55,919 bases of DNA, taken from Candidatus Scatonaster coprocaballi. Its GTDB lineage: Bacteria > Bacillota > Clostridia > Saccharofermentanales > Saccharofermentanaceae. The position numbers were made by a program, and so were the translations under genes. The stretch lies in assembly GCA_018064475.1 (NCBI GenBank), contig JAGHVD010000072.1, forward strand, positions 1-55,919, in the 5' to 3' direction. The notes beneath the pieces are model-generated. The model was not told the origin of the DNA. It did no database searches and was given only the letters and a program-made list of their open reading frames with translations. Below are positions 1-55,919 of this stretch, in pieces. The stretch's first letter is position 1, and every line of letters starts with the position of its first letter.

Positions 1-621
1 ACCCTTCTGACCGATCCATTCTCTTTCTCAGGAATTCGCGAGTATCAACCCTGGGATCCGATGCGTGCCATCAACTGGACAGCTACGGCAAAAGCCGGAG
101 ACTTCATGGTCAACCAACAGGCTTCCACCTCCACCCGTCAAATCACGATTTTTCTGAATCTAGACTTCTATGATTTCAAGGAGTCCACTAGTCTTCTTGA
201 GAAATCCATCAGTCTTGCCTATTCTTACATGCTTGCGCTTTGCAATTCCGGCATTCCTTGCGCGCTTTACACCAACGGAAGAGATGTTCTGACCGAGCTT
301 CCTGTCTCACTGGACATGTCTGCTTGCCTTGCAGATATGGAGCATCGTGGCGAAGCACTGGCAAGGATCGATCTGGCCTGCCCGGTCATTCCTTTCGATG
401 AGCTTCTGGAAGCCCACGGCGCCAATGTCCGAAAAGATGATTACACGATCATCATTTCCCCACGTTGTGATTCAGCTTTCCGTAGATTACTCGTTCAGCT
501 GAAGCCATACCGTTCCTCGCTGAACTGGATCATGCCCTGCTACAAGACTACACCGCATGTGAAACTGGACGCTGAACTAATGAACATATATCAAAGATGG
601 GAGATGATGGGTCATGACTGA
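1..621 (+). CDS. DUF58 domain protein, C-terminal part (cut by the window edge)
   Basis: The reading frame is open from base 1, so the gene starts outside the window. Residues encoded at about 31-80 read GIREYQPWDPMRAINW, the hallmark of DUF58 proteins (usually REY.PGD..R.INW). The remainder resembles the vWA-like fold typical of that family. DUF58 genes usually sit between a MoxR AAA ATPase and a transglutaminase or DUF4129 membrane protein, and are thought to take part in envelope-linked assembly or stress functions; the biochemical role is not settled. Here the next gene overlaps by 8 bases and carries a DUF4129-like tail, so the usual order is kept. No MoxR gene is visible because the window starts too late. 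The family call is firm, the role is inferred. Confidence 0.85.
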   Translation, partial: TLLTDPFSFSGIREYQPWDPMRAINWTATAKAGDFMVNQQASTSTRQITIFLNLDFYDFKESTSLLEKSISLAYSYMLALCNSGIPCALYTNGRDVLTELPVSLDMSACLADMEHRGEALARIDLACPVIPFDELLEAHGANVRKDDYTIIISPRCDSAFRRLLVQLKPYRSSLNWIMPCYKTTPHVKLDAELMNIYQRWEMMGHD

Positions 622-1846
622 TACGAAGAAATCTCCACGCTTTGTCCGTTCCAACATTATAATTGAATATCTCACCACCTTGATGCTGGCGCTGACGATT
701 ATCTCTCTCGTTTCGTACCTCCTCCGGCACTACGATTACGTTGGTTTTACCACTTGGAATTACTTATTCTTGATTTGTCCGGCAACCATCTTCCTTCTGA
801 TTCGCAGAATTAGAATTGGATTGCCGGCCATGCTGGTGCTCCATCTGCTTACTGCAGCGGGTTCTTTCTTCGGAATCTATCTGTTTCTTTCCTCTTGCCT
901 GCCTCGGCGTGATCTATGGATTCCAATCATCATTTTAGGCGCAGCACTTTTGATTCTCATGATTAGTTCCATTTTGCATCGTTTCTCGAAAACCCCCGTC
1001 CAAGTAAAATACGACGGCTTCTTCTTCTATACAGGCATTCACCTGGCTCTGTTCGTCTTCTGTAGAATTCAGATTTCGTCGGTTGAGACGATGTTCAATG
1101 CCGTATTAGTCGCAGGTCTCTACTTCGTGGCTCGTCAACTCTACACTTTCAATGAGCAGTACTATCACAATCTTCACTCATCTACTCAGCCGGCCAAAGC
1201 GGTTAGAAGTCAGTACAACTTCGTCATTCTGATCCTGGCAGCCGGTATTCTGTTGGCGCTTGTCACCATCACTTTCTTACCCATTCAGCAACTCTCCAAT
1301 CTACTGTCTCGTTGTTTGAAGCGCTTTGCAGCTTTCCTTTTCAGTCTGATTGACAAGGAAGAATACTTCATAACAAAGAACGATAATGACTGGGAAGATG
1401 TAATTAATGACACACCAGAAGAAGTGGGTGGAGGCTCTCCTATTCTCGATGCGATTATCGAGGTCATCGTGGTCGTGTGCATCGTGGTTCTGCTGGTAGT
1501 CGTAATTTCACGCGTGATTCGTGCAATCCTCAACCGTTACCACATGGCAGAAGAACCTGCTAAGGTGAAAGAGAACACAGCTGTCACAGACGTGATTGAA
1601 GACATCGAACCTGACAAGATCCAGAAGGCATCCCATCATGACTTTGGTACCGGATACGAGAAAGAGATACGAAAGAAGTATTATAAGACCGTCACGAAAG
1701 CCATTCGAAAAGGTGCTACCGTACGTAAGTCCGCTTCGCCAAAGCAGATTGAGACGATCGTGAAAGAAAATGGAGATCCGTCCATCACTGAACTGACCTC
1801 CCTGTATGAATCTGTCAGATATAGTAATGACACTCCACACGGCTAA
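614..1846 (+). CDS. multi-pass membrane protein with DUF4129-like C-terminus
   Basis: A protein of 410 residues with about seven hydrophobic segments in residues 15-240, one more near 280-305, then a charged cytoplasmic tail. The tail (about 350-405: EIRKKYYKTVTKAIRKG and later LTSLYESVRYS) resembles DUF4129, the domain at the C-terminus of TgpA-type transglutaminases that accompany DUF58 and MoxR. No transglutaminase Cys-His-Asp core is visible, so this is a core-less partner protein. Start ATG at 614 overlaps the DUF58 stop by 8 bases, indicating translational coupling. The last residues (TPHG) and the TAA stop are read from the terminal hairpin of an IS200/IS605 relic, so the natural C-terminus was probably a little different. 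Function not established. Confidence 0.7.
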   Translation: MTDTKKSPRFVRSNIIIEYLTTLMLALTIISLVSYLLRHYDYVGFTTWNYLFLICPATIFLLIRRIRIGLPAMLVLHLLTAAGSFFGIYLFLSSCLPRRDLWIPIIILGAALLILMISSILHRFSKTPVQVKYDGFFFYTGIHLALFVFCRIQISSVETMFNAVLVAGLYFVARQLYTFNEQYYHNLHSSTQPAKAVRSQYNFVILILAAGILLALVTITFLPIQQLSNLLSRCLKRFAAFLFSLIDKEEYFITKNDNDWEDVINDTPEEVGGGSPILDAIIEVIVVVCIVVLLVVVISRVIRAILNRYHMAEEPAKVKENTAVTDVIEDIEPDKIQKASHHDFGTGYEKEIRKKYYKTVTKAIRKGATVRKSASPKQIETIVKENGDPSITELTSLYESVRYSNDTPHG

Positions 1847-1975
1847 AGCCGTGGGATTCTTGCTTCAACGGCCACTGCATTGTCCGAAGGCTTTAGATCT
1901 CCACAAGCGTTAATTTGGGTATATCCTACCCTATGGCAGTCATTAACATTCCTTTTTTGAGAATGTTAATGGCTG
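1830..1975 (-). ncRNA. relic omega-RNA (TnpB guide RNA) region
   Basis: In IS200/IS605 elements the 3' end of tnpB and the right end are transcribed as an omega-RNA scaffold, and the guide is whatever sequence lies just outside the right end. Here the scaffold region is preserved on the minus strand between the tnpB tail and the terminal hairpin. If still transcribed, its guide would read antisense into the last codons of the DUF4129 gene (about 1810-1829). There is no intact TnpB in the window, so activity would require one elsewhere. The position follows from family knowledge; expression is unknown. Confidence 0.4.
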
Positions 1976-2036
1976 CATTCTTATCTCTTCCATGTTCTTG
2001 GTGACAGCACGGGCATATCCATTTCCGAATAGCAAG
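1926..2036 (-). pseudogene. tnpB: tnpB remnant, last 36 codons (RNA-guided nuclease relic)
   Basis: Reading the minus strand from 2036 gives 36 residues ending in a TAG at 1926-1928. They begin LAIRKWICPCC and continue HGRDKNAAINILKKG. This is the C-terminal end of TnpB: the second half of the zinc ribbon (CPCC) followed by the RuvC-III motif whose Asp (in GRDKNAA) is a catalytic residue of the family. Nothing upstream of LAIRKW matches TnpB, so over 300 codons are missing and no protein can be made. The fragment marks the element as IS605 or IS1341 type. Confidence 0.85.
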
Positions 2037-2059
2037 AAAAATGCAGAAATGCTACTAGC

Positions 2060-2095
2060 AAAAAAGCGGCGGTGGAACAAACTCCATCGCCGCTT
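2060..2095 (-). terminator. rho-independent terminator of the lipoprotein gene
   Basis: On the minus strand the arms AAGCGGCGATGGA and TCCACCGCCGCTT enclose a six-base loop and are followed by a run of T (bases 2060-2065 on the plus strand are A). It lies 32 bases beyond the stop of the lipoprotein gene. Confidence 0.85.
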
Positions 2096-2126
2096 CTTCA
2101 ATTACCTGATTATCGTTTGCTAAGGA

Positions 2127-3620
2127 TCATCCAATCGTTGCTACGTAGTAGTATGTAATCACATCATCGAATGCAAAGATCACATCTACATCACCACTGA
2201 GCGGCGCATCCTGATAGGTCTCAGGAAGTGTAAGCGTGAAGATCGGTTCCTCATTGTCAACGGCGTCCTCACTGGACTTCACAATGTAGTCACCACTTGC
2301 AATAACCATTTCCTTCGCCGCATCATCCATTACACCGTTATATACCGTGATATCGGCATGTGGCATGATGTATACTGTTGTGTGATTCTCAAGGAACTCC
2401 TTCTCATCATTTGAACGGGACTCCATGAATATTCTGATTTCGGAACCAGGTGTAAACTGACAGCAGCAATTATCCAGTGCGAAAGTTTTCTCCTCGCTTG
2501 TCGAATCACCACACTCAATATATGGGTGGTAATAGTAACCCCACAAATCAAACGGTGTCCAGCTGTGGAGTGCGTAAAGAGTACCCGGAACGATTACCGT
2601 ACGCTCTTCTTCACTCAATGTCGGACCACTGTAAGGAATCGCTTCATAGGAGCAGAAAGAAGAGAAGGCGTCTTCCCAATTTGAAATCGCCCACTTGCCA
2701 TCCGCAGAAATCACGTTATTCTCGTAGAAGTACCATCCATCGGTGTTGTTCTCTGTTCTCAGCCATTCTACGAATTCACCGCCATTGCGGAAGTAATACT
2801 TCGTCTCCACGCCATTACAGTTGATGTAAAACGGGCAAACGTTGGTGCTGAACTTTTCTACCCAGTAATCGATGGAATCGATATCGCCTTCAGCCAGTCC
2901 TGCTTCCGGCATTTCCAGTACTTCAACATCTGCACCGGTCTTGATGCTGCCAAGATCAAATCCTGCTTCCGTATCATCCGTATTACTGAAGCGAACAGTA
3001 ATACCGAAATCTCGTGAGATATCGTATGCGATGGCACCGATATCGTAAGCAAAACGGTCGCATACATAATCACCGTTTGTCACTTCAGATGGCTTTCTCA
3101 TTTCAGCCGCGATTCGATCGTGACCACAGAATACATACTCGCAGATAAAATACAGCGCAGAATCAGATGATTCTTCGAAAGTAACCGTGCCACCTTCATT
3201 CATGAAGTAGTAAGATACCATCTCGTCGCCATTTACGACATCGTAGTAGAGTGTATAATCGCCGGTTTCCTGAAGATCCAGGAACCAGTAGCAATTGTCC
3301 TTACCACCAACATATACCGTGCGGAAACCTGTCTTTGTATAGCAGACTTCCAGACCGCCGTACTGTTCAACCATTGACTTGAAGACATTCCACTGGTCTT
3401 CGATTACGAGGTCATAGGCCAGGTCGAGTGTTTCGTCCGACGGGGTAGTATCCTCCGTTTCCTCGGATTCCGTCGTATCCTCCGGCTCTTCCGTAACTTC
3501 GGTAGTCTCCTTCTCTTTCTTGCTCTTCTTTTTCTTGGTTTCCTCTTCGTCCTTCTTACCGCAAGCCGCCATGGAGAGCAGCATCACAGAAGAAAGCATC
3601 AGTGCAACAAATTTCTTCAT
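2127..3620 (-). CDS. putative lipoprotein of unknown function
   Basis: A protein of 497 residues. The N-terminus MKKFVALMLSSVML followed by LSMAAC is a type II signal peptide with the lipid-bearing Cys at residue 20. A strongly charged Lys/Glu/Thr-rich linker (about 21-65) then spaces the body away from the membrane. The rest is soluble, rich in aromatic residues and acidic, with no recognised catalytic motif. It has its own promoter and terminator, so it is a single-gene unit. The start ATG at 3620 follows a good AGGAGG-type site. I do not recognise the family; a substrate-binding or cell-surface role is possible but not shown. Confidence 0.8.
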   Translation of the reverse strand: MKKFVALMLSSVMLLSMAACGKKDEEETKKKKSKKEKETTEVTEEPEDTTESEETEDTTPSDETLDLAYDLVIEDQWNVFKSMVEQYGGLEVCYTKTGFRTVYVGGKDNCYWFLDLQETGDYTLYYDVVNGDEMVSYYFMNEGGTVTFEESSDSALYFICEYVFCGHDRIAAEMRKPSEVTNGDYVCDRFAYDIGAIAYDISRDFGITVRFSNTDDTEAGFDLGSIKTGADVEVLEMPEAGLAEGDIDSIDYWVEKFSTNVCPFYINCNGVETKYYFRNGGEFVEWLRTENNTDGWYFYENNVISADGKWAISNWEDAFSSFCSYEAIPYSGPTLSEEERTVIVPGTLYALHSWTPFDLWGYYYHPYIECGDSTSEEKTFALDNCCCQFTPGSEIRIFMESRSNDEKEFLENHTTVYIMPHADITVYNGVMDDAAKEMVIASGDYIVKSSEDAVDNEEPIFTLTLPETYQDAPLSGDVDVIFAFDDVITYYYVATIG

Positions 3621-3656
3621 GTGTTTTTCCTCCTATCAGGAAATGTTTATAGTTGT

Positions 3657-3686
3657 ATTATACATGATGAAGAATATCGCCCACAA
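3657..3686 (-). promoter_or_regulatory. sigma-A-type promoter of the lipoprotein gene
   Basis: On the minus strand a perfect TATAAT (3657-3662) is preceded by TTGTGG (3681-3686) with an 18-base spacer. It lies about 40 bases upstream of the start codon. The -35 match is weak. Confidence 0.55.
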
Positions 3687-3720
3687 CTAGAAAATAGCAA
3701 TTTCCCCTGATAACCAATGC

Positions 3721-4081
3721 TTACCAGCCCAGATCCATCAGCCAGTTGTTCAGTTTTCTCTCGTGATCCTTATCGCTCAAGGAATCATCTTCACGAATAT
3801 ACTCGCCCTTGATGTTGCCATCACTGATGTACAGCACGCGCTTGCACTTTGCAGCGACTTTGACATCGTGGGTAACCATCATGATCGTGGTACCTTCCTG
3901 ATTCAGCTTCCAGTCCGTCCATGACCTCCATGGAAGTAGTGCGGTTCAGGGCACCGGTCGGTTCGTCCGCGAAGAGCAGCTTCGGATTGTTGATCATGCT
4001 GCGGCAGATACATGCACGCTGGAGCTGGCCGCCGGACACGGTGTAAAGCAGTGTGGACTTACCGGAGCCGGATGGACCCAT
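3721..4081 (-). pseudogene. broken BceA/MacB-type ABC transporter ATPase
   Basis: The fragment starts at the Walker A motif (MGPSGSGKSTLLYTVSG) and runs directly into the signature region SGGQLQRA, so about 100 codons between them are lost. The junction falls on a repeated Ser-Gly, which suggests deletion by short homology. Walker B follows (LLFADEPTGALN). Near 3912 the frame shifts; the next frame continues TTIMMVTHDVKVAAKC to a TAA at 3721-3723, which supplies the H-loop. The 5' end is also missing, because the Walker A abuts the glucokinase stop codon. These are three independent lesions, so the gene is dead. The family is that of peptide-antibiotic (bacitracin-type) exporters. No permease remnant is visible. 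Confidence 0.85.
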
Positions 4082-4089
4082 AAAGAAGT

Positions 4090-5058
4090 TTAATCCTTCA
4101 GCATATCGTCGATCATGGCCAAAGCGCCATATAGGATCGAGTCATCACCCAACGCCGCGGCCTTGATCGCTACGGTATCACGGATAGACGGCATACAATA
4201 GCGATCGACTTCTTTCAAGATTTTCTCCATGAAAACCTCATTCATCGCTTCCATCACACCACCGCCGAGTACGACCATCTCTGGGCTGAATGTGTTAATC
4301 AGATTGCCGATTCCAATTGCCAGATAATGACATGCACGATCAATGGCCTCGATGGCGACTTCATCGCCTTCTTCATAGGCTGCTTTCAATGCCTTACTCT
4401 TAAAAACGCCCTTGGCCACAGCCTTCTCCATGGATGTAGCGCGGCCTCTCTGGGCTTGTGTACGAATGTAGTCGGAGATACCCTGTTTACTGGAAAATGC
4501 TTCCAGACATCCACGCTGGCCGCAGTTGCACTTCGGTCCTTCCGGATCAAGAATCATGTGACCGCATTCGGCGCCCTTGTCCTGATATCCGGTAAAAAGC
4601 TTGCCATCGAGAATCAATCCTGCGCCCATACCGGTGCCCACAAAGAGTCCGACCACCTGCTTCAAGTCTTTCGCCGCACCATACTTCCATTCTCCATATA
4701 CACCGACGTTTACGTCATTGCCGATAAAGAAAGGCACATGGAACTTCTCTTCAATCGCCTTCTTAATCTCGTAATTTCGCCAAGGAAGATTCGGTGAGAA
4801 AAGAACCACGCCCTTCTCAATGTTGATCACACCTGGCGCACCGGCGGCAATTGCTGCGACATCATCCAAGGAAATCTTGAATCCTTCCACCAGTTCTTCA
4901 ACGAGGGAGATAATTGTATTCTCAATATTCTGGGCATCGTCGCCGTCTGCCTTCGTCTTCTTCTTGATTCGATAGACGATCTCACGCTTATTGTTGAAGA
5001 TCGCACCGAGTACTTTGGTTCCACCAATATCCAGACAAATGAAATACTTGGACATCAT
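4090..5058 (-). CDS. glcK: ROK-family glucokinase
   Basis: The product phosphorylates glucose at C6 with ATP in the cytoplasm. The N-terminal phosphate motif CLDIGGTK is at about residues 7-14, and the ROK zinc signature is present: GH followed by CNCGQRGCLEAF at about 180-200, giving the His-Cys-Cys-Cys zinc site. The glycine-rich GTGMGAG and the late VVLGGGV adenosine motif are intact. Length 322 matches glucokinases. I chose the ATG at 5056-5058, which has GGAG five bases upstream and forms a TGATG junction with the upstream membrane-protein gene, so translation is probably coupled. A second ATG follows directly. Other ROK sugar kinases are possible but glucose is the best guess. Confidence 0.85.
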   Translation of the reverse strand: MMSKYFICLDIGGTKVLGAIFNNKREIVYRIKKKTKADGDDAQNIENTIISLVEELVEGFKISLDDVAAIAAGAPGVINIEKGVVLFSPNLPWRNYEIKKAIEEKFHVPFFIGNDVNVGVYGEWKYGAAKDLKQVVGLFVGTGMGAGLILDGKLFTGYQDKGAECGHMILDPEGPKCNCGQRGCLEAFSSKQGISDYIRTQAQRGRATSMEKAVAKGVFKSKALKAAYEEGDEVAIEAIDRACHYLAIGIGNLINTFSPEMVVLGGGVMEAMNEVFMEKILKEVDRYCMPSIRDTVAIKAAALGDDSILYGALAMIDDMLKD

Positions 5059-5426
5059 CAAATCTCCTTTCGTTTTTCCATCTCATCGACCAATGTATAG
5101 AGTTTCTGCACGCCGTTCTCCAACTTGAAATAATGGAAAATATACGGAACAAGCAGCACCGTGATCAGAAGAAGAAGCGGCAGAATATACCAGTACTGAG
5201 TCACCACGAAAATACCGAAAACCATAATGGCACATAAGCCAAATAACACTGTTACAATCAAGTGAATCAGTCGCTCGTGCTGAAAATACATGAGCCATCT
5301 GTTCAGATGCGCAAGTTTCTCCTGATGCTTCCGTGGATCGATTGTTCCGCCTTCCGCATCAACCTGTGCACACATTTCCAGATACTGCTCAGTATCCTTG
5401 ATCAGGTTCTTCAGCTTCTCTGCCAT
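5058..5426 (-). CDS. small two-TM membrane protein
   Basis: A protein of 122 residues. Residues 1-55 are hydrophilic and probably helical. Two membrane segments follow: one near 56-78 (LIVTVLFGLCAIMVFGIFVV) and one near 82-100 (ILPLLLLITVLLVPYIF). A charged C-terminus closes the protein. Both termini should face the same side, probably the cytoplasm. The gene lies 31 bases after clpX and shares a TGATG junction with glucokinase, so it belongs to that operon. Similar small proteins occur next to glucokinase genes in Clostridia, but no function is known to me. Confidence 0.75.
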   Translation of the reverse strand: MAEKLKNLIKDTEQYLEMCAQVDAEGGTIDPRKHQEKLAHLNRWLMYFQHERLIHLIVTVLFGLCAIMVFGIFVVTQYWYILPLLLLITVLLVPYIFHYFKLENGVQKLYTLVDEMEKRKEI

Positions 5427-5457
5427 GCGTCAACGCCTTTCGTCATGCGCGCTTCCG

Positions 5458-6768
5458 TTATGCGCCCTTCTCTTCCGACTTCTCTCTGGAACGGGACTTC
5501 TTCGGCTTGGCCCCCTTGATCAGTTCTGGGGTCTTCCCTTCGGTTACACATTCCTTATGTACGATACACTTCACCGCATCCTGTTGAGACGGTACGTCGT
5601 ACATGATATCCAGCATAATTTCTTCGAGGATTGCACGAAGACCTCTCGCACCGGTCTTTCGCTCGATTGCTTTCTTGGCGATTTCAACAACAGCATCGTC
5701 GTCATATTCGAGCTCGACACCGTCCATCTTCAGCATCTTACAATACTGCTTGAGCAGTGCATTCTTCGGTTCACGAAGGATACGGATCAAGGCTGCCTCA
5801 TCTAGGCCATCCAGTGTGACGTTGATCGGCACACGTCCGATGAACTCTGGAATAAGACCGAACTTCATCAAGTCCTGCGGAACCAGCTGAGAGAGCCACT
5901 CACCGGGTTGTTTTTCCAATTTCGAAACGATTTCTGCACCGAAACCGAAATTCTTCTTACCTACGCGCTGCTCAATGATTCGCTCTAATCCGTCAAAAGC
6001 ACCGCCACAGATGAAGAGGATGTTCGTCGTATCGATCTGGATGAATTCCTGATGTGGATGCTTACGGCCACCTTGCGGCGGTACGTTGGCAACTGTACTT
6101 TCCAGGATCTTCAGCAATGCCTGCTGTACACCTTCACCGCTGACATCACGTGTGATCGACGGATTCTCCGATTTCTTCGTAATCTTATCGATCTCATCGA
6201 TATAGATAATGCCGCGCTGGGCTGCTTCGACATCGTAGTCCGCAGCCTGCAGAAGCTTCAGAAGGATATTCTCAACATCTTCACCCACATAACCAGCCTC
6301 GGTCAGCGTCGTCGCATCAGCGATGGCAAATGGTACATTGAGTGCACGCGCCAGTGTCTGGGCAAGCAAAGTCTTACCACAACCTGTCGGACCAATCAGG
6401 AGAATATTACTCTTGGTAAGTTCTACATCGTCACTGGAACTATTCTTTGCAAATACACGCTTATAGTGGTTATAGACCGCAACAGCAAGTGCTTTCTTCG
6501 CCTGATCCTGTCCGATGACATACTCGTCAAGTGCTTCCTTCAGTTCAACCGGGGTCGGCAGATGATCGCGATTCCCCTTCGTGCTGTATTTCGAGCTTGT
6601 AAAGCCCATCTCGCCTTCCGCAAGGATCGACTCGCAGATTGCGACACATTCATTACAGATATAGATTCCCGGAGGCCCTGCGAGCATCCTGGAAACTTCC
6701 TGCTCACTCTTTCCGCAGAATGAGCAATGGATAATGCCATCAAAATCTAGTATATCGTCGTTGGCCAT
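5458..6768 (-). CDS. clpX: ATP-dependent Clp protease ATPase subunit ClpX
   Basis: ClpX is the AAA+ unfoldase that feeds tagged proteins into ClpP. The N-terminal zinc-binding domain has Cys15, Cys18, Cys38 and Cys41 (CSFCG and CNEC). Then come Walker A GPTGCGKT, the pore loop region [14 protein letters not shown], Walker [11 protein letters not shown] and sensor motifs, ending in a basic tail rich in Lys and Arg. I start at the ATG of 6766-6768 (MANDDIL), which has GGAG nine bases upstream; another ATG two codons earlier is too close to that site. Length is 436. No clpP lies between tig and clpX, unlike the order tig-clpP-clpX seen in many bacteria, so ClpP must be encoded elsewhere. Confidence 0.97.
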
Positions 6769-6841
6769 ATACACTCCTTCAATCGGGCAATCCGTCTTCT
6801 ATATGCCAGAATGCCCTAATTATTTCTAGTTCTTCCTTACC

Positions 6842-6870
6842 ATGTTACCTGAACTGGTCTGTTGTTTCAA
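6842..6870 (-). promoter_or_regulatory. candidate promoter for clpX and downstream genes
   Basis: Minus-strand TTGAAA (6865-6870), 17-base spacer, TAACAT (6842-6847), about 70 bases upstream of clpX and downstream of the tig terminator. The -10 matches four of six positions. Confidence 0.5.
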
Positions 6871-6938
6871 TGAAGATTAGGGGTTTTTATGTTACTAATT
6901 CTTTTCATTTATACGAATGGTTTCCATGAATGTAAAAG

Positions 6939-6981
6939 AAAAGAGACGGAAGCGTGGTGGAACCAACTTCCAGTCTCTTTT
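6939..6981 (-). terminator. rho-independent terminator of tig
   Basis: Minus-strand arms AAAAGAGACTGGAAG and CTTCCGTCTCTTTT form a long hairpin ending in a T-rich stretch, 46 bases after the tig stop codon. The AT-rich ends make it potentially bidirectional. Confidence 0.75.
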
Positions 6982-7027
6982 CGTCACGGAAAACCGTGTT
7001 CATTCATCGGATCAATAAACGTCGGAA

Positions 7028-8344
7028 TTACTCCTCAGTCTTCTCTTCCTTTGCTTCTTCCTTCGGCTCTACTTTCTTCGCCTTCTCTGTGAGTGCGTCA
7101 ACTGTCTTTCTGCCAACGATGCTGTCACGGATGAACTGATCGTTACCAGCGATACGAGCAAGGAAGTCTTCCTTCTTCATGCCGTACTGGGAAGCAATCT
7201 TCTCTGCTTCTTCTTCAACATCTGCATCAGTTGCTTCGATGTTCATGGCCTTACCGCAAGCCTCGATAACCAGAGAAGTCTTTACGCGAGTCTCAGCCAT
7301 GGTGCGCAAGCCGAGCTTGTACTCATCCATGGTCTGACCCATGTACTGCAGGTATGTCTCCAGAGCGATGCCCTGAGCACGCATACGATAGCTCTGCTCG
7401 TCAATCATGTTGTCCACTTCTGTGTCAACCATGCAAGACGGAATGTCAACCTTGGCATTCTCGCAAACAACCTTCACAACCTCATTCTCGAAACTGTCCT
7501 TAGCAGCCTTCTCAGCCTGCTCGGACTGTGTCTTCATGATGTCGGCCTTGTACTCGTCCAACGTATCGAATTCACTAACATCCTTGGCAAAATCATCGTT
7601 CAGTTCAGGGAGTTCCTTCACCTTGATTGCATGAATCTTAATCTGGAATGTTGCTTCTTTACCCTTGAGATTCTCTGCGTGATAATCTTCTGGGAAAGTA
7701 ACAGTGATCGGGAACTCTTCGTCAATGTTATGACCGATGAGCTGCTCCTCGAAACCTGGGATAAAGGAGTTAGAACCAATTGTCAAATCGTAACCCTCAT
7801 CCTTACCGCCATCAAATGCAACACCATCGACGAAACCTTCGTAGTCGATCGTAACGATATCGCCATCTGCTACGGCACGATCCTCAACCGGAACCTTACG
7901 GCCGTTGCGCTCCTGCTGACGCTTCAGTTCATTCTCAACTGTCTCGTCTGTCGGTGCAACATAGCGGTATGTCGCTTCAACACCCTCGTACTGGCCCAGT
8001 TCAACTTCCGGCTTAACTGTAACCGTGATGGTGTACTTCATGCCCTTATCTTCACCGATCTCCTGAATGTCGAGTTCCGGACGTGAAACGACCTTCAGAT
8101 CGTGCTCTTTGATTGCTTCAGAGTACTGAGGATTGACAATGAAATCAATTGCGTCATCGTAGAGCGCACCCTCGCCGTAGTACTGCATCACGAGCTTATA
8201 AGGAGCCTTGCCCTTACGGAAACCAGGGATCTGGAAACGGTTCTTATTCTTATTGAAGGACTTCATCATCGCGTCCTTGAATTCTTCAGCAGATGCTTCC
8301 AATGAGATAACAACAATATTATCTTTCTTCTCTATAGATGACAT
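7028..8344 (-). CDS. tig: trigger factor, ribosome-associated chaperone
   Basis: Trigger factor binds the ribosome exit tunnel and assists folding of nascent chains. The N-terminal ribosome-binding signature is clear at about 35-50 (FQIPGFRKGKAPYKLV). The FKBP-type prolyl isomerase domain follows at about 145-240 (DGDIVTIDYEGFVDG, GFEEQLIGH), then the helical C-terminal chaperone arms and an acidic Lys/Glu tail. Length 438 is standard. I start at the ATG of 8342-8344 (MSSIEKKD), which has GGAGG eight bases upstream; a TTG six codons earlier is not supported by spacing. The gene has its own promoter and terminator, so it is a separate unit from clpX. Confidence 0.95.
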   Translation of the reverse strand: MSSIEKKDNIVVISLEASAEEFKDAMMKSFNKNKNRFQIPGFRKGKAPYKLVMQYYGEGALYDDAIDFIVNPQYSEAIKEHDLKVVSRPELDIQEIGEDKGMKYTITVTVKPEVELGQYEGVEATYRYVAPTDETVENELKRQQERNGRKVPVEDRAVADGDIVTIDYEGFVDGVAFDGGKDEGYDLTIGSNSFIPGFEEQLIGHNIDEEFPITVTFPEDYHAENLKGKEATFQIKIHAIKVKELPELNDDFAKDVSEFDTLDEYKADIMKTQSEQAEKAAKDSFENEVVKVVCENAKVDIPSCMVDTEVDNMIDEQSYRMRAQGIALETYLQYMGQTMDEYKLGLRTMAETRVKTSLVIEACGKAMNIEATDADVEEEAEKIASQYGMKKEDFLARIAGNDQFIRDSIVGRKTVDALTEKAKKVEPKEEAKEEKTEE

Positions 8345-8384
8345 TTTATTTTCCTCCGTCAATCATGGTAATACGCAAGGTGAT

Positions 8385-8413
8385 ATTTTATCATAGTTGT
8401 CAAGGGTTTTCAA
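8385..8413 (-). promoter_or_regulatory. sigma-A promoter of tig
   Basis: Minus-strand TTGAAA (8408-8413), 17-base spacer, TAAAAT (8385-8390), about 40 bases upstream of the tig start. Confidence 0.7.
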
Positions 8414-8437
8414 TCACCTATTCAATATAGAGAGAGT

Positions 8438-8469
8438 AAAAAAAGACTGTCTCATTTCTGAGACAGTCT
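8438..8469 (-). terminator. terminator of the tRNA-Arg gene
   Basis: Minus-strand hairpin AGACTGTCTCA / TGAGACAGTCT with a four-base loop and a seven-T run, starting only seven bases after the CCA end of the tRNA. Confidence 0.9.
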
Positions 8470-8475
8470 CTCATC

Positions 8476-8552
8476 TGGCGCGCCCGGCAGAGATCGAATC
8501 CACAACCTTCTGATCCGTAGTCAGACACTCTATCCAGTTGAGCTACGGGCGC
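8476..8552 (-). tRNA. tRNA-Arg (anticodon ACG)
   Basis: A 77-base cloverleaf on the minus strand. The acceptor arms GCGCCCG and CGGGCGC pair fully. The D arm is AGCTC..GAGT, and the anticodon stem TCTGA/TCAGA encloses CTACGGA with anticodon ACG. The T arm has GTTCGA-type sequence GATTCGATC. Discriminator G and an encoded CCA end the gene. A34 in the anticodon is the substrate for the tRNA adenosine deaminase encoded at 47.5 kb. It is flanked by its own promoter and terminator, so it is a solo transcript. Confidence 0.95.
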
Positions 8553-8580
8553 ATATGTATTTCGCTTGACAGCATGATGT

Positions 8581-8609
8581 ATTTTAGTACCAAGCCAGAT
8601 AATTGTCAA
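8581..8609 (-). promoter_or_regulatory. strong sigma-A promoter of tRNA-Arg
   Basis: Minus-strand TTGACA (perfect, 8604-8609), 17-base spacer, TAAAAT (8581-8586), ending 28 bases before the mature tRNA 5' end. Confidence 0.85.
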
Positions 8610-8621
8610 TGGTCTTTCGGG

Positions 8622-9545
8622 TTATTTTTCCGCTTTTTTATTCTTCTCTTCAGAAAGCGGGATCCGAACGTCTACTTTGAAGAGTCCATCATCAACAGAT
8701 GCCGAGATCGTACCCTTCATACGTTCAATGAGGCCCTTGGCGATGGAAAGGCCTAACCCGGTAGAAGTTGAGGTCCTCGCTCGGTCTCCCTTATAGAATC
8801 GGTCGAAGATCTTATCGATATCGATGATCTCCTCACCTTTCTTGTCGTTATAGCAGACAAAATGAAGATTGTTGTCTTGTTTCTCCAACTTCAGGCCAAG
8901 ACGCTCGGTGCCGTGTTCCAGTGCATTCTTGATGAGGTTCTGCACGACTCGTTGAAGCGCTACATCGTTGCCCAAGATCGAAAGTCGTTCTTCACAGAAG
9001 TCCACCTCCGGCTGTAGTCCTCTTTCCGAGAAACTGTCATAGAAAGAGAGAACGGTCTCACAGATGCATTGACGGCCATCCATCGGGACACAAGCCAATT
9101 CGTAATGTTGATCCTGCATCTTCGTATACGTGAAGAGTTCTTCGAGTAGTTCTTTGAGGCTTGTGATTCGATTCTGGATGATCTTCAGGTAATGATCCCG
9201 ATCTTCTTGAGAATCCGACATCACCAGAAGCTGAACGTAGCCATCGAGCGAAGTCAGCGGTGTACGAATATCGTGCGACAGATTGGCAATTGCTTCTTTG
9301 AGATTGCTCTCATTTCGTTCCACCGCGATACTCTCTTCACGATAGGTGTTACAGATATCGTTGATGCGTTGGACTAATTCGTTGATTTCTGCAAACGGAA
9401 GATCCGAAGTCAATCGAAGATTGGAAGCATGCTTCTGCATGACCTCAAGCTGCTGACAGTTCTTCCGGATCTGCTTGCGGTATGAGATCAACGTCACCAG
9501 AAGGGCCAGTGCTAATATGATTGCAGCAATTGTACAGAAAAGCAT
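8622..9545 (-). CDS. membrane sensor histidine kinase
   Basis: A protein of 307 residues with one N-terminal membrane segment (residues 1-22) and almost no extracytoplasmic loop, so it is unlikely to bind a ligand outside by itself. A short linker leads to the dimerisation and phosphoacceptor helix NLSHDIRTPLTSLDGY (phospho-His in SHD). The catalytic domain has the N box NLIKNALEHG and G2 box TGLGLSIAKGL. Kinases of this short type usually work with ABC transporters that act as the sensor. It is the last gene of the ABC cluster, 17 bases after the third ATPase. The cognate regulator should be the OmpR-type gene at 14.2-14.9 kb, which lies at the other end of the cluster. Confidence 0.9.
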   Translation of the reverse strand: MLFCTIAAIILALALLVTLISYRKQIRKNCQQLEVMQKHASNLRLTSDLPFAEINELVQRINDICNTYREESIAVERNESNLKEAIANLSHDIRTPLTSLDGYVQLLVMSDSQEDRDHYLKIIQNRITSLKELLEELFTYTKMQDQHYELACVPMDGRQCICETVLSFYDSFSERGLQPEVDFCEERLSILGNDVALQRVVQNLIKNALEHGTERLGLKLEKQDNNLHFVCYNDKKGEEIIDIDKIFDRFYKGDRARTSTSTGLGLSIAKGLIERMKGTISASVDDGLFKVDVRIPLSEEKNKKAEK

Positions 9546-9562
9546 GAATCCTCTCCTTACGA

Positions 9563-10468
9563 TTATCGTTCCATGGTCAACGACAGATAGTAATCTTCCA
9601 GTGCTTCGTTCTTCACTTGAATACTTAATGTCTTGATATTATTCTTTGCAAGTTCCAGCACGATCTCGCCACTGTCTTCCATTCGTTCAAAGATCTGAAT
9701 CATCGAGCCATCCATGATCTTAAATTCCGTGATGCCCATCTTCTCAATCACCATACAAGCCTTGACCGGATCACTGGTCCGAATCTCAATTCGCTCACTA
9801 CAGCGCTTCATCAGTTCCTCGTGCGTGAAAGTATCGATCAGCCGTCCACGATGAAGGATACCAAAACGTGTCGCAATCTTCGACAGTTCTTCGAGAATAT
9901 GCGAAGAAATAATCACCGTGACATTATATTCGTGGCTTAAGCGTTCGATCAGTTCACGAATCTCTACAATACCTTGAGGATCGATACCGTTGATCGGTTC
10001 ATCCAGAAGAAGAAGATCTGGGTGGCCTACCAGTGCCATCGCAATACCGAGTCGCTGCTTCATGCCGAGTGAGAATTTCTTGACAGGCTTCTTCTCCACC
10101 TCAGAAAGCCCTACTTCCTGAAGCAGTTGATGCACATAGGCATCGTCGTTCATGCCCAAGGTCAATTCCTTGAGTTTCATGTTCTCATATGCACTCATAT
10201 TCGGATAGAGTCCGGGTGTCTCGAGGAGCACACCGATTCGATCACGGAGTATCTTCGTCTTCTCTTGCGGTTCTCCGAATATGCTGAAAGTTCCATCTGT
10301 CGGCTTGGCAAGTCCGGCCAAGATCTTCAGAAGTGTCGTCTTACCGGCACCATTTCGTCCGATCAGTCCATAGATTTCGCCCTTCTTCAATTGAAGTGTC
10401 ACATGATCCAGTGCGAGCGTCTTGCCATATTGTTTGCTGATGCCTTCCGCCTGTAAAATGTATTCCAA
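9563..10468 (-). CDS. ABC transporter ATPase (BcrA/lantibiotic-immunity type), third copy
   Basis: Cytoplasmic ATPase of 301 residues that should power a peptide-export or immunity permease. Walker A GRNGAGKTTLL (about 40-50), signature SLGMKQRLGIAMAL, Walker B LLLLDEPINGIDPQG and switch His in ISSHILEEL are intact, and the C-terminal extension is like its two sisters. I place the start at TTG 10466-10468 (LEYILQAEG), which has GGGAGG seven bases upstream and gives the sister length. An open frame extends 20 codons upstream to an ATG at 10528, but that would overlap the -10 element of the promoter. Unlike the other two ATPases it has no adjacent permease of its own. Confidence 0.88.
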   Translation of the reverse strand: MEYILQAEGISKQYGKTLALDHVTLQLKKGEIYGLIGRNGAGKTTLLKILAGLAKPTDGTFSIFGEPQEKTKILRDRIGVLLETPGLYPNMSAYENMKLKELTLGMNDDAYVHQLLQEVGLSEVEKKPVKKFSLGMKQRLGIAMALVGHPDLLLLDEPINGIDPQGIVEIRELIERLSHEYNVTVIISSHILEELSKIATRFGILHRGRLIDTFTHEELMKRCSERIEIRTSDPVKACMVIEKMGITEFKIMDGSMIQIFERMEDSGEIVLELAKNNIKTLSIQVKNEALEDYYLSLTMER

Positions 10469-10526
10469 TTTCGTACCTCCCAATTGCGTTCTCGGCCGAA
10501 ATAAGCCGTTACAGCCTACTCTTTCC

Positions 10527-10554
10527 ATTATAGTGATGTAATTTCTCCCGTCAA
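10527..10554 (-). promoter_or_regulatory. sigma-A promoter for the third ATPase and histidine kinase
   Basis: Minus-strand TTGACG (10549-10554), 16-base spacer, perfect TATAAT (10527-10532). The start site would fall near 10520, about 50 bases before the TTG start. It separates this pair from the upstream ABC genes. Confidence 0.75.
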
Positions 10555-10555
10555 T

Positions 10556-10595
10556 GAAAATAGAACACGGCCGCTTGGGGCAAGTGTTCTATTTC
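10556..10595 (-). terminator. hairpin terminator after the first permease
   Basis: Minus-strand arms GAAATAGAACAC and GTGTTCTATTTT around a 15-base loop, ending in TTTT. It lies 40 bases after the permease stop and directly upstream of the promoter for the third ATPase, so it probably ends the regulator-ABC transcript. Confidence 0.7.
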
Positions 10596-10635
10596 CTAGG
10601 TATGAGGGTATTATGAATGTAGTGGGGCTTGCAAA

Positions 10636-11433
10636 TTATCGAATATCTCTCTTCTGCTGGAGCAAGACGCTACCGCCAAGAGAAAGGACAATGTATGCGG
10701 CACAAAGAATGAGGAAGAACGTACATCCTTTGACGGCTACCGAATTCAAATCCAGATACATAAACGCTGAGTCTAGGAAGAAGTCACTCGGTACATGTGC
10801 AGGAGAAGAGAAAACCTTATCTGCAACTTTATCCAACAAACTCTCGATCAGTGCTAACAGTCCGGTTGAAATGAAGCATGTTGCCACAATACCGCCCGTA
10901 GAACTGTTAAACAGTGTCGTAAAGAAGAAGAAGAGTGTCACAAATGTCACCAGACCGAGGTAAGCCACGGCGCATACACACAGGAAATCCTTGGCACTAT
11001 CCCAACGGAAGTCATTCATAAATGCTGCAGAAAGTCCAATGTAGAAACCTTGTCCGACTACTGTAAGTGCTGTTGCACCAATAATGGAAGAGATCCATCT
11101 GGCAATTGTCTGCTTAGCTCTACTCTTCGTGATGCCGACAATGTTCTTGTCGAAACCGCATTTGTGTTCCGCATTGGTAAAGATGACAACGAAGATACCA
11201 ACCAACATGATGATCATGCCGACCTGAACATAAGAAGAGATCGAGTCGATGCTAGTCATGTAAGTCGGTACATCTTGCATGCCTTGCGAAAGATTCATAT
11301 TAAATGGATCATCAAGCACTAGTTTGTTCATGGAAAAGGCAAAAAGTGTCATGGCGATCATGCAGGCCATCAATACCCAAGTTGAGACCGCATGCGTCAT
11401 GCGGTATAGATTCATCTTTATTAACTTAATCAT
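10636..11433 (-). CDS. ABC-2-type permease (lantibiotic-immunity-like)
   Basis: A protein of 265 residues with six predicted membrane segments (about 15-35, 75-95, 110-140, 155-180, 185-205 and 235-255). This is the usual topology of MutE/EpiE and BcrB-like permeases that partner the ATPases in this cluster. The start ATG overlaps the end of the second ATPase by 8 bases, so the two are translationally coupled and most likely form one transporter. AGGAGG lies seven bases upstream of the start. The substrate is unknown; by position next to a two-component system it is probably an antimicrobial peptide or envelope-active compound. Confidence 0.82.
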   Translation of the reverse strand: MIKLIKMNLYRMTHAVSTWVLMACMIAMTLFAFSMNKLVLDDPFNMNLSQGMQDVPTYMTSIDSISSYVQVGMIIMLVGIFVVIFTNAEHKCGFDKNIVGITKSRAKQTIARWISSIIGATALTVVGQGFYIGLSAAFMNDFRWDSAKDFLCVCAVAYLGLVTFVTLFFFFTTLFNSSTGGIVATCFISTGLLALIESLLDKVADKVFSSPAHVPSDFFLDSAFMYLDLNSVAVKGCTFFLILCAAYIVLSLGGSVLLQQKRDIR

Positions 11434-12337
11434 TCTTCTGTCCTCCTGTCAGCTGGAAGTAATAGTCTTCCAGTTCCTCACTCTTTCGGGAAATCTCATT
11501 CGTCATGATGTTCTCTTTCGCAAGTGCTACAGTGATTGCACCACCTTCGTTGAGACGTTCGAAGATCTTGATCTTATCGTCTGCAACTTCCAACTTGGAG
11601 AAGCCCATCGTGTGAAGAATATCGAGTGTACGGGACATATCGCTGGTACGAAGTTCCAGTCTCTCATTACAGCGACTGAGCAACTCATCCTTGCTGGCTT
11701 CTTCAAGAAGTCTTCCTTCATGAATGATGCCGAATCTTGTAGCAACTTTGCTCAATTCGTCCAGAATATGGCTAGAGATCAGAATGGTGATACCGCGGTC
11801 AACACTCAGGTGGTGGAGAATCTGTCTCATTTCCGCAATACCCTGTGGGTCAAGGCCGTTGATTGGCTCATCCAGGATCAGCAGTTCCGGCTGGCTGACA
11901 AGTGCCATTGCAATACCCAGTCTCTGCTTCATGCCAAGTGAGAACTGTTTGGCTTTCTTCTTCGCAGTATTTTCAAGGCCTACTTCCTTCAGAAGACCTC
12001 TGAGGAATTCGTCGTCCTTGATACCCAGTGCAATCGCCTTCGTCTTCAAGTTCTGGAAAGCGGTCATGTTCGGATACAAGCCCGGTGCCTCGATCAGAAT
12101 ACCAATCTTCGGAAGCATCTGTGAAGTCGTCTCACCGTTCCTTCCGCGAACCTCGAAGGATCCGGAAGTCGGATGGGCCAATCCACCGATCATCTTCATG
12201 AGCGTGGTTTTACCAGCTCCGTTTCTTCCAATCAGGCCATAGATGTCTCCACGTTCAACATGGATGGAAACTTCGTTACAAGCCTTGTATGAACCATACT
12301 GTTTGGTTATTGCGTTTGTCGTCAGAATGAAATCCAT
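11426..12337 (-). CDS. ABC transporter ATPase, second copy
   Basis: A protein of 303 residues, closely similar to the other two ATPases of the cluster. Walker A GRNGAGKTTLMKM (about 37-49), signature FSLGMKQRLGIAMAL, Walker B LLILDEPINGLDPQG and the switch His in ISSHILDEL are intact. The C-terminal third after about residue 215 is the variable domain seen in BcrA-type ATPases. It overlaps the following permease by 8 bases and the pair should form one exporter. It is separated from the preceding permease by 123 bases in which I see only a ribosome-binding site, so it is probably read from the regulator promoter. Confidence 0.88.
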   Translation of the reverse strand: MDFILTTNAITKQYGSYKACNEVSIHVERGDIYGLIGRNGAGKTTLMKMIGGLAHPTSGSFEVRGRNGETTSQMLPKIGILIEAPGLYPNMTAFQNLKTKAIALGIKDDEFLRGLLKEVGLENTAKKKAKQFSLGMKQRLGIAMALVSQPELLILDEPINGLDPQGIAEMRQILHHLSVDRGITILISSHILDELSKVATRFGIIHEGRLLEEASKDELLSRCNERLELRTSDMSRTLDILHTMGFSKLEVADDKIKIFERLNEGGAITVALAKENIMTNEISRKSEELEDYYFQLTGGQKND

Positions 12338-12460
12338 TTCATCGCTCCTCCTTTTGTTTACGGACTCATTCTATCGATGAATTCCTAAACAATCGCCAAG
12401 GAGAAGTTCAGAAAATGGAAAGTATTTATTAAGAAAAGTTTAAGCGTGGAAGCTCGTCGA

Positions 12461-13330
12461 TCAGCAACGAACATCCTTCTTCTTTGCAAGAAGTGTACAG
12501 ATCGCTAGTGCAAATGCTGTCCAAGCAATTGCAACGATGATGGAACGGACTGTATCTGCGTAGTCCATGTTCGCATGGTAGGTCAAGAATACATTGTCGA
12601 TGCAGTAATTAGAAAGCCTGAATGCACCGGATTTCTCAGTGATTCCGATCGTACCGCCAAGTGTATCCATTGCGGCATCTGCCAAGTTCTGGCCTGTGAT
12701 CTTCGCAATAATGAGGTCCAGGAGATGTTCGATGCTCTGCATCATACCGGATGCCATAATGAGGCCGATCACCATACCGCCGGAAGCACTCTTAAATAAT
12801 GAAGTAATCATAAAGACAAGCGTCAGAAGTGCAATCAGTAGGATATACTCCACGATAAAGCTCTTGAAAAACAGATCCATACATTCCATCTCGAAAGATT
12901 TGAAGCAGATTGCGGTTACGCCCAAGCTCAACAAAGAATATGCCACGTAAATAGTGGAAACACTGACCACCATTGCCGACCACTTCGCAAATACGAACTT
13001 GCTCTTATCTTGGAACATGCCGTATATATTCTTTACATATCCTCTGGAAAAATCACTTGTAACCAGAAGTACGGTAAAGATCGTCATGAGAATAATGAAT
13101 GGGCTGTTCATCTGCGTGAAGAAACTGTGAATTCTAAAAGGTACAGTACCCTTTCCCTTGACACCAACTAAAACGTCCAAGACATCGCCAGGTATATCGA
13201 ATGGGTTTTCGAAGACGACATAGGCCAGAATCAGTGTGATGGCGAAGAACACGCCAAGAAGAATGCCAATTACCTTGGTGGACTTAGCCTTCAAAGCGCG
13301 ATATATGTGCATGCGGAAAAGATTAGACAT
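12461..13330 (-). CDS. ABC-2-type permease, second copy
   Basis: A protein of 289 residues with about six membrane segments (near 20-40, 75-90, 105-130, 140-165, 170-195 and 260-282). A larger polar stretch near 205-250 probably lies outside the membrane core. The start ATG overlaps the preceding ATPase by 8 bases with AGGAGG upstream, the same arrangement as the other pair in this cluster, which points to duplication of an ATPase-permease module. The permease sequences have diverged far more than the ATPases. It probably exports or repels a peptide. Confidence 0.82.
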   Translation of the reverse strand: MSNLFRMHIYRALKAKSTKVIGILLGVFFAITLILAYVVFENPFDIPGDVLDVLVGVKGKGTVPFRIHSFFTQMNSPFIILMTIFTVLLVTSDFSRGYVKNIYGMFQDKSKFVFAKWSAMVVSVSTIYVAYSLLSLGVTAICFKSFEMECMDLFFKSFIVEYILLIALLTLVFMITSLFKSASGGMVIGLIMASGMMQSIEHLLDLIIAKITGQNLADAAMDTLGGTIGITEKSGAFRLSNYCIDNVFLTYHANMDYADTVRSIIVAIAWTAFALAICTLLAKKKDVRC

Positions 13331-14234
13331 TGATGTTTCCTCCTGTCAAACGGAAGTAATATTCTTCAAGTGACTGGCCTTCCAGTCTCAACTCAGTGAT
13401 CTGTACATTCTCACGTGCCAACTGAATGTTCAGCTCGGCAATCTGATCCAGACGCTCGTTGATCTCGAAGTGATCCTCTCTGAATTCGTACTGTGTAACA
13501 CCGATTTTCTGGAGTGCAGCACTGGTCTGCGCCGGATCTTTCGCACGAATGAAGATATGAGGCGTGCATCTTGCATTTAATTCCTCTTTAGTAAGTTCAT
13601 CGATGAGTCGGCCATCGTGAATAATGCCGTAGCGTGAAGCCACCTTGGACAGTTCTTCCAGAATATGGCTGGAGATGATGACAGTCGTGTGAAGCTCCGT
13701 GCAGAGACGATGGATGACGCCACGGATCTCTGCAATACCCTGCGGATCCAGTCCATTGATTGGTTCATCCAACAGAAGCAATTCCGGAGAGTTGACCATA
13801 GCCAGTGCAATACCGAGGCGCTGACGCATACCCAGTGAGAAATTCTTGACCGGCTTCTCACCAACATCCGCAAGTCCAACAAACTGGAGCAATTCAACAA
13901 GATAATTGTCATTCTTAATGCCGTAAGCAATCGCCTTCGCCTTCAGATTCTTCATGGCAGACAGGTTCGGGAAAATACCCGGATCTTCAATCAATACGCC
14001 GATGCGCTTCATCATTTCCTGCTGCGACTCGCCGTTCTCACCATGGAGCGTATAAGAACCACTTGTCGGGAAAGACAAGTTAGCAATCATCTTCAGCAAT
14101 GTCGTCTTACCTGCGCCGTTCTTACCAATCAATCCATAGACTTCACCACGTTCTACATGGATAGAGACCTGATTGACTGCAACTTTGTACTTAAACTTCT
14201 TGGTAATGTTGTCAGTCGTTAAAATGTAACCCAT
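13323..14234 (-). CDS. ABC transporter ATPase, first copy
   Basis: A protein of 303 residues that lies directly after the response regulator (12 bases) and overlaps its permease by 8 bases. Walker A GKNGAGKTTLLKM, signature FSLGMRQRLGIALAM, Walker B LLLLDEPINGLDPQG and switch motif ISSHILEEL are all intact. It belongs to the BcrA/MutF group of ATPases that give resistance to or immunity against bacitracin-like and lantibiotic peptides. Being first in the transcript, it is likely the main pump ATPase controlled by the regulator. Confidence 0.88.
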   Translation of the reverse strand: MGYILTTDNITKKFKYKVAVNQVSIHVERGEVYGLIGKNGAGKTTLLKMIANLSFPTSGSYTLHGENGESQQEMMKRIGVLIEDPGIFPNLSAMKNLKAKAIAYGIKNDNYLVELLQFVGLADVGEKPVKNFSLGMRQRLGIALAMVNSPELLLLDEPINGLDPQGIAEIRGVIHRLCTELHTTVIISSHILEELSKVASRYGIIHDGRLIDELTKEELNARCTPHIFIRAKDPAQTSAALQKIGVTQYEFREDHFEINERLDQIAELNIQLARENVQITELRLEGQSLEEYYFRLTGGNINV

Positions 14235-14246
14235 ACCTTCTTCTCC

Positions 14247-14933
14247 TTACTTAGCCAGTTTGTAGCCGATGCCCCAAACTGTCTCGATAAATTCTGTATC
14301 TGTATACTCCTTCAGTTTCTTACGAATGTTACTGATGTGGACGTTGATCGTCTTATCTTCTCCGATATAGATCTCGTTCCATGCACAATCGTAGATATCC
14401 TGCTTGGTAAATACACGCTTCGGATGTGCGACCAGCAATGCCAGAATCTGGAATTCACGCTTGGTCAACTGTACTTCATTATCATGTACCAGCACGGTAA
14501 AAGACTGTTCGTCCAAAGTTAATTCTTTGTAAGTCATTCTACCCGCGCTATCTGAATCTTCTGGATTCTGGGAAGCCCGTCGGATCTGTACCGCCACACG
14601 AGCCAGTAATTCCGGCAACTCGAATGGTTTGGTAATATAGTCTTCCGCACCGGAGGTGAGCATCTGAACCTTCGTGTCCATCTCATCTTTGGCCGACACA
14701 ACGATTACCGGCACGTCTTTGATGGCTTTCATCTTCGGGAACAGCTCGTCTCCACAAAGGCCTGGAAGCATCATATCCATGAGGACGAGGCTATAGTTCT
14801 CCCGCTCATAGTAGAGCAATGCCTCTGTACCGGAGAAAGCCTGCGTACACTCGTAGCCAGCCTTCTTCAAGGCATCAGCAATCATATGATTGATCTCTGT
14901 ATTGTCTTCGATAATCAGTATTTTCTTCATCAT
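14247..14933 (-). CDS. OmpR/PhoB-family response regulator
   Basis: A protein of 228 residues with an N-terminal receiver domain (IIEDN acidic pocket at about 7-11, phospho-Asp in LVLMDMML near 53, Thr/Ser and Lys in VVSAKDE and YITKPFE) and a C-terminal winged-helix DNA-binding domain (LTKREFQILALL, then KTINVHISNIRKKL and the terminal VWGIGYKL). It should be phosphorylated by the kinase at 8.6-9.5 kb and activate the ABC genes that follow it on the same strand. A second ATG at codon 2 is possible. It is transcribed away from the phosphatase gene. Confidence 0.92.
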   Translation of the reverse strand: MMKKILIIEDNTEINHMIADALKKAGYECTQAFSGTEALLYYERENYSLVLMDMMLPGLCGDELFPKMKAIKDVPVIVVSAKDEMDTKVQMLTSGAEDYITKPFELPELLARVAVQIRRASQNPEDSDSAGRMTYKELTLDEQSFTVLVHDNEVQLTKREFQILALLVAHPKRVFTKQDIYDCAWNEIYIGEDKTINVHISNIRKKLKEYTDTEFIETVWGIGYKLAK

Positions 14934-14981
14934 TCATCCCTCACATCAAGATATTGTACCACAAAAAATCATGATTAATGG

Positions 14982-14987
14982 TATAAT
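14982..14987 (+). promoter_or_regulatory. -10 box for the phosphatase gene in a divergent intergenic region
   Basis: A perfect TATAAT lies 24 bases upstream of the phosphatase ATG; no convincing -35 is visible. On the opposite strand TACAAT (plus coordinates 14952-14957) could serve the response regulator. The two would be back to back in about 70 bases. Confidence 0.4.
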
Positions 14988-15010
14988 CTTCATGGCTCGA
15001 GGTGATAATT

Positions 15011-15787
15011 ATGGAATATGATATTTTGACTGGACGATTGCCGGTTCCGGGACTATGTAATGCGCGTGATCTGGGTGTTCTTCATACCCAAGACGGCAAG
15101 GCGCTCGCTTCTCACCGTCTGGTTCGTTCCGATTCGCTGGATCGACTTTCTGCCCAAGATGTTGAATTACTCGCATCCTACCCGATCGAAGTAGTCATTG
15201 ACCTTCGCACCTCAAGTGAAGCCAGTCATGAACCGGATGTCATCCGCGACGATCCTAGATTCTCCTATTATAATATCTCTCTACTACAAGAAGCGAAGGG
15301 AGAACTTCTGTCCAATCCGGTTATCGTTGATACGCGTTCCTCTTCGCTTGGCCACTTATACGTATGGATGGCCGAGTACTCGAAGAAGAACTTCGCCGAG
15401 GTGTATCGCATCATCCTACACGAAGCACCAAGGGCAGTGCTTTTCCATTGTGCGCATGGCAAAGACCGTACGGGTCTGATTGCCGCGCTTCTTTACCTAC
15501 TTTGTGGCGTGTCACGCGAAGATATCATCCGCAACTATGCCATCTCCTACGAGTATGTCCGAGATCTGGTGGCGCCCTTGATCGCAAATACCCCCGTTGA
15601 GGAGCAGCACATCTATCGTAGCGATGCTTCGAACATGGTCATGTTTCTGGATCATCTGGAGAAGAATTACCATGGAGACGCCCGTGAATATCTACATAGT
15701 ACCGGTCTGACGGATGAAGAAATCCGTTCCCTTCGGAACCTACTTCTTCCCGAGAACGAATCGTTCAGTTCTTCTTCGAAAGCCTGA
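15011..15787 (+). CDS. tyrosine/serine protein phosphatase (Y_phosphatase3 type)
   Basis: A protein of 258 residues of the PTP-like family. The N-terminal NARDLG motif (about 17-22) with RSDSLDRL, the central VVIDLRTSSE, and the P-loop HCAHGKDRTG (general form HCxxGxxRTG) with catalytic Cys and Arg are intact. Such enzymes remove phosphate from tyrosine or serine residues, or from phosphoinositides in some homologues. I start at ATG 15011 because GAGGTGA ends five bases before it; an in-frame GTG at 15002 lies inside that site. It is a single-gene unit facing the minus-strand lipoprotein gene, and their 3' ends overlap by 23 bases. Confidence 0.85.
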   Translation: MEYDILTGRLPVPGLCNARDLGVLHTQDGKALASHRLVRSDSLDRLSAQDVELLASYPIEVVIDLRTSSEASHEPDVIRDDPRFSYYNISLLQEAKGELLSNPVIVDTRSSSLGHLYVWMAEYSKKNFAEVYRIILHEAPRAVLFHCAHGKDRTGLIAALLYLLCGVSREDIIRNYAISYEYVRDLVAPLIANTPVEEQHIYRSDASNMVMFLDHLEKNYHGDAREYLHSTGLTDEEIRSLRNLLLPENESFSSSSKA

Positions 15788-17099
15788 GTGAAGAAATTGG
15801 GTAACTTCCATCCGCATTCGTGTGTTCATGGTCGAGTTCAATAACCAGTTCATACGATTCTCCATCGACTGTGACCGCCATCCTATACGCGCCTTCATCG
15901 GCATATGGATACTGCTTCAGGATGTCCCAAGATGTCTCCGTAGTTGTAATTCGCTCACCGATCGTAGCTTTCTTGGAATCCCAGATCCGGAAGCGGATGC
16001 AGGTGCCTTCCCATTCAGTTTCGCTGGTAAAACGACCGTAGACCGTCAGTACAAATCCAGGATACCGTACGAGAATCTTTCGATTTCCGTCTGCCCGATT
16101 CTGCTTGACATCTCCACCTTCCAGCACCGGACCACAAGTCACGGAGATTGGCTCACCCAGCAGGGAACGCACGGAGGACGCAGAGGCATGTTCACCCACC
16201 CGAAGGGTTCGGTGACCGTTGTAATAGAGATAGAGATCTGTCGTCTTTAGGTCACTCATAATCGAATCCTGAACCGAGATCTCATCATCCGCATTACTAT
16301 GGAAAAGCACCTCACGAGAGCTGGCATGCAGGCTTGAATCCAACACTTCCGGTTGTAGAAAGACCAGATTGGACGCATCGATAGATACCAATTCGTACTC
16401 ATCCTGCTTGGACTGCACATTTACTGAATAGAAGCGGATGATCTCTTTGGCTTTCGCTTCGCGTACGACGATATCACTAGGCAGTGGTTCAGCCGTTCTC
16501 ATCAAAGGAAGGATACGTGTGACATCGTCCAGATTCCCTCCCTCATGTGCTTCGAAATAGTGCGTCGAGAATGCCAGAAGATCCATACAATTCTTCGCCC
16601 ATCTTCGATCCAGATAGACCGTTCCATCCGGCTTGGTCTGCAGGTAGATATAGATAGGGAAATCCGACTTTCTTTCACCGGTCGTCTCAATGCGGACCGG
16701 TATACAGCCACGAATAAGTGCCTCGTATTCCTCGGAACTTGTGTCGACCATTCGGGAGAGAAGTCTTTCTTTCTCCACCCCATCCACGATATAGAACGAA
16801 CTCGTACGGCTGCCGTAGGGCAATAGTTTCTGAAGCACGCTGACATATTCGTAATACTCCGAGTACGTCATCTCATCTTTCTGGTCATCCGGAATCCGTT
16901 TATACAGATCCTCTGTTGCATTCAGATCCTGCATCGAGTCAACCAGAATTCTGGCGAGTTCCGGCTCATCCACACGATTTCCGGACTTTTTCGACCTGGA
17001 GCAACCAGCTAGGAGCGAAGATAAAAGGCAACACAGAATCAGCATAGCGATGCTACGCTCAAAGAGTCTGTTCTTGTTTCCGCCCCTGATCCTGCTCAC
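15765..17099 (-). CDS. putative lipoprotein of unknown function
   Basis: A protein of 444 residues. A basic N-region and hydrophobic segment end in LLAGC, giving a lipid-modified Cys at residue 33. The rest is soluble and without recognised catalytic motifs; it contains several beta-rich stretches such as LYLYYNGHRTLRVGEH. The start is GTG 17097-17099, which overlaps the rlmB stop in a GTGA junction and thus places the gene last in the cysE-cysS-mrnC-rlmB operon. Its 3' end overlaps the oppositely oriented phosphatase by 23 bases. Surface exposure is inferred from the lipobox; the role is unknown. Confidence 0.78.
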   Translation of the reverse strand: MSRIRGGNKNRLFERSIAMLILCCLLSSLLAGCSRSKKSGNRVDEPELARILVDSMQDLNATEDLYKRIPDDQKDEMTYSEYYEYVSVLQKLLPYGSRTSSFYIVDGVEKERLLSRMVDTSSEEYEALIRGCIPVRIETTGERKSDFPIYIYLQTKPDGTVYLDRRWAKNCMDLLAFSTHYFEAHEGGNLDDVTRILPLMRTAEPLPSDIVVREAKAKEIIRFYSVNVQSKQDEYELVSIDASNLVFLQPEVLDSSLHASSREVLFHSNADDEISVQDSIMSDLKTTDLYLYYNGHRTLRVGEHASASSVRSLLGEPISVTCGPVLEGGDVKQNRADGNRKILVRYPGFVLTVYGRFTSETEWEGTCIRFRIWDSKKATIGERITTTETSWDILKQYPYADEGAYRMAVTVDGESYELVIELDHEHTNADGSYPISSLRLSKKN

Positions 17100-18004
17100 G
17101 TGCCTTGTTGAATCCTCCGTTGTTTCACCGCTTCAAATACGACTATACCCGCCGCAACTGCTGCATTCAAACTATTGACCGAGCCGGCCATCGGAATGGA
17201 AAGCAGATAGTCACATTTGTCCTTGATGTTCTTATTCATTCCTTCGCCTTCACTACCAATGACAATGGCCATCGGTCCGGACCAGATCTTGTCGCAATAA
17301 AGATTCGTACCTTCCGCGTCCGTTCCGGCGATCCAGAATCCCTTCTCTTTCAGTTCCAGAATGGTACGGGAAAGATTGTTCACACGAGCAACCGGGACAT
17401 ACTCGATTGCACCGGCCGAAGCCTTCCCCACCATGGAATCCAATCCAATGGAGCGGTGCTGAGGAATAATGACACCATGTACACCGGCCGCATCTGCGAT
17501 ACGCAGAATGGAACCAAGATTATACGCATCCTTCAATTCATCCAGAATGACCAGAAGCGGGGCTTCCCCTTTCTCCGCTGCGCGAGCAAGCATGTCATCG
17601 ATTTCGACATATTCGTGAGCTGCGACCTGAGCAATGACACCCTGATGATTATGCGTCTGAGACATGGTATCCAGGTTCGTCTTCGGTACTTCCATAATCG
17701 GAATCTTCAGATCTTTCGCCATGTTAATGATGCGCGCCATGGTCGGATCCGGGCGACTATTCTCCAGTCGCTTCATCACGAACAACTTATTGATCGTACG
17801 ACCGGCCCGCATGGCTTCCAGAACCGGATTTCTGCCTTCTATACGATCATCTGTCGGTATATTCTCTTCAGCACGCTTCTCGACCGCATTCTCTCGTGTA
17901 GCATCAAAACGCTCGGCGGGCTGTTTCTTTACCCGACCGTGATCATTTCGCTTCTGTCCGAAAGACTGTCCCGGACGTCTTTTTCCTGATTCAAAATTAC
18001 CCAT
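17096..18004 (-). CDS. rlmB: 23S rRNA 2'-O-methyltransferase RlmB/TrmH family
   Basis: SPOUT-class enzyme that methylates a ribose in 23S rRNA (G2251 in E. coli) using SAM. A basic, probably disordered extension of about 50 residues precedes the substrate-binding domain (IEGRNPVLEAMRAG, about 56-69). The knot domain carries LDELKDAYNLGSILRIADA (motif 1), IVIGSEGEGM (motif 2) and IPMAGSVNSLNAAVAAGI (motif 3). Length 302 is slightly long because of the extension. It follows mrnC by 14 bases, the usual Firmicutes order cysS-mrnC-rlmB. Confidence 0.93.
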   Translation of the reverse strand: MGNFESGKRRPGQSFGQKRNDHGRVKKQPAERFDATRENAVEKRAEENIPTDDRIEGRNPVLEAMRAGRTINKLFVMKRLENSRPDPTMARIINMAKDLKIPIMEVPKTNLDTMSQTHNHQGVIAQVAAHEYVEIDDMLARAAEKGEAPLLVILDELKDAYNLGSILRIADAAGVHGVIIPQHRSIGLDSMVGKASAGAIEYVPVARVNNLSRTILELKEKGFWIAGTDAEGTNLYCDKIWSGPMAIVIGSEGEGMNKNIKDKCDYLLSIPMAGSVNSLNAAVAAGIVVFEAVKQRRIQQGT

Positions 18005-18018
18005 GTCCGTATTCCCCT

Positions 18019-18423
18019 TTACTTCGTCTCATCCAGAATCTGCATGATTCGATGAAGAAGTTCATTCAATCGTTCTTCTCGGCCATCGATATAAAGATAG
18101 CCGATGAGTGTCTCCAGTCCTGTCGCATATTTGTAGTCTGCCGGGCTGGCGTTCTTCGCCATACTGCCTTGGTGGCCGTTCTTTCCACGTCTGAAGATAT
18201 TCTGTTCCTCTTCCGAAAGTTCGTCGTGCAGAACGCGTATGGCCTTGGCCTGGGCCGGCGCACTGACATACTTCACAGCTTTGCGATGCAGAACACCGGA
18301 CTGTCCACCATTCTGTGCCACGATACGTGTACGTACGAAGAGTTCATACACCGCATCTCCCACATAGGCCAGTGCAGAAGTGGGAATCTCCCGAATATCC
18401 TCTGGTGGAATCGGAATCATCAT
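18019..18423 (-). CDS. mrnC: mini-ribonuclease 3
   Basis: A protein of 134 residues consisting of a RNase III catalytic domain without the double-stranded RNA-binding domain. The motif ALAYVGDAVYELFVR (about 17-31) carries the conserved acidic residue, and the second acidic site lies in YKYATGLETLIGYLYI (about 99-114). In Bacillus the enzyme matures the ends of 23S rRNA. The start ATG overlaps the cysS stop in an ATGA junction; a second ATG follows at once. Its place between cysS and rlmB is the standard one. Confidence 0.93.
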   Translation of the reverse strand: MMIPIPPEDIREIPTSALAYVGDAVYELFVRTRIVAQNGGQSGVLHRKAVKYVSAPAQAKAIRVLHDELSEEEQNIFRRGKNGHQGSMAKNASPADYKYATGLETLIGYLYIDGREERLNELLHRIMQILDETK

Positions 18424-19844
18424 TTCTTTGTCACCTGCGGTCCTTGTGGCGTATCTTTGATCTGATAGCCCATCTCTGAAACCTGATCACGCAGTGCATC
18501 CGCGCGGGCAAAATCCTTGTTCTTCTTCGCTTCTACGCGCTGATTGACAAGGTCCATCACTTCGGACGGGATGCCGCTGTCTTTGTTCAGGATTGCACGA
18601 ATATCCAGACCCAGAACATTCATGAGTTCGCAGATCATATCTGCGGCAACCTTGATATCTGCTGCGCTGACATCTTTTGCAGTCAGGTGTGTATTCAGAA
18701 CACGAACCAGTGAGTATACAGATGTGATGGCATCCGCAGTATTCATATCGTCGTCCATGTTCGCAATGAAGGATGCTTTTGCCTCAGAAACCGCACCAGA
18801 AAGTTCGGCTGAAGCATCCGCATTCGGAACCAGTCCGGCTTCCTCCTGATGGTTCAGGAGGAAGTCAGAAGTCTCTACCGCTGTGGAGATTCGATCCAGG
18901 CCATTCTGTGCAGACTTCAGAAGTTCATCACTGAAGTTGATCGGCATTCTGTAATGACCGGACAGGATGAAGAAACGAATCACTTCATACGGGAACTTCT
19001 CCACGATATCGCGAACCGTAAAGAAATTACCGAGAGACTTACTCATCTTCTCATTATCAACATTTACGAAAGCGTTATGCATCCAGTAGCGAGAGAATGT
19101 GCAGCCATTTGCCGCCTCACTTTGTGCAATCTCATTCTCATGGTGCGGGAAGATCAGATCCTGTCCACCACCGTGAATATCGATTGTCTTGCCAAGGTAT
19201 TTCCGGTTCATGGCTGAGCACTCAATATGCCAACCCGGACGGCCGTCTCCCCACGGAGAACTCCAGAAAGGTTCGCCTTCCTTCTTGGCTTTCCAAATCG
19301 CGAAGTCAGCCGGGTTCTTCTTACCTTCGTAGGAAGCGCCACGCTCACCGCCACCGGCCTGAAGATCTTCCAGATTGTAGTGTGACAGTTTGCCGTAGTC
19401 TTTGAACTTGGTCACATCATAGTAGACACCATCTTCGATCTGATAGGCATATCCCTTCTCCACCAGATCGGAAATCAGTGCGATGATCTCATCCATGGTC
19501 TCCGTTGCTCTTGGCTGGAAGGTCGGACGCTTAATGCCAAGGGCATCCGCATCTTTGTAGTATTCAGCGATATAGCGATCGGCCAATTCTTTGATTGTGA
19601 TGCCTTCCTGATTGGCACGATTGATCATCTTGTCGTCGATATCTGTGAAATTCTGGCAGAATGTAACTTCATACCCTCTGTACTCAAGATATCTGCGAAG
19701 TGTGTCGAACGTAACGAACGGGCGAGCATTTCCGAGGTGGAAATAGTTATATACCGTCGGTCCGCAGGCATACATCTTCACCTTGCCCTCTTCCATTGGG
19801 ACAAATTCTTCCTTCATTCTGGTCATCGTGTTAAAAATCTTCAT
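18420..19844 (-). CDS. cysS: cysteinyl-tRNA synthetase
   Basis: Class I synthetase of 474 residues that charges tRNA-Cys. The zinc-binding Cys lies in YACGPTVYN (about 25-33), and the HIGH-like motif is HLGNARPFVTFD. Further zinc ligands are in WHIECSAM and the HGGGQDLIFPHHENE block. KMSKSLGNF carries the KMSKS signature. Length is standard. It overlaps cysE by ATGA and mrnC by ATGA, giving a tightly coupled cysteine-use operon. A T-box leader, common for this gene, was looked for upstream of cysE and not found. Confidence 0.97.
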   Translation of the reverse strand: MKIFNTMTRMKEEFVPMEEGKVKMYACGPTVYNYFHLGNARPFVTFDTLRRYLEYRGYEVTFCQNFTDIDDKMINRANQEGITIKELADRYIAEYYKDADALGIKRPTFQPRATETMDEIIALISDLVEKGYAYQIEDGVYYDVTKFKDYGKLSHYNLEDLQAGGGERGASYEGKKNPADFAIWKAKKEGEPFWSSPWGDGRPGWHIECSAMNRKYLGKTIDIHGGGQDLIFPHHENEIAQSEAANGCTFSRYWMHNAFVNVDNEKMSKSLGNFFTVRDIVEKFPYEVIRFFILSGHYRMPINFSDELLKSAQNGLDRISTAVETSDFLLNHQEEAGLVPNADASAELSGAVSEAKASFIANMDDDMNTADAITSVYSLVRVLNTHLTAKDVSAADIKVAADMICELMNVLGLDIRAILNKDSGIPSEVMDLVNQRVEAKKNKDFARADALRDQVSEMGYQIKDTPQGPQVTKK

Positions 19845-20533
19845 TTTTCTTCCTCCTGTATGATCACGTCTTCTGCCACGGCTTCCGGTTCATGGAAGTC
19901 AGGATCCTGTGTCTTCATCGCTTCTTCAAGCGAGGCCACACGTTGCATCAGACGACGCATTTCGATTTCAAGCGGATCCTCCACCGTCGGATGATCCAAT
20001 TCGTCCGCGTGATTGATGGGTTTCCCCTCCATGCGGACCACTTTGCCGGGAACACCTACTACCGTAGCGCCGGCTGGGACATCGTGCAACACAACAGCAT
20101 TTGCACCGATTCGAGCATTATCCCCTACCGTGATGGGGCCGAGGATCTTCGCACCTGCACCCACCAACACATCGTTTCCTAAAGTCGGATGACGCTTTCC
20201 TTTTCCATGGCCGGTACCACCGAGCGTCACGCCATGGTAGATTGTACAATTCTCTCCTATTTCGGCCGTCTCACCCACCACGATTCCCATTCCGTGGTCG
20301 ATGAACAGTCCATGTCCGATCTTCGCACCGGGATGAATCTCAATGCCCGTACAGGTCCTACCGAACTGAGAGTTCCAACGGGCAAGTCCATAAAGCTTGA
20401 TTCGATAGAAGAAATGGCTGACCTTGTGAAAGATCAAGGCATGGAATCCGGGATATAACAAGATAACAGAAAGCACGCCCCGGGCTGCCGGGTCGCGCTT
20501 CGCAATTTGTTTCGCGTCTTTCCAAAGTCCCAT
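19841..20533 (-). CDS. cysE: serine O-acetyltransferase
   Basis: First step of cysteine synthesis: acetyl-CoA plus serine gives O-acetylserine. The N-terminal helical part (KRDPAARGVLSVILLYPGFHAL) is followed by a left-handed beta-helix with hexapeptide repeats and the catalytic-region sequences EIHPGAKIGHGLFIDHG and YHGVTLGGTG. I start at ATG 20531-20533 (MGLWKDAK), which has AAAGGA seven bases upstream; an in-frame GTG at 20578 would fall inside the structured leader. The resulting length is 230 residues. A C-terminal acidic tail of about 45 residues is longer than in many homologues. Confidence 0.92.
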   Translation of the reverse strand: MGLWKDAKQIAKRDPAARGVLSVILLYPGFHALIFHKVSHFFYRIKLYGLARWNSQFGRTCTGIEIHPGAKIGHGLFIDHGMGIVVGETAEIGENCTIYHGVTLGGTGHGKGKRHPTLGNDVLVGAGAKILGPITVGDNARIGANAVVLHDVPAGATVVGVPGKVVRMEGKPINHADELDHPTVEDPLEIEMRRLMQRVASLEEAMKTQDPDFHEPEAVAEDVIIQEEEK

Positions 20534-20577
20534 GTTACGTCCTTTGTTTCGGTCATAAGAAAAGCCCAAAACCGTCA

Positions 20578-20746
20578 CTCACTTTTGACACCTAGCGTTC
20601 GCCAGGTGGGTATCCTGCGGCAGTCTAAGATCTTCCTCTCGGGAGCGTCTCTATAAAGAAACGGTAAGGCTTGATCGTCTCTGCACCGACTCCGGATTCC
20701 CGATTATGTCATGAAGGTTCAAAAACATGAGCTTCAGCTTTAGGTT
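20578..20746 (-). ncRNA. structured RNA, possibly 6S RNA or a cysE leader
   Basis: Between a clear promoter and cysE the minus strand can fold as a long rod. A closing stem pairs CTCATGTTTTTGA (20719-20731) with TCAAAAGTGAG (20578-20588) through 11 base pairs and a two-base bulge. Inside, TCC.CGG.CAG pairs with CTGCCGCAGGA, and a small hairpin GTTTC/GAGAC lies near the tip. The 3' side has ACCCACCT followed by AGGTG, forming the short hairpin seen next to the central bubble of many 6S RNAs. The total of about 155-170 bases also fits 6S. There is no T-box AGGGTGG word and no intrinsic terminator before cysE. Identity is tentative. Confidence 0.45.
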
Positions 20747-20752
20747 GTCTTT

Positions 20753-20781
20753 ATTATACCAGTATCTCTATCTAAATGGAA
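20753..20781 (-). promoter_or_regulatory. promoter of the structured RNA and cysE operon
   Basis: Minus-strand TTCCAT (20776-20781), 17-base spacer, perfect TATAAT (20753-20758). Transcription would start near 20746, giving a leader of about 210 bases before cysE. Confidence 0.65.
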
Positions 20782-20820
20782 GAACCCGAAATTACCGATT
20801 TGTGACAATTCGGATTCGAA

Positions 20821-21567
20821 TCAATGCGCTTTCTCAATTCTTTCTCGATGTGTCGCCGCCGCAACGCCTACAACAAGAGCCGCTCCAGCTTGATAGAGGA
20901 CCCTGGCCGCTTCGTGGAGTGTCGCACCGGAAGTCAGGATGTCGTCCAGTAGAAGGATATTCCATCCGCTGATGTCCCATGATGACTCTACGGCAAAAGC
21001 ACCCGAGACATTGCTGTCACGTTGAAGCGGGTCTTGGAATCTACTTTGCTGGCTGGTATGGCGTGTCCTTACCAGTACCTCCGGCAACATCGGAACCGAG
21101 ATGGCCTCCGCAAGTTTCTCTCCCAATACTTCCGCCTGATTGAAGCCACGCGTCTCCCGTCTTTTTTCCGACAACGGAATCGGAATAACGGCCTGCCAAG
21201 TAACGGGAAGATCCTTTGGAAATTCTCTACCCATCAAAGTACCGATCAGTGTCCCACAGTAATGTGCCGAATGGAACTTCATTCTACGAAGTAACATTGT
21301 TACAGGCGTCCGATAATGAAGCATTGTCCACACTTTGAAGTCCGGAATCGGGTCGGTCTCATACGGGTTCGAAAGGCAAGGGAACCACCTCTCTTTCTCC
21401 AACCGAACAGGGAATGTGGACAGGCATCTCACGCAGATCTGAAGTTCCTTCAGCTGTTCACTGCAGTTGTCACCAACAACGAGAAGATGTCCACAGACCA
21501 TGCATACGGAAGGAAAGAGAAATGTCATCCATTCCCTCGATATACTCGTCAAATTAAGTTCTTTCAT
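20821..21567 (-). CDS. comF: ComF family phosphoribosyltransferase-like protein
   Basis: A protein of 248 residues. The N-terminal zinc-ribbon part has CMVCG and a second pair around CVRCL, then CLSNPYE. The C-terminal phosphoribosyltransferase fold shows IPIPLSEKRRETRGFNQAE and the PRPP-loop-like LLLDDILTSGATLHEAA. ComF proteins are needed for DNA uptake during natural transformation, probably by helping move single-stranded DNA. The start ATG at 21565-21567 overlaps the stop of the helicase gene in an ATGA junction; an open frame extending upstream lies inside that gene. It is last in the metK-helicase-comF run. Confidence 0.9.
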   Translation of the reverse strand: MKELNLTSISREWMTFLFPSVCMVCGHLLVVGDNCSEQLKELQICVRCLSTFPVRLEKERWFPCLSNPYETDPIPDFKVWTMLHYRTPVTMLLRRMKFHSAHYCGTLIGTLMGREFPKDLPVTWQAVIPIPLSEKRRETRGFNQAEVLGEKLAEAISVPMLPEVLVRTRHTSQQSRFQDPLQRDSNVSGAFAVESSWDISGWNILLLDDILTSGATLHEAARVLYQAGAALVVGVAAATHRERIEKAH

Positions 21568-23336
21568 GTCTTCTCTTTTTTGTTTCGAAGGAAGATCTGG
21601 AGTGCAGTTCTTCTTGTCTCGGAGTACTGGCTCCGAATCATTCGATCGATCGTCTGTACGTCGCCCAATATCCACAGTTCTTCTTTGGCACGTGTGACGG
21701 CCGTATAAAGAAGATTTCTGTTGAAGATCGGGCCGTATTCCGGTGGCAGAACGAGCAACACATGCTTCCATTCGCCACCCTGGGCTTTATGTACGGTCAA
21801 TGCATAAGCAATTTCCAGTTCCGCAAGATTCTTCATTGCATAACTCGCTCTTCGGCTGTCGTCAAATACGATATCCAACGGAAACTGTGACGAACTGTAG
21901 ACTCTGTCTACATATCCGATATCCCCGTTAAAAACACCAGTCCCCTCTTCACCGTCCGCTTCTTTGCAAGCAAGATTATAGTTATTTTTCGACTGAATCA
22001 CGCGATCGTCTTTGGCAAAGAATCGGTAATTGCATTCACTTACCTCCAACTTATGTAGGATCGTACCTTTCTTAGAAGCGCGTGTTTTCTGTAGCGATTC
22101 ATTAATGGCATTGGTGCTGATCGCTCCTTTGCGTTTGGGGCAAAGGATCGCGATGTCTTTCCAACGTTCCGGTTTCATGTCCGGATCCATCCGATTGGCC
22201 CACGCAGTCACCTTCTCAAGCATCTCGTCGGGACGACAAGGTATAAGATGGCAATCCGATTCAGCTTCGCCCTCTTTCGGGAAAACCATACTCTTGCCAT
22301 GAAGGATCAGTGAAGCATTCTGGACGATCATGCTGTCATGGAGTTGTCTGAAATTCTCAACCAGTGTGCAGACCGGTACCGTGTCCGATCCAATCAGATC
22401 TGCCAGAACACGTCCCGCACCGACTGACGGAAGTTGGTGTGAATCGCCGACAAGAATCAGTGTCGCCTGCTCATCGATTGCCGAGAGGAAAGCATCGAAC
22501 ACCACCGCGTCGATCATACTCGCCTCATCCACCAGATACACCTTCCCCGGATGATGATTCTTCGAAGTATACGTAAATACTGTTTCTTCGGTATCCTCAT
22601 CATAGACTGCACCGAGAAGTCGATGCATCGTGCACGCATCGGAATGAGTCGCCTCGGACATCCGCTTCGCTGCTTTACCCGTAGGGGCACAACAGAAGAC
22701 CTTATCGGGAAACATGTCAAAATAGTACTGGTATATGATACGCAAGATCGTAGTCTTACCGGTACCCGGCCCGCCATCCACAACGACCATATTCTGCTCT
22801 AAAGCTTTGCGTACGATCTCAAGTTGATCATTCGATAATTTGAATTTCTCGCCAAGTTGCGACCACTTCAATACATTGGCCAGTCGCGGCTCATCGATGA
22901 CCCGTTCGCCTACGCGGTCAGAAAGACGATGGGCAATAGAAGCCTCTGCTTTGATCGCCTCGTAGTCAGCCACCCAGACTTCTTCTGTTGAATGACTCGC
23001 ACGTTGCAGTGTCTTGAAGAAATGTAGTTTCGATTTCTCTTTGTCATAGTAACAAAGCGCGAGTTTTCTTTCTTCGAGTTCTTCCTCGAAGAAAGTACCG
23101 ACAAAGTTATGGAGTATGCCCTCTCGATAGGTCTGGCAAGATGGTTTGTCCTTGAATTCGCAGAAAGTGCAAGGTGTCTCGAAATCGCAGCGATGCCATG
23201 CTTGAGCAAGATAGCCGGCTGCTTCTTTCTTCCACTCACTCAATGGCACGAAAGTATGCCCGTTCTTCCCAAGAATTCCTTCGAAAGAACGGCGCAGATC
23301 TTCTGTGACAAAATGACTCATGCACATTCCATCCAT
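21564..23336 (-). CDS. RecD2-like superfamily 1 DNA helicase with N-terminal Cys cluster
   Basis: The helicase core has Walker A GGPGTGKTT (about 190-198), Walker B YLVDEASMID, motif III VGDSHQLPSVGAG, motif IV LVENFRQ, and the C-terminal AYALTVHKAQGGEW and LLYTAVTRAKEEL, as in RecD/RecD2. At 590 residues it is much shorter than RecD2 (about 730-850) and lacks an obvious helix-hairpin-helix N-domain. Instead the N-terminus carries four cysteines spaced C-x5-C-x2-C-x7-C (about residues 50-67), suited to a zinc or iron-sulfur site. I start at ATG 23334-23336, eight bases after GGAG; an ATG two codons earlier is too close. It overlaps comF by ATGA. Confidence 0.85.
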   Translation of the reverse strand: MDGMCMSHFVTEDLRRSFEGILGKNGHTFVPLSEWKKEAAGYLAQAWHRCDFETPCTFCEFKDKPSCQTYREGILHNFVGTFFEEELEERKLALCYYDKEKSKLHFFKTLQRASHSTEEVWVADYEAIKAEASIAHRLSDRVGERVIDEPRLANVLKWSQLGEKFKLSNDQLEIVRKALEQNMVVVDGGPGTGKTTILRIIYQYYFDMFPDKVFCCAPTGKAAKRMSEATHSDACTMHRLLGAVYDEDTEETVFTYTSKNHHPGKVYLVDEASMIDAVVFDAFLSAIDEQATLILVGDSHQLPSVGAGRVLADLIGSDTVPVCTLVENFRQLHDSMIVQNASLILHGKSMVFPKEGEAESDCHLIPCRPDEMLEKVTAWANRMDPDMKPERWKDIAILCPKRKGAISTNAINESLQKTRASKKGTILHKLEVSECNYRFFAKDDRVIQSKNNYNLACKEADGEEGTGVFNGDIGYVDRVYSSSQFPLDIVFDDSRRASYAMKNLAELEIAYALTVHKAQGGEWKHVLLVLPPEYGPIFNRNLLYTAVTRAKEELWILGDVQTIDRMIRSQYSETRRTALQIFLRNKKEKT

Positions 23337-23406
23337 GAACATGTCTCCTCTAAACTGCTATGACATTCATGTGAGAGAATCACAAACCGGATTATTCTAT
23401 CTGTGT

Positions 23407-24606
23407 TCAGAGGCCTGCCTTCTCGCGGAGAATAGAAACTTTATCTGTCTCTTCCCATGGGAATCCAGCATCGTTTCTTCCGAAATGGCCGTATGCAGCA
23501 GTCGCCTTGTAGATCGGGCGACGCAGATTCAGATCACGGATAATTGCGGCCGGACGCAGATCGAATACTTCATTTACGATTTCCGTAATGCGTTCATCAG
23601 AGATGACACCGGAACCGAATGTATCCACCATAATGGAAACCGGACGTGCAACACCGATCGCATAAGCGAACTGGATCTCACACTCCTCAGCAATCCCTGC
23701 AGCAACGATGTTCTTCGCAATATATCTTGCTGCATAAGCCGCAGAACGGTCTACCTTCGTCGGGTCTTTACCGGAGAAAGCACCGCCACCGTGGCGTGCA
23801 TATCCACCGTATGTATCCACGATGATCTTTCTACCTGTCAGACCACTATCACCCTGTGGTCCGCCGACTACAAATCTTCCGGTCGGATTGATGAAGATCT
23901 TTGTGTTCTCATCTACATATTCCTTCGGAAGGATTGGAAGAATAACTTCTTCTTTTACGAATTTTGCAAGTTCATCGTAGCTGACATCAGCAGTATGCTG
24001 TGTTGAAATTACGACTGCCTCGATACGCTTCGGCACACGACCTTCATACTCGATCGTAACCTGGCTCTTACCATCCGGACGGAGGAAAGAAACCTTACCT
24101 TCTTTTCTCACCTGAGTCAGACGACGCGTCAGCTTATGTGCAAGAGAGATTGGAAGCGGCATATATTCTTCTGTATCGTTATTCGCATAACCGAACATCA
24201 TGCCCTGATCACCCGCACCGGTATCCAGATCGTCTGTATCTTTCTGCTCACGTGCTTCCAAAGACTTATTTACACCCTGTGCAATGTCCGGAGACTGCTC
24301 ATCGATAGAAGTCAGAATCGCACATGTCTTATAGTCGAATCCAGAATCGCTTCCATCGTATCCGATCTCCTTGATCGTATCGCGAACAATAGACGGGATG
24401 TCTACATATGCGCTCGTCGTAATCTCACCCATGACAAATACCATACCGGTTGTGCAGGTCGTCTCACAAGCTACACGTGCCATGGAATCTTCTTTCAGAA
24501 TTGCATCGAGTACTGCATCCGAGATCTGATCACAAACCTTATCCGGATGACCTTCCGTTACAGATTCTGATGTAAATAACCATTTTCCTTGTCTGTTTCT
24601 GTCCAT
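23407..24606 (-). CDS. metK: S-adenosylmethionine synthetase
   Basis: Makes SAM from methionine and ATP. The start ATG 24604-24606 follows GGAGG and gives [23 protein letters not shown], whose GHPDK is the conserved N-terminal ATP site. Further hallmarks are ATP-binding [12 protein letters not shown] and the phosphate-binding P-loop [16 protein letters not shown]. Length 399 is standard. An S-box riboswitch with a terminator lies directly upstream, so expression drops when SAM is abundant. No terminator is seen in the 70 bases to the helicase gene, so metK, the helicase and comF are probably one transcript. Confidence 0.97.
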
Positions 24607-24620
24607 ATTCGAACCTCCAT

Positions 24621-24655
24621 AAAAAAAACCTTTCCCGAATGATCCGAGGAAAGGT
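24621..24655 (-). terminator. attenuator terminator of the SAM riboswitch
   Basis: Minus-strand arms ACCTTTCC and GGAAAGGT enclose a 12-base loop and are followed by eight T. It lies between the SAM aptamer and metK and is the off-state structure of the expression platform. Confidence 0.9.
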
Positions 24656-24674
24656 AGTCGTAAACATATATCAA

Positions 24675-24774
24675 TCCTCATCTTTCAGGTTACACCTGCT
24701 GGACTTGGCACCGCCGCTTGCCGCGGTTGCCGGACTTCATAGGGCCAGTTCCCTCCGTCACTCTTGATAAGAGA
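24675..24774 (-). promoter_or_regulatory. SAM-I (S-box) riboswitch aptamer
   Basis: The minus strand reads CTCTTATCAAGAGTGACGGA, then GGGAACTGGCCCTATGAAG, TCCGGCAACC, a variable P3 hairpin (CCGCGG..), GGTGCCAAGTCCAGCAGG and a closing GATGAGGAT. These are the conserved S-box blocks: the kink-turn GA pairs, the CUGGCCC/GCAACC core and the GUGCCAA.UCC strand of P4. It senses SAM and lets the downstream terminator form when SAM is bound. Confidence 0.95.
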
Positions 24775-24793
24775 TGCATTCATTTGTGAGGAA

Positions 24794-24822
24794 ATCATAC
24801 CACTTGATTCGCGTAATGGCAA
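24794..24822 (-). promoter_or_regulatory. sigma-A promoter of the S-box/metK transcript
   Basis: Minus-strand TTGCCA (24817-24822), 17-base spacer, TATGAT (24794-24799). Transcription would begin about 12 bases before the first aptamer helix. Confidence 0.75.
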
Positions 24823-24856
24823 GGGATTTTTTGCATACGCAAGCAAATCATTCTCA

Positions 24857-24906
24857 CATGTCAAAAATCACATCAATTTTGTCGAACTTTGTCGAGAATT
24901 GTCGGT
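24857..24906 (+). promoter_or_regulatory. tandem Spo0A-box-like array upstream of the Tad operon
   Basis: Three repeats lie exactly 10 bases apart: TTTGTCGAA (24878-24886, exact match to the Spo0A consensus TTTGTCRAA), TTTGTCGAG (24888-24896, one mismatch) and ATTGTCGGT (24898-24906, core TTGTCG kept). A fourth partial site CATGTCAAA (24857-24865) lies 21 bases upstream, two helical turns away. A TTAAAT at 24928-24933 could be the -10; its wide distance from TTGTCG recalls Spo0A-activated sigma-A promoters such as spoIIG. The array lies between the divergent metK and Tad units, so it could act on either. Confidence 0.6.
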
Positions 24907-24967
24907 TCCCGAGTGCTTTTCCCATGGTTAAATGATGCCAGAAGAAACGACAAGGAGGTGCACGAAT

Positions 24968-25894
24968 ATGGCACGTACGATTGCGATAATAGATGCAGAC
25001 ATTTGTTTTACTTATCTACTGATCTCGCGCCTTCAGAAACACCTTCCGGGCTTTCTTGCTTTTCCCGTTTCCGGAGACGTGCTGAAAGCGCATCGCAACT
25101 TCGTCCTGGACAATGAATTTGTCCTTTATAACCAGCATGAGATCACGAAAGAAGAAGTCCTCCTGCATTGCATCAATGAACCAAAGCCGACACTCATCCC
25201 CCTTCTGTCGACACATCCCCCCTACCCTCCTAAGGATGTTTTAATGTTGGTTCACGAAGTTGAATCTCGTGCTGGTCTCGGCCGCATTCCCAAACCAAGG
25301 GATGCTTCTGTACAGACATGCCTCACCCTTTCCTTTATTCCCCCAGAGGAAAGGGAGCGGCACGTCCGCCAGCAGATCAGTCGCGCCATGAGTGACTTCA
25401 AGCATGTGGTACGGCTCGATGTGATGCCCGGCATTCGCATGCCGCTCGATCCACCTTACATGCATACTGATCAGACCGTGAGTACCAGCGGCATATCCGC
25501 GTTAATCGACAAACTTCAGCACGGAAAATTCTCGTTCCAAGAGATTCCCTCTTACCTGGAACCGGATCCCTATGGTGACTTGCGCTTCGGTCGGCCGATT
25601 CACTCCGATGATGTCTTCACCTGCCATGCCAGAACATTGAACATTCTGATCAACCGTACCGTCAGATATCTTTCCTCTCTGGGAGAAACAGCCGTGTTGG
25701 ATGTTGTCGTCGATGGTCTGAGTTTTACAAGAATGCGCACGCTTGCACGCGCACTTTCTCATATGGAGATCCTTACACCGCTTGATTTTGGTAAAGACTA
25801 TATGCTCTGTCACGAGATCGATCTACTGCAGAAAGAACACGTCGGCACAGCTCATATGAACATCCCATTCTCGCTGAAGAAACTGGTCAGTTGA
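24968..25894 (+). CDS. TadZ/CpaE-like protein lacking a P-loop
   Basis: A protein of 308 residues at the head of a Tad pilus operon. The N-terminus ARTIAIIDADICFTYLL resembles the receiver-like domain of TadZ/CpaE. The rest follows the MinD-like layout of that family in outline (a strand, helix, strand with LTLSFIPPEERERH where the nucleotide loop belongs, later a buried strand TAVLDVVVDGLS), but no Gly-Lys-Thr/Ser Walker A is present, so it probably does not bind ATP. TadZ proteins place the pilus machine at a pole. I start at ATG 24968, eight bases after AGGAGGTG. The identity rests on weak similarity and position. Confidence 0.6.
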   Translation: MARTIAIIDADICFTYLLISRLQKHLPGFLAFPVSGDVLKAHRNFVLDNEFVLYNQHEITKEEVLLHCINEPKPTLIPLLSTHPPYPPKDVLMLVHEVESRAGLGRIPKPRDASVQTCLTLSFIPPEERERHVRQQISRAMSDFKHVVRLDVMPGIRMPLDPPYMHTDQTVSTSGISALIDKLQHGKFSFQEIPSYLEPDPYGDLRFGRPIHSDDVFTCHARTLNILINRTVRYLSSLGETAVLDVVVDGLSFTRMRTLARALSHMEILTPLDFGKDYMLCHEIDLLQKEHVGTAHMNIPFSLKKLVS

Positions 25895-25937
25895 GAGTCA
25901 TAAAGATTAGGAAGGAGCGACCGACTTCGGGCTTACC

Positions 25938-27110
25938 ATGACAAAGAAAGACGACAAGAAGAAACTTCAATCAGACTCAACGATTGCTGAACTTACAACG
26001 ATGATCCTGCAAGCCATGCATACCTATGACGAGTTGGATGATCAAGCATTTCAAGAAATCATTGCCGATATCATCAACCAATCCGACAAGTATCACAAAC
26101 TCCCCTTGGAGGAGAAGCGTCAACTTGCCATTACGTTATTCAATCGTATGCGACGCCTTGATATCCTTCAGCCGCTTATGGACAACGAACAGATCACAGA
26201 AATCATGGTCAATGGTCCGAACAAAATCTTCTTCGAACAGAACGGTCAACTCTACCCGTCTGACCTGCAATTTGAGAGCGCAGAATCACTCTCTCAACTG
26301 ATTCTTCATTTCTTTTCTTCTGCGAATCGACCGTTAAACGAGGCATGTCCAATCGCCGATCTTCGCTTACCGGATGGCTCACGTGCTAATGCGGTTCTAC
26401 CGCCGATAGCGCCGGACGGACCAATCTTCACAATTCGTAAATTCACCGGCATTCGGCCTGACATACAGACATTGATTCGAAGCGGATTTATCAGTAGTGA
26501 TGCCGCGCAATATCTTTCAAGTGCGGTCCGAGAACGGAAGACGATCTTTCTCTGTGGAGGAACCGGCTCTGGTAAAACAACTTTCCTGAATGTTCTTTCT
26601 TCTTTCATTCCCAAGACCGAACGAGTCGTCACGATTGAAGACTCCGCCGAACTATCTTTACAAGGAATCACGAATCTTGTTCGCCTAGAATCTCGTCTTC
26701 CAGGACCGGACGGACACGGTGGAGTTGACATCGGTCAACTGATTCGAACCGCACTTCGTATGCGTCCAGATCGAATCGTTGTTGGTGAAGTTCGTGGATC
26801 AGAAGCAGCCGATATGCTTCATGCACTTCATACCGGCCATCCCGGTTCTCTGTGTACCGGTCATGCAAATTCTTGTCTGGAAATGCTTGAGCGCTTGGTT
26901 ACCATGGTCATGGCTGGTTCCACACTACCCTATGATGCCGTCATCCGTCAGATAACCATGGGCGTCGACATTCTGGTTCACATTACCCGAGGCAAATCCG
27001 GGCAAAGATACATCGACGAGATTTCAGAAGTATGTCCCATCCAGGATAACCGTTTCCACATCCGACAACGATACCAGTACAAGGAGGCGAATGGTCTTGA
27101 AGCATGCTAA
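25938..27110 (+). CDS. cpaF: Tad pilus/secretion ATPase CpaF (TadA)
   Basis: Cytoplasmic hexameric ATPase that drives Flp pilus assembly. A helical N-domain (about 1-100) precedes the type II/IV secretion ATPase core: Walker A GGTGSGKTTFLN (about 210-221), the Asp box VVTIEDSAEL, Walker B RPDRIVVGEVRG and the His box LHALHTGHPGSLCTGHANS. Length 390 is typical. The nearest AAGGAG is about 20 bases upstream of the ATG, too far for normal initiation, and no better start codon is seen between them. It overlaps the next gene by 20 bases. Confidence 0.95.
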   Translation: MTKKDDKKKLQSDSTIAELTTMILQAMHTYDELDDQAFQEIIADIINQSDKYHKLPLEEKRQLAITLFNRMRRLDILQPLMDNEQITEIMVNGPNKIFFEQNGQLYPSDLQFESAESLSQLILHFFSSANRPLNEACPIADLRLPDGSRANAVLPPIAPDGPIFTIRKFTGIRPDIQTLIRSGFISSDAAQYLSSAVRERKTIFLCGGTGSGKTTFLNVLSSFIPKTERVVTIEDSAELSLQGITNLVRLESRLPGPDGHGGVDIGQLIRTALRMRPDRIVVGEVRGSEAADMLHALHTGHPGSLCTGHANSCLEMLERLVTMVMAGSTLPYDAVIRQITMGVDILVHITRGKSGQRYIDEISEVCPIQDNRFHIRQRYQYKEANGLEAC

Positions 27111-28683
27111 ATCACACACCCTACCCTTGCACAGAATACAAGGAATATCTGACGAGAAACAAGAGGAGATCAGTAAACTCAGTAGACGGACATACTATCT
27201 TTTCATGAGTAAATGTCTCCACATTCTGCCGGTCTGTTCCCTGTTCGTATTTCTGCTTTCCGGCACCTTCCTGCCCCAGACGCACTTACGTCTGATCTTA
27301 GCACTACCACTTAGCATTTTTCCTTTCGTCGCTTGTGTACGAGTGCTATATGGTAAGCGTACTTCTTCACTTCGTTCACAGAACAAAGTATTGATGCAAT
27401 CACTTTGCACATCTGTATCCGATGGATATTCCATTGAACGCGCTTTTCTATGTGCTCGCGTAGACATTGAGAAAGCTTTTGGGCGACGTTGTGCTTTTGC
27501 CAAAGCATTAAAAGATGTGGAACATCAGCTCAACGCACACGAACCGTTGGACCGGTGTATGACACGTTTCTGTCACAAGCTGGACTACTATGAGACACTT
27601 CCTGTTCTCCACGCGCTCTCACTACAGAAGACAGTGGGAAATCAGATCATCTCCATTCTCCGCAGCAGCTGTCATATGCTATCCGAACTGCATGCTGTTT
27701 CAGCAGAAGTTGAAGCCAATAACTCTGGCAAAAATACAGAAGCTTTCATGTTATGCCTGATGCCATTTAGCATCACTTATCTTCTTTCTGTCACCAGTGC
27801 AGATTACCTTGCTCAGGCACAACAATCGGTAATTGGCAAACTTCTCATGATCGTAGCTTTCATCATTTCAATTCTTTCTTGTACCTTTCTATTTTCCATC
27901 ATCGGAGAGAAACCAACCAAGCATACTTTCTCATTCGAAAAATCAGAGAAAAGCATGACGAAAAAGACCAAGAAAAAGCTTCATCATCTGGGAAGTATTT
28001 TGCCTTCCATATACTCCACTGCCATTCTTGAACGATGCGGTGAAATCTCATTCTCGCCGCAGGATGCATATGAATCTTTTCTCTACAAAGGTATCATTAC
28101 GCTCATTTGCTGCACACCCTTGTTTTTCTTCATTTGCATCATGTGTCATCTGCCATGGCCAATCGCATTTCTCATGGATATCGTCATCATCGTACTATTA
28201 CATGTTGACCAACAATCTGTCGTAAATAAACGAAGACTTATTCTAATGGAAGATCTACCTTTGTTTATCTCGATGTTGTCGACACTTCTTGAGTCCGGTC
28301 TCCTTCTTCCCAAAGCGCTTCACACATGTGGATATGCATTTTCAGACCAGAGTCTTCTCAGCAAAGAATTACAACATATTCTCCACGAGATAGAGGGAGG
28401 TCAAAGTGCAGCTGATGCACTGGAATCTTTCTCCCATCGTGTCAATATACCGGAAGCCCAATCGGCATTACTTCTTGCAGCCAGATATGAACGTTCTGGA
28501 AGTAACGAAGTACTCGGCCTTCTGCGGCTTCAATCTTCATCGTGCTGGGCACTTTGTCGTAATGCTTCACGCAAGAAGCGCGAGCGAGAAGCATTCATCA
28601 TGATATTACCTATGATGCTTGATTTCGTATCTGTACTTCTGGTCACAGTCGCTCCGGCATTAGCAACATTTCAGCAAATCTAG
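27091..28683 (+). CDS. fused TadB-TadC inner-membrane platform protein
   Basis: A protein of 530 residues, twice the usual size of a TadB or TadC. The first half has membrane segments near 38-60 and 63-87, a cytoplasmic T2SSF-like helical domain (SVSDGYSIERAFLCA, about 110-215) and two more segments near 223-245 and 250-275. The second half repeats this plan: segments near 325-370, a second T2SSF-like domain (FISMLSTLLESGLLLPKAL, about 390-490) and a final segment near 508-525. TadB and TadC are normally two genes that form the platform on which CpaF acts. There is no internal frameshift; the joint lies in the Lys-rich stretch near 285-305. ATG 27091 follows AAGGAGG by three bases. Confidence 0.85.
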   Translation: MVLKHAKSHTLPLHRIQGISDEKQEEISKLSRRTYYLFMSKCLHILPVCSLFVFLLSGTFLPQTHLRLILALPLSIFPFVACVRVLYGKRTSSLRSQNKVLMQSLCTSVSDGYSIERAFLCARVDIEKAFGRRCAFAKALKDVEHQLNAHEPLDRCMTRFCHKLDYYETLPVLHALSLQKTVGNQIISILRSSCHMLSELHAVSAEVEANNSGKNTEAFMLCLMPFSITYLLSVTSADYLAQAQQSVIGKLLMIVAFIISILSCTFLFSIIGEKPTKHTFSFEKSEKSMTKKTKKKLHHLGSILPSIYSTAILERCGEISFSPQDAYESFLYKGIITLICCTPLFFFICIMCHLPWPIAFLMDIVIIVLLHVDQQSVVNKRRLILMEDLPLFISMLSTLLESGLLLPKALHTCGYAFSDQSLLSKELQHILHEIEGGQSAADALESFSHRVNIPEAQSALLLAARYERSGSNEVLGLLRLQSSSCWALCRNASRKKREREAFIMILPMMLDFVSVLLVTVAPALATFQQI

Positions 28684-28705
28684 CGAACTACTCAGGAGGT
28701 GCTTT

Positions 28706-28897
28706 ATGAAAAAGCTTTTTAAATTGAACAAACACTCACTCATCACATCATCCCGTGGTATGGGGACAATCGAGGTCGTCATCATTATTGCGATCCTCGT
28801 TTCTCTGGCCCTCATCTTCAGAGGTGCACTGACAACTTACGCCAATTCCGTCATGACATTTGTATTCGACGAAGGCAAAATTATCGGTTCATTCTGA
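28706..28897 (+). CDS. flp: Flp-type (type IVb) pilin
   Basis: A protein of 63 residues. A basic leader ends in SSRG, the cleavage Gly is residue 18, and the mature form begins MGTIEVVIIIAILVSLAL, with the Glu at +5 required for type IV pilins. One hydrophobic helix and a short tail follow. This is the Flp1-type pilin common in Firmicutes Tad loci. AGGAGGTG lies five bases upstream. No prepilin peptidase or TadE/TadF minor pilin is encoded in the window, so processing must use an enzyme encoded elsewhere. Confidence 0.92.
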   Translation: MKKLFKLNKHSLITSSRGMGTIEVVIIIAILVSLALIFRGALTTYANSVMTFVFDEGKIIGSF

Positions 28898-28917
28898 TTC
28901 ATTTTTGGAAGTGACTT

Positions 28918-30129
28918 ATGAGTACAGCAATTCAAAATCAAGCCCTACGTTCGCCAGAACAATATGACATCATCCGTTTGGAAAGTGAAAACGAGATCTG
29001 TCTGCACGCGCTGACCATCTTGCAGGCAGATCATCTTTCCTGCTACATACCAATTCTGCCGACTGAAGATCGTGATTCCTACCTTCTTAATACAGATGAT
29101 TGTGTGCCACTTTCGGATCTATCGCTTCGTGATCGATTCTATGTACGTCGACACATCCATTCATTGATCTCTGATTTTCTTCTCGACATTATTTCTTCCA
29201 TGGATCATTTCATGGGACCACAAGGCATCTTTTTCTCTCAAGATCAACTCTACTTTAATCGCCAGAGGAAATCTCTGTCTTGCGTATATCTACCACTCCA
29301 TAGTACCCTTCGTGGCAAGCAAGTCTCTCTTTCAGGAATTGAGGAAGCTTGGCTCGATGAATTGTTCCGTATTCCCTTGGATAACAAGTGGATCTCCTCT
29401 CAACAATTAGAAAAGCTCTATCAGTACTTCCGAGATGATAAAGAAGATGATGCGCGATTCTTCGTGTCTCATACGATCTGGAAACATTCCTCAACGCTCA
29501 CAGCAAATATGAAGCGCGCGCTTAGTTTCTGGTGCATTCTTCTATTTCTTTATGCTTGCTTCTCTACTACTACCGAGAAATACTTTCAAGGAACGCTTAT
29601 GGCCAGACTACCTTTCTTTCTACTTCTTATTTCTACCGTGACGATCGTCATTTCACTACTTCTATCTGAGAAACAACGACTGAAGGATCATAAACTTCAT
29701 GATAGAGAGAAGTCACAACGAAGAAAGACACGAAATGCGCAGATCCTTTTCCCAGGAATCACGGACATCCGTAATGACGTTTCAAAATACGAATTTTCAG
29801 ATGAACCCGTTCAGTTCACCGATGTATCCTCTCCTCCTGTACACGAACGTACGCAGTCGTTCACAATATGGACCAAGGGATTTACCGTGGGATTAGATTC
29901 GGATTGTTGCGACCTTGCAATTGATCACTCATCTATCTCACTTAAGCACGCATACTTTGGAACGGATGAGTATGGGTTCTTCATGGAGGATCTGAATTCT
30001 CGTCAAGGTAGTTTCGTAAACCGGAAAAGAATTGAACCTTATGAGAAGTGCTACGTATCAGAAGGGGACATTGTAGGTATCGGTCAGAAAGAATTCATCG
30101 TTCACTTCGTCCATGACACGAAATCCTAA
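28918..30129 (+). CDS. DUF6382-type membrane protein with C-terminal FHA domain
   Basis: A protein of 403 residues. The first 190 residues form a soluble domain of the type annotated DUF6382 in Firmicutes Tad loci. Two membrane segments lie near 202-220 and 228-248. The C-terminal FHA domain (about 310-400) shows FTVGLDSDCCDLAIDH, SSISLKHAYF and LNSRQGSFVNRKRI, close to the usual GR..D....D...SR.HA and NGTF.NG patterns; the Arg normally touching phosphothreonine is replaced in VGLDSD, so phosphopeptide binding may be weak. It is the last gene of the Tad operon. Confidence 0.82.
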   Translation: MSTAIQNQALRSPEQYDIIRLESENEICLHALTILQADHLSCYIPILPTEDRDSYLLNTDDCVPLSDLSLRDRFYVRRHIHSLISDFLLDIISSMDHFMGPQGIFFSQDQLYFNRQRKSLSCVYLPLHSTLRGKQVSLSGIEEAWLDELFRIPLDNKWISSQQLEKLYQYFRDDKEDDARFFVSHTIWKHSSTLTANMKRALSFWCILLFLYACFSTTTEKYFQGTLMARLPFFLLLISTVTIVISLLLSEKQRLKDHKLHDREKSQRRKTRNAQILFPGITDIRNDVSKYEFSDEPVQFTDVSSPPVHERTQSFTIWTKGFTVGLDSDCCDLAIDHSSISLKHAYFGTDEYGFFMEDLNSRQGSFVNRKRIEPYEKCYVSEGDIVGIGQKEFIVHFVHDTKS

Positions 30130-30152
30130 TCGTTTTCAAGGAAGAAAACGAT
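30129..30152. terminator. hairpin between the convergent Tad and ATP synthase operons
   Basis: Arms ATCGTTTTC and GAAAACGAT enclose six bases. The first arm begins at the last base of the FHA gene stop codon and the second ends 12 bases before the atpC stop. Neither side has a proper T-run, so it is at best a weak bidirectional terminator. Confidence 0.35.
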
Positions 30153-30163
30153 GGAAATTACAT

Positions 30164-30613
30164 TCATTTGCGGTCACTCTTACAATTATTACGTTCAGCC
30201 GCAATCTGAATACGTGCCTTCGCACGAAGAATAGCATGTTTGGCGTAGAAGCGCTGTTCTTCAGTGGATGTAACACTGTTATATCGTTTCGTCGCACGTT
30301 CAAGTGCCTGTTCTGCACGTTCAGTATCAATAGATTCCGGCCATTCTGCTGCATTACAAACAATGAGAACTGTGTGTCTGGCTACTTCAGCATATCCTTC
30401 TGAAATTACGAAAGACTTTTTCTCCTCACCAATATCGAAACGTGTAATTCCCGGCATCAATGCAACAACATATGGCGAATGTCCGGGAAGGATGCCGAAC
30501 TGACCATCAGATGCCGGAATGACGACACGATCGACCTCACCCTCGTAGAATACCTCGTAAGGGCTGACAACCTTCAGGATCATCTTATTCTGCTGTACCT
30601 CTGAATTAGCCAT
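30164..30613 (-). CDS. atpC: ATP synthase epsilon subunit
   Basis: F1 central-stalk subunit that couples and regulates rotation. The beta-sandwich domain shows VVSPYEVFYEGEVDRVVIPASDGQFGILPGH (read in parts), followed by the C-terminal helical hairpin with EQRFYAKHAILRAKARIQIA. Length 149 is slightly above usual because of N- and C-terminal extensions. Last gene of the atp operon, nine bases after atpD, convergent with the Tad operon. Confidence 0.95.
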   Translation of the reverse strand: MANSEVQQNKMILKVVSPYEVFYEGEVDRVVIPASDGQFGILPGHSPYVVALMPGITRFDIGEEKKSFVISEGYAEVARHTVLIVCNAAEWPESIDTERAEQALERATKRYNSVTSTEEQRFYAKHAILRAKARIQIAAERNNCKSDRK

Positions 30614-30622
30614 CTCGATTGC

Positions 30623-32955
<2,333 letters not shown>

Positions 32956-32963
32956 GATCCCAC

Positions 32964-34874
32964 TTAATCCTCGCGGTTCTGGTATTCTTTACGTTCAGCA
33001 ACGAACATCGAGTGATATTCGGCTTCGATCTCATCAATTTCCTTCTTGGTCTCATCGTCCAAGACACGGGTATCGATAATCTTCTTCAAGACATCCGGAT
33101 GGAGGACCGACATACGTTGCAAGAACTCTGTCACATACTCTTTTGCATCTTCCTTATCCAAGAATGTCAACTTCTCATTGGTAGCCAAGTAGAGCATGAC
33201 AACCTGCTCATCCAGCTGCATCGGTGCATACTGGCCTTGCTTGAGAATCTCATTCAGGATCACGCCACGCTTGATCTGCTTCTGTGTATTCGCATCCAGA
33301 TCTGATCCGAATTGGGCAAAAGCAGCCATCTCACGTGCCTGAGCCAGACTAATACGAAGTGGACCTGCCACTTTCTTCATCGCCTTGGTCTGCGCCGCGC
33401 CACCTACACGGGAAACAGAGAGACCTACATTAATTGCAGGACGCTGACCCGAGAAGAAGAGTTCTGATTCAAGATAGATCTGACCATCTGTAATCGAAAT
33501 TACATTGGTCGGAATGTATGCTGAAATATCTCCACTCAATGTCTCAATAATCGGAAGTGCGGTAATCGATCCGCCACCCATTTCATCGCTGAGTTTCGCG
33601 GCACGTTCCAGAAGACGAGAGTGCAGATAGAATACGTCACCTGGATAAGCTTCACGTCCCGGTGGACGTCTCAGCAACAATGAAATTGCACGATATGCCT
33701 GCGCATGTTTGGACAAGTCATCGTAGACAATGAGAACATCCTCGTGATCACCATACATAAATTCTTCTGCAATCGCACAACCCGCGTACGGCGCAATATA
33801 CTGCAAAGAAGCCGGTTGCGAAGCACTGGCCGCAACAATTACGGTGTACTCCATAGCATTGTGTTGCTCCAAGATCTGCGCCACTTGCACAATATTCGAC
33901 ATCTTCTGACCGATTGCAACATAGACACACAACACGTTCTTGCCACGCTGATTCAGAATGGTATCAATTGCAATCGCCGTCTTACCTGTCTGACGATCGC
34001 CGATAATCAATTCACGCTGTCCGCGTCCGATTGGTGTCATGGCATCGATTGCGGTAATACCCGTCTGAAGCGGTTCACAGATTGGAGAACGCTCAACGAT
34101 ACTTGGTGCCGGATATTCGATTGGACGACGATTCGTCGAACGAATAATACCCTTTCCGTCGATTGGGTTACCAAGCGGATCTACGACACGGCCAATCATT
34201 CCACGGCCGACCGGGATAGAAACTGTACGACCGGTACGATGACACATCGCACCTTGCACGACGTCTCGGCACTCATTCAGAAGCACAACGCCAACACTGT
34301 CTGTCTCCAGGTTCATGGCGATACCATACGAATTCTCCGAGAACATGATCAATTCGCTGGCCACACAATTCTCTAGGCCGCTTACCTTCGCAACACCATC
34401 ACTGACCGAGATAACCTGACCGACCTGTTCGACCTCACTCGCCTTCGCAAATCCGGTCAGAAGCTGTTCACGTGCCTCTGTCTGCTCCGGTTCATCTTCT
34501 TCCCAAAGTGTATCATCTTCGAAAAGTGCCGCCGGACGTTCATCGAATTCCTTCAGCGCTTCAGTCAATGAGCGATGAATCTCTTCCGCCTCATCCGCAC
34601 CTTCCTTAAAGGAAGAATCATTTCCACGATCTGTCTTTAAGTGTTTGCCAATTCGAGCAAGTTGTCCGACATAACTATAGTCATACTTCGTACCCTGCGC
34701 AAAAATCACATATCCGCCAAGCAGGGACTTATCCGTCTCAGTCTCGATGGTATATCCCTGCTGGATGTGAAGATGCTCAGCAAAACGACGTGCAATCAAT
34801 GCCACTTTCTCAGGTGGCATATCGTCCGAAGCAGTCACGATTCGAATGACTTCAAAACCACTGTTATTATTCAC
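32964..34874 (-). CDS. atpA: ATP synthase delta(C-terminal)-alpha fusion subunit
   Basis: A protein of 636 residues; the family norm is about 500. Residues 136-636 are a complete alpha subunit ([19 protein letters not shown], Walker [30 protein letters not shown], the arginine-finger region with [13 protein letters not shown]). Residues about 8-80 resemble the C-terminal half of the delta subunit ([15 protein letters not shown], then [20 protein letters not shown] and GQLARIG). An acidic linker of about 55 residues joins them. No ATG lies between residue 19 and the alpha core, so separate initiation of alpha is unlikely. The gene overlaps atpF by 8 bases, leaving no room for a free atpH. The delta N-terminal domain is missing. 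Confidence 0.9.
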
Positions 34875-35484
34875 CGGTCTTCACCTCTGTAGAAGCAATC
34901 TCTGCCTCAACCTTCTGGCGTAACATCGCCGCATCTGTGTTGTTATCGCTAGTACTCAGAACACGTCCGGCAATGGAAACCGCCAAGTCAGCAACTTCGT
35001 CCTTCATTTCTTCCAGCATTGCTTTCTTTGTATGCTTGGCATCTTCCTCCGCACGATCACGGATATCCTGCGCTTCTTTACGAGCTGTTTCGATAATCGT
35101 CTCGGACTGCTTCTCTGCCTGTGTACGCGCTTCAGCAATAATCTGCATCGCTTCTTCATGAGAAGCATCCAGACGACTGGTTGCCTCGACCAGTTTCTCC
35201 GAAGCCTGCTTCTCTTTCTCTTCTGCAGAGGACAGTTCACTTCCGATAGCTTCCTGACGCTTCTTCATGACATTCATAAGAGGCTTAAACAGGAATTTCT
35301 TCAAAATGATGTACGCAATCAGCAGGTTCACGATGGTGACCAGGCCTGTTACAAGGTAGTGCGCGAACTGTTCCGGTGAAAGAAGTGAACTCTCTGTCTC
35401 GACTTCTTCCGCCAGGCGAACCAGCGGTATCGTTGAAATGCGACCACTCTGACCGAACGTCAGTAGCAATAATGCACGATTCAT
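34867..35484 (-). CDS. atpF: ATP synthase b subunit
   Basis: Peripheral-stalk subunit of 205 residues. An N-terminal stretch (about 1-40) with a weakly hydrophobic start precedes the membrane helix near 47-66 ([21 protein letters not shown]), and a long charged coiled coil occupies the rest ([23 protein letters not shown]). Start ATG 35482-35484 has GAGGTGA six bases upstream. The 35-residue N-terminal extension before the membrane helix is longer than in most b subunits. It overlaps the delta-alpha fusion gene by 8 bases. No second b-type gene is present. Confidence 0.92.
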
Positions 35485-35502
35485 ATACAATCACCTCAAA
35501 GA

Positions 35503-35772
35503 TTAGAAAGTAAAAATCAGAAGGAGACTGACGACCAATGCGTAGATCGCGATAGACTCCATAAATACGATAGAAATCAGAAGCAGTGTCTGCAATTTGC
35601 TATACATTTCTGGCTGTCTGGAAGCACCTTCCAAAGCACGTCCTGCAGCAATACCGATACCGAGTGTAGTACCCAGAGCACCGAGACCGATTGCAAGACC
35701 TGCACCAAAACCTGCAAGACCCTTCGGGCTTGCTTCGGCTACATCCAATAATACTCTCGTTAAATTAAACAT
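35503..35772 (-). CDS. atpE: ATP synthase c subunit
   Basis: Rotor-ring hairpin of 89 residues. Helix 1 is glycine-rich (GLGALGTTLGIGIAAGRA), the polar loop is EGASRQPE, and helix 2 carries the ion-binding Glu72 followed by Ser73 (FMESIAIY). Sodium-type rings also need a Gln in helix 1 (Ile39 here) and usually Val and Thr near the Glu (Phe70 and Ile74 here), so proton coupling is more likely. It lies 18 bases upstream of atpF and 21 after atpB. Confidence 0.96.
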   Translation of the reverse strand: MFNLTRVLLDVAEASPKGLAGFGAGLAIGLGALGTTLGIGIAAGRALEGASRQPEMYSKLQTLLLISIVFMESIAIYALVVSLLLIFTF

Positions 35773-35793
35773 CTTCTCTTCCTCCTTATTCCA

Positions 35794-36675
35794 TTAAGCT
35801 ACTGTGTCTTCACATGTAACTTCATTGTTTGCAGAATTCTCTATTTCTTGATTCTCTACTTGCAATGCTTTCTTCTCTGCCTTTCGTTCCGAAACAGCAT
35901 GCGCACTCTCTACCACTTCTCCGATATAAGAGATCGTCAGATAACAGAACACGACTGCCTGCAGAATACCATCCATCAGATCAAACCATAGACTGAATGC
36001 ACCCGGAATGATAATTGGAATGACAAGTCCCAGGAACTCCATGAGAATAAAAGCACCAAACACATTACCGAAAAGACGAAGTGCCAATGAGACCGGCTTG
36101 ATAAAGAAGTCGATGACTTTAAACGGCAGCATAAACGCTTTCGGATCCACAAAGGATGCGCCCAAACCTTTGAAACCAACCAGACGGATGGACATCACGA
36201 TTACGTAGACGATGGCGAAAATACCCATTGCAAACGGGAAAGCGATGTTCTTGGCCGGCGGAGGCAGTTTGAAAATCGAGCATACGTTACAGGAGATCAG
36301 GAAAATGCCGATCGTACCGACCATTGGCACGACTTTCTCTGCCTGTTCCTCGTTGAGGCCGTATTCTTTACACACACCAAATAAGAGACCGATCAGTGAT
36401 TCCATCACGGCCTGACCGCGTGTCGGAACCATCTCTCTCTTTCGACCAAGATAGCAGAAGAGTAGAATACCTACCGCCACAGCAAACCATGTCACAATAA
36501 TGGCGTCTGTAATCAGGATCTTTGTTCCGCCTAAGGTAAAAGAACCTCTCCACTGGAGAATGGCTTCACGGATCTCATCACCGATATTCTTCGACCCTGG
36601 AATCAGGTCTTTCAATTCCTTTACAAAGGCCTCCCAGAAGCGAGTGCCCCAGGAAGCCGACAGTGCAACATTCAT
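35794..36675 (-). CDS. atpB: ATP synthase a subunit
   Basis: Stator channel subunit of 293 residues with five or six membrane helices. The essential Arg lies in SLALRLFGNVFGAFILMEF, and the preceding FIKPVSLAL is conserved. The N-terminus has an amphipathic region around LKDLIPGSKNIGDEI and the C-terminus an extra hydrophilic tail of about 35 residues (AVSERKAEKKALQVEN) not common in the family. No atpI is seen upstream; the gene follows upp after 21 bases. Confidence 0.95.
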   Translation of the reverse strand: MNVALSASWGTRFWEAFVKELKDLIPGSKNIGDEIREAILQWRGSFTLGGTKILITDAIIVTWFAVAVGILLFCYLGRKREMVPTRGQAVMESLIGLLFGVCKEYGLNEEQAEKVVPMVGTIGIFLISCNVCSIFKLPPPAKNIAFPFAMGIFAIVYVIVMSIRLVGFKGLGASFVDPKAFMLPFKVIDFFIKPVSLALRLFGNVFGAFILMEFLGLVIPIIIPGAFSLWFDLMDGILQAVVFCYLTISYIGEVVESAHAVSERKAEKKALQVENQEIENSANNEVTCEDTVA

Positions 36676-36696
36676 AGATGCCTGTACCTGTCCTTG

Positions 36697-37329
36697 TTAA
36701 TTTGTTCCAAAGAGACGATCACCTGCATCGCCAAGACCTGGGATGATATATCCATGATCGTTCAGTTTCTCATCTTTTGCCGCGCAGAAAACCGGTACAT
36801 CCGGATGATCCTTCATGACTCGTTCCGCGCCTTCTGGTGCAGCAATCAAGCATACGAACTTGATGTTCTTGATGCCACGATCCTTCAAGAACTGAATCGC
36901 TGCTGACGAAGAACCACCGGTTGCCAGCATCGGATCAAGTACGACTACCTCACGCTCCACGATGTCCTCCGGAAGCTTGCAGTAATATTCAACCGGCTTC
37001 AATGTATTCGGATCACGATAGAGGCCGATGTGACCAACTTTTGCGTTTGGCACAATAGAAAGCATACCATCTACCATACCGAGACCGGCACGAAGAATCG
37101 GAACCAGTGCAATCTTCTTTCCTTCCAGCACCTTGGCTGTGCTTGTCGTTGCAACAGGAGTCTCGATTGTAACTTCCTTCAACGGAAGATCGCGAGTCAC
37201 TTCATAGGCCATCAACATGGACAACTCCTGAACCAATTCACGGAATTCCTTGGTGGAAGTGTTCTTGTCACGAAGCATCGAAATCTTGTGCTGAATCAAC
37301 GGGTGATCAAATAAGAAAAACTGTGCCAT
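36697..37329 (-). CDS. upp: uracil phosphoribosyltransferase
   Basis: Salvage enzyme that converts uracil and PRPP to UMP. The PRPP loop [17 protein letters not shown] (about 128-144), the uracil-binding [16 protein letters not shown] at the C-terminus, and the early [16 protein letters not shown] are typical. Length 210. GGAGG lies eight bases before the start. The order rpiB-upp-atpB is seen in many Firmicutes, and spacing suggests one transcript. Confidence 0.96.
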
Positions 37330-37350
37330 AAATATCTCCTCCTGATATGA

Positions 37351-37806
37351 TTATGATTTAAAAAGATCTTTCTCTTGTTCCTTAATATCATTCACGCGTG
37401 TCTGATGACGACCGCCATCGAAGCCTTCGCTCATGAATGCATCGACAATACCAAGTGCCAATGAACTTCCCACCACACGAGCACCCATGGATAACACGTT
37501 CGCGTCGTTATGCTGACGGGACATTCTGGCCATATACTCATTTGTACAGAGTGCGCAACGGATGCCTGGGAATTTATTGGCTACCATAGAGATGCCAATA
37601 CCGGTTCCGCAGATTACGATTCCTCTTTCTGCATTCCCTTCCAGAATATCCTTTGATACTTTCTGACCTGCCAGTACATAGCTGTATGGAACTTCAGCTG
37701 AAGTCGCACCGCCCTCAACGATGGTGTGTCCCTGTTTGGTCAGGTAATCACAGACGGATCTTCTTAATGGATAACCTGCGTGATCGGATGCAATTGAAAT
37801 AATCAT
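37351..37806 (-). CDS. rpiB: ribose-5-phosphate isomerase B
   Basis: Interconverts ribose 5-phosphate and ribulose 5-phosphate (RpiB/LacAB family). Residues include SDHAGYPLR at the N-terminus, the catalytic-Cys motif GIVICGTGIGISMVANK (about 65-81) and the R.SRQHNDANVLSMGARV phosphate-binding segment (MSRQHNDAN). Length 151. It lies 17 bases downstream of proA and 21 upstream of upp. It supplies pentose phosphate for PRPP used by Upp, though co-location may be incidental. Confidence 0.95.
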   Translation of the reverse strand: MIISIASDHAGYPLRRSVCDYLTKQGHTIVEGGATSAEVPYSYVLAGQKVSKDILEGNAERGIVICGTGIGISMVANKFPGIRCALCTNEYMARMSRQHNDANVLSMGARVVGSSLALGIVDAFMSEGFDGGRHQTRVNDIKEQEKDLFKS

Positions 37807-37823
37807 AATTCTTACCCCTTATC

Positions 37824-39104
37824 TTATATAATTTGCTTATGTGTAAACTGACGTGTGCCGTTGGCATAATCCGCAACCAGATTACCATGGCCAACGATCT
37901 TGTACTTGTATGTGACCAGGCCCTCCAAGCCGACCGGTCCACGTGCATGAAGCTTAGATGTACTGATTCCCACCTCTGCGCCGAATCCATAACGTAAGCC
38001 ATCCGAGAAGCGCGTCGAGCAGTTCCAGAATGTGTTACCAGAATCCACTCGGTTCATGAATGCTTCTGCGGTCGCCGCATCGCGTGTCACAATTGACTCG
38101 GTATGACCGGAACCATAGGTGTTAATATGTGCAACCGCTTCGTCCAGACCGGACACGATCTTGATCGATACCTCATAGTCCAGATATTCGTGATGCCAAT
38201 CCTCAACCGGCAGAACATCCGGCAGGATCTTCTTGGTTTTCTCGCATCCGTGGAATACGACGTTCTTCTCGCTCAATTTCTTCACAAGTTTGGGCAAGAA
38301 ATCTGTAGCGATCGATTCATCAACAAGAATGGTCTCACAGGCATTACATACTGCAACGTACTGTGTCTTACTATCGAAGGCAACGGACAGTGCCATCTCC
38401 TCATCAGCCTGTTCGTGGATATAGAGGTGACAAACGCCGTCTGCATGTCCCATAACCGGAATGGAGGAATGCTGCATGATGTACTGTACGAAGGCATTCG
38501 AACCACGAGGAATAATCAGGTCAATATACTGGTTCAGAAGCAACATCTCATTCACATCGCTTCTTGTCTCCATCAGATTGATCCAGTTTCTCGGAATGCC
38601 AGCCTGTTCAGAGGCCTCTGCAATTACTTCATAGAGTACGCGGTTGCTGTTCACCGCTTCGCTACCACCCTTTAGGCAACAAGCATTACCGGATTTCAGC
38701 GCAAGCGATGCAATCTGTACCAGCGCATCCGGACGAGATTCGAAAATAATACCGAGCACACCGATTGGACAGGACACTCTCGTCAGAACGAGATCGTCAT
38801 CCAATTCAGTCTTCAGCAATTCGCGGCCAACAGGATCCGGCAGGCATGTCAAGTTCTTAAGACCTGTAACCACATCGTTCAACTTATGTTCGTCAAATAG
38901 GAGACGTTTCTGCAAAGGCTTGGGAAGATCAGCTTCAGCTGCATTCTTTACATCAATCTGATTTGCTGCAAAGATTCGTTCCTGGTTCGCAACCAGTGCA
39001 TCGGCAATTGCAAGAAGCGCTGCATTCTTCACTTCCGTTGACAGTATAGCCATGGTAAAAGAAGCCGTCTTGGTCTCACTGGCTCGTCTTTCAAAATCTG
39101 TCAT
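37824..39104 (-). CDS. proA: glutamate-5-semialdehyde dehydrogenase
   Basis: Second enzyme of proline synthesis, reducing glutamyl phosphate with NADPH. The aldehyde dehydrogenase fold shows CPIGVLGIIFESRPDA, SGNACCLKGGSEA and the catalytic Cys in YVAVCNACETILVDE, ending with the family pattern LHARGPVGLEGLVTYKY. Length 426 is standard. No proB neighbour is present, so glutamate kinase must be elsewhere. It appears to be the first gene of the proA-rpiB-upp-atp run. Confidence 0.96.
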   Translation of the reverse strand: MTDFERRASETKTASFTMAILSTEVKNAALLAIADALVANQERIFAANQIDVKNAAEADLPKPLQKRLLFDEHKLNDVVTGLKNLTCLPDPVGRELLKTELDDDLVLTRVSCPIGVLGIIFESRPDALVQIASLALKSGNACCLKGGSEAVNSNRVLYEVIAEASEQAGIPRNWINLMETRSDVNEMLLLNQYIDLIIPRGSNAFVQYIMQHSSIPVMGHADGVCHLYIHEQADEEMALSVAFDSKTQYVAVCNACETILVDESIATDFLPKLVKKLSEKNVVFHGCEKTKKILPDVLPVEDWHHEYLDYEVSIKIVSGLDEAVAHINTYGSGHTESIVTRDAATAEAFMNRVDSGNTFWNCSTRFSDGLRYGFGAEVGISTSKLHARGPVGLEGLVTYKYKIVGHGNLVADYANGTRQFTHKQII

Positions 39105-39143
39105 ACCTTATCCTCTACTTTCTCGTGTCAAACACTTCCTATT

Positions 39144-39149
39144 ATTATA
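39144..39149 (-). promoter_or_regulatory. -10 box of the proA promoter
   Basis: Minus-strand TATAAT about 40 bases upstream of the proA start. No good -35 was found at the usual distance. Confidence 0.5.
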
Positions 39150-39235
39150 ACAGATTCCGACCTATATGAACGAAGTTCTCCATTCTTTTTTACTTTCACT
39201 TTCTTTCGTTTGAATTTTGAAGCGAAAGAAAATGA

Positions 39236-39322
39236 TTTTCCACAATTTGAAAAAGTTTTCCACAGTTTTCATCTGTTCGTGAACAAAAAACCTGTGGAAA
39301 AGGTGGAAAAGTCTGTGGATAA
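39236..39322. promoter_or_regulatory. cluster of DnaA boxes
   Basis: Within 87 bases lie two TTTTCCACA sites on the plus strand (39236-39244, 39256-39264) and, in the opposite orientation, TGTGGAAAA (39293-39301), GGTGGAAAA (39302-39310, one mismatch) and the perfect consensus TGTGGATAA (39314-39322). The sites thus face each other. An AT-rich segment (39180-39235) adjoins on the left. The whole 409-base gap 39105-39513 holds only the proA promoter, this cluster and a terminator. It could be a replication origin element or a DnaA-binding control or titration site. Confidence 0.75.
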
Positions 39323-39402
39323 CTTTATGACAACGGTTTTCGGGAAACACACATCTCAAAGCTTAGAAACAAGGGGCTGCTTTTTTTGTCAAGCCTTTTT
39401 CG

Positions 39403-39441
39403 AAAAAACGCGGAGGTTTTTTCAAATCTCAAAGCCCCCGC
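39403..39441 (-). terminator. rho-independent terminator of the methyltransferase operon
   Basis: Minus-strand arms GCGGGGGCTTT and AAACCTCCGC (one mismatch) followed by GTTTTTT, about 70 bases after the methyltransferase stop. It probably ends the long sigA-rnf-methyltransferase transcript. Confidence 0.7.
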
Positions 39442-39513
39442 ACTATAAGGCTTTCCACGCCATCCAATTGAACAATTTGATATTTTACGTGTCCGCGAGT
39501 GGTGGACGGCCAG

Positions 39514-40725
39514 TCATTTTCCATCTCTGGGTGGAAGACGATAGTAATTTGTTAATTGGCAACGAATGGAACCGTTATACAACTTTCTTCTTTTATCTGC
39601 TTTTCGTATGACTTGGTTTTCGAAACTATCATCCGGTGTAATGACCGAAAGTCGGATTCCACGCTTGCAATATCCCTTCCAATCAAGGTACGTCTGTGCA
39701 ATGCCTCGGTAAATCTCAGAAGCTTCCTCCGGTGTCAGCAAACGTCCACCGTACGGGGGATTACAAAGGATCAACTGTCTAGGAAGTCCGGTCCAATTGT
39801 GAAGTTCTTCCGGCGTCTGACGTTTAAAATCGCTCACTTTGAAACGAATAAAATCTCCCACACCTGCCGCACGTGCATTGCGTTCCGCAGTTTGTACAGC
39901 TTTCGGGTCGATATCCGATCCGTAGAAATAGACATCATCCATGGGTGAAAGATCCAGAAGATCCTTCGCTTCTTCTCGAGCAAGGTCATACGCTTTTCGA
40001 CCGATATATGGTAATGCTTCGCCTGCAAAATCGCGCTTCAGCCCCGGTGCAATATTGAGCGCCATCATGGCCGCTTCGATCACGATCGTGCCTGAACCAC
40101 AGAAAGGATCCACCAACGCCTCCTCACCAAAGAACCGGTAAGATGCAGCACTGACCATTCCTGCCGCTAATGTTTCCTTGATTGGCGCTTCGTGCATCAA
40201 TGGTCGGTAGCCACGTTTATGAAGTCCGTCACCGGTAATGTCGATCATCACGCGAACGAGATCTTTTACTATACCGAAGACGATCTTAATCAGGCCGACT
40301 TTCTCATCTTCTTCCAAACGTGCGGTATCCGGCATATGTCTCTCAAAGAGCAATGCCTTTACAATTGCTTTCTTCGCCAGACTCTGACAGGCTGGAATTC
40401 CAAAGAGTTTGGAATCACGTGAATAACCGTTCACAACGAAGGCCGCGCCGTCCGGAATCCAATTTCTCCATTTCATTTTCTCGAAGCCATCGAAGAATGC
40501 CTCGAACGTTTGCGCTTCAAATTCAGAAACCGAAAGCAGTACACGTTCACCGCGGCGACACCACATACACACTCTCGCCGCATCGGTAGCCATGGTATCC
40601 GGAGTCGTTTCCACTAGCAACTGGCCGTCCGTAACGGTAATCTTTTCTTTCGTAAATCCATGTTCTACAAGATCCTCCACACAAAAATGTTCCAGGCCGA
40701 ATAGACAAGTGATAACAATTTTCAT
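39514..40725 (-). CDS. THUMP-domain RNA methyltransferase (RlmL/YpsC family)
   Basis: A SAM-dependent enzyme of 403 residues that methylates a guanine or related base in rRNA. The N-terminal ferredoxin-like and THUMP domains span about 1-155. The Rossmann methyltransferase domain contains LVDPFCGSGTIVIEAA (SAM-binding loop, about 203-218), FYGSDIDPKAV and the catalytic LILCNPPYGGRL. By family the likely target is m2G in 23S rRNA. It follows the Rnf-like operon by 22 bases with GGAAGGAG before the ATG, occupying the position where rnfB is expected. No functional link to electron transport is known. Confidence 0.92.
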   Translation of the reverse strand: MKIVITCLFGLEHFCVEDLVEHGFTKEKITVTDGQLLVETTPDTMATDAARVCMWCRRGERVLLSVSEFEAQTFEAFFDGFEKMKWRNWIPDGAAFVVNGYSRDSKLFGIPACQSLAKKAIVKALLFERHMPDTARLEEDEKVGLIKIVFGIVKDLVRVMIDITGDGLHKRGYRPLMHEAPIKETLAAGMVSAASYRFFGEEALVDPFCGSGTIVIEAAMMALNIAPGLKRDFAGEALPYIGRKAYDLAREEAKDLLDLSPMDDVYFYGSDIDPKAVQTAERNARAAGVGDFIRFKVSDFKRQTPEELHNWTGLPRQLILCNPPYGGRLLTPEEASEIYRGIAQTYLDWKGYCKRGIRLSVITPDDSFENQVIRKADKRRKLYNGSIRCQLTNYYRLPPRDGK

Positions 40726-40747
40726 ACGATCGATGCTCCTTCCAAAA

Positions 40748-41875
40748 TTACAATACCGGTAAGACAGATGACCACGGCATCAAAACAAGCATGGCCAGGA
40801 AAATCTGTAGTACAACGAACGGCATACCTTCCAGCATTCGCGGTTGTTTGCCAAAAAGCAATCTTTCCTTCACGACGCGTGTATAGGAAATCGTAACCAC
40901 AGCCGTAAGCCACACCCCGATCATAAATGCGATCCACCAGATGAGTCTTACGCTGGAGACAGCACCTCCCTCTGCACGATAGTAATTCACGTACAACATC
41001 ATTGTCAAAGTGGTGGTGATGATACTCAGAAACGGTGTGTAGCGATAACGATCAAGTGTCTGTCCCTGTTTAAATAACCAGATGATCAGCGTAAACAGCG
41101 TTACAGATATCAGCGAAGCGAACGTAACGATATGCGTTGTGTTCTGGATATTCGCCGGTGCAAATTCTACCATCGCCGCACCGATCGCACCAAAAAGGAG
41201 ATTATAGATCAGCATACAAAGGCACAGTTTCACAAAGTCTTTCTCTTCCTGAAGCTGAATCGACTGATAACTCTTCGTTCTTCCTTCCTCCGTCTGAAGT
41301 CGATGTACACTGCCACCATTTCGGTGGAACATCACCGGTAGTGTCATTAGGCTGACTAACACCAGCAAAGCGCCACTCGGTGAGTGAGTCAGGCATGTTA
41401 ACTTCACGCGTTCGAGTCCACTGATCTTGTGATTCCAAATCGTTGCAGCGCCAAGTGCTTCACGCACCAGTGAGATAATCGTTCCTGACACGATAAAATA
41501 CAGAAAACCTTTGCTGCAGTCCGCGACGTCAACGCTGTGCTGAGCATCGAAATATCCGAATAGCGGTGCACTTAGAAAGAGAAAAGTAGATACCGGAAGC
41601 AGGAGAAATCCATTGTTTTCTGAGAAAAACGGTACAAAGTCTGCCAGAAGCAACACCATCTCGCCCATCAAGGCCGCGAGCACTAGGAAAATCCCCCAGC
41701 AGATACGTTTGTTCTCAATCTTATGGAAAACCACCAAGTTGACCAAACCAAATACCAATATCTGCACGCTTGCACTGGCAAAAGACTGGAGCGACGCAGT
41801 TGTAAAAATGAGCATCAACGCAAATGAGAGCAGGATGCAGTATTGTTTTTTGGAAATACATGTATACTCGCTCAT
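40748..41875 (-). CDS. putative fused RnfE-RnfA-like membrane protein
   Basis: A protein of 375 residues with about eleven membrane segments, in the place of rnfE and rnfA. The first half follows RnfE: polar loop after two helices, LMGEMVLLLADFVPFF (about 69-84), then ISLVREALGAATIW (134-147), like the RnfE pattern AIRE.LG.GT. After a cytoplasmic stretch rich in charge (185-215), the second half ends in YTRVVKERL and EGMPFVVLQIFLAMLVLM (331-366), like RnfA's IRERL and GLPIALI..GLMALAF. The cysteines that bind the shared intramembrane iron-sulfur cluster (in the GLCP, GICP and NC motifs) are not at the matching positions. The alignment is by eye and divergent, particularly in the second half. 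Confidence 0.55.
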   Translation of the reverse strand: MSEYTCISKKQYCILLSFALMLIFTTASLQSFASASVQILVFGLVNLVVFHKIENKRICWGIFLVLAALMGEMVLLLADFVPFFSENNGFLLLPVSTFLFLSAPLFGYFDAQHSVDVADCSKGFLYFIVSGTIISLVREALGAATIWNHKISGLERVKLTCLTHSPSGALLVLVSLMTLPVMFHRNGGSVHRLQTEEGRTKSYQSIQLQEEKDFVKLCLCMLIYNLLFGAIGAAMVEFAPANIQNTTHIVTFASLISVTLFTLIIWLFKQGQTLDRYRYTPFLSIITTTLTMMLYVNYYRAEGGAVSSVRLIWWIAFMIGVWLTAVVTISYTRVVKERLLFGKQPRMLEGMPFVVLQIFLAMLVLMPWSSVLPVL

Positions 41876-41876
41876 A

Positions 41877-43094
41877 TTAACCTACCCAATTCAGATATTC
41901 TCGCATAAACTTGTATGCCTGATTCATCGTACTCAGCAATGCCGCGCTCTCATTCTGCTTGCCCGCAATGCCATCAATATTCGATCTGATTTCGCTCATC
42001 GGAATACCATCAACACTATCCGATAAGACATTGGTCGCATCTCCGGATACCACACCATCTTCGCCGCCGATCACTTCGATCTCATTCTGGATCGGCTTCG
42101 GTGTAGGCGTCAGTTCCGAATATGTCGCATCCGGTTCTGTATCATCGGTCGGCACCGGCGTCGGGGTCACTTCTGAATCAGACTCACCCGTTTCCACTGC
42201 ATCCTGTTTGTCCTTCAGATATTGATCTTTCGTATACGAAGTACGGGAGTACTGGATACATTGGTTCACAAGTTCAACAAAAGTATCAATTGAAATGGTG
42301 ACACCATCGATAATCTCTGTCTTTGCATCTGACTTCATACCAAGTTTCACCGGATCTTGTACAACGACCAAATAGCTGGACAATCGGTAGGATTGTTCTG
42401 CCCACAAATTACCGGAAACTCTGTACTCACCACTGATTGAATCTTCCGAACGCGTCGTATGGGTCTGATCATTGTCAGCATCCCATGTCACACGCACGAT
42501 CCTACCGCCGCGAACTTCCATCTCACAGTAATCGATGTAACCATCTTTGGCCGGCTCTGGTGCACGAGCATAGAAAGTGCCGTCATGCAAACCAAGGAGC
42601 GGGTCATACTCAACTTTGGAGCTGACATCCACCATGACCTCTTTCTTCAGTCCGATCGGGACGCGTGCCCCATCCAACTGAAGGCGAAGAGTCTCCAACT
42701 CCTGAGGAGTAAAGAGCGCTTCATTCTCTGCCTCGTCCAGAATGCGAAAATCCAGAATATTCTCACCATTTTCACTGATACTCATCTGTGTGTGGATCAG
42801 ACCGACTGTATCCGTCTCCATCTGCACATCCACAATGTATCCGACCAGACGTTCATTCTCATCATAGGCAGCAAACACCTTCTTCACGTCCGGATGATTA
42901 TCCAGCACATCGGTGTCCAATTCGTTGTAGGTAGAAGCTAGTAAGAGTGAACCATATTCTTCTTGGTAATGCTTCTGTTTAGCCTCTCTCCCCTTACGTC
43001 TGTTATATCCCAGACATCCAAGAAGGAAAGCAAAGCTCAGAAGTACAACCAGTATTGCGCGCCAGGTCAGGCCTCGAAAGAACGACTTCGTCAT
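41877..43094 (-). CDS. rnfG: RnfG-like FMN-binding protein
   Basis: A protein of 405 residues, about twice the size of RnfG. One membrane anchor (14-30) is followed by two FMN-binding-like modules outside the cell (about 60-150 and 165-280). The second ends in DGVTISIDTFVELVNQ (263-278), matching the D..SGATISS attachment site with Thr266 kept but SGA changed. A Pro/Thr-rich linker with repeated PTPxP (about 310-345) and a C-terminal helix follow; this tail is unusual. Start ATG 43092-43094 has GGAGGTGA five bases upstream and overlaps rnfD in an ATGA junction. Electron-transfer role is by family and context. Confidence 0.78.
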   Translation of the reverse strand: MTKSFFRGLTWRAILVVLLSFAFLLGCLGYNRRKGREAKQKHYQEEYGSLLLASTYNELDTDVLDNHPDVKKVFAAYDENERLVGYIVDVQMETDTVGLIHTQMSISENGENILDFRILDEAENEALFTPQELETLRLQLDGARVPIGLKKEVMVDVSSKVEYDPLLGLHDGTFYARAPEPAKDGYIDYCEMEVRGGRIVRVTWDADNDQTHTTRSEDSISGEYRVSGNLWAEQSYRLSSYLVVVQDPVKLGMKSDAKTEIIDGVTISIDTFVELVNQCIQYSRTSYTKDQYLKDKQDAVETGESDSEVTPTPVPTDDTEPDATYSELTPTPKPIQNEIEVIGGEDGVVSGDATNVLSDSVDGIPMSEIRSNIDGIAGKQNESAALLSTMNQAYKFMREYLNWVG

Positions 43095-44053
43095 GATTTC
43101 ACCTCCCGATACCAACTCGACTTAGAGAAAGCCTGTGGGCGAATATAACGATCGAAAATCGGTGTCGTCATATTCATCATCAGAACCGGGAAAATCATCG
43201 CATAAGTGCTATTTCCAAATCGATACATCAGAAGTGTGAGGATACCGGTACCACACCCAAAGAAAGCTCGACCCTTTCTAGACAATGGCATCGTCGTACA
43301 ATCATTGAGCATGAAAACGCCAATCAGCACCAGTCCTCCACAAGTGATCCAAGAAGCAAAGTGACGCAGTCCGAGCGAATGGATATAGCAAGGAATGTAG
43401 CCAATGATCAAGGTCGCAAAATAGGCAAGTGACGCCTCGAAATGGAAGAGACGGCGTTCGATCAGAATCACCATTCCCAGTAGGATCAACGCGGTAGTCG
43501 CAGTACCAATCATGCTCGGAATTCTTCCGGACAAAATATGTGACCAAGATAGATCCGGCAAAGAAGGTGTGTCTACAGCTGGTTTACCGGTAAGTAACGA
43601 TGTAACATGCCACAAGCCGTCGAACGGTCCTTCTACAACGGTCATCTGCGAAGGAAATGCAAATTCCAAGAACATCCTCGACGCCAATGCCGGGTTGAAG
43701 ATATTGGTACCGACGCCACCGAACGCCTGTTTAATCAGAAGTGAGCCAAATAGTGCAGCCAGAAAGATTGCCCACACCGAGGTCGATACCGGAACCAGCA
43801 AAGTCAACAGAAGTCCGCTGACAATAGAACTATAGTCCACGTAGAAAGCCTGTTCCGGATACAATTTGCGGGTGGACAGATAATCCGAGAAGAAGAATGT
43901 CAGGATCGACACGGCCGACAGTACCAGCACTCGAAAACCATAATAGAACACGCCAGCGATCCAAGCCGGGAGAAGGGCAAGACACACATAGATATACCGC
44001 TCCGCTGCCGGCTGATCCGCATGAATATGAGGTGCCAATTGTTTACGTTTCAT
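43091..44053 (-). CDS. rnfD: RnfD-like membrane flavoprotein subunit
   Basis: A protein of 320 residues of the RnfD/NqrB family, with eight or more membrane helices. The signature FGGVGTNIFNPALASRMFLEF (about 111-131, quoted in part) corresponds to GG.G.N.FNPA. The usual covalent FMN site (DxxSGAT) aligns with DGLWHVTSLL: Thr151 is present but SGA is replaced by WHV. Later helices (MLNDCTTMPLSRKGRAFFGCGTG) match the family's C-terminal part. It overlaps rnfC by ATGA and rnfG by ATGA. It should form the membrane core with the E/A-like protein. Confidence 0.88.
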   Translation of the reverse strand: MKRKQLAPHIHADQPAAERYIYVCLALLPAWIAGVFYYGFRVLVLSAVSILTFFFSDYLSTRKLYPEQAFYVDYSSIVSGLLLTLLVPVSTSVWAIFLAALFGSLLIKQAFGGVGTNIFNPALASRMFLEFAFPSQMTVVEGPFDGLWHVTSLLTGKPAVDTPSLPDLSWSHILSGRIPSMIGTATTALILLGMVILIERRLFHFEASLAYFATLIIGYIPCYIHSLGLRHFASWITCGGLVLIGVFMLNDCTTMPLSRKGRAFFGCGTGILTLLMYRFGNSTYAMIFPVLMMNMTTPIFDRYIRPQAFSKSSWYREVKS

Positions 44054-45390
44054 TGTCTGGCACTCCTTCTGGCTCGATATGCAGCCTTGGCAATATTAGT
44101 TGAAAGTTCAATACCTGCCGGACACACATAGGAACACGCTCCGCAAGCGATGCATTGTTCAACCGATTCAGCAGGCAGCTGATCCTGTTTTCCCAGTTCA
44201 ATCAAGCGATTCAGCAAATTCGGGGTAAGATTCACAGGACATGCATGCACACATGCACCGCAGTGAATACAGTTCATGCGCGGCGGTTCAAATTTACGGA
44301 TAATCGTAACCGCCGTGGTCGTCTTGATGATCGGCACATCTAAACGATTGATGGCTACGCCGGTCATCGCACCACCCCACACAATACGTTGGGCTGTATG
44401 CGCACCCGGAACACGTTCCAGTATCTCTGACACGCTGGTTCCTATCGGAACCAAGACATTGTGTCCGGTAATCGTGTCTCCGGAAATCGTGACGATTCGA
44501 GATGTAAGTGGCTGATTCTTCTCAATCATTTCAGAGAATGCAAAGCAAGTCGACGCATTGAAGAGCACTGCCTTCACCTTCTCTTCCATCTCCGTTCCCA
44601 GAGGAAGTTCTACACCATACAACGCCTTGATCAGAAGTTGCTGGCACCCTTGAGGGAATCTCGTCTTAAATAACTGAACAGATATTTTGCGATCCAGATA
44701 CCGGGATCTCGTCTCTTCCACCGCTTTGTTTATGGCTTCAATCTCATCTACCCAAGTATCCTCAATACAAAAGATGACTTGTTTGACGCGACAGATTCCA
44801 CTCAACGCCATAGCCCCCTGCAGAACTTTGTTCGCATCCACACGGATATGGTGAAGATCGCATGCCAAGAACGGTTCACTCTGGGTGCAATTCACAAGAA
44901 GTGTATCCACCTCGCGTTTGACAGCGCGCATACACTTGGTATAAGTTGGCTCACCTTCGCCACCCATTCCGCATATTCCAGACGTCCATAGAAGTTTCGT
45001 CAATTCGCGCAGGGAAAGCTGAGAAGCGTTCTTGCGAGGCTGAATCGAATTGGATACCCGACGACGCAAGTCGTTCTTAATCGTGACCGCCTTGCAGCTC
45101 ACTTTATTCGGTAGACGGATTGTGCTGATTTGGGTTACTGTACCAGAAATACTGGCATGCACAGGTACACCGAACATATCTGCCGGCACACCAATTAAAT
45201 CACCCATGGCCACTTCGTCCCCAACTGAAACAACCGGATCACATGCCGTGCCAATATGCTGTTTCATGGGAATGGTGACTTCTCTAGGGGCGCAGACCTC
45301 AAGAATGGCTTCGCGCAAAAACTTACGTTGATGCACGAAGTCAAGTCCATCCTTGGGCATGATTCCTTTTTTGAAAGAGAGTTTCTTCAT
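44050..45390 (-). CDS. rnfC: RnfC-like iron-sulfur subunit
   Basis: Soluble, membrane-attached subunit of 446 residues. The N-terminal RnfC domain (about 10-110, GTACDPVVSVGDEVAMGD) is followed by the SLBB/Rossmann region with GMGGEGEPTYTK, the family glycine motif for NADH/FMN binding. Two 4Fe-4S sites end the protein: CIHCGACVHACP and CIACGACSYVCP. First gene of the Rnf-like set, 28 bases after sigA. In Rnf complexes this subunit exchanges electrons with NAD(H). Confidence 0.93.
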   Translation of the reverse strand: MKKLSFKKGIMPKDGLDFVHQRKFLREAILEVCAPREVTIPMKQHIGTACDPVVSVGDEVAMGDLIGVPADMFGVPVHASISGTVTQISTIRLPNKVSCKAVTIKNDLRRRVSNSIQPRKNASQLSLRELTKLLWTSGICGMGGEGEPTYTKCMRAVKREVDTLLVNCTQSEPFLACDLHHIRVDANKVLQGAMALSGICRVKQVIFCIEDTWVDEIEAINKAVEETRSRYLDRKISVQLFKTRFPQGCQQLLIKALYGVELPLGTEMEEKVKAVLFNASTCFAFSEMIEKNQPLTSRIVTISGDTITGHNVLVPIGTSVSEILERVPGAHTAQRIVWGGAMTGVAINRLDVPIIKTTTAVTIIRKFEPPRMNCIHCGACVHACPVNLTPNLLNRLIELGKQDQLPAESVEQCIACGACSYVCPAGIELSTNIAKAAYRARRSARQ

Positions 45391-45418
45391 GAGCCCGCCT
45401 CTTCAACGAAGAAGGTAA

Positions 45419-46486
45419 TCAGTCGATATAATCCTTCAACTTCTTGCTGCGGCTCGGATGACGAAGCTTACGAAGTGCTTTGGCTTCAATCTGACGGATA
45501 CGCTCACGAGTAACGTTGAACTCACGACCAACTTCTTCCAATGTGCGCTGACGTCCATCGTCCAAGCCGAAGCGCAAGCGGAGTACTTTCTCTTCTCTTG
45601 CTGTCAGGCTCTTCATCGCATCCAGAAGTTGTTCTTTCAACAAAGTATATGCAACCTGGTCAGCAGGAGACATCGCATCGTCATCCGGAATAAAGTCTCC
45701 GAGGTGACTATCTTCTTCTTCACCGATTGGCTTCTCCAGAGATACCGGCTCCTGAGAGATCTTCTGAATCTCACGAACCTTCTCTACAGACATACTCATC
45801 TTCTCGGCAATCTCTTCAACGGTAGGCTCACGGCCGAGTTCCTGAATCAGCGCACGCTGCTCACGAACCAAACGGTTAATGGTCTCAACCATGTGAACCG
45901 GAATACGGATCGTTCTTGCCTGATCAGCAATTGCACGGGTGATGGCCTGTCTGATCCACCAAGTCGCATAAGTACTGAACTTAAATCCCTTGGAATGGTC
46001 GAACTTATCAACTGCCTTGATCAAGCCGAGGTTACCTTCCTGGATCAAATCCAAGAACTGCATGCCACGACCCAGGTAACGCTTCGCGATGGAAACTACA
46101 AGACGAAGGTTTGCTTCGATGAGCTGTGCCTTGGCGTCTTCATCACCTTCCATCATCTTCTTTGCCAATTCCTGCTCCTGATCAGCGTTCAGAAGCGGAA
46201 CTTTACCGATTTCTTTCAAATACATACGGACCGGATCGTCCATGCCGATGCCATCTGTAACACCCGCATCGAGATTCAGGTCACGAATCGCATCATCCTC
46301 GATCGAGGTTTCAGCAGAAATACCAATTCCCTTCGCTTCGAGTTCATCGAAGATCTTATCGATCATATCCGGATCGCCATCGTTATCCTCGACAATATTC
46401 ATCACATCCATAGATGAGATGGAGTTGTTATTGGCCATTGCCAGATTTTCGAGTTTCTGCAGGATGATAGAAAAATCACTTGCCAT
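45419..46486 (-). CDS. sigA: primary sigma factor SigA/RpoD
   Basis: Vegetative sigma-70 of 355 residues. Region 1.1 is short (about 1-75), then region 1.2 [16 protein letters not shown], region 2 with [27 protein letters not shown] and [13 protein letters not shown] (-10 recognition), region 3 and region 4 [28 protein letters not shown] (-35 recognition, quoted in parts). GGAGG lies ten bases upstream of the ATG. The usual neighbour dnaG is absent; instead a zinc-ribbon membrane protein lies upstream and rnfC downstream, so the Rnf-like genes may share the sigA transcript. Confidence 0.97.
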
Positions 46487-46558
46487 TAATTAGCTTCCTC
46501 CCCAAATAAATGCAAACGGATTTCAATTACCGTCTACGGCCTCACACTACTCGATGAA

Positions 46559-47341
46559 TCAATCCTTCTCGTCTGCTTCCGACTCTTCTTCCGGAACATA
46601 GAACTCAATCTGGTCCTCTTTGGCCCCATCCTTGTTCCCCTCTAATGTAAATCTTCCATTCGGAGCATATACCTTAAGAACTACACCATCGTAGTAATGT
46701 GCACCATCATCGGATGAATATCCGTATTCTTCGCCGCGAATCTGACAGAATGACTCAAATGCAAGCAACACCTGGCTATTGTCAACTTCCTTCGCAGCAA
46801 CCAAAGTCAATTCTTTATTTGTCTGACCATCGAGTTTGTAATTCTTTGCATATCCGTCTTCCGTTTCCAGAGAAACTTCCATCTTTGAAGACTCAATTAC
46901 AACAGAAAGATCCTTTCTGATCGCTTTTCTATGAGAATAACGAAGTACGCATAGCGGAACAGAGATAGCCAGCACAACCGCAACTGCTGCAGCCGTACTG
47001 ATTCCAACAATCTTCTTTACCTTGCTGGGGGCTTTGATATCATCTGGAGAAATCTCAAAGAGTTTCTCGACCTTTGTTTCCTTTGTTTGAGCACGATCCA
47101 CTTTCACAGCCTGCTCAACAACATTTTCAAATACCGGTGTCGCCACATGGCGAACCGCCGCCTTTTCCCGCTTTGGCTGGGGAAGATTCGGAAATTCAAC
47201 ACCATCTGGGTTATTAAAAATCTCAATTGCTTCTGCTCCTGGGAATACACAATCACAGAAAACACATTCACACATTTCATCCGCTGTGCTCACCATCAGA
47301 AGTGAGCCACAATTCTTACAAATACCTTGTTCGATAGCCAT
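46559..47341 (-). CDS. zinc-ribbon membrane protein of unknown function
   Basis: A protein of 260 residues. The N-terminus carries a zinc-ribbon-like set: CKNCG at 8-12 and a later group CECVFCDC near 24-31. A poorly ordered linker (about 45-105) leads to one membrane helix (about 110-132, IVGISTAAAVAVVLAISVPL). The part outside (about 133-260) is soluble and beta-rich with an acidic end. Topology would place the zinc ribbon in the cytoplasm. No known family beyond the ribbon. It has a strong promoter and lies 72 bases upstream of sigA, so both may be co-transcribed. Confidence 0.72.
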   Translation of the reverse strand: MAIEQGICKNCGSLLMVSTADEMCECVFCDCVFPGAEAIEIFNNPDGVEFPNLPQPKREKAAVRHVATPVFENVVEQAVKVDRAQTKETKVEKLFEISPDDIKAPSKVKKIVGISTAAAVAVVLAISVPLCVLRYSHRKAIRKDLSVVIESSKMEVSLETEDGYAKNYKLDGQTNKELTLVAAKEVDNSQVLLAFESFCQIRGEEYGYSSDDGAHYYDGVVLKVYAPNGRFTLEGNKDGAKEDQIEFYVPEEESEADEKD

Positions 47342-47357
47342 TTACAATTCAATTTCC

Positions 47358-47387
47358 TTTACATAATCACCTAAAAAAGGGTATAAT
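47358..47387 (+). promoter_or_regulatory. promoter of tadA
   Basis: TTTACA (47358-47363), 18-base spacer, perfect TATAAT (47382-47387), giving a leader of about 110 bases. It overlaps the leader of the divergent zinc-ribbon gene. Confidence 0.65.
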
Positions 47388-47407
47388 TCCACATATAGGC
47401 AAAGTAC

Positions 47408-47436
47408 ATTATATACGGAATGCCTTGGATGTGCAA
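47408..47436 (-). promoter_or_regulatory. promoter of the zinc-ribbon gene and perhaps sigA-rnf
   Basis: Minus-strand TTGCAC (47431-47436), 17-base spacer, perfect TATAAT (47408-47413), about 60 bases upstream of the start codon. The two divergent promoters are arranged so that their transcripts overlap at the 5' ends. Confidence 0.75.
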
Positions 47437-47504
47437 ATAGAAAATGCACAAATTTTATCGTATTACCTGGCCAGATATTCAGAGAATACGAAAGGAGTTT
47501 TCAG

Positions 47505-48011
47505 TTGACAGAACCGACCGCCCACCCTTATACAGAAACCCATGAGCATTTCATGTCAGAAGCCCTCAAAGAAGCGAGGAAAGCGTATGAGTTAGGCGAG
47601 TCTCCCATTGGTTGCGTAATCGTCAAAGACGGCAAAATCATCGCACGCGGTCACAATCTTCGTCAGACCAAGCAGGATGCAACCTTACATGCTGAGATGG
47701 TCACGATTTCAAAAGCATGCCGTAAGCTCTCCGCCTGGCACATCTTTGACTGTGATCTATATGTAACACTGGAGCCCTGCTACATGTGTGCCGGTGCCAT
47801 CATTCAATCCCATATCCGCCATGTATACTTTGGTGCATACGACCCGAAAGGCGGTGCAGTCTGCTCTTGTTCACAGATTTTCGACCTTCCCCATAACCAT
47901 CACGTTGAATATACAGGCGGCATTCTGCAAGATGAATGTTCCCAGCTTCTGAAACAATTCTTCCGAGAACTCAGAACTCGAAAGACCGACCGTCCCGAAT
48001 CAGCCAAATAA
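47505..48011 (+). CDS. tadA: tRNA-specific adenosine deaminase
   Basis: Deaminates A34 to inosine in tRNA-Arg(ACG), the tRNA encoded at 8.5 kb. The zinc site is complete: HAEMVTI (His and catalytic Glu, about 65-71) and LEPCYMCAGAI (two Cys). Length 168 includes a C-terminal extension. The start is TTG 47505, nine bases after AAAGGAG; the next in-frame ATG (47553) lacks a binding site and would shorten the N-terminus to just before the conserved SEALKEARKA. The 3' end overlaps that of addA on the other strand by 41 bases. Confidence 0.93.
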   Translation: MTEPTAHPYTETHEHFMSEALKEARKAYELGESPIGCVIVKDGKIIARGHNLRQTKQDATLHAEMVTISKACRKLSAWHIFDCDLYVTLEPCYMCAGAIIQSHIRHVYFGAYDPKGGAVCSCSQIFDLPHNHHVEYTGGILQDECSQLLKQFFRELRTRKTDRPESAK

Positions 48012-51000
48012 TTCTCCGCGCAACCTTCTTCCCCGTCGCGGAAGTGATCGCTCTAGCATAAAGATCCAATTGATTCCAGTAACGTTCTCGAAGGACCTGT
48101 TCCTTCTCTTCATCCGAACCGGACAATCGATCTGACTTATAGTCGATCAGTACCGCCTCATCTTGTTGATCGATGAACCAACAGTCAATCATACCTTGAA
48201 CCAGTGTATAGTCGTGTTTGTCAGAGGTGATCGTCTCAGCATTCCCTGTACCCGCACGTTGATCAAAATCTGTCACAGCCAGAGCAAACGGGATTTCGCG
48301 GAATGGACCTCTCCCCGTCTGTTTCTCCGCCTGCGCAATTTCTTCGCACAAGTCACTCTCCAAAAATTGCTGCATTGCTGGAGCAAACTCTTGCAGTATC
48401 GGAATTTGTTCCGAAGTAATCATGCCAAATTCACTCAATCTTTCCAATTCCCGATTCCAATCTACTTCCTTACCCGAATCGACCAGTCCAGCAAAATCCA
48501 AATATTGCCACACGCTGTGAATCAGCGTACCCATTTGCGTCGCCGTGTAGCCTTTGGTCTTCCACTTCTCATTCGTCTCACGAAGTCGTAGATTGATCGC
48601 CTCTGCCGAAATTCCTTCATCTTCTTCCTCATTCTCTTCGCTGGCCAGCAGACGCTTCATCTCGCTGACCGTCGACTTCGCAGGAACAAGATGAACCTGC
48701 TCAAAATCATCTGCATCTTTTCTTACCTGACGAAGAAGAACATTCACTTCACTATCATATTTCGGTGTTTCTACTTCTCCGGCAAGTATCGACTGCCGTG
48801 CGCACTCGTATGCCTCTTCTGCCAACGGTGTTTCGGTAACCTCATATTCTTCAAGCAGATTCCCATCGCCTGCCAAGACCGCAAGCTTCGTACTACTTGT
48901 GTCACGGACCGGCGAAGCATAATCCAAATCTCCCCATTCAACCGAACCACCACTACAAATCACGTCCGAAATTACATGGTAGTTTCGAATCAGTCCGCCC
49001 AGAATCTTCTTTAGATGGGTAGACAGATTCCACATCATTGATCGGGAGAGTTTTCCATCCGGGGCCCGCTTCAATGCCTGAATCACAGCAGAATCGAAAG
49101 ACTCGATTACGTCATCCGTTTTACGCTTGAACGTGGTCACGATAAAGAGTTTCTTCTCTGCTCGTGTCATTGCTACGTACAGAAGTCGAATCTTCTCCGC
49201 ATCTGTTTCTCGACTCTCTTCCTCTTTCAGGAGGAAGAAGTCGTGGGGTTCATATCGACTCTGCCAATTCGGACAATAACGCATACAAGCCATCTCGCCA
49301 CGTTCGTTCAGGAGAATGCGGGAATGATCCGAATTTTGGGAGTTTCGAAGACCACACAGGAATACATATGGGAACTCCAAGCCTTTGCTCTTATGAATTG
49401 TCATGCATTTTACGACATTCTCCAAGGACGCAGACAATTCAATATCTGTGTTCGCATCTTTCTGCGCGTCCATCTCTTCCATATAATCAACGAATGCTCG
49501 AAGTCCGGTATTTCTGGACACATCGAAGCGCTCTGACCAGCCAATCAGGGCCATCAACGCGTAGTATCGCGCCTCGCCCTCCCGTTGCATCAGTACCCAG
49601 TTTGTATAATTGGTCAGTGCATACACATGTTCGAGCCATTTTGCCACATTCATCTGCATCGCATACGTTCGTAGCGTATGAAGGAAAGCGTAGAACGCCT
49701 GAACTTTCTCAGCTAGTTCGCCTTCCGCTTTGGATGCATAGTAATGTACTTTCTCACAGAAAGGCATACGTCGTTTGCCGGCCGCATTTGCGAATAGGCT
49801 GATCGTCAGCAGTTCTTCATCTGTAAAGGAGGCCTGCTCAATATTGGATTTCATAACGCCGGCTAACGGAATATCCTGAAGATCATTGTCTGTGATTCTC
49901 GCAAGATCGATCATGACCCGAAGATCAGGATGTTTCAACATATTATGCGTAGATGGCCCTTGTGCAGGAATACCGCATCTCATCAACACTCCTGCAACCT
50001 TCGAAGCCGCTTCATTGGAAGTTGTCAGAACGGCACATTCCCGGAATTCAAAGTCGGGAAGTTTCTGTAATTTCGAGATTTGCGTAGCAACGATCAACGC
50101 TTCCTTCTCTACGTTCTCGGAAATCTCCTCGTCGGTATTTTTCGATTCGTCTGTCCCCCACGTATCTTCAGCAAAGATCAGCATCACGGGTGATCCAGAA
50201 GTCTCCTCATACGAAGATCGCCCTGGATTCAGCTGATGCGATTCATTGTATTCAATATCCGCATACTCTTTACTCATGATTGCATCAAAGACTTCGTTGA
50301 CAACAGATAGTACATCCGGAACTGAACGGAAATTCTGCTTCAACTCGTAGAGTGTTCCAGATTCGGAACGAGAATACTCCGCATACCGATCCAAGAAAAG
50401 CTGCGGTTTCGCATGGCGGAAACGATAGATGCTCTGCTTGACATCACCTACAAAGAACACATTATTCTTGGCAAAGCACTGTACGATTGCATCCTGCACA
50501 CCACTGTTATCCTGATATTCATCGATATAGATCTCATCAAAGAGATCCCGATAGTAACCGGCAACTTCTTCTTTGGACAACAGCGTCAGCGCCAATTGCT
50601 CTTGATCAGGAAAATCCATCGTACACTCGGCATGTTTCTTCATCGCATACTGAGAATCCGTTGCCAAAACCACCTCAAAATATCTAGCAATACACGGATA
50701 GGTATCGCGTGCTTCTTCCTTCAGTTCATCCATCGTTTTCCCAAAGAAGAAGCGAATATGCGACCTGAAGTTTTCCGTCTGCGAACTAGTAAGTTTCTGA
50801 CCGGCAAAGCAGTACAGGAGTTCACAGAATGGAATATAGTTGGCGACGAAATTCTGGAGTGTCTCATCACTCGTCTCCTTGACAATAGGTGAAGTAATCT
50901 TTGTTGTCGGCTTGCGGTTTACCAGCGCACTCATTTCTTCCCAGGTCATCGCTTTATTCGCAAGAATCGCATCACCCGTCTCCACGACATAGTTCAACCA

Positions 51001-51897
51001 TTCCTTCATCGTTTCCTGACGATCCGCATTCTTCTTCGCATCTTTAAGGAAGATCACCTCGTCGACATCTTTCAGTAAAGGCCGGATCAGCTCGATTCGT
51101 TCTTCAATAAGTTCAATAATCAGCGACTGAACTTTCTTGGCCCAGGGCGTTGAGCCAGGATCGTTCATCTCTTCTTTCTTCGAACGAAGACTCTCTTGGA
51201 GCCACTGACGATACTGCGGCAAACTTCGAAGATAAGCAAGTTTGCCCATCATGTCCTCTTTCAAAGACGTGTCATCTCGGCCACTGCCAAATGCCTCTGT
51301 CATATCAAGAAACTGAGAAGCCCACTCTTTTCGAGTCAACCCCTGGTCCACGATCGTCCATGGCCAGTACTCCTCATCTTCAACCATCACTTCGTTTGCA
51401 AAAGTCTCGTCTTCTTTAACTTTTGAAACCAGAAGATAACCTTTCTCGAACACATCGTCGAAAGCTTCACGAAGCATGATTTTTCCGTGATTCTCATCAA
51501 TGATCGTACTTCCGGGTTCAATCAGTAACTCGCCGTGTTCGTCCCGCGCTGAAGCAGCAAAGCTTGCGATTACCTTATTACAGAAGGCATCGATCGTTGA
51601 AATATACGCAGAAGGCAATGCAGCAAGTTGTTCACCAAGTCTTCGACGCATATCCGGATCAGATTCCAAAGCCAGACGCTCTCTCAGTTTCTGTTCCAAT
51701 TTCGCACTCATATTCGCAGCTGCCGCATTTGTAAATGTCATGACCAACACGCGATCTACCGATGTCTCACCATTTACGATGCGCGAGACAATACGTTCCG
51801 TCATGACAGTCGTCTTACCGGAACCCGCCGCTGCGCTAACCAGAATATTTCCACAAGGCGCCTCTATGATTCTTTCTTGTTCAGGAGTTGGTCTCAT
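47971..51897 (-). CDS. addA: ATP-dependent helicase/nuclease subunit A
   Basis: Motor and nuclease subunit of AddAB, which resects double-strand breaks and prepares ends for RecA. The UvrD-type helicase shows PTPEQERII, Walker A AAAGSGKTTVMTER, Walker B IYIDEYQDNS, and motifs CMTIHKSKGLEFPYVF and LLYVAMTRAEKKL. The C-terminal PD-(D/E)xK nuclease has GMIDCWFIDQ and LIDYKSDR. Start ATG 51895-51897 (MRPTPEQE) lies nine bases after GGAG and overlaps the addB end by 17 bases; an open frame extends 20 codons further but lies inside addB. Length 1308 exceeds the usual 1230-1240, mainly through inserts. Confidence 0.95.
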   Translation of the reverse strand: MRPTPEQERIIEAPCGNILVSAAAGSGKTTVMTERIVSRIVNGETSVDRVLVMTFTNAAAANMSAKLEQKLRERLALESDPDMRRRLGEQLAALPSAYISTIDAFCNKVIASFAASARDEHGELLIEPGSTIIDENHGKIMLREAFDDVFEKGYLLVSKVKEDETFANEVMVEDEEYWPWTIVDQGLTRKEWASQFLDMTEAFGSGRDDTSLKEDMMGKLAYLRSLPQYRQWLQESLRSKKEEMNDPGSTPWAKKVQSLIIELIEERIELIRPLLKDVDEVIFLKDAKKNADRQETMKEWLNYVVETGDAILANKAMTWEEMSALVNRKPTTKITSPIVKETSDETLQNFVANYIPFCELLYCFAGQKLTSSQTENFRSHIRFFFGKTMDELKEEARDTYPCIARYFEVVLATDSQYAMKKHAECTMDFPDQEQLALTLLSKEEVAGYYRDLFDEIYIDEYQDNSGVQDAIVQCFAKNNVFFVGDVKQSIYRFRHAKPQLFLDRYAEYSRSESGTLYELKQNFRSVPDVLSVVNEVFDAIMSKEYADIEYNESHQLNPGRSSYEETSGSPVMLIFAEDTWGTDESKNTDEEISENVEKEALIVATQISKLQKLPDFEFRECAVLTTSNEAASKVAGVLMRCGIPAQGPSTHNMLKHPDLRVMIDLARITDNDLQDIPLAGVMKSNIEQASFTDEELLTISLFANAAGKRRMPFCEKVHYYASKAEGELAEKVQAFYAFLHTLRTYAMQMNVAKWLEHVYALTNYTNWVLMQREGEARYYALMALIGWSERFDVSRNTGLRAFVDYMEEMDAQKDANTDIELSASLENVVKCMTIHKSKGLEFPYVFLCGLRNSQNSDHSRILLNERGEMACMRYCPNWQSRYEPHDFFLLKEEESRETDAEKIRLLYVAMTRAEKKLFIVTTFKRKTDDVIESFDSAVIQALKRAPDGKLSRSMMWNLSTHLKKILGGLIRNYHVISDVICSGGSVEWGDLDYASPVRDTSSTKLAVLAGDGNLLEEYEVTETPLAEEAYECARQSILAGEVETPKYDSEVNVLLRQVRKDADDFEQVHLVPAKSTVSEMKRLLASEENEEEDEGISAEAINLRLRETNEKWKTKGYTATQMGTLIHSVWQYLDFAGLVDSGKEVDWNRELERLSEFGMITSEQIPILQEFAPAMQQFLESDLCEEIAQAEKQTGRGPFREIPFALAVTDFDQRAGTGNAETITSDKHDYTLVQGMIDCWFIDQQDEAVLIDYKSDRLSGSDEEKEQVLRERYWNQLDLYARAITSATGKKVARRIIWLIRDGRSFEF

Positions 51898-54800
51898 CTT
51901 CTTGTTCTCCTTTGACTGCCTTCCAATAACGGGCTTCTTTATTCTTCGACTTTCCATCCGAAGACTCCGGAAGTTTGTTCAAATCCCTGTATCTTCTGTG
52001 ATCAATATCACCATTGCAGATAAATGCCATCTTACATTTTCCGCAGTCTATCGTCGCTGTCTCTGTATATCTACCAGGGCGAGAAGGAAATGTTCCACTG
52101 AAGATCTGCTCGCAATTGTCGCGTATTCGCTCAATTGCCAGTTCGCCTGCTAATGTCATATCCTCCGATGCGGCTTGCATGAAGAAAGCCTTCTTACCGT
52201 ATGCATCTTGAGTTGCTTGGCCTTTGGCCTTCGCAACAGACTCTGGATCAAGCCGTTCATCCAATAGTGCTGTCTTGTTCTTGGCCGAAGTTACATGCAT
52301 ATAAGAAACGCCTGTGGGCGCGTATCCCGGATGCATTTTCTGGTACATATGCATGTATGCAGGGAGTTGTACACTGGCACCCGCATAGAGTGCATCATAC
52401 GCGATTTCTTTCGTACCGGTCTTGTAATCCACGATTCTGAACTCTTTCGTCTCCTGATTCAGATCGACACGATCGATCGTTCCGTTAAACGTTACGCTTC
52501 GACCATCCTGAAGATTCATCTCATATCCCGGTAAACCATCCAAGCCGAATTTCATCTCAAATTCCACCGGCACGTATGAATCCGGATCGATCTGTTCGAA
52601 GATTTCCTGCAAGGTTTCGGAAGCGGCGCGAAGAAGCTTTGTATCCGCCTCCGTCTGCATCGCAATGTCTTCCGAATACGCGAACGGTTCACGTTCTTTC
52701 GCCACGACCAACAGTTCTTCCGCCCATGCACGTTTGTCTCTATTTAGGTACGATGCATGGATCTTCTGACGTTCTTCTTGATTCTCCGTACCGAAGAACT
52801 GGTCGTGATATTCATTCAACGCCAGTTCCATAATGGAATGTGCAATGGTACCCATTTCTGTCGGCTTCACCATCTGAACCTCACGCTCCTGCAAATTCAG
52901 AATATTCTCGCTGAAGAAGTTATATGGGCACATCACATATTTCTCCACTCCGGAGACACTCATATGCAGATTATCATGGTAATGCTGATCGATCAGTTCC
53001 GGCGGAATCTGAAGTTCCGTATTCTGTGGATTCTCCGAAGAGAGTGATTGCATGTTGAAGTGTGTCTTCCACATATATAGCGCATCGTTCATCTCATCGT
53101 CATCAACTTCCACACGTCTGGTAATTACCTCACGCAGATAATCCTTCATGCGTGCTTCCAATATCATTCGAGGATCTCCCAATTGCAGATGATTCACCAC
53201 TTTGGTCTGAATCTTCGGATAATTTTCCGTTAGGAAAAGCACCACCGAAGAGGGTTCAACGGAATTCTGAACAGTAAATTCAATACGTTCTAACGCCGTA
53301 TCAAGCAGCGCACAAGCAGTAAAAAAATCCGCGTAACTCTGATCCTTGGCATGGTTCGGAAATGCAATCGAAAGTTTCTCTGCGATTACTTCTCTCTCTC
53401 GATTCTTCAGATACCCTTCAGAGGGTGATGAGTAGGGAAAGTTCTTCCGGTTCGATCCAACTACGAACATGACTTTGCACGGCCGACGATAGGCGCCGGA
53501 AGGATCCGTGACCATCACTTGATCTACGAAGGAAGGAATCTTACCCAAACTCTGTGTCGCCACTGCAGAAATCAAAGCATTGCAGAAATTGTCCAATGAA
53601 ATATTGAACTGTCCCAGTTCGCCGGACAAGGCAAGCAGTGCATCATCCATAACATTGTATGATGCCGCCAGCGCAAGAGAAGCCTCTTGATTTCCACCTT
53701 TGCTCCACTCATTCACCCAGTATTCCAGTTGAGATTTCTTCTCCATCAGAAGATTATGGAGGGCAATCGCGCGTGCCTGACACGAACGAGCACTTGTAAA
53801 TGATTTCAGATTCTGATCCAGATTTTCCAGTGTTTCTGCGAAGCGGGTCAGATACTGCTTCTCCCAGTCATTCTTGGCATAGGATACACAGTCCAGAATC
53901 TTCTTCTTGTTTCGAAGCCCATGGGCCAAGCAGAAGTTCTCGAAGCGTTGAACCTCTTCTGGTGGGAAAGCAACAAAACCGGATTTCAACAAATTCATCA
54001 CATACGGAATTCTCCAGTTGTGACAGCACATGTCTAATATCGCTTGGACATACTGCATCCAGGATGTACCGATCAGCCGTGATTTGGAATCCAGAAATAC
54101 ATCTAGTCCATACTTGGCAAACGCCGCATGAATACCGTTGTTGTACTTATCCGATTCACATAGCACTACCGTAATATCACGATACTGCATCTTCCCGGAT
54201 TCGACCAATTCTCGGATCCGTGCCGCCACATACTCCAATTCATCGCTCACACGTTGGAATACCCGAATCTCCACAGGCGCACACAAGTCCTCGCGGCGAC
54301 TTGCGGAACGTGCGGCATAATCGGAAGCAATCTGAGCCAGACCAAAATCTGCCTTCGGCCGTTCTTCTACCATCGTTACAGAGGCAAATGGGAGTTTCTG
54401 CGCAAACGCACGAACAGTCTGATTTCCAAAATGGCAGATATCATTCGTACCTGTCCCATCTTTTGATTCTGAAACAGCCGTCATCGTCACCTTAGACGTT
54501 ACCTGCTCTAGCAAAGAAACAATGGTGAACTCCTCAGGTGTGAAAACACGATTCTCCGCAAACCCAAGGATCCAAACCGAAGCATCTTGCAGGAAAGACA
54601 GTCTCTTCAACGGCCATTCTTTCGTAGACGGATCCTTCGCCGCAAACTGCTTGAGTACCTCAATCAAACGCTTCATCGAGAATCGTTCCGGTACAAAGCC
54701 ATACTGTTGATGCATGGCATCCATCTTCTGCATCAGTACACCAAAATCTGTGATCTTCTGGGAGGTGATGGGATCCACATCTTTACGGTCGATCTGTGTG

Positions 54801-55240
54801 AGCATCTCGGGAGATACGTCGTAACGATAGAAATCTCCCAACACTTCATCCACACTTCTCACGAATCCAACTCGTTCAGAGAAGTGGGAAAGAAGTGAGA
54901 AATCTTCTTTATCTTCTTGGAGAATACGATGGATCAGAATCGTGCGTTCTACAGATGACATCGTCTTCCCGCCAACACCACCGACTTCACTTAATACACG
55001 ATATGCAAATCGGGAAAAACTAACGACATCAATCATCATGAAAGCCGATCCATCATCCTGTTTTCCACGTTTCGCTTGGAGAATCTCAATATATCGGCGT
55101 TCTACTTCCGCCTTCATCTTCTCTGGAACAATGATATATCCACGGCGGGTCGGCCACTGAATTGCTTCCTCGCAAATTCGGTCGAGTGCATGATCCATCA
55201 ATGTACTCGGGTGTATCCCACATAGCAAATGGAAACCCAT
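51881..55240 (-). CDS. addB: ATP-dependent nuclease subunit B
   Basis: Second AddAB subunit, 1119 residues, with an inactive helicase fold, Chi-recognition region and a C-terminal nuclease. The iron-sulfur cysteines are present: one in MCPYNFFSENIL and three in IDCGKCKMAFICNGD. The nuclease core shows GTIDRVDLN and RIVDYKTGTKEI. At the N-terminus, where Bacillus AddB has a Walker A, the sequence is LLCGIHPSTLMDHALDR, without the Gly-Lys-Thr core, so ATP binding there is unlikely. GGAGG precedes the ATG. It lies 37 bases after an acyl-CoA synthetase gene. Confidence 0.93.
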   Translation of the reverse strand: MGFHLLCGIHPSTLMDHALDRICEEAIQWPTRRGYIIVPEKMKAEVERRYIEILQAKRGKQDDGSAFMMIDVVSFSRFAYRVLSEVGGVGGKTMSSVERTILIHRILQEDKEDFSLLSHFSERVGFVRSVDEVLGDFYRYDVSPEMLTQIDRKDVDPITSQKITDFGVLMQKMDAMHQQYGFVPERFSMKRLIEVLKQFAAKDPSTKEWPLKRLSFLQDASVWILGFAENRVFTPEEFTIVSLLEQVTSKVTMTAVSESKDGTGTNDICHFGNQTVRAFAQKLPFASVTMVEERPKADFGLAQIASDYAARSASRREDLCAPVEIRVFQRVSDELEYVAARIRELVESGKMQYRDITVVLCESDKYNNGIHAAFAKYGLDVFLDSKSRLIGTSWMQYVQAILDMCCHNWRIPYVMNLLKSGFVAFPPEEVQRFENFCLAHGLRNKKKILDCVSYAKNDWEKQYLTRFAETLENLDQNLKSFTSARSCQARAIALHNLLMEKKSQLEYWVNEWSKGGNQEASLALAASYNVMDDALLALSGELGQFNISLDNFCNALISAVATQSLGKIPSFVDQVMVTDPSGAYRRPCKVMFVVGSNRKNFPYSSPSEGYLKNREREVIAEKLSIAFPNHAKDQSYADFFTACALLDTALERIEFTVQNSVEPSSVVLFLTENYPKIQTKVVNHLQLGDPRMILEARMKDYLREVITRRVEVDDDEMNDALYMWKTHFNMQSLSSENPQNTELQIPPELIDQHYHDNLHMSVSGVEKYVMCPYNFFSENILNLQEREVQMVKPTEMGTIAHSIMELALNEYHDQFFGTENQEERQKIHASYLNRDKRAWAEELLVVAKEREPFAYSEDIAMQTEADTKLLRAASETLQEIFEQIDPDSYVPVEFEMKFGLDGLPGYEMNLQDGRSVTFNGTIDRVDLNQETKEFRIVDYKTGTKEIAYDALYAGASVQLPAYMHMYQKMHPGYAPTGVSYMHVTSAKNKTALLDERLDPESVAKAKGQATQDAYGKKAFFMQAASEDMTLAGELAIERIRDNCEQIFSGTFPSRPGRYTETATIDCGKCKMAFICNGDIDHRRYRDLNKLPESSDGKSKNKEARYWKAVKGEQEDETNS

Positions 55241-55277
55241 AACTGTACCTCCTTCTATTGATCAAGATCGATCATGA

Positions 55278-55919
55278 TCAGAGGGTATCGAGGTTCTGTC
55301 CGTTCGCCGCTTTCATCGTCGTACCAGAAGCCGAAAGCTTATCTTCTATCGCTTTCTGTTCCTGTGGTCGTTTCACCTTCAAGGTCGTCGTCTTCACCAT
55401 CTCTGTCTCAGAGAATACGAAATATCGAATTACCTTGTATGACGGCATCTGATGGTTCACATCTTTCACCTTGGCATTCAGATACTCTCGAATCGCCTTG
55501 TCACCGGCCGTCGTATCCGGAACCGGAAGATTCTTTCCGATTTCCTGACGATCGATCAGTAACTTCGCGCAGATCTCTACGGCATCATGCTCATCCTTGG
55601 CACCCCAGACAAACGTCTCTTTGACACCCGGAATATTGTTAAGGAGTGACTCCATCTCTTCCGGGAAAGCCTTCTTTCCGTTCGTCAGAACGATCATAGA
55701 CTTTACGCGTCCGGTGATATGGAGACATCCCTTCTTGTCGAGATAGCCCATATCGCCAGTGTGGAACCATCCATCCGGTTCCAACGCTTCGGCCGTTGCC
55801 TCAGGATTCTCGTAGTAACCCTGCATCACACAATCACTCTTACATAGTATCTCACCGACTGCACCATTTTTGGTACTCTCAGAATCAATTTTAACTTCTA
55901 CACCAGTTAATGGACGACC
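55278..55919 (-). CDS. AMP-dependent acyl-CoA synthetase, C-terminal part (cut by the window edge)
   Basis: The frame is open to the right edge, so the gene begins outside the window. The visible 213 residues hold the end of the adenylation domain: GRPLTGVEVKI, then GYYENPEATAEAL, the motif DGWFHTGDMGYLDKKG (ATP-binding Asp), the hinge HITGRVKSMIVLTNGKKAFPEEME, and a C-terminal helix region with a Lys-rich end. These match long-chain fatty acid-CoA ligases, which join fatty acids to CoA through an acyl-AMP. It lies 37 bases upstream of addB and may be co-transcribed with it. Confidence 0.88.
   Translation of the reverse strand, partial: GRPLTGVEVKIDSESTKNGAVGEILCKSDCVMQGYYENPEATAEALEPDGWFHTGDMGYLDKKGCLHITGRVKSMIVLTNGKKAFPEEMESLLNNIPGVKETFVWGAKDEHDAVEICAKLLIDRQEIGKNLPVPDTTAGDKAIREYLNAKVKDVNHQMPSYKVIRYFVFSETEMVKTTTLKVKRPQEQKAIEDKLSASGTTMKAANGQNLDTL

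Follow-up and report, generated by a model that had tools for sequence, protein, structure and literature searches.

Rnf and Nqr are taught as a single electron path tied to ion pumping. What would an Rnf-type complex do if part of this path were missing? This question is raised by an operon in the window analyzed here (a stretch of 55,919 nucleotides from Candidatus Scatonaster coprocaballi), in which rnfC-, rnfD- and rnfG-like genes (C2, D2 and G2) are followed by a single gene for a membrane protein (X). An initial interpretation made without database searches (the sequence-only reading) had seen in it an Rnf-like machine without its ferredoxin-facing subunit. We examined the genes, their cofactor sites and their relatives to ask what such a complex may be.

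Layout of the operon and the fusion protein X

Homologues of RnfC, RnfD and RnfG lie together in one operon (40748-45390), and on the minus strand the genes follow the order rpoD, C2, D2, G2, X and an RlmL-type methyltransferase (Table 1). C2 begins 28 bp downstream of rpoD, ATGA overlaps join C2 to D2 and D2 to G2, and 1 bp separates G2 from X. The proposed coupled order rnfC-rnfD-rnfG is thus borne out by homologue matches and by the overlaps. The start of G2 is most likely the ATG at 43094, since homologues start there. G2 is called an RnfG homologue because of where it lies, what is left of its motifs and how it aligns; its match to FMN_bind is below threshold.

Table 1. Coordinates of the rnf-like operon, the two parts of X and the flanking genes
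Feature	Position	Strand	Description
rpoD (sigA)	45419..46486	minus	NF006666 573.7 bits, above cut-off; conserved neighbor upstream of C2
rnfC-like gene (C2)	44050..45390	minus	446 aa; TIGR01945 332.3 bits
rnfD-like gene (D2)	43091..44053	minus	320 aa; PF03116 E 1.9e-66
rnfG-like gene (G2)	41877..43094	minus	405 aa; RnfG-type domain with apparent inserted FMN_bind/PplA-like module
rnfE-rnfA fusion (X)	40748..41875	minus	375 aa membrane protein
RnfE-like part of X	41306..41875	minus	residues 1-190, six helices
RnfA-like part of X	40751..41263	minus	residues 205-375; most likely helices II-VI only, without helix I
RlmL-type 23S rRNA methyltransferase	39514..40725	minus	PF01170 E 5.6e-43

Neither this operon nor the relatives' loci inspected contain rnfB. 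As the sequence-only reading had noticed, its place is taken by an RNA methyltransferase gene, which is of RlmL type, lies directly downstream of X in the window's genus only and is outside the complex. On the other side, rpoD adjoins C2 in all 43 loci in which both genes are visible (47 examined, including six second copies of the same contigs). Judging from gene spacing, co-transcription with rpoD would make the complex a housekeeping component.

The separate six-helix RnfE and RnfA of canonical complexes are replaced here by one chain of 375 residues. The view that its halves correspond to RnfE and then RnfA is supported: X consists of a complete RnfE and, after it, what is most likely an RnfA that lacks the first transmembrane helix. 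The predicted model contains 11 helices of at least 12 residues (6+5), alignments of RnfA to X begin at helix II, and the Lys/Arg counts per loop are 2, 3, 0, 4, 3 and 4 on the inner side and 0, 0, 3, 0, 2 and 0 on the outer side. RnfA and RnfE are described as inversely arranged, each with an invariant Cys where its half-helices I and IV kink (PMC9588780). RnfA helix I was probably dropped in the making of the fusion; because the two subunits have inverted topology, the loss of one helix would let them join in one chain, and it would also take away one cluster ligand.

The Cys residues that hold the cluster between RnfA and RnfE had been suspected to be missing, and they are indeed replaced in 24/24 rows of the window's genus, in which residue 19 of X is Ala/Ser, residue 99 Leu, residue 100 Phe/Tyr and residue 287 Thr/Met/Lys. 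The fourth cluster site falls within the missing RnfA helix I. The RnfA Cys column is loosely aligned, only 12 of 24 canonical Cys falling in it, and in the wider family the first RnfE Cys column holds Cys in 7/21 rows. Alignment A1 does not contain locus L030, and alignment A5 comprises five of the 24 copies from the genus.

Cofactor sites of C2, D2 and G2

In the Rnf chain as described in PMC11889175, electrons are passed from RnfB to the [2Fe-2S] cluster of RnfA/RnfE, the FMN of RnfG, the FMN and riboflavin of RnfD, the two [4Fe-4S] clusters and FMN of RnfC, and NAD. Both [4Fe-4S] motifs are kept in C2, with all eight cluster Cys present in 25/25 rows. The FMN/NAD site of C2 is altered: the Phe of GGAGFP and the first Glu of NAAECEP (F147 and E170 in the numbering of the canonical RnfC of the same genome), which we take to contact FMN/NAD, are both replaced, and therefore the partner of C2 may not be NADH.

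D2 has PF03116 (residues 7-309) as its sole significant Pfam match and keeps the riboflavin ligands (D249 in 26/26 rows, N123 in 24/26; roles of the riboflavin and FMN residues taken from PMC11889175). Covalent FMN on both D and G was judged by motif. In a scripted count, the A[ST]P motif of the outer segment occurs in 3/26 D2 rows, two of genus g3 and one of genus g5, versus 18/21 canonical rows; it is absent from the window's D2, and Ser or Thr occupies the aligned flavin column in 9/26 rows.

The SGATxS motif is lost from G2, and the covalent-FMN attachment column has Thr in 0/24 rows of the family versus 20/20 canonical rows. This aligned column was used, the strict pattern [ST]GA[ST]x[ST] being a poor yardstick that matches just 10/20 canonical RnfG rows. 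G2 resembles an RnfG domain into which a module has been inserted. Its profile from about position 3 to 175 matches ORFs of 192-230 aa in the class, which have the size of RnfG and are putatively RnfG, and the middle part (about 150-303) matches other ORFs in the same search. The middle part also has a weak NCBIfam match to the flavoprotein PplA (18.5 bits, cut-off 325), and in some rows the motif of the inserted module is without its Thr. Judging by these motifs, the surviving part of the Rnf electron chain is the cytoplasmic half only.

Genomic context, distribution and selection

The window's genome (2.23 Mb in 105 contigs, 94% complete) contains one apbE gene, encoding the flavin transferase, and an intact canonical rnfC-D-G-E-A-B operon on contig C13. 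Therefore, the window operon is a second, divergent copy, and the loss of electron entry suggested by the sequence-only reading does not hold for the genome as a whole. No match was found in the plasmids searched. Most of the named relatives of this kind are MAGs recovered from ruminant guts, and a few carry the label Mageeibacillus sp.

X was found in all 23 genomes of the window's genus (g1). At loci from five genera of the family, C2-D2-G2 stands behind rpoD; the next ORF is X or, in members further removed, one of similar size at this position that aligns with X. Genera g1 to g4 mostly carry both operons, and canonical Rnf and ApbE mostly co-occur in them; in g1, RnfA/E was detected in 22/23 genomes, RnfB in 23/23 and ApbE in 22/23. 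One g3 genome (G003, 80% complete) has X and ApbE, and RnfA/E and RnfB were not found in it.

A different picture emerges in the sister genus g5, 81 of whose 83 genomes keep the RnfD-like gene. Searches of these genomes for RnfA/E (PF02508) and for RnfB (with the RnfB protein of the window's genome as query) found neither in any of the 83, and ApbE occurs in only three. These counts were tallied by hand from tables, those of ApbE and RnfB as 113 genomes minus the 30 of g1-g4. TIGR01944 at E 1e-20 was uninformative for RnfB, matching 0/113 genomes including the window's own, which has the gene. The operon persists where canonical RnfA/E and RnfB are undetectable, and the paralogue is therefore independent of canonical Rnf.

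All ten g5 loci inspected have the arrangement rpoD-C2-D2-G2 followed by an X-like ORF of 374-408 aa; X is present there by construction, since these loci were picked by their X profile matches (E 8.6e-6 to 9.7e-4). In a g5 sample not chosen in this way, 10/10 genomes match a broader profile of X with E values of 1.1e-9 or lower; the rows of this profile include three of them (G012, G043 and G064), and the other seven are not in it. In a class sample of 391 genomes, full-length G2 was found in 10/10 g5 genomes, both full-length X and full-length G2 in 11/11 genomes of the family, and neither in any genome outside it.

A related unfused operon was found in genus g25 of another family, f4. At locus L106, the positions of E and A after C-D-G are occupied by two small, unfused genes for membrane proteins; neither product matches PF02508, and the second resembles RnfA (BLAST E 2.5e-5). 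The RnfG-like protein of g25 keeps SGATIT, and in the other of the two g25 genomes apbE lies just upstream of the operon. The g25 C2 groups with the C2 of the window's family with 100/100 support; this grouping is provisional because the branches are long, and the composition is deviant. These features suggest that divergence came first, followed by fusion and loss of flavinylation.

In the window's genus, dN/dS values (Nei-Gojobori, nine chosen close pairs) are 0.02-0.09 for C2, 0.04-0.11 for D2, 0.08-0.14 for G2 and 0.08-0.21 for X, compared with 0.00-0.09 for rpoD. Across the genus C2 is 77-86% identical, and the ORFs are intact and in order at loci not cut by contig ends (L075, L095, L098 and L107 are cut). 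Purifying selection acts on all four genes, and the complex is maintained in this genus rather than decaying. A pseudo-complex on its way out could be imagined from the loss of most cofactor sites and the poor conservation of X (36-46% identity to the window's X within the genus). It is the least credible of the alternatives considered, given the intact ordered ORFs, the low dN/dS of all four genes, the conservation of C2 and the retention of the operon where canonical Rnf was not found.

Possible functions of the complex

Compared with canonical Rnf (RnfABCDGE, ferredoxin:NAD+ oxidoreductase), the window operon agrees in gene order, with homologues of C, D, G and E/A, and shares the RnfC [4Fe-4S] motifs and RnfD riboflavin ligands. 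It differs in the absence of RnfB, the fusion of E and A without RnfA helix I, the loss of the A/E cysteines and of the covalent FMN site of G (mostly also that of D), and the enlargement of G2 by an inserted module. We regard this anatomy, from the RnfC- and RnfD-like proteins and enlarged RnfG-like protein to the E-A fusion, missing RnfB and cofactor losses, as very likely correct on the whole. Na+-NQR (NqrABCDEF) is likewise considered to stem from a second copy of the rnf operon that lost rnfB (PMC4014512). However, Nqr has retained the D/E cluster and the FMNs, given up the cofactors of NqrA and acquired NqrF, whereas the window operon shows nearly the opposite loss, and NqrF was not seen. 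The NQR/RNF-like systems, as described in PMC8238504 and PMC10979944, also have a reduced subunit set and have lost D-site flavinylation; their two-subunit forms have a flavinylated G-like subunit and an NqrF-type NAD domain fused to D. In contrast, the window operon has RnfC and the E-A fusion and is without a flavinylation motif. Neither trait of these systems (Meheust 2021) was found here: D2 has no fused PF00175 NAD domain, and G2 has lost the motif of an ApbE-flavinylated FMN-binding subunit, although ApbE is encoded in the window's genome. No description of this variant was found in the open-access literature searched, most subscription journals being outside the search; the remodelled Rnf of this family is apparently an undescribed form of a known complex.

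With neither the entry subunit nor the crossing cofactors left, a ferredoxin:NAD pump is unlikely, and the sequences make us confident that the operon does not encode one. Electrons would pass from a soluble donor through the FMN and two [4Fe-4S] clusters of C2 to the riboflavin of D2, all on the cytoplasmic side, and could not cross the membrane by the Rnf route. Confinement to the inner face would make redox gating or driving more likely than ferredoxin:NAD pumping. In such a mechanism, the redox state of the C2/D2 arm would control or power a change in the conformation of the D2/EA membrane core, leading to passage of an ion or solute or to signalling to the outer G2 domain. RnfD is described as having a topology like that of urea/ammonium transporters (PMC9588780), and RnfA/E are reported to alternate between inward-open and outward-open conformations as the redox state of their cluster changes (PMC9588780, PMC11889175); this switching may not carry over to X, since the cluster is gone. 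We therefore favor, tentatively and as a predicted function, a transporter or sensor assembled from Rnf parts and gated by redox state. That the operon is a divergent, free-standing Rnf paralogue acting as a redox-gated machine is our best overall explanation, and we give it about an even chance.

The main rival, an NADH-driven electron exporter, would have C2 accept electrons from NADH and D2 and G2 pass them through non-covalent flavins to an extracytosolic acceptor. This reading is close to the sequence-only view and to published NQR/RNF-like systems. It can draw on the retained C2 clusters and D2 riboflavin ligands, the extra FMN_bind-like module of G2, the distant f4 relative with SGATIT in its RnfG-like protein and apbE beside the operon of its congener, and the account in PMC10979944 of NQR/RNF-like complexes that are without D-site FMN yet carry one on G. 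Its difficulties are the complete absence of Thr from the G2 attachment column in the family, the altered NADH/FMN-site residues of C2, and g5, in which most genomes are without ApbE yet have the RnfD-like gene; a covalent-flavin exporter is for this reason unlikely, above all in g5. We consider export unlikely, though worth keeping in view. The same evidence bears on the earlier proposal of a flavin-linked electron-transfer machine with a different donor, which is weakened by the lost covalent FMN sites (24/24 rows for RnfG, most rows for RnfD) and the 80/83 g5 genomes without ApbE; what remains of it is the riboflavin ligands and the RnfC Fe-S motifs.

The co-occurrence of both operons in most of g1-g4 would fit an accessory to canonical Rnf, sharing RnfB or other subunits as a regulator or alternative form; g5, with its RnfD-like gene and neither RnfA/E nor RnfB detected, contradicts this, and we find it very improbable. 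Also very improbable is an NADH:quinone reductase that resembles an early Nqr and has quinone at the D2 riboflavin site. The origin of Nqr from an Rnf duplicate that lost rnfB (PMC4014512) would offer a parallel path, but quinone reduction is unlikely in the window's genome because this 94% complete assembly has no match to MenA (TIGR00751, which as a control matches 9/14 genomes, six of them over the cut-off), and inspection of the operon revealed no NqrF-type gene.

A fuller version of the favored reading, the redox-gated machine, is that a respiratory pump was turned into a transporter or sensor in which electrons reach only the D2 riboflavin and gate the inverted-repeat core, and that this complex is synthesized along with the primary sigma factor and outlived the pump. 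This version is speculative, and on balance unlikely. Matches to rnfC and rnfD in metagenomes are no proof of a ferredoxin:NAD pump. Of the 113 sampled species of the family, 83 belong to g5, which shows no canonical Rnf. The family presents a natural experiment: the path has lost its trans-membrane half, the two inverted subunits have become one chain, and selection has kept what is left. The functions of the RnfC/RnfD arm and of the A/E core can thereby be studied in isolation.

Related operons in family f4 and genus g5

In the more distant family f4, the related operon keeps the C-D-G gene order, and small separate genes occupy the places of E and A at locus L106. The G protein encoded there gives matches to FMN_bind, and its final covalent-FMN attachment motif of the RnfG type reads SGATIT; a gene for the flavin transferase ApbE is present at L107, the f4 locus cut by a contig end. 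Among 83 sampled genomes of g5, a large sister genus of the window's own, canonical RnfA/E and RnfB were not found, nor was ApbE in 80 of them.

One relative's genome, G094, has two diverged operon copies on two contigs (loci L021 and L031, named L098 and L100), representing either a duplicate or a mixed MAG.

Coordinates of the related operons and of other genes in the window
Feature	Sequence	Position	Strand	Remark
Related operon, f4	L106	4712-9562
Related operon, f4	L107	189-4356
TadA/VirB11-type secretion ATPase	window	25938-27110	plus	match below NCBIfam cut-off
ATP synthase alpha subunit	window	32964-34874		read as 636 aa
Cys-rich protein	window	46559-47341		260 aa, precedes rpoD

Other genes in the window

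The family match of the ATP synthase alpha subunit begins only at residue 133: the N-terminus may carry a long extension, the protein may be a fusion, or the GTG start may be misassigned. The Cys-rich protein gave no significant match in Pfam and NCBIfam searches; by eye, its Cys-rich N-terminal part is zinc-ribbon-like, and one membrane helix is likely. At the inspected loci, many relatives have ORFs of 241-294 aa at the same place before rpoD.
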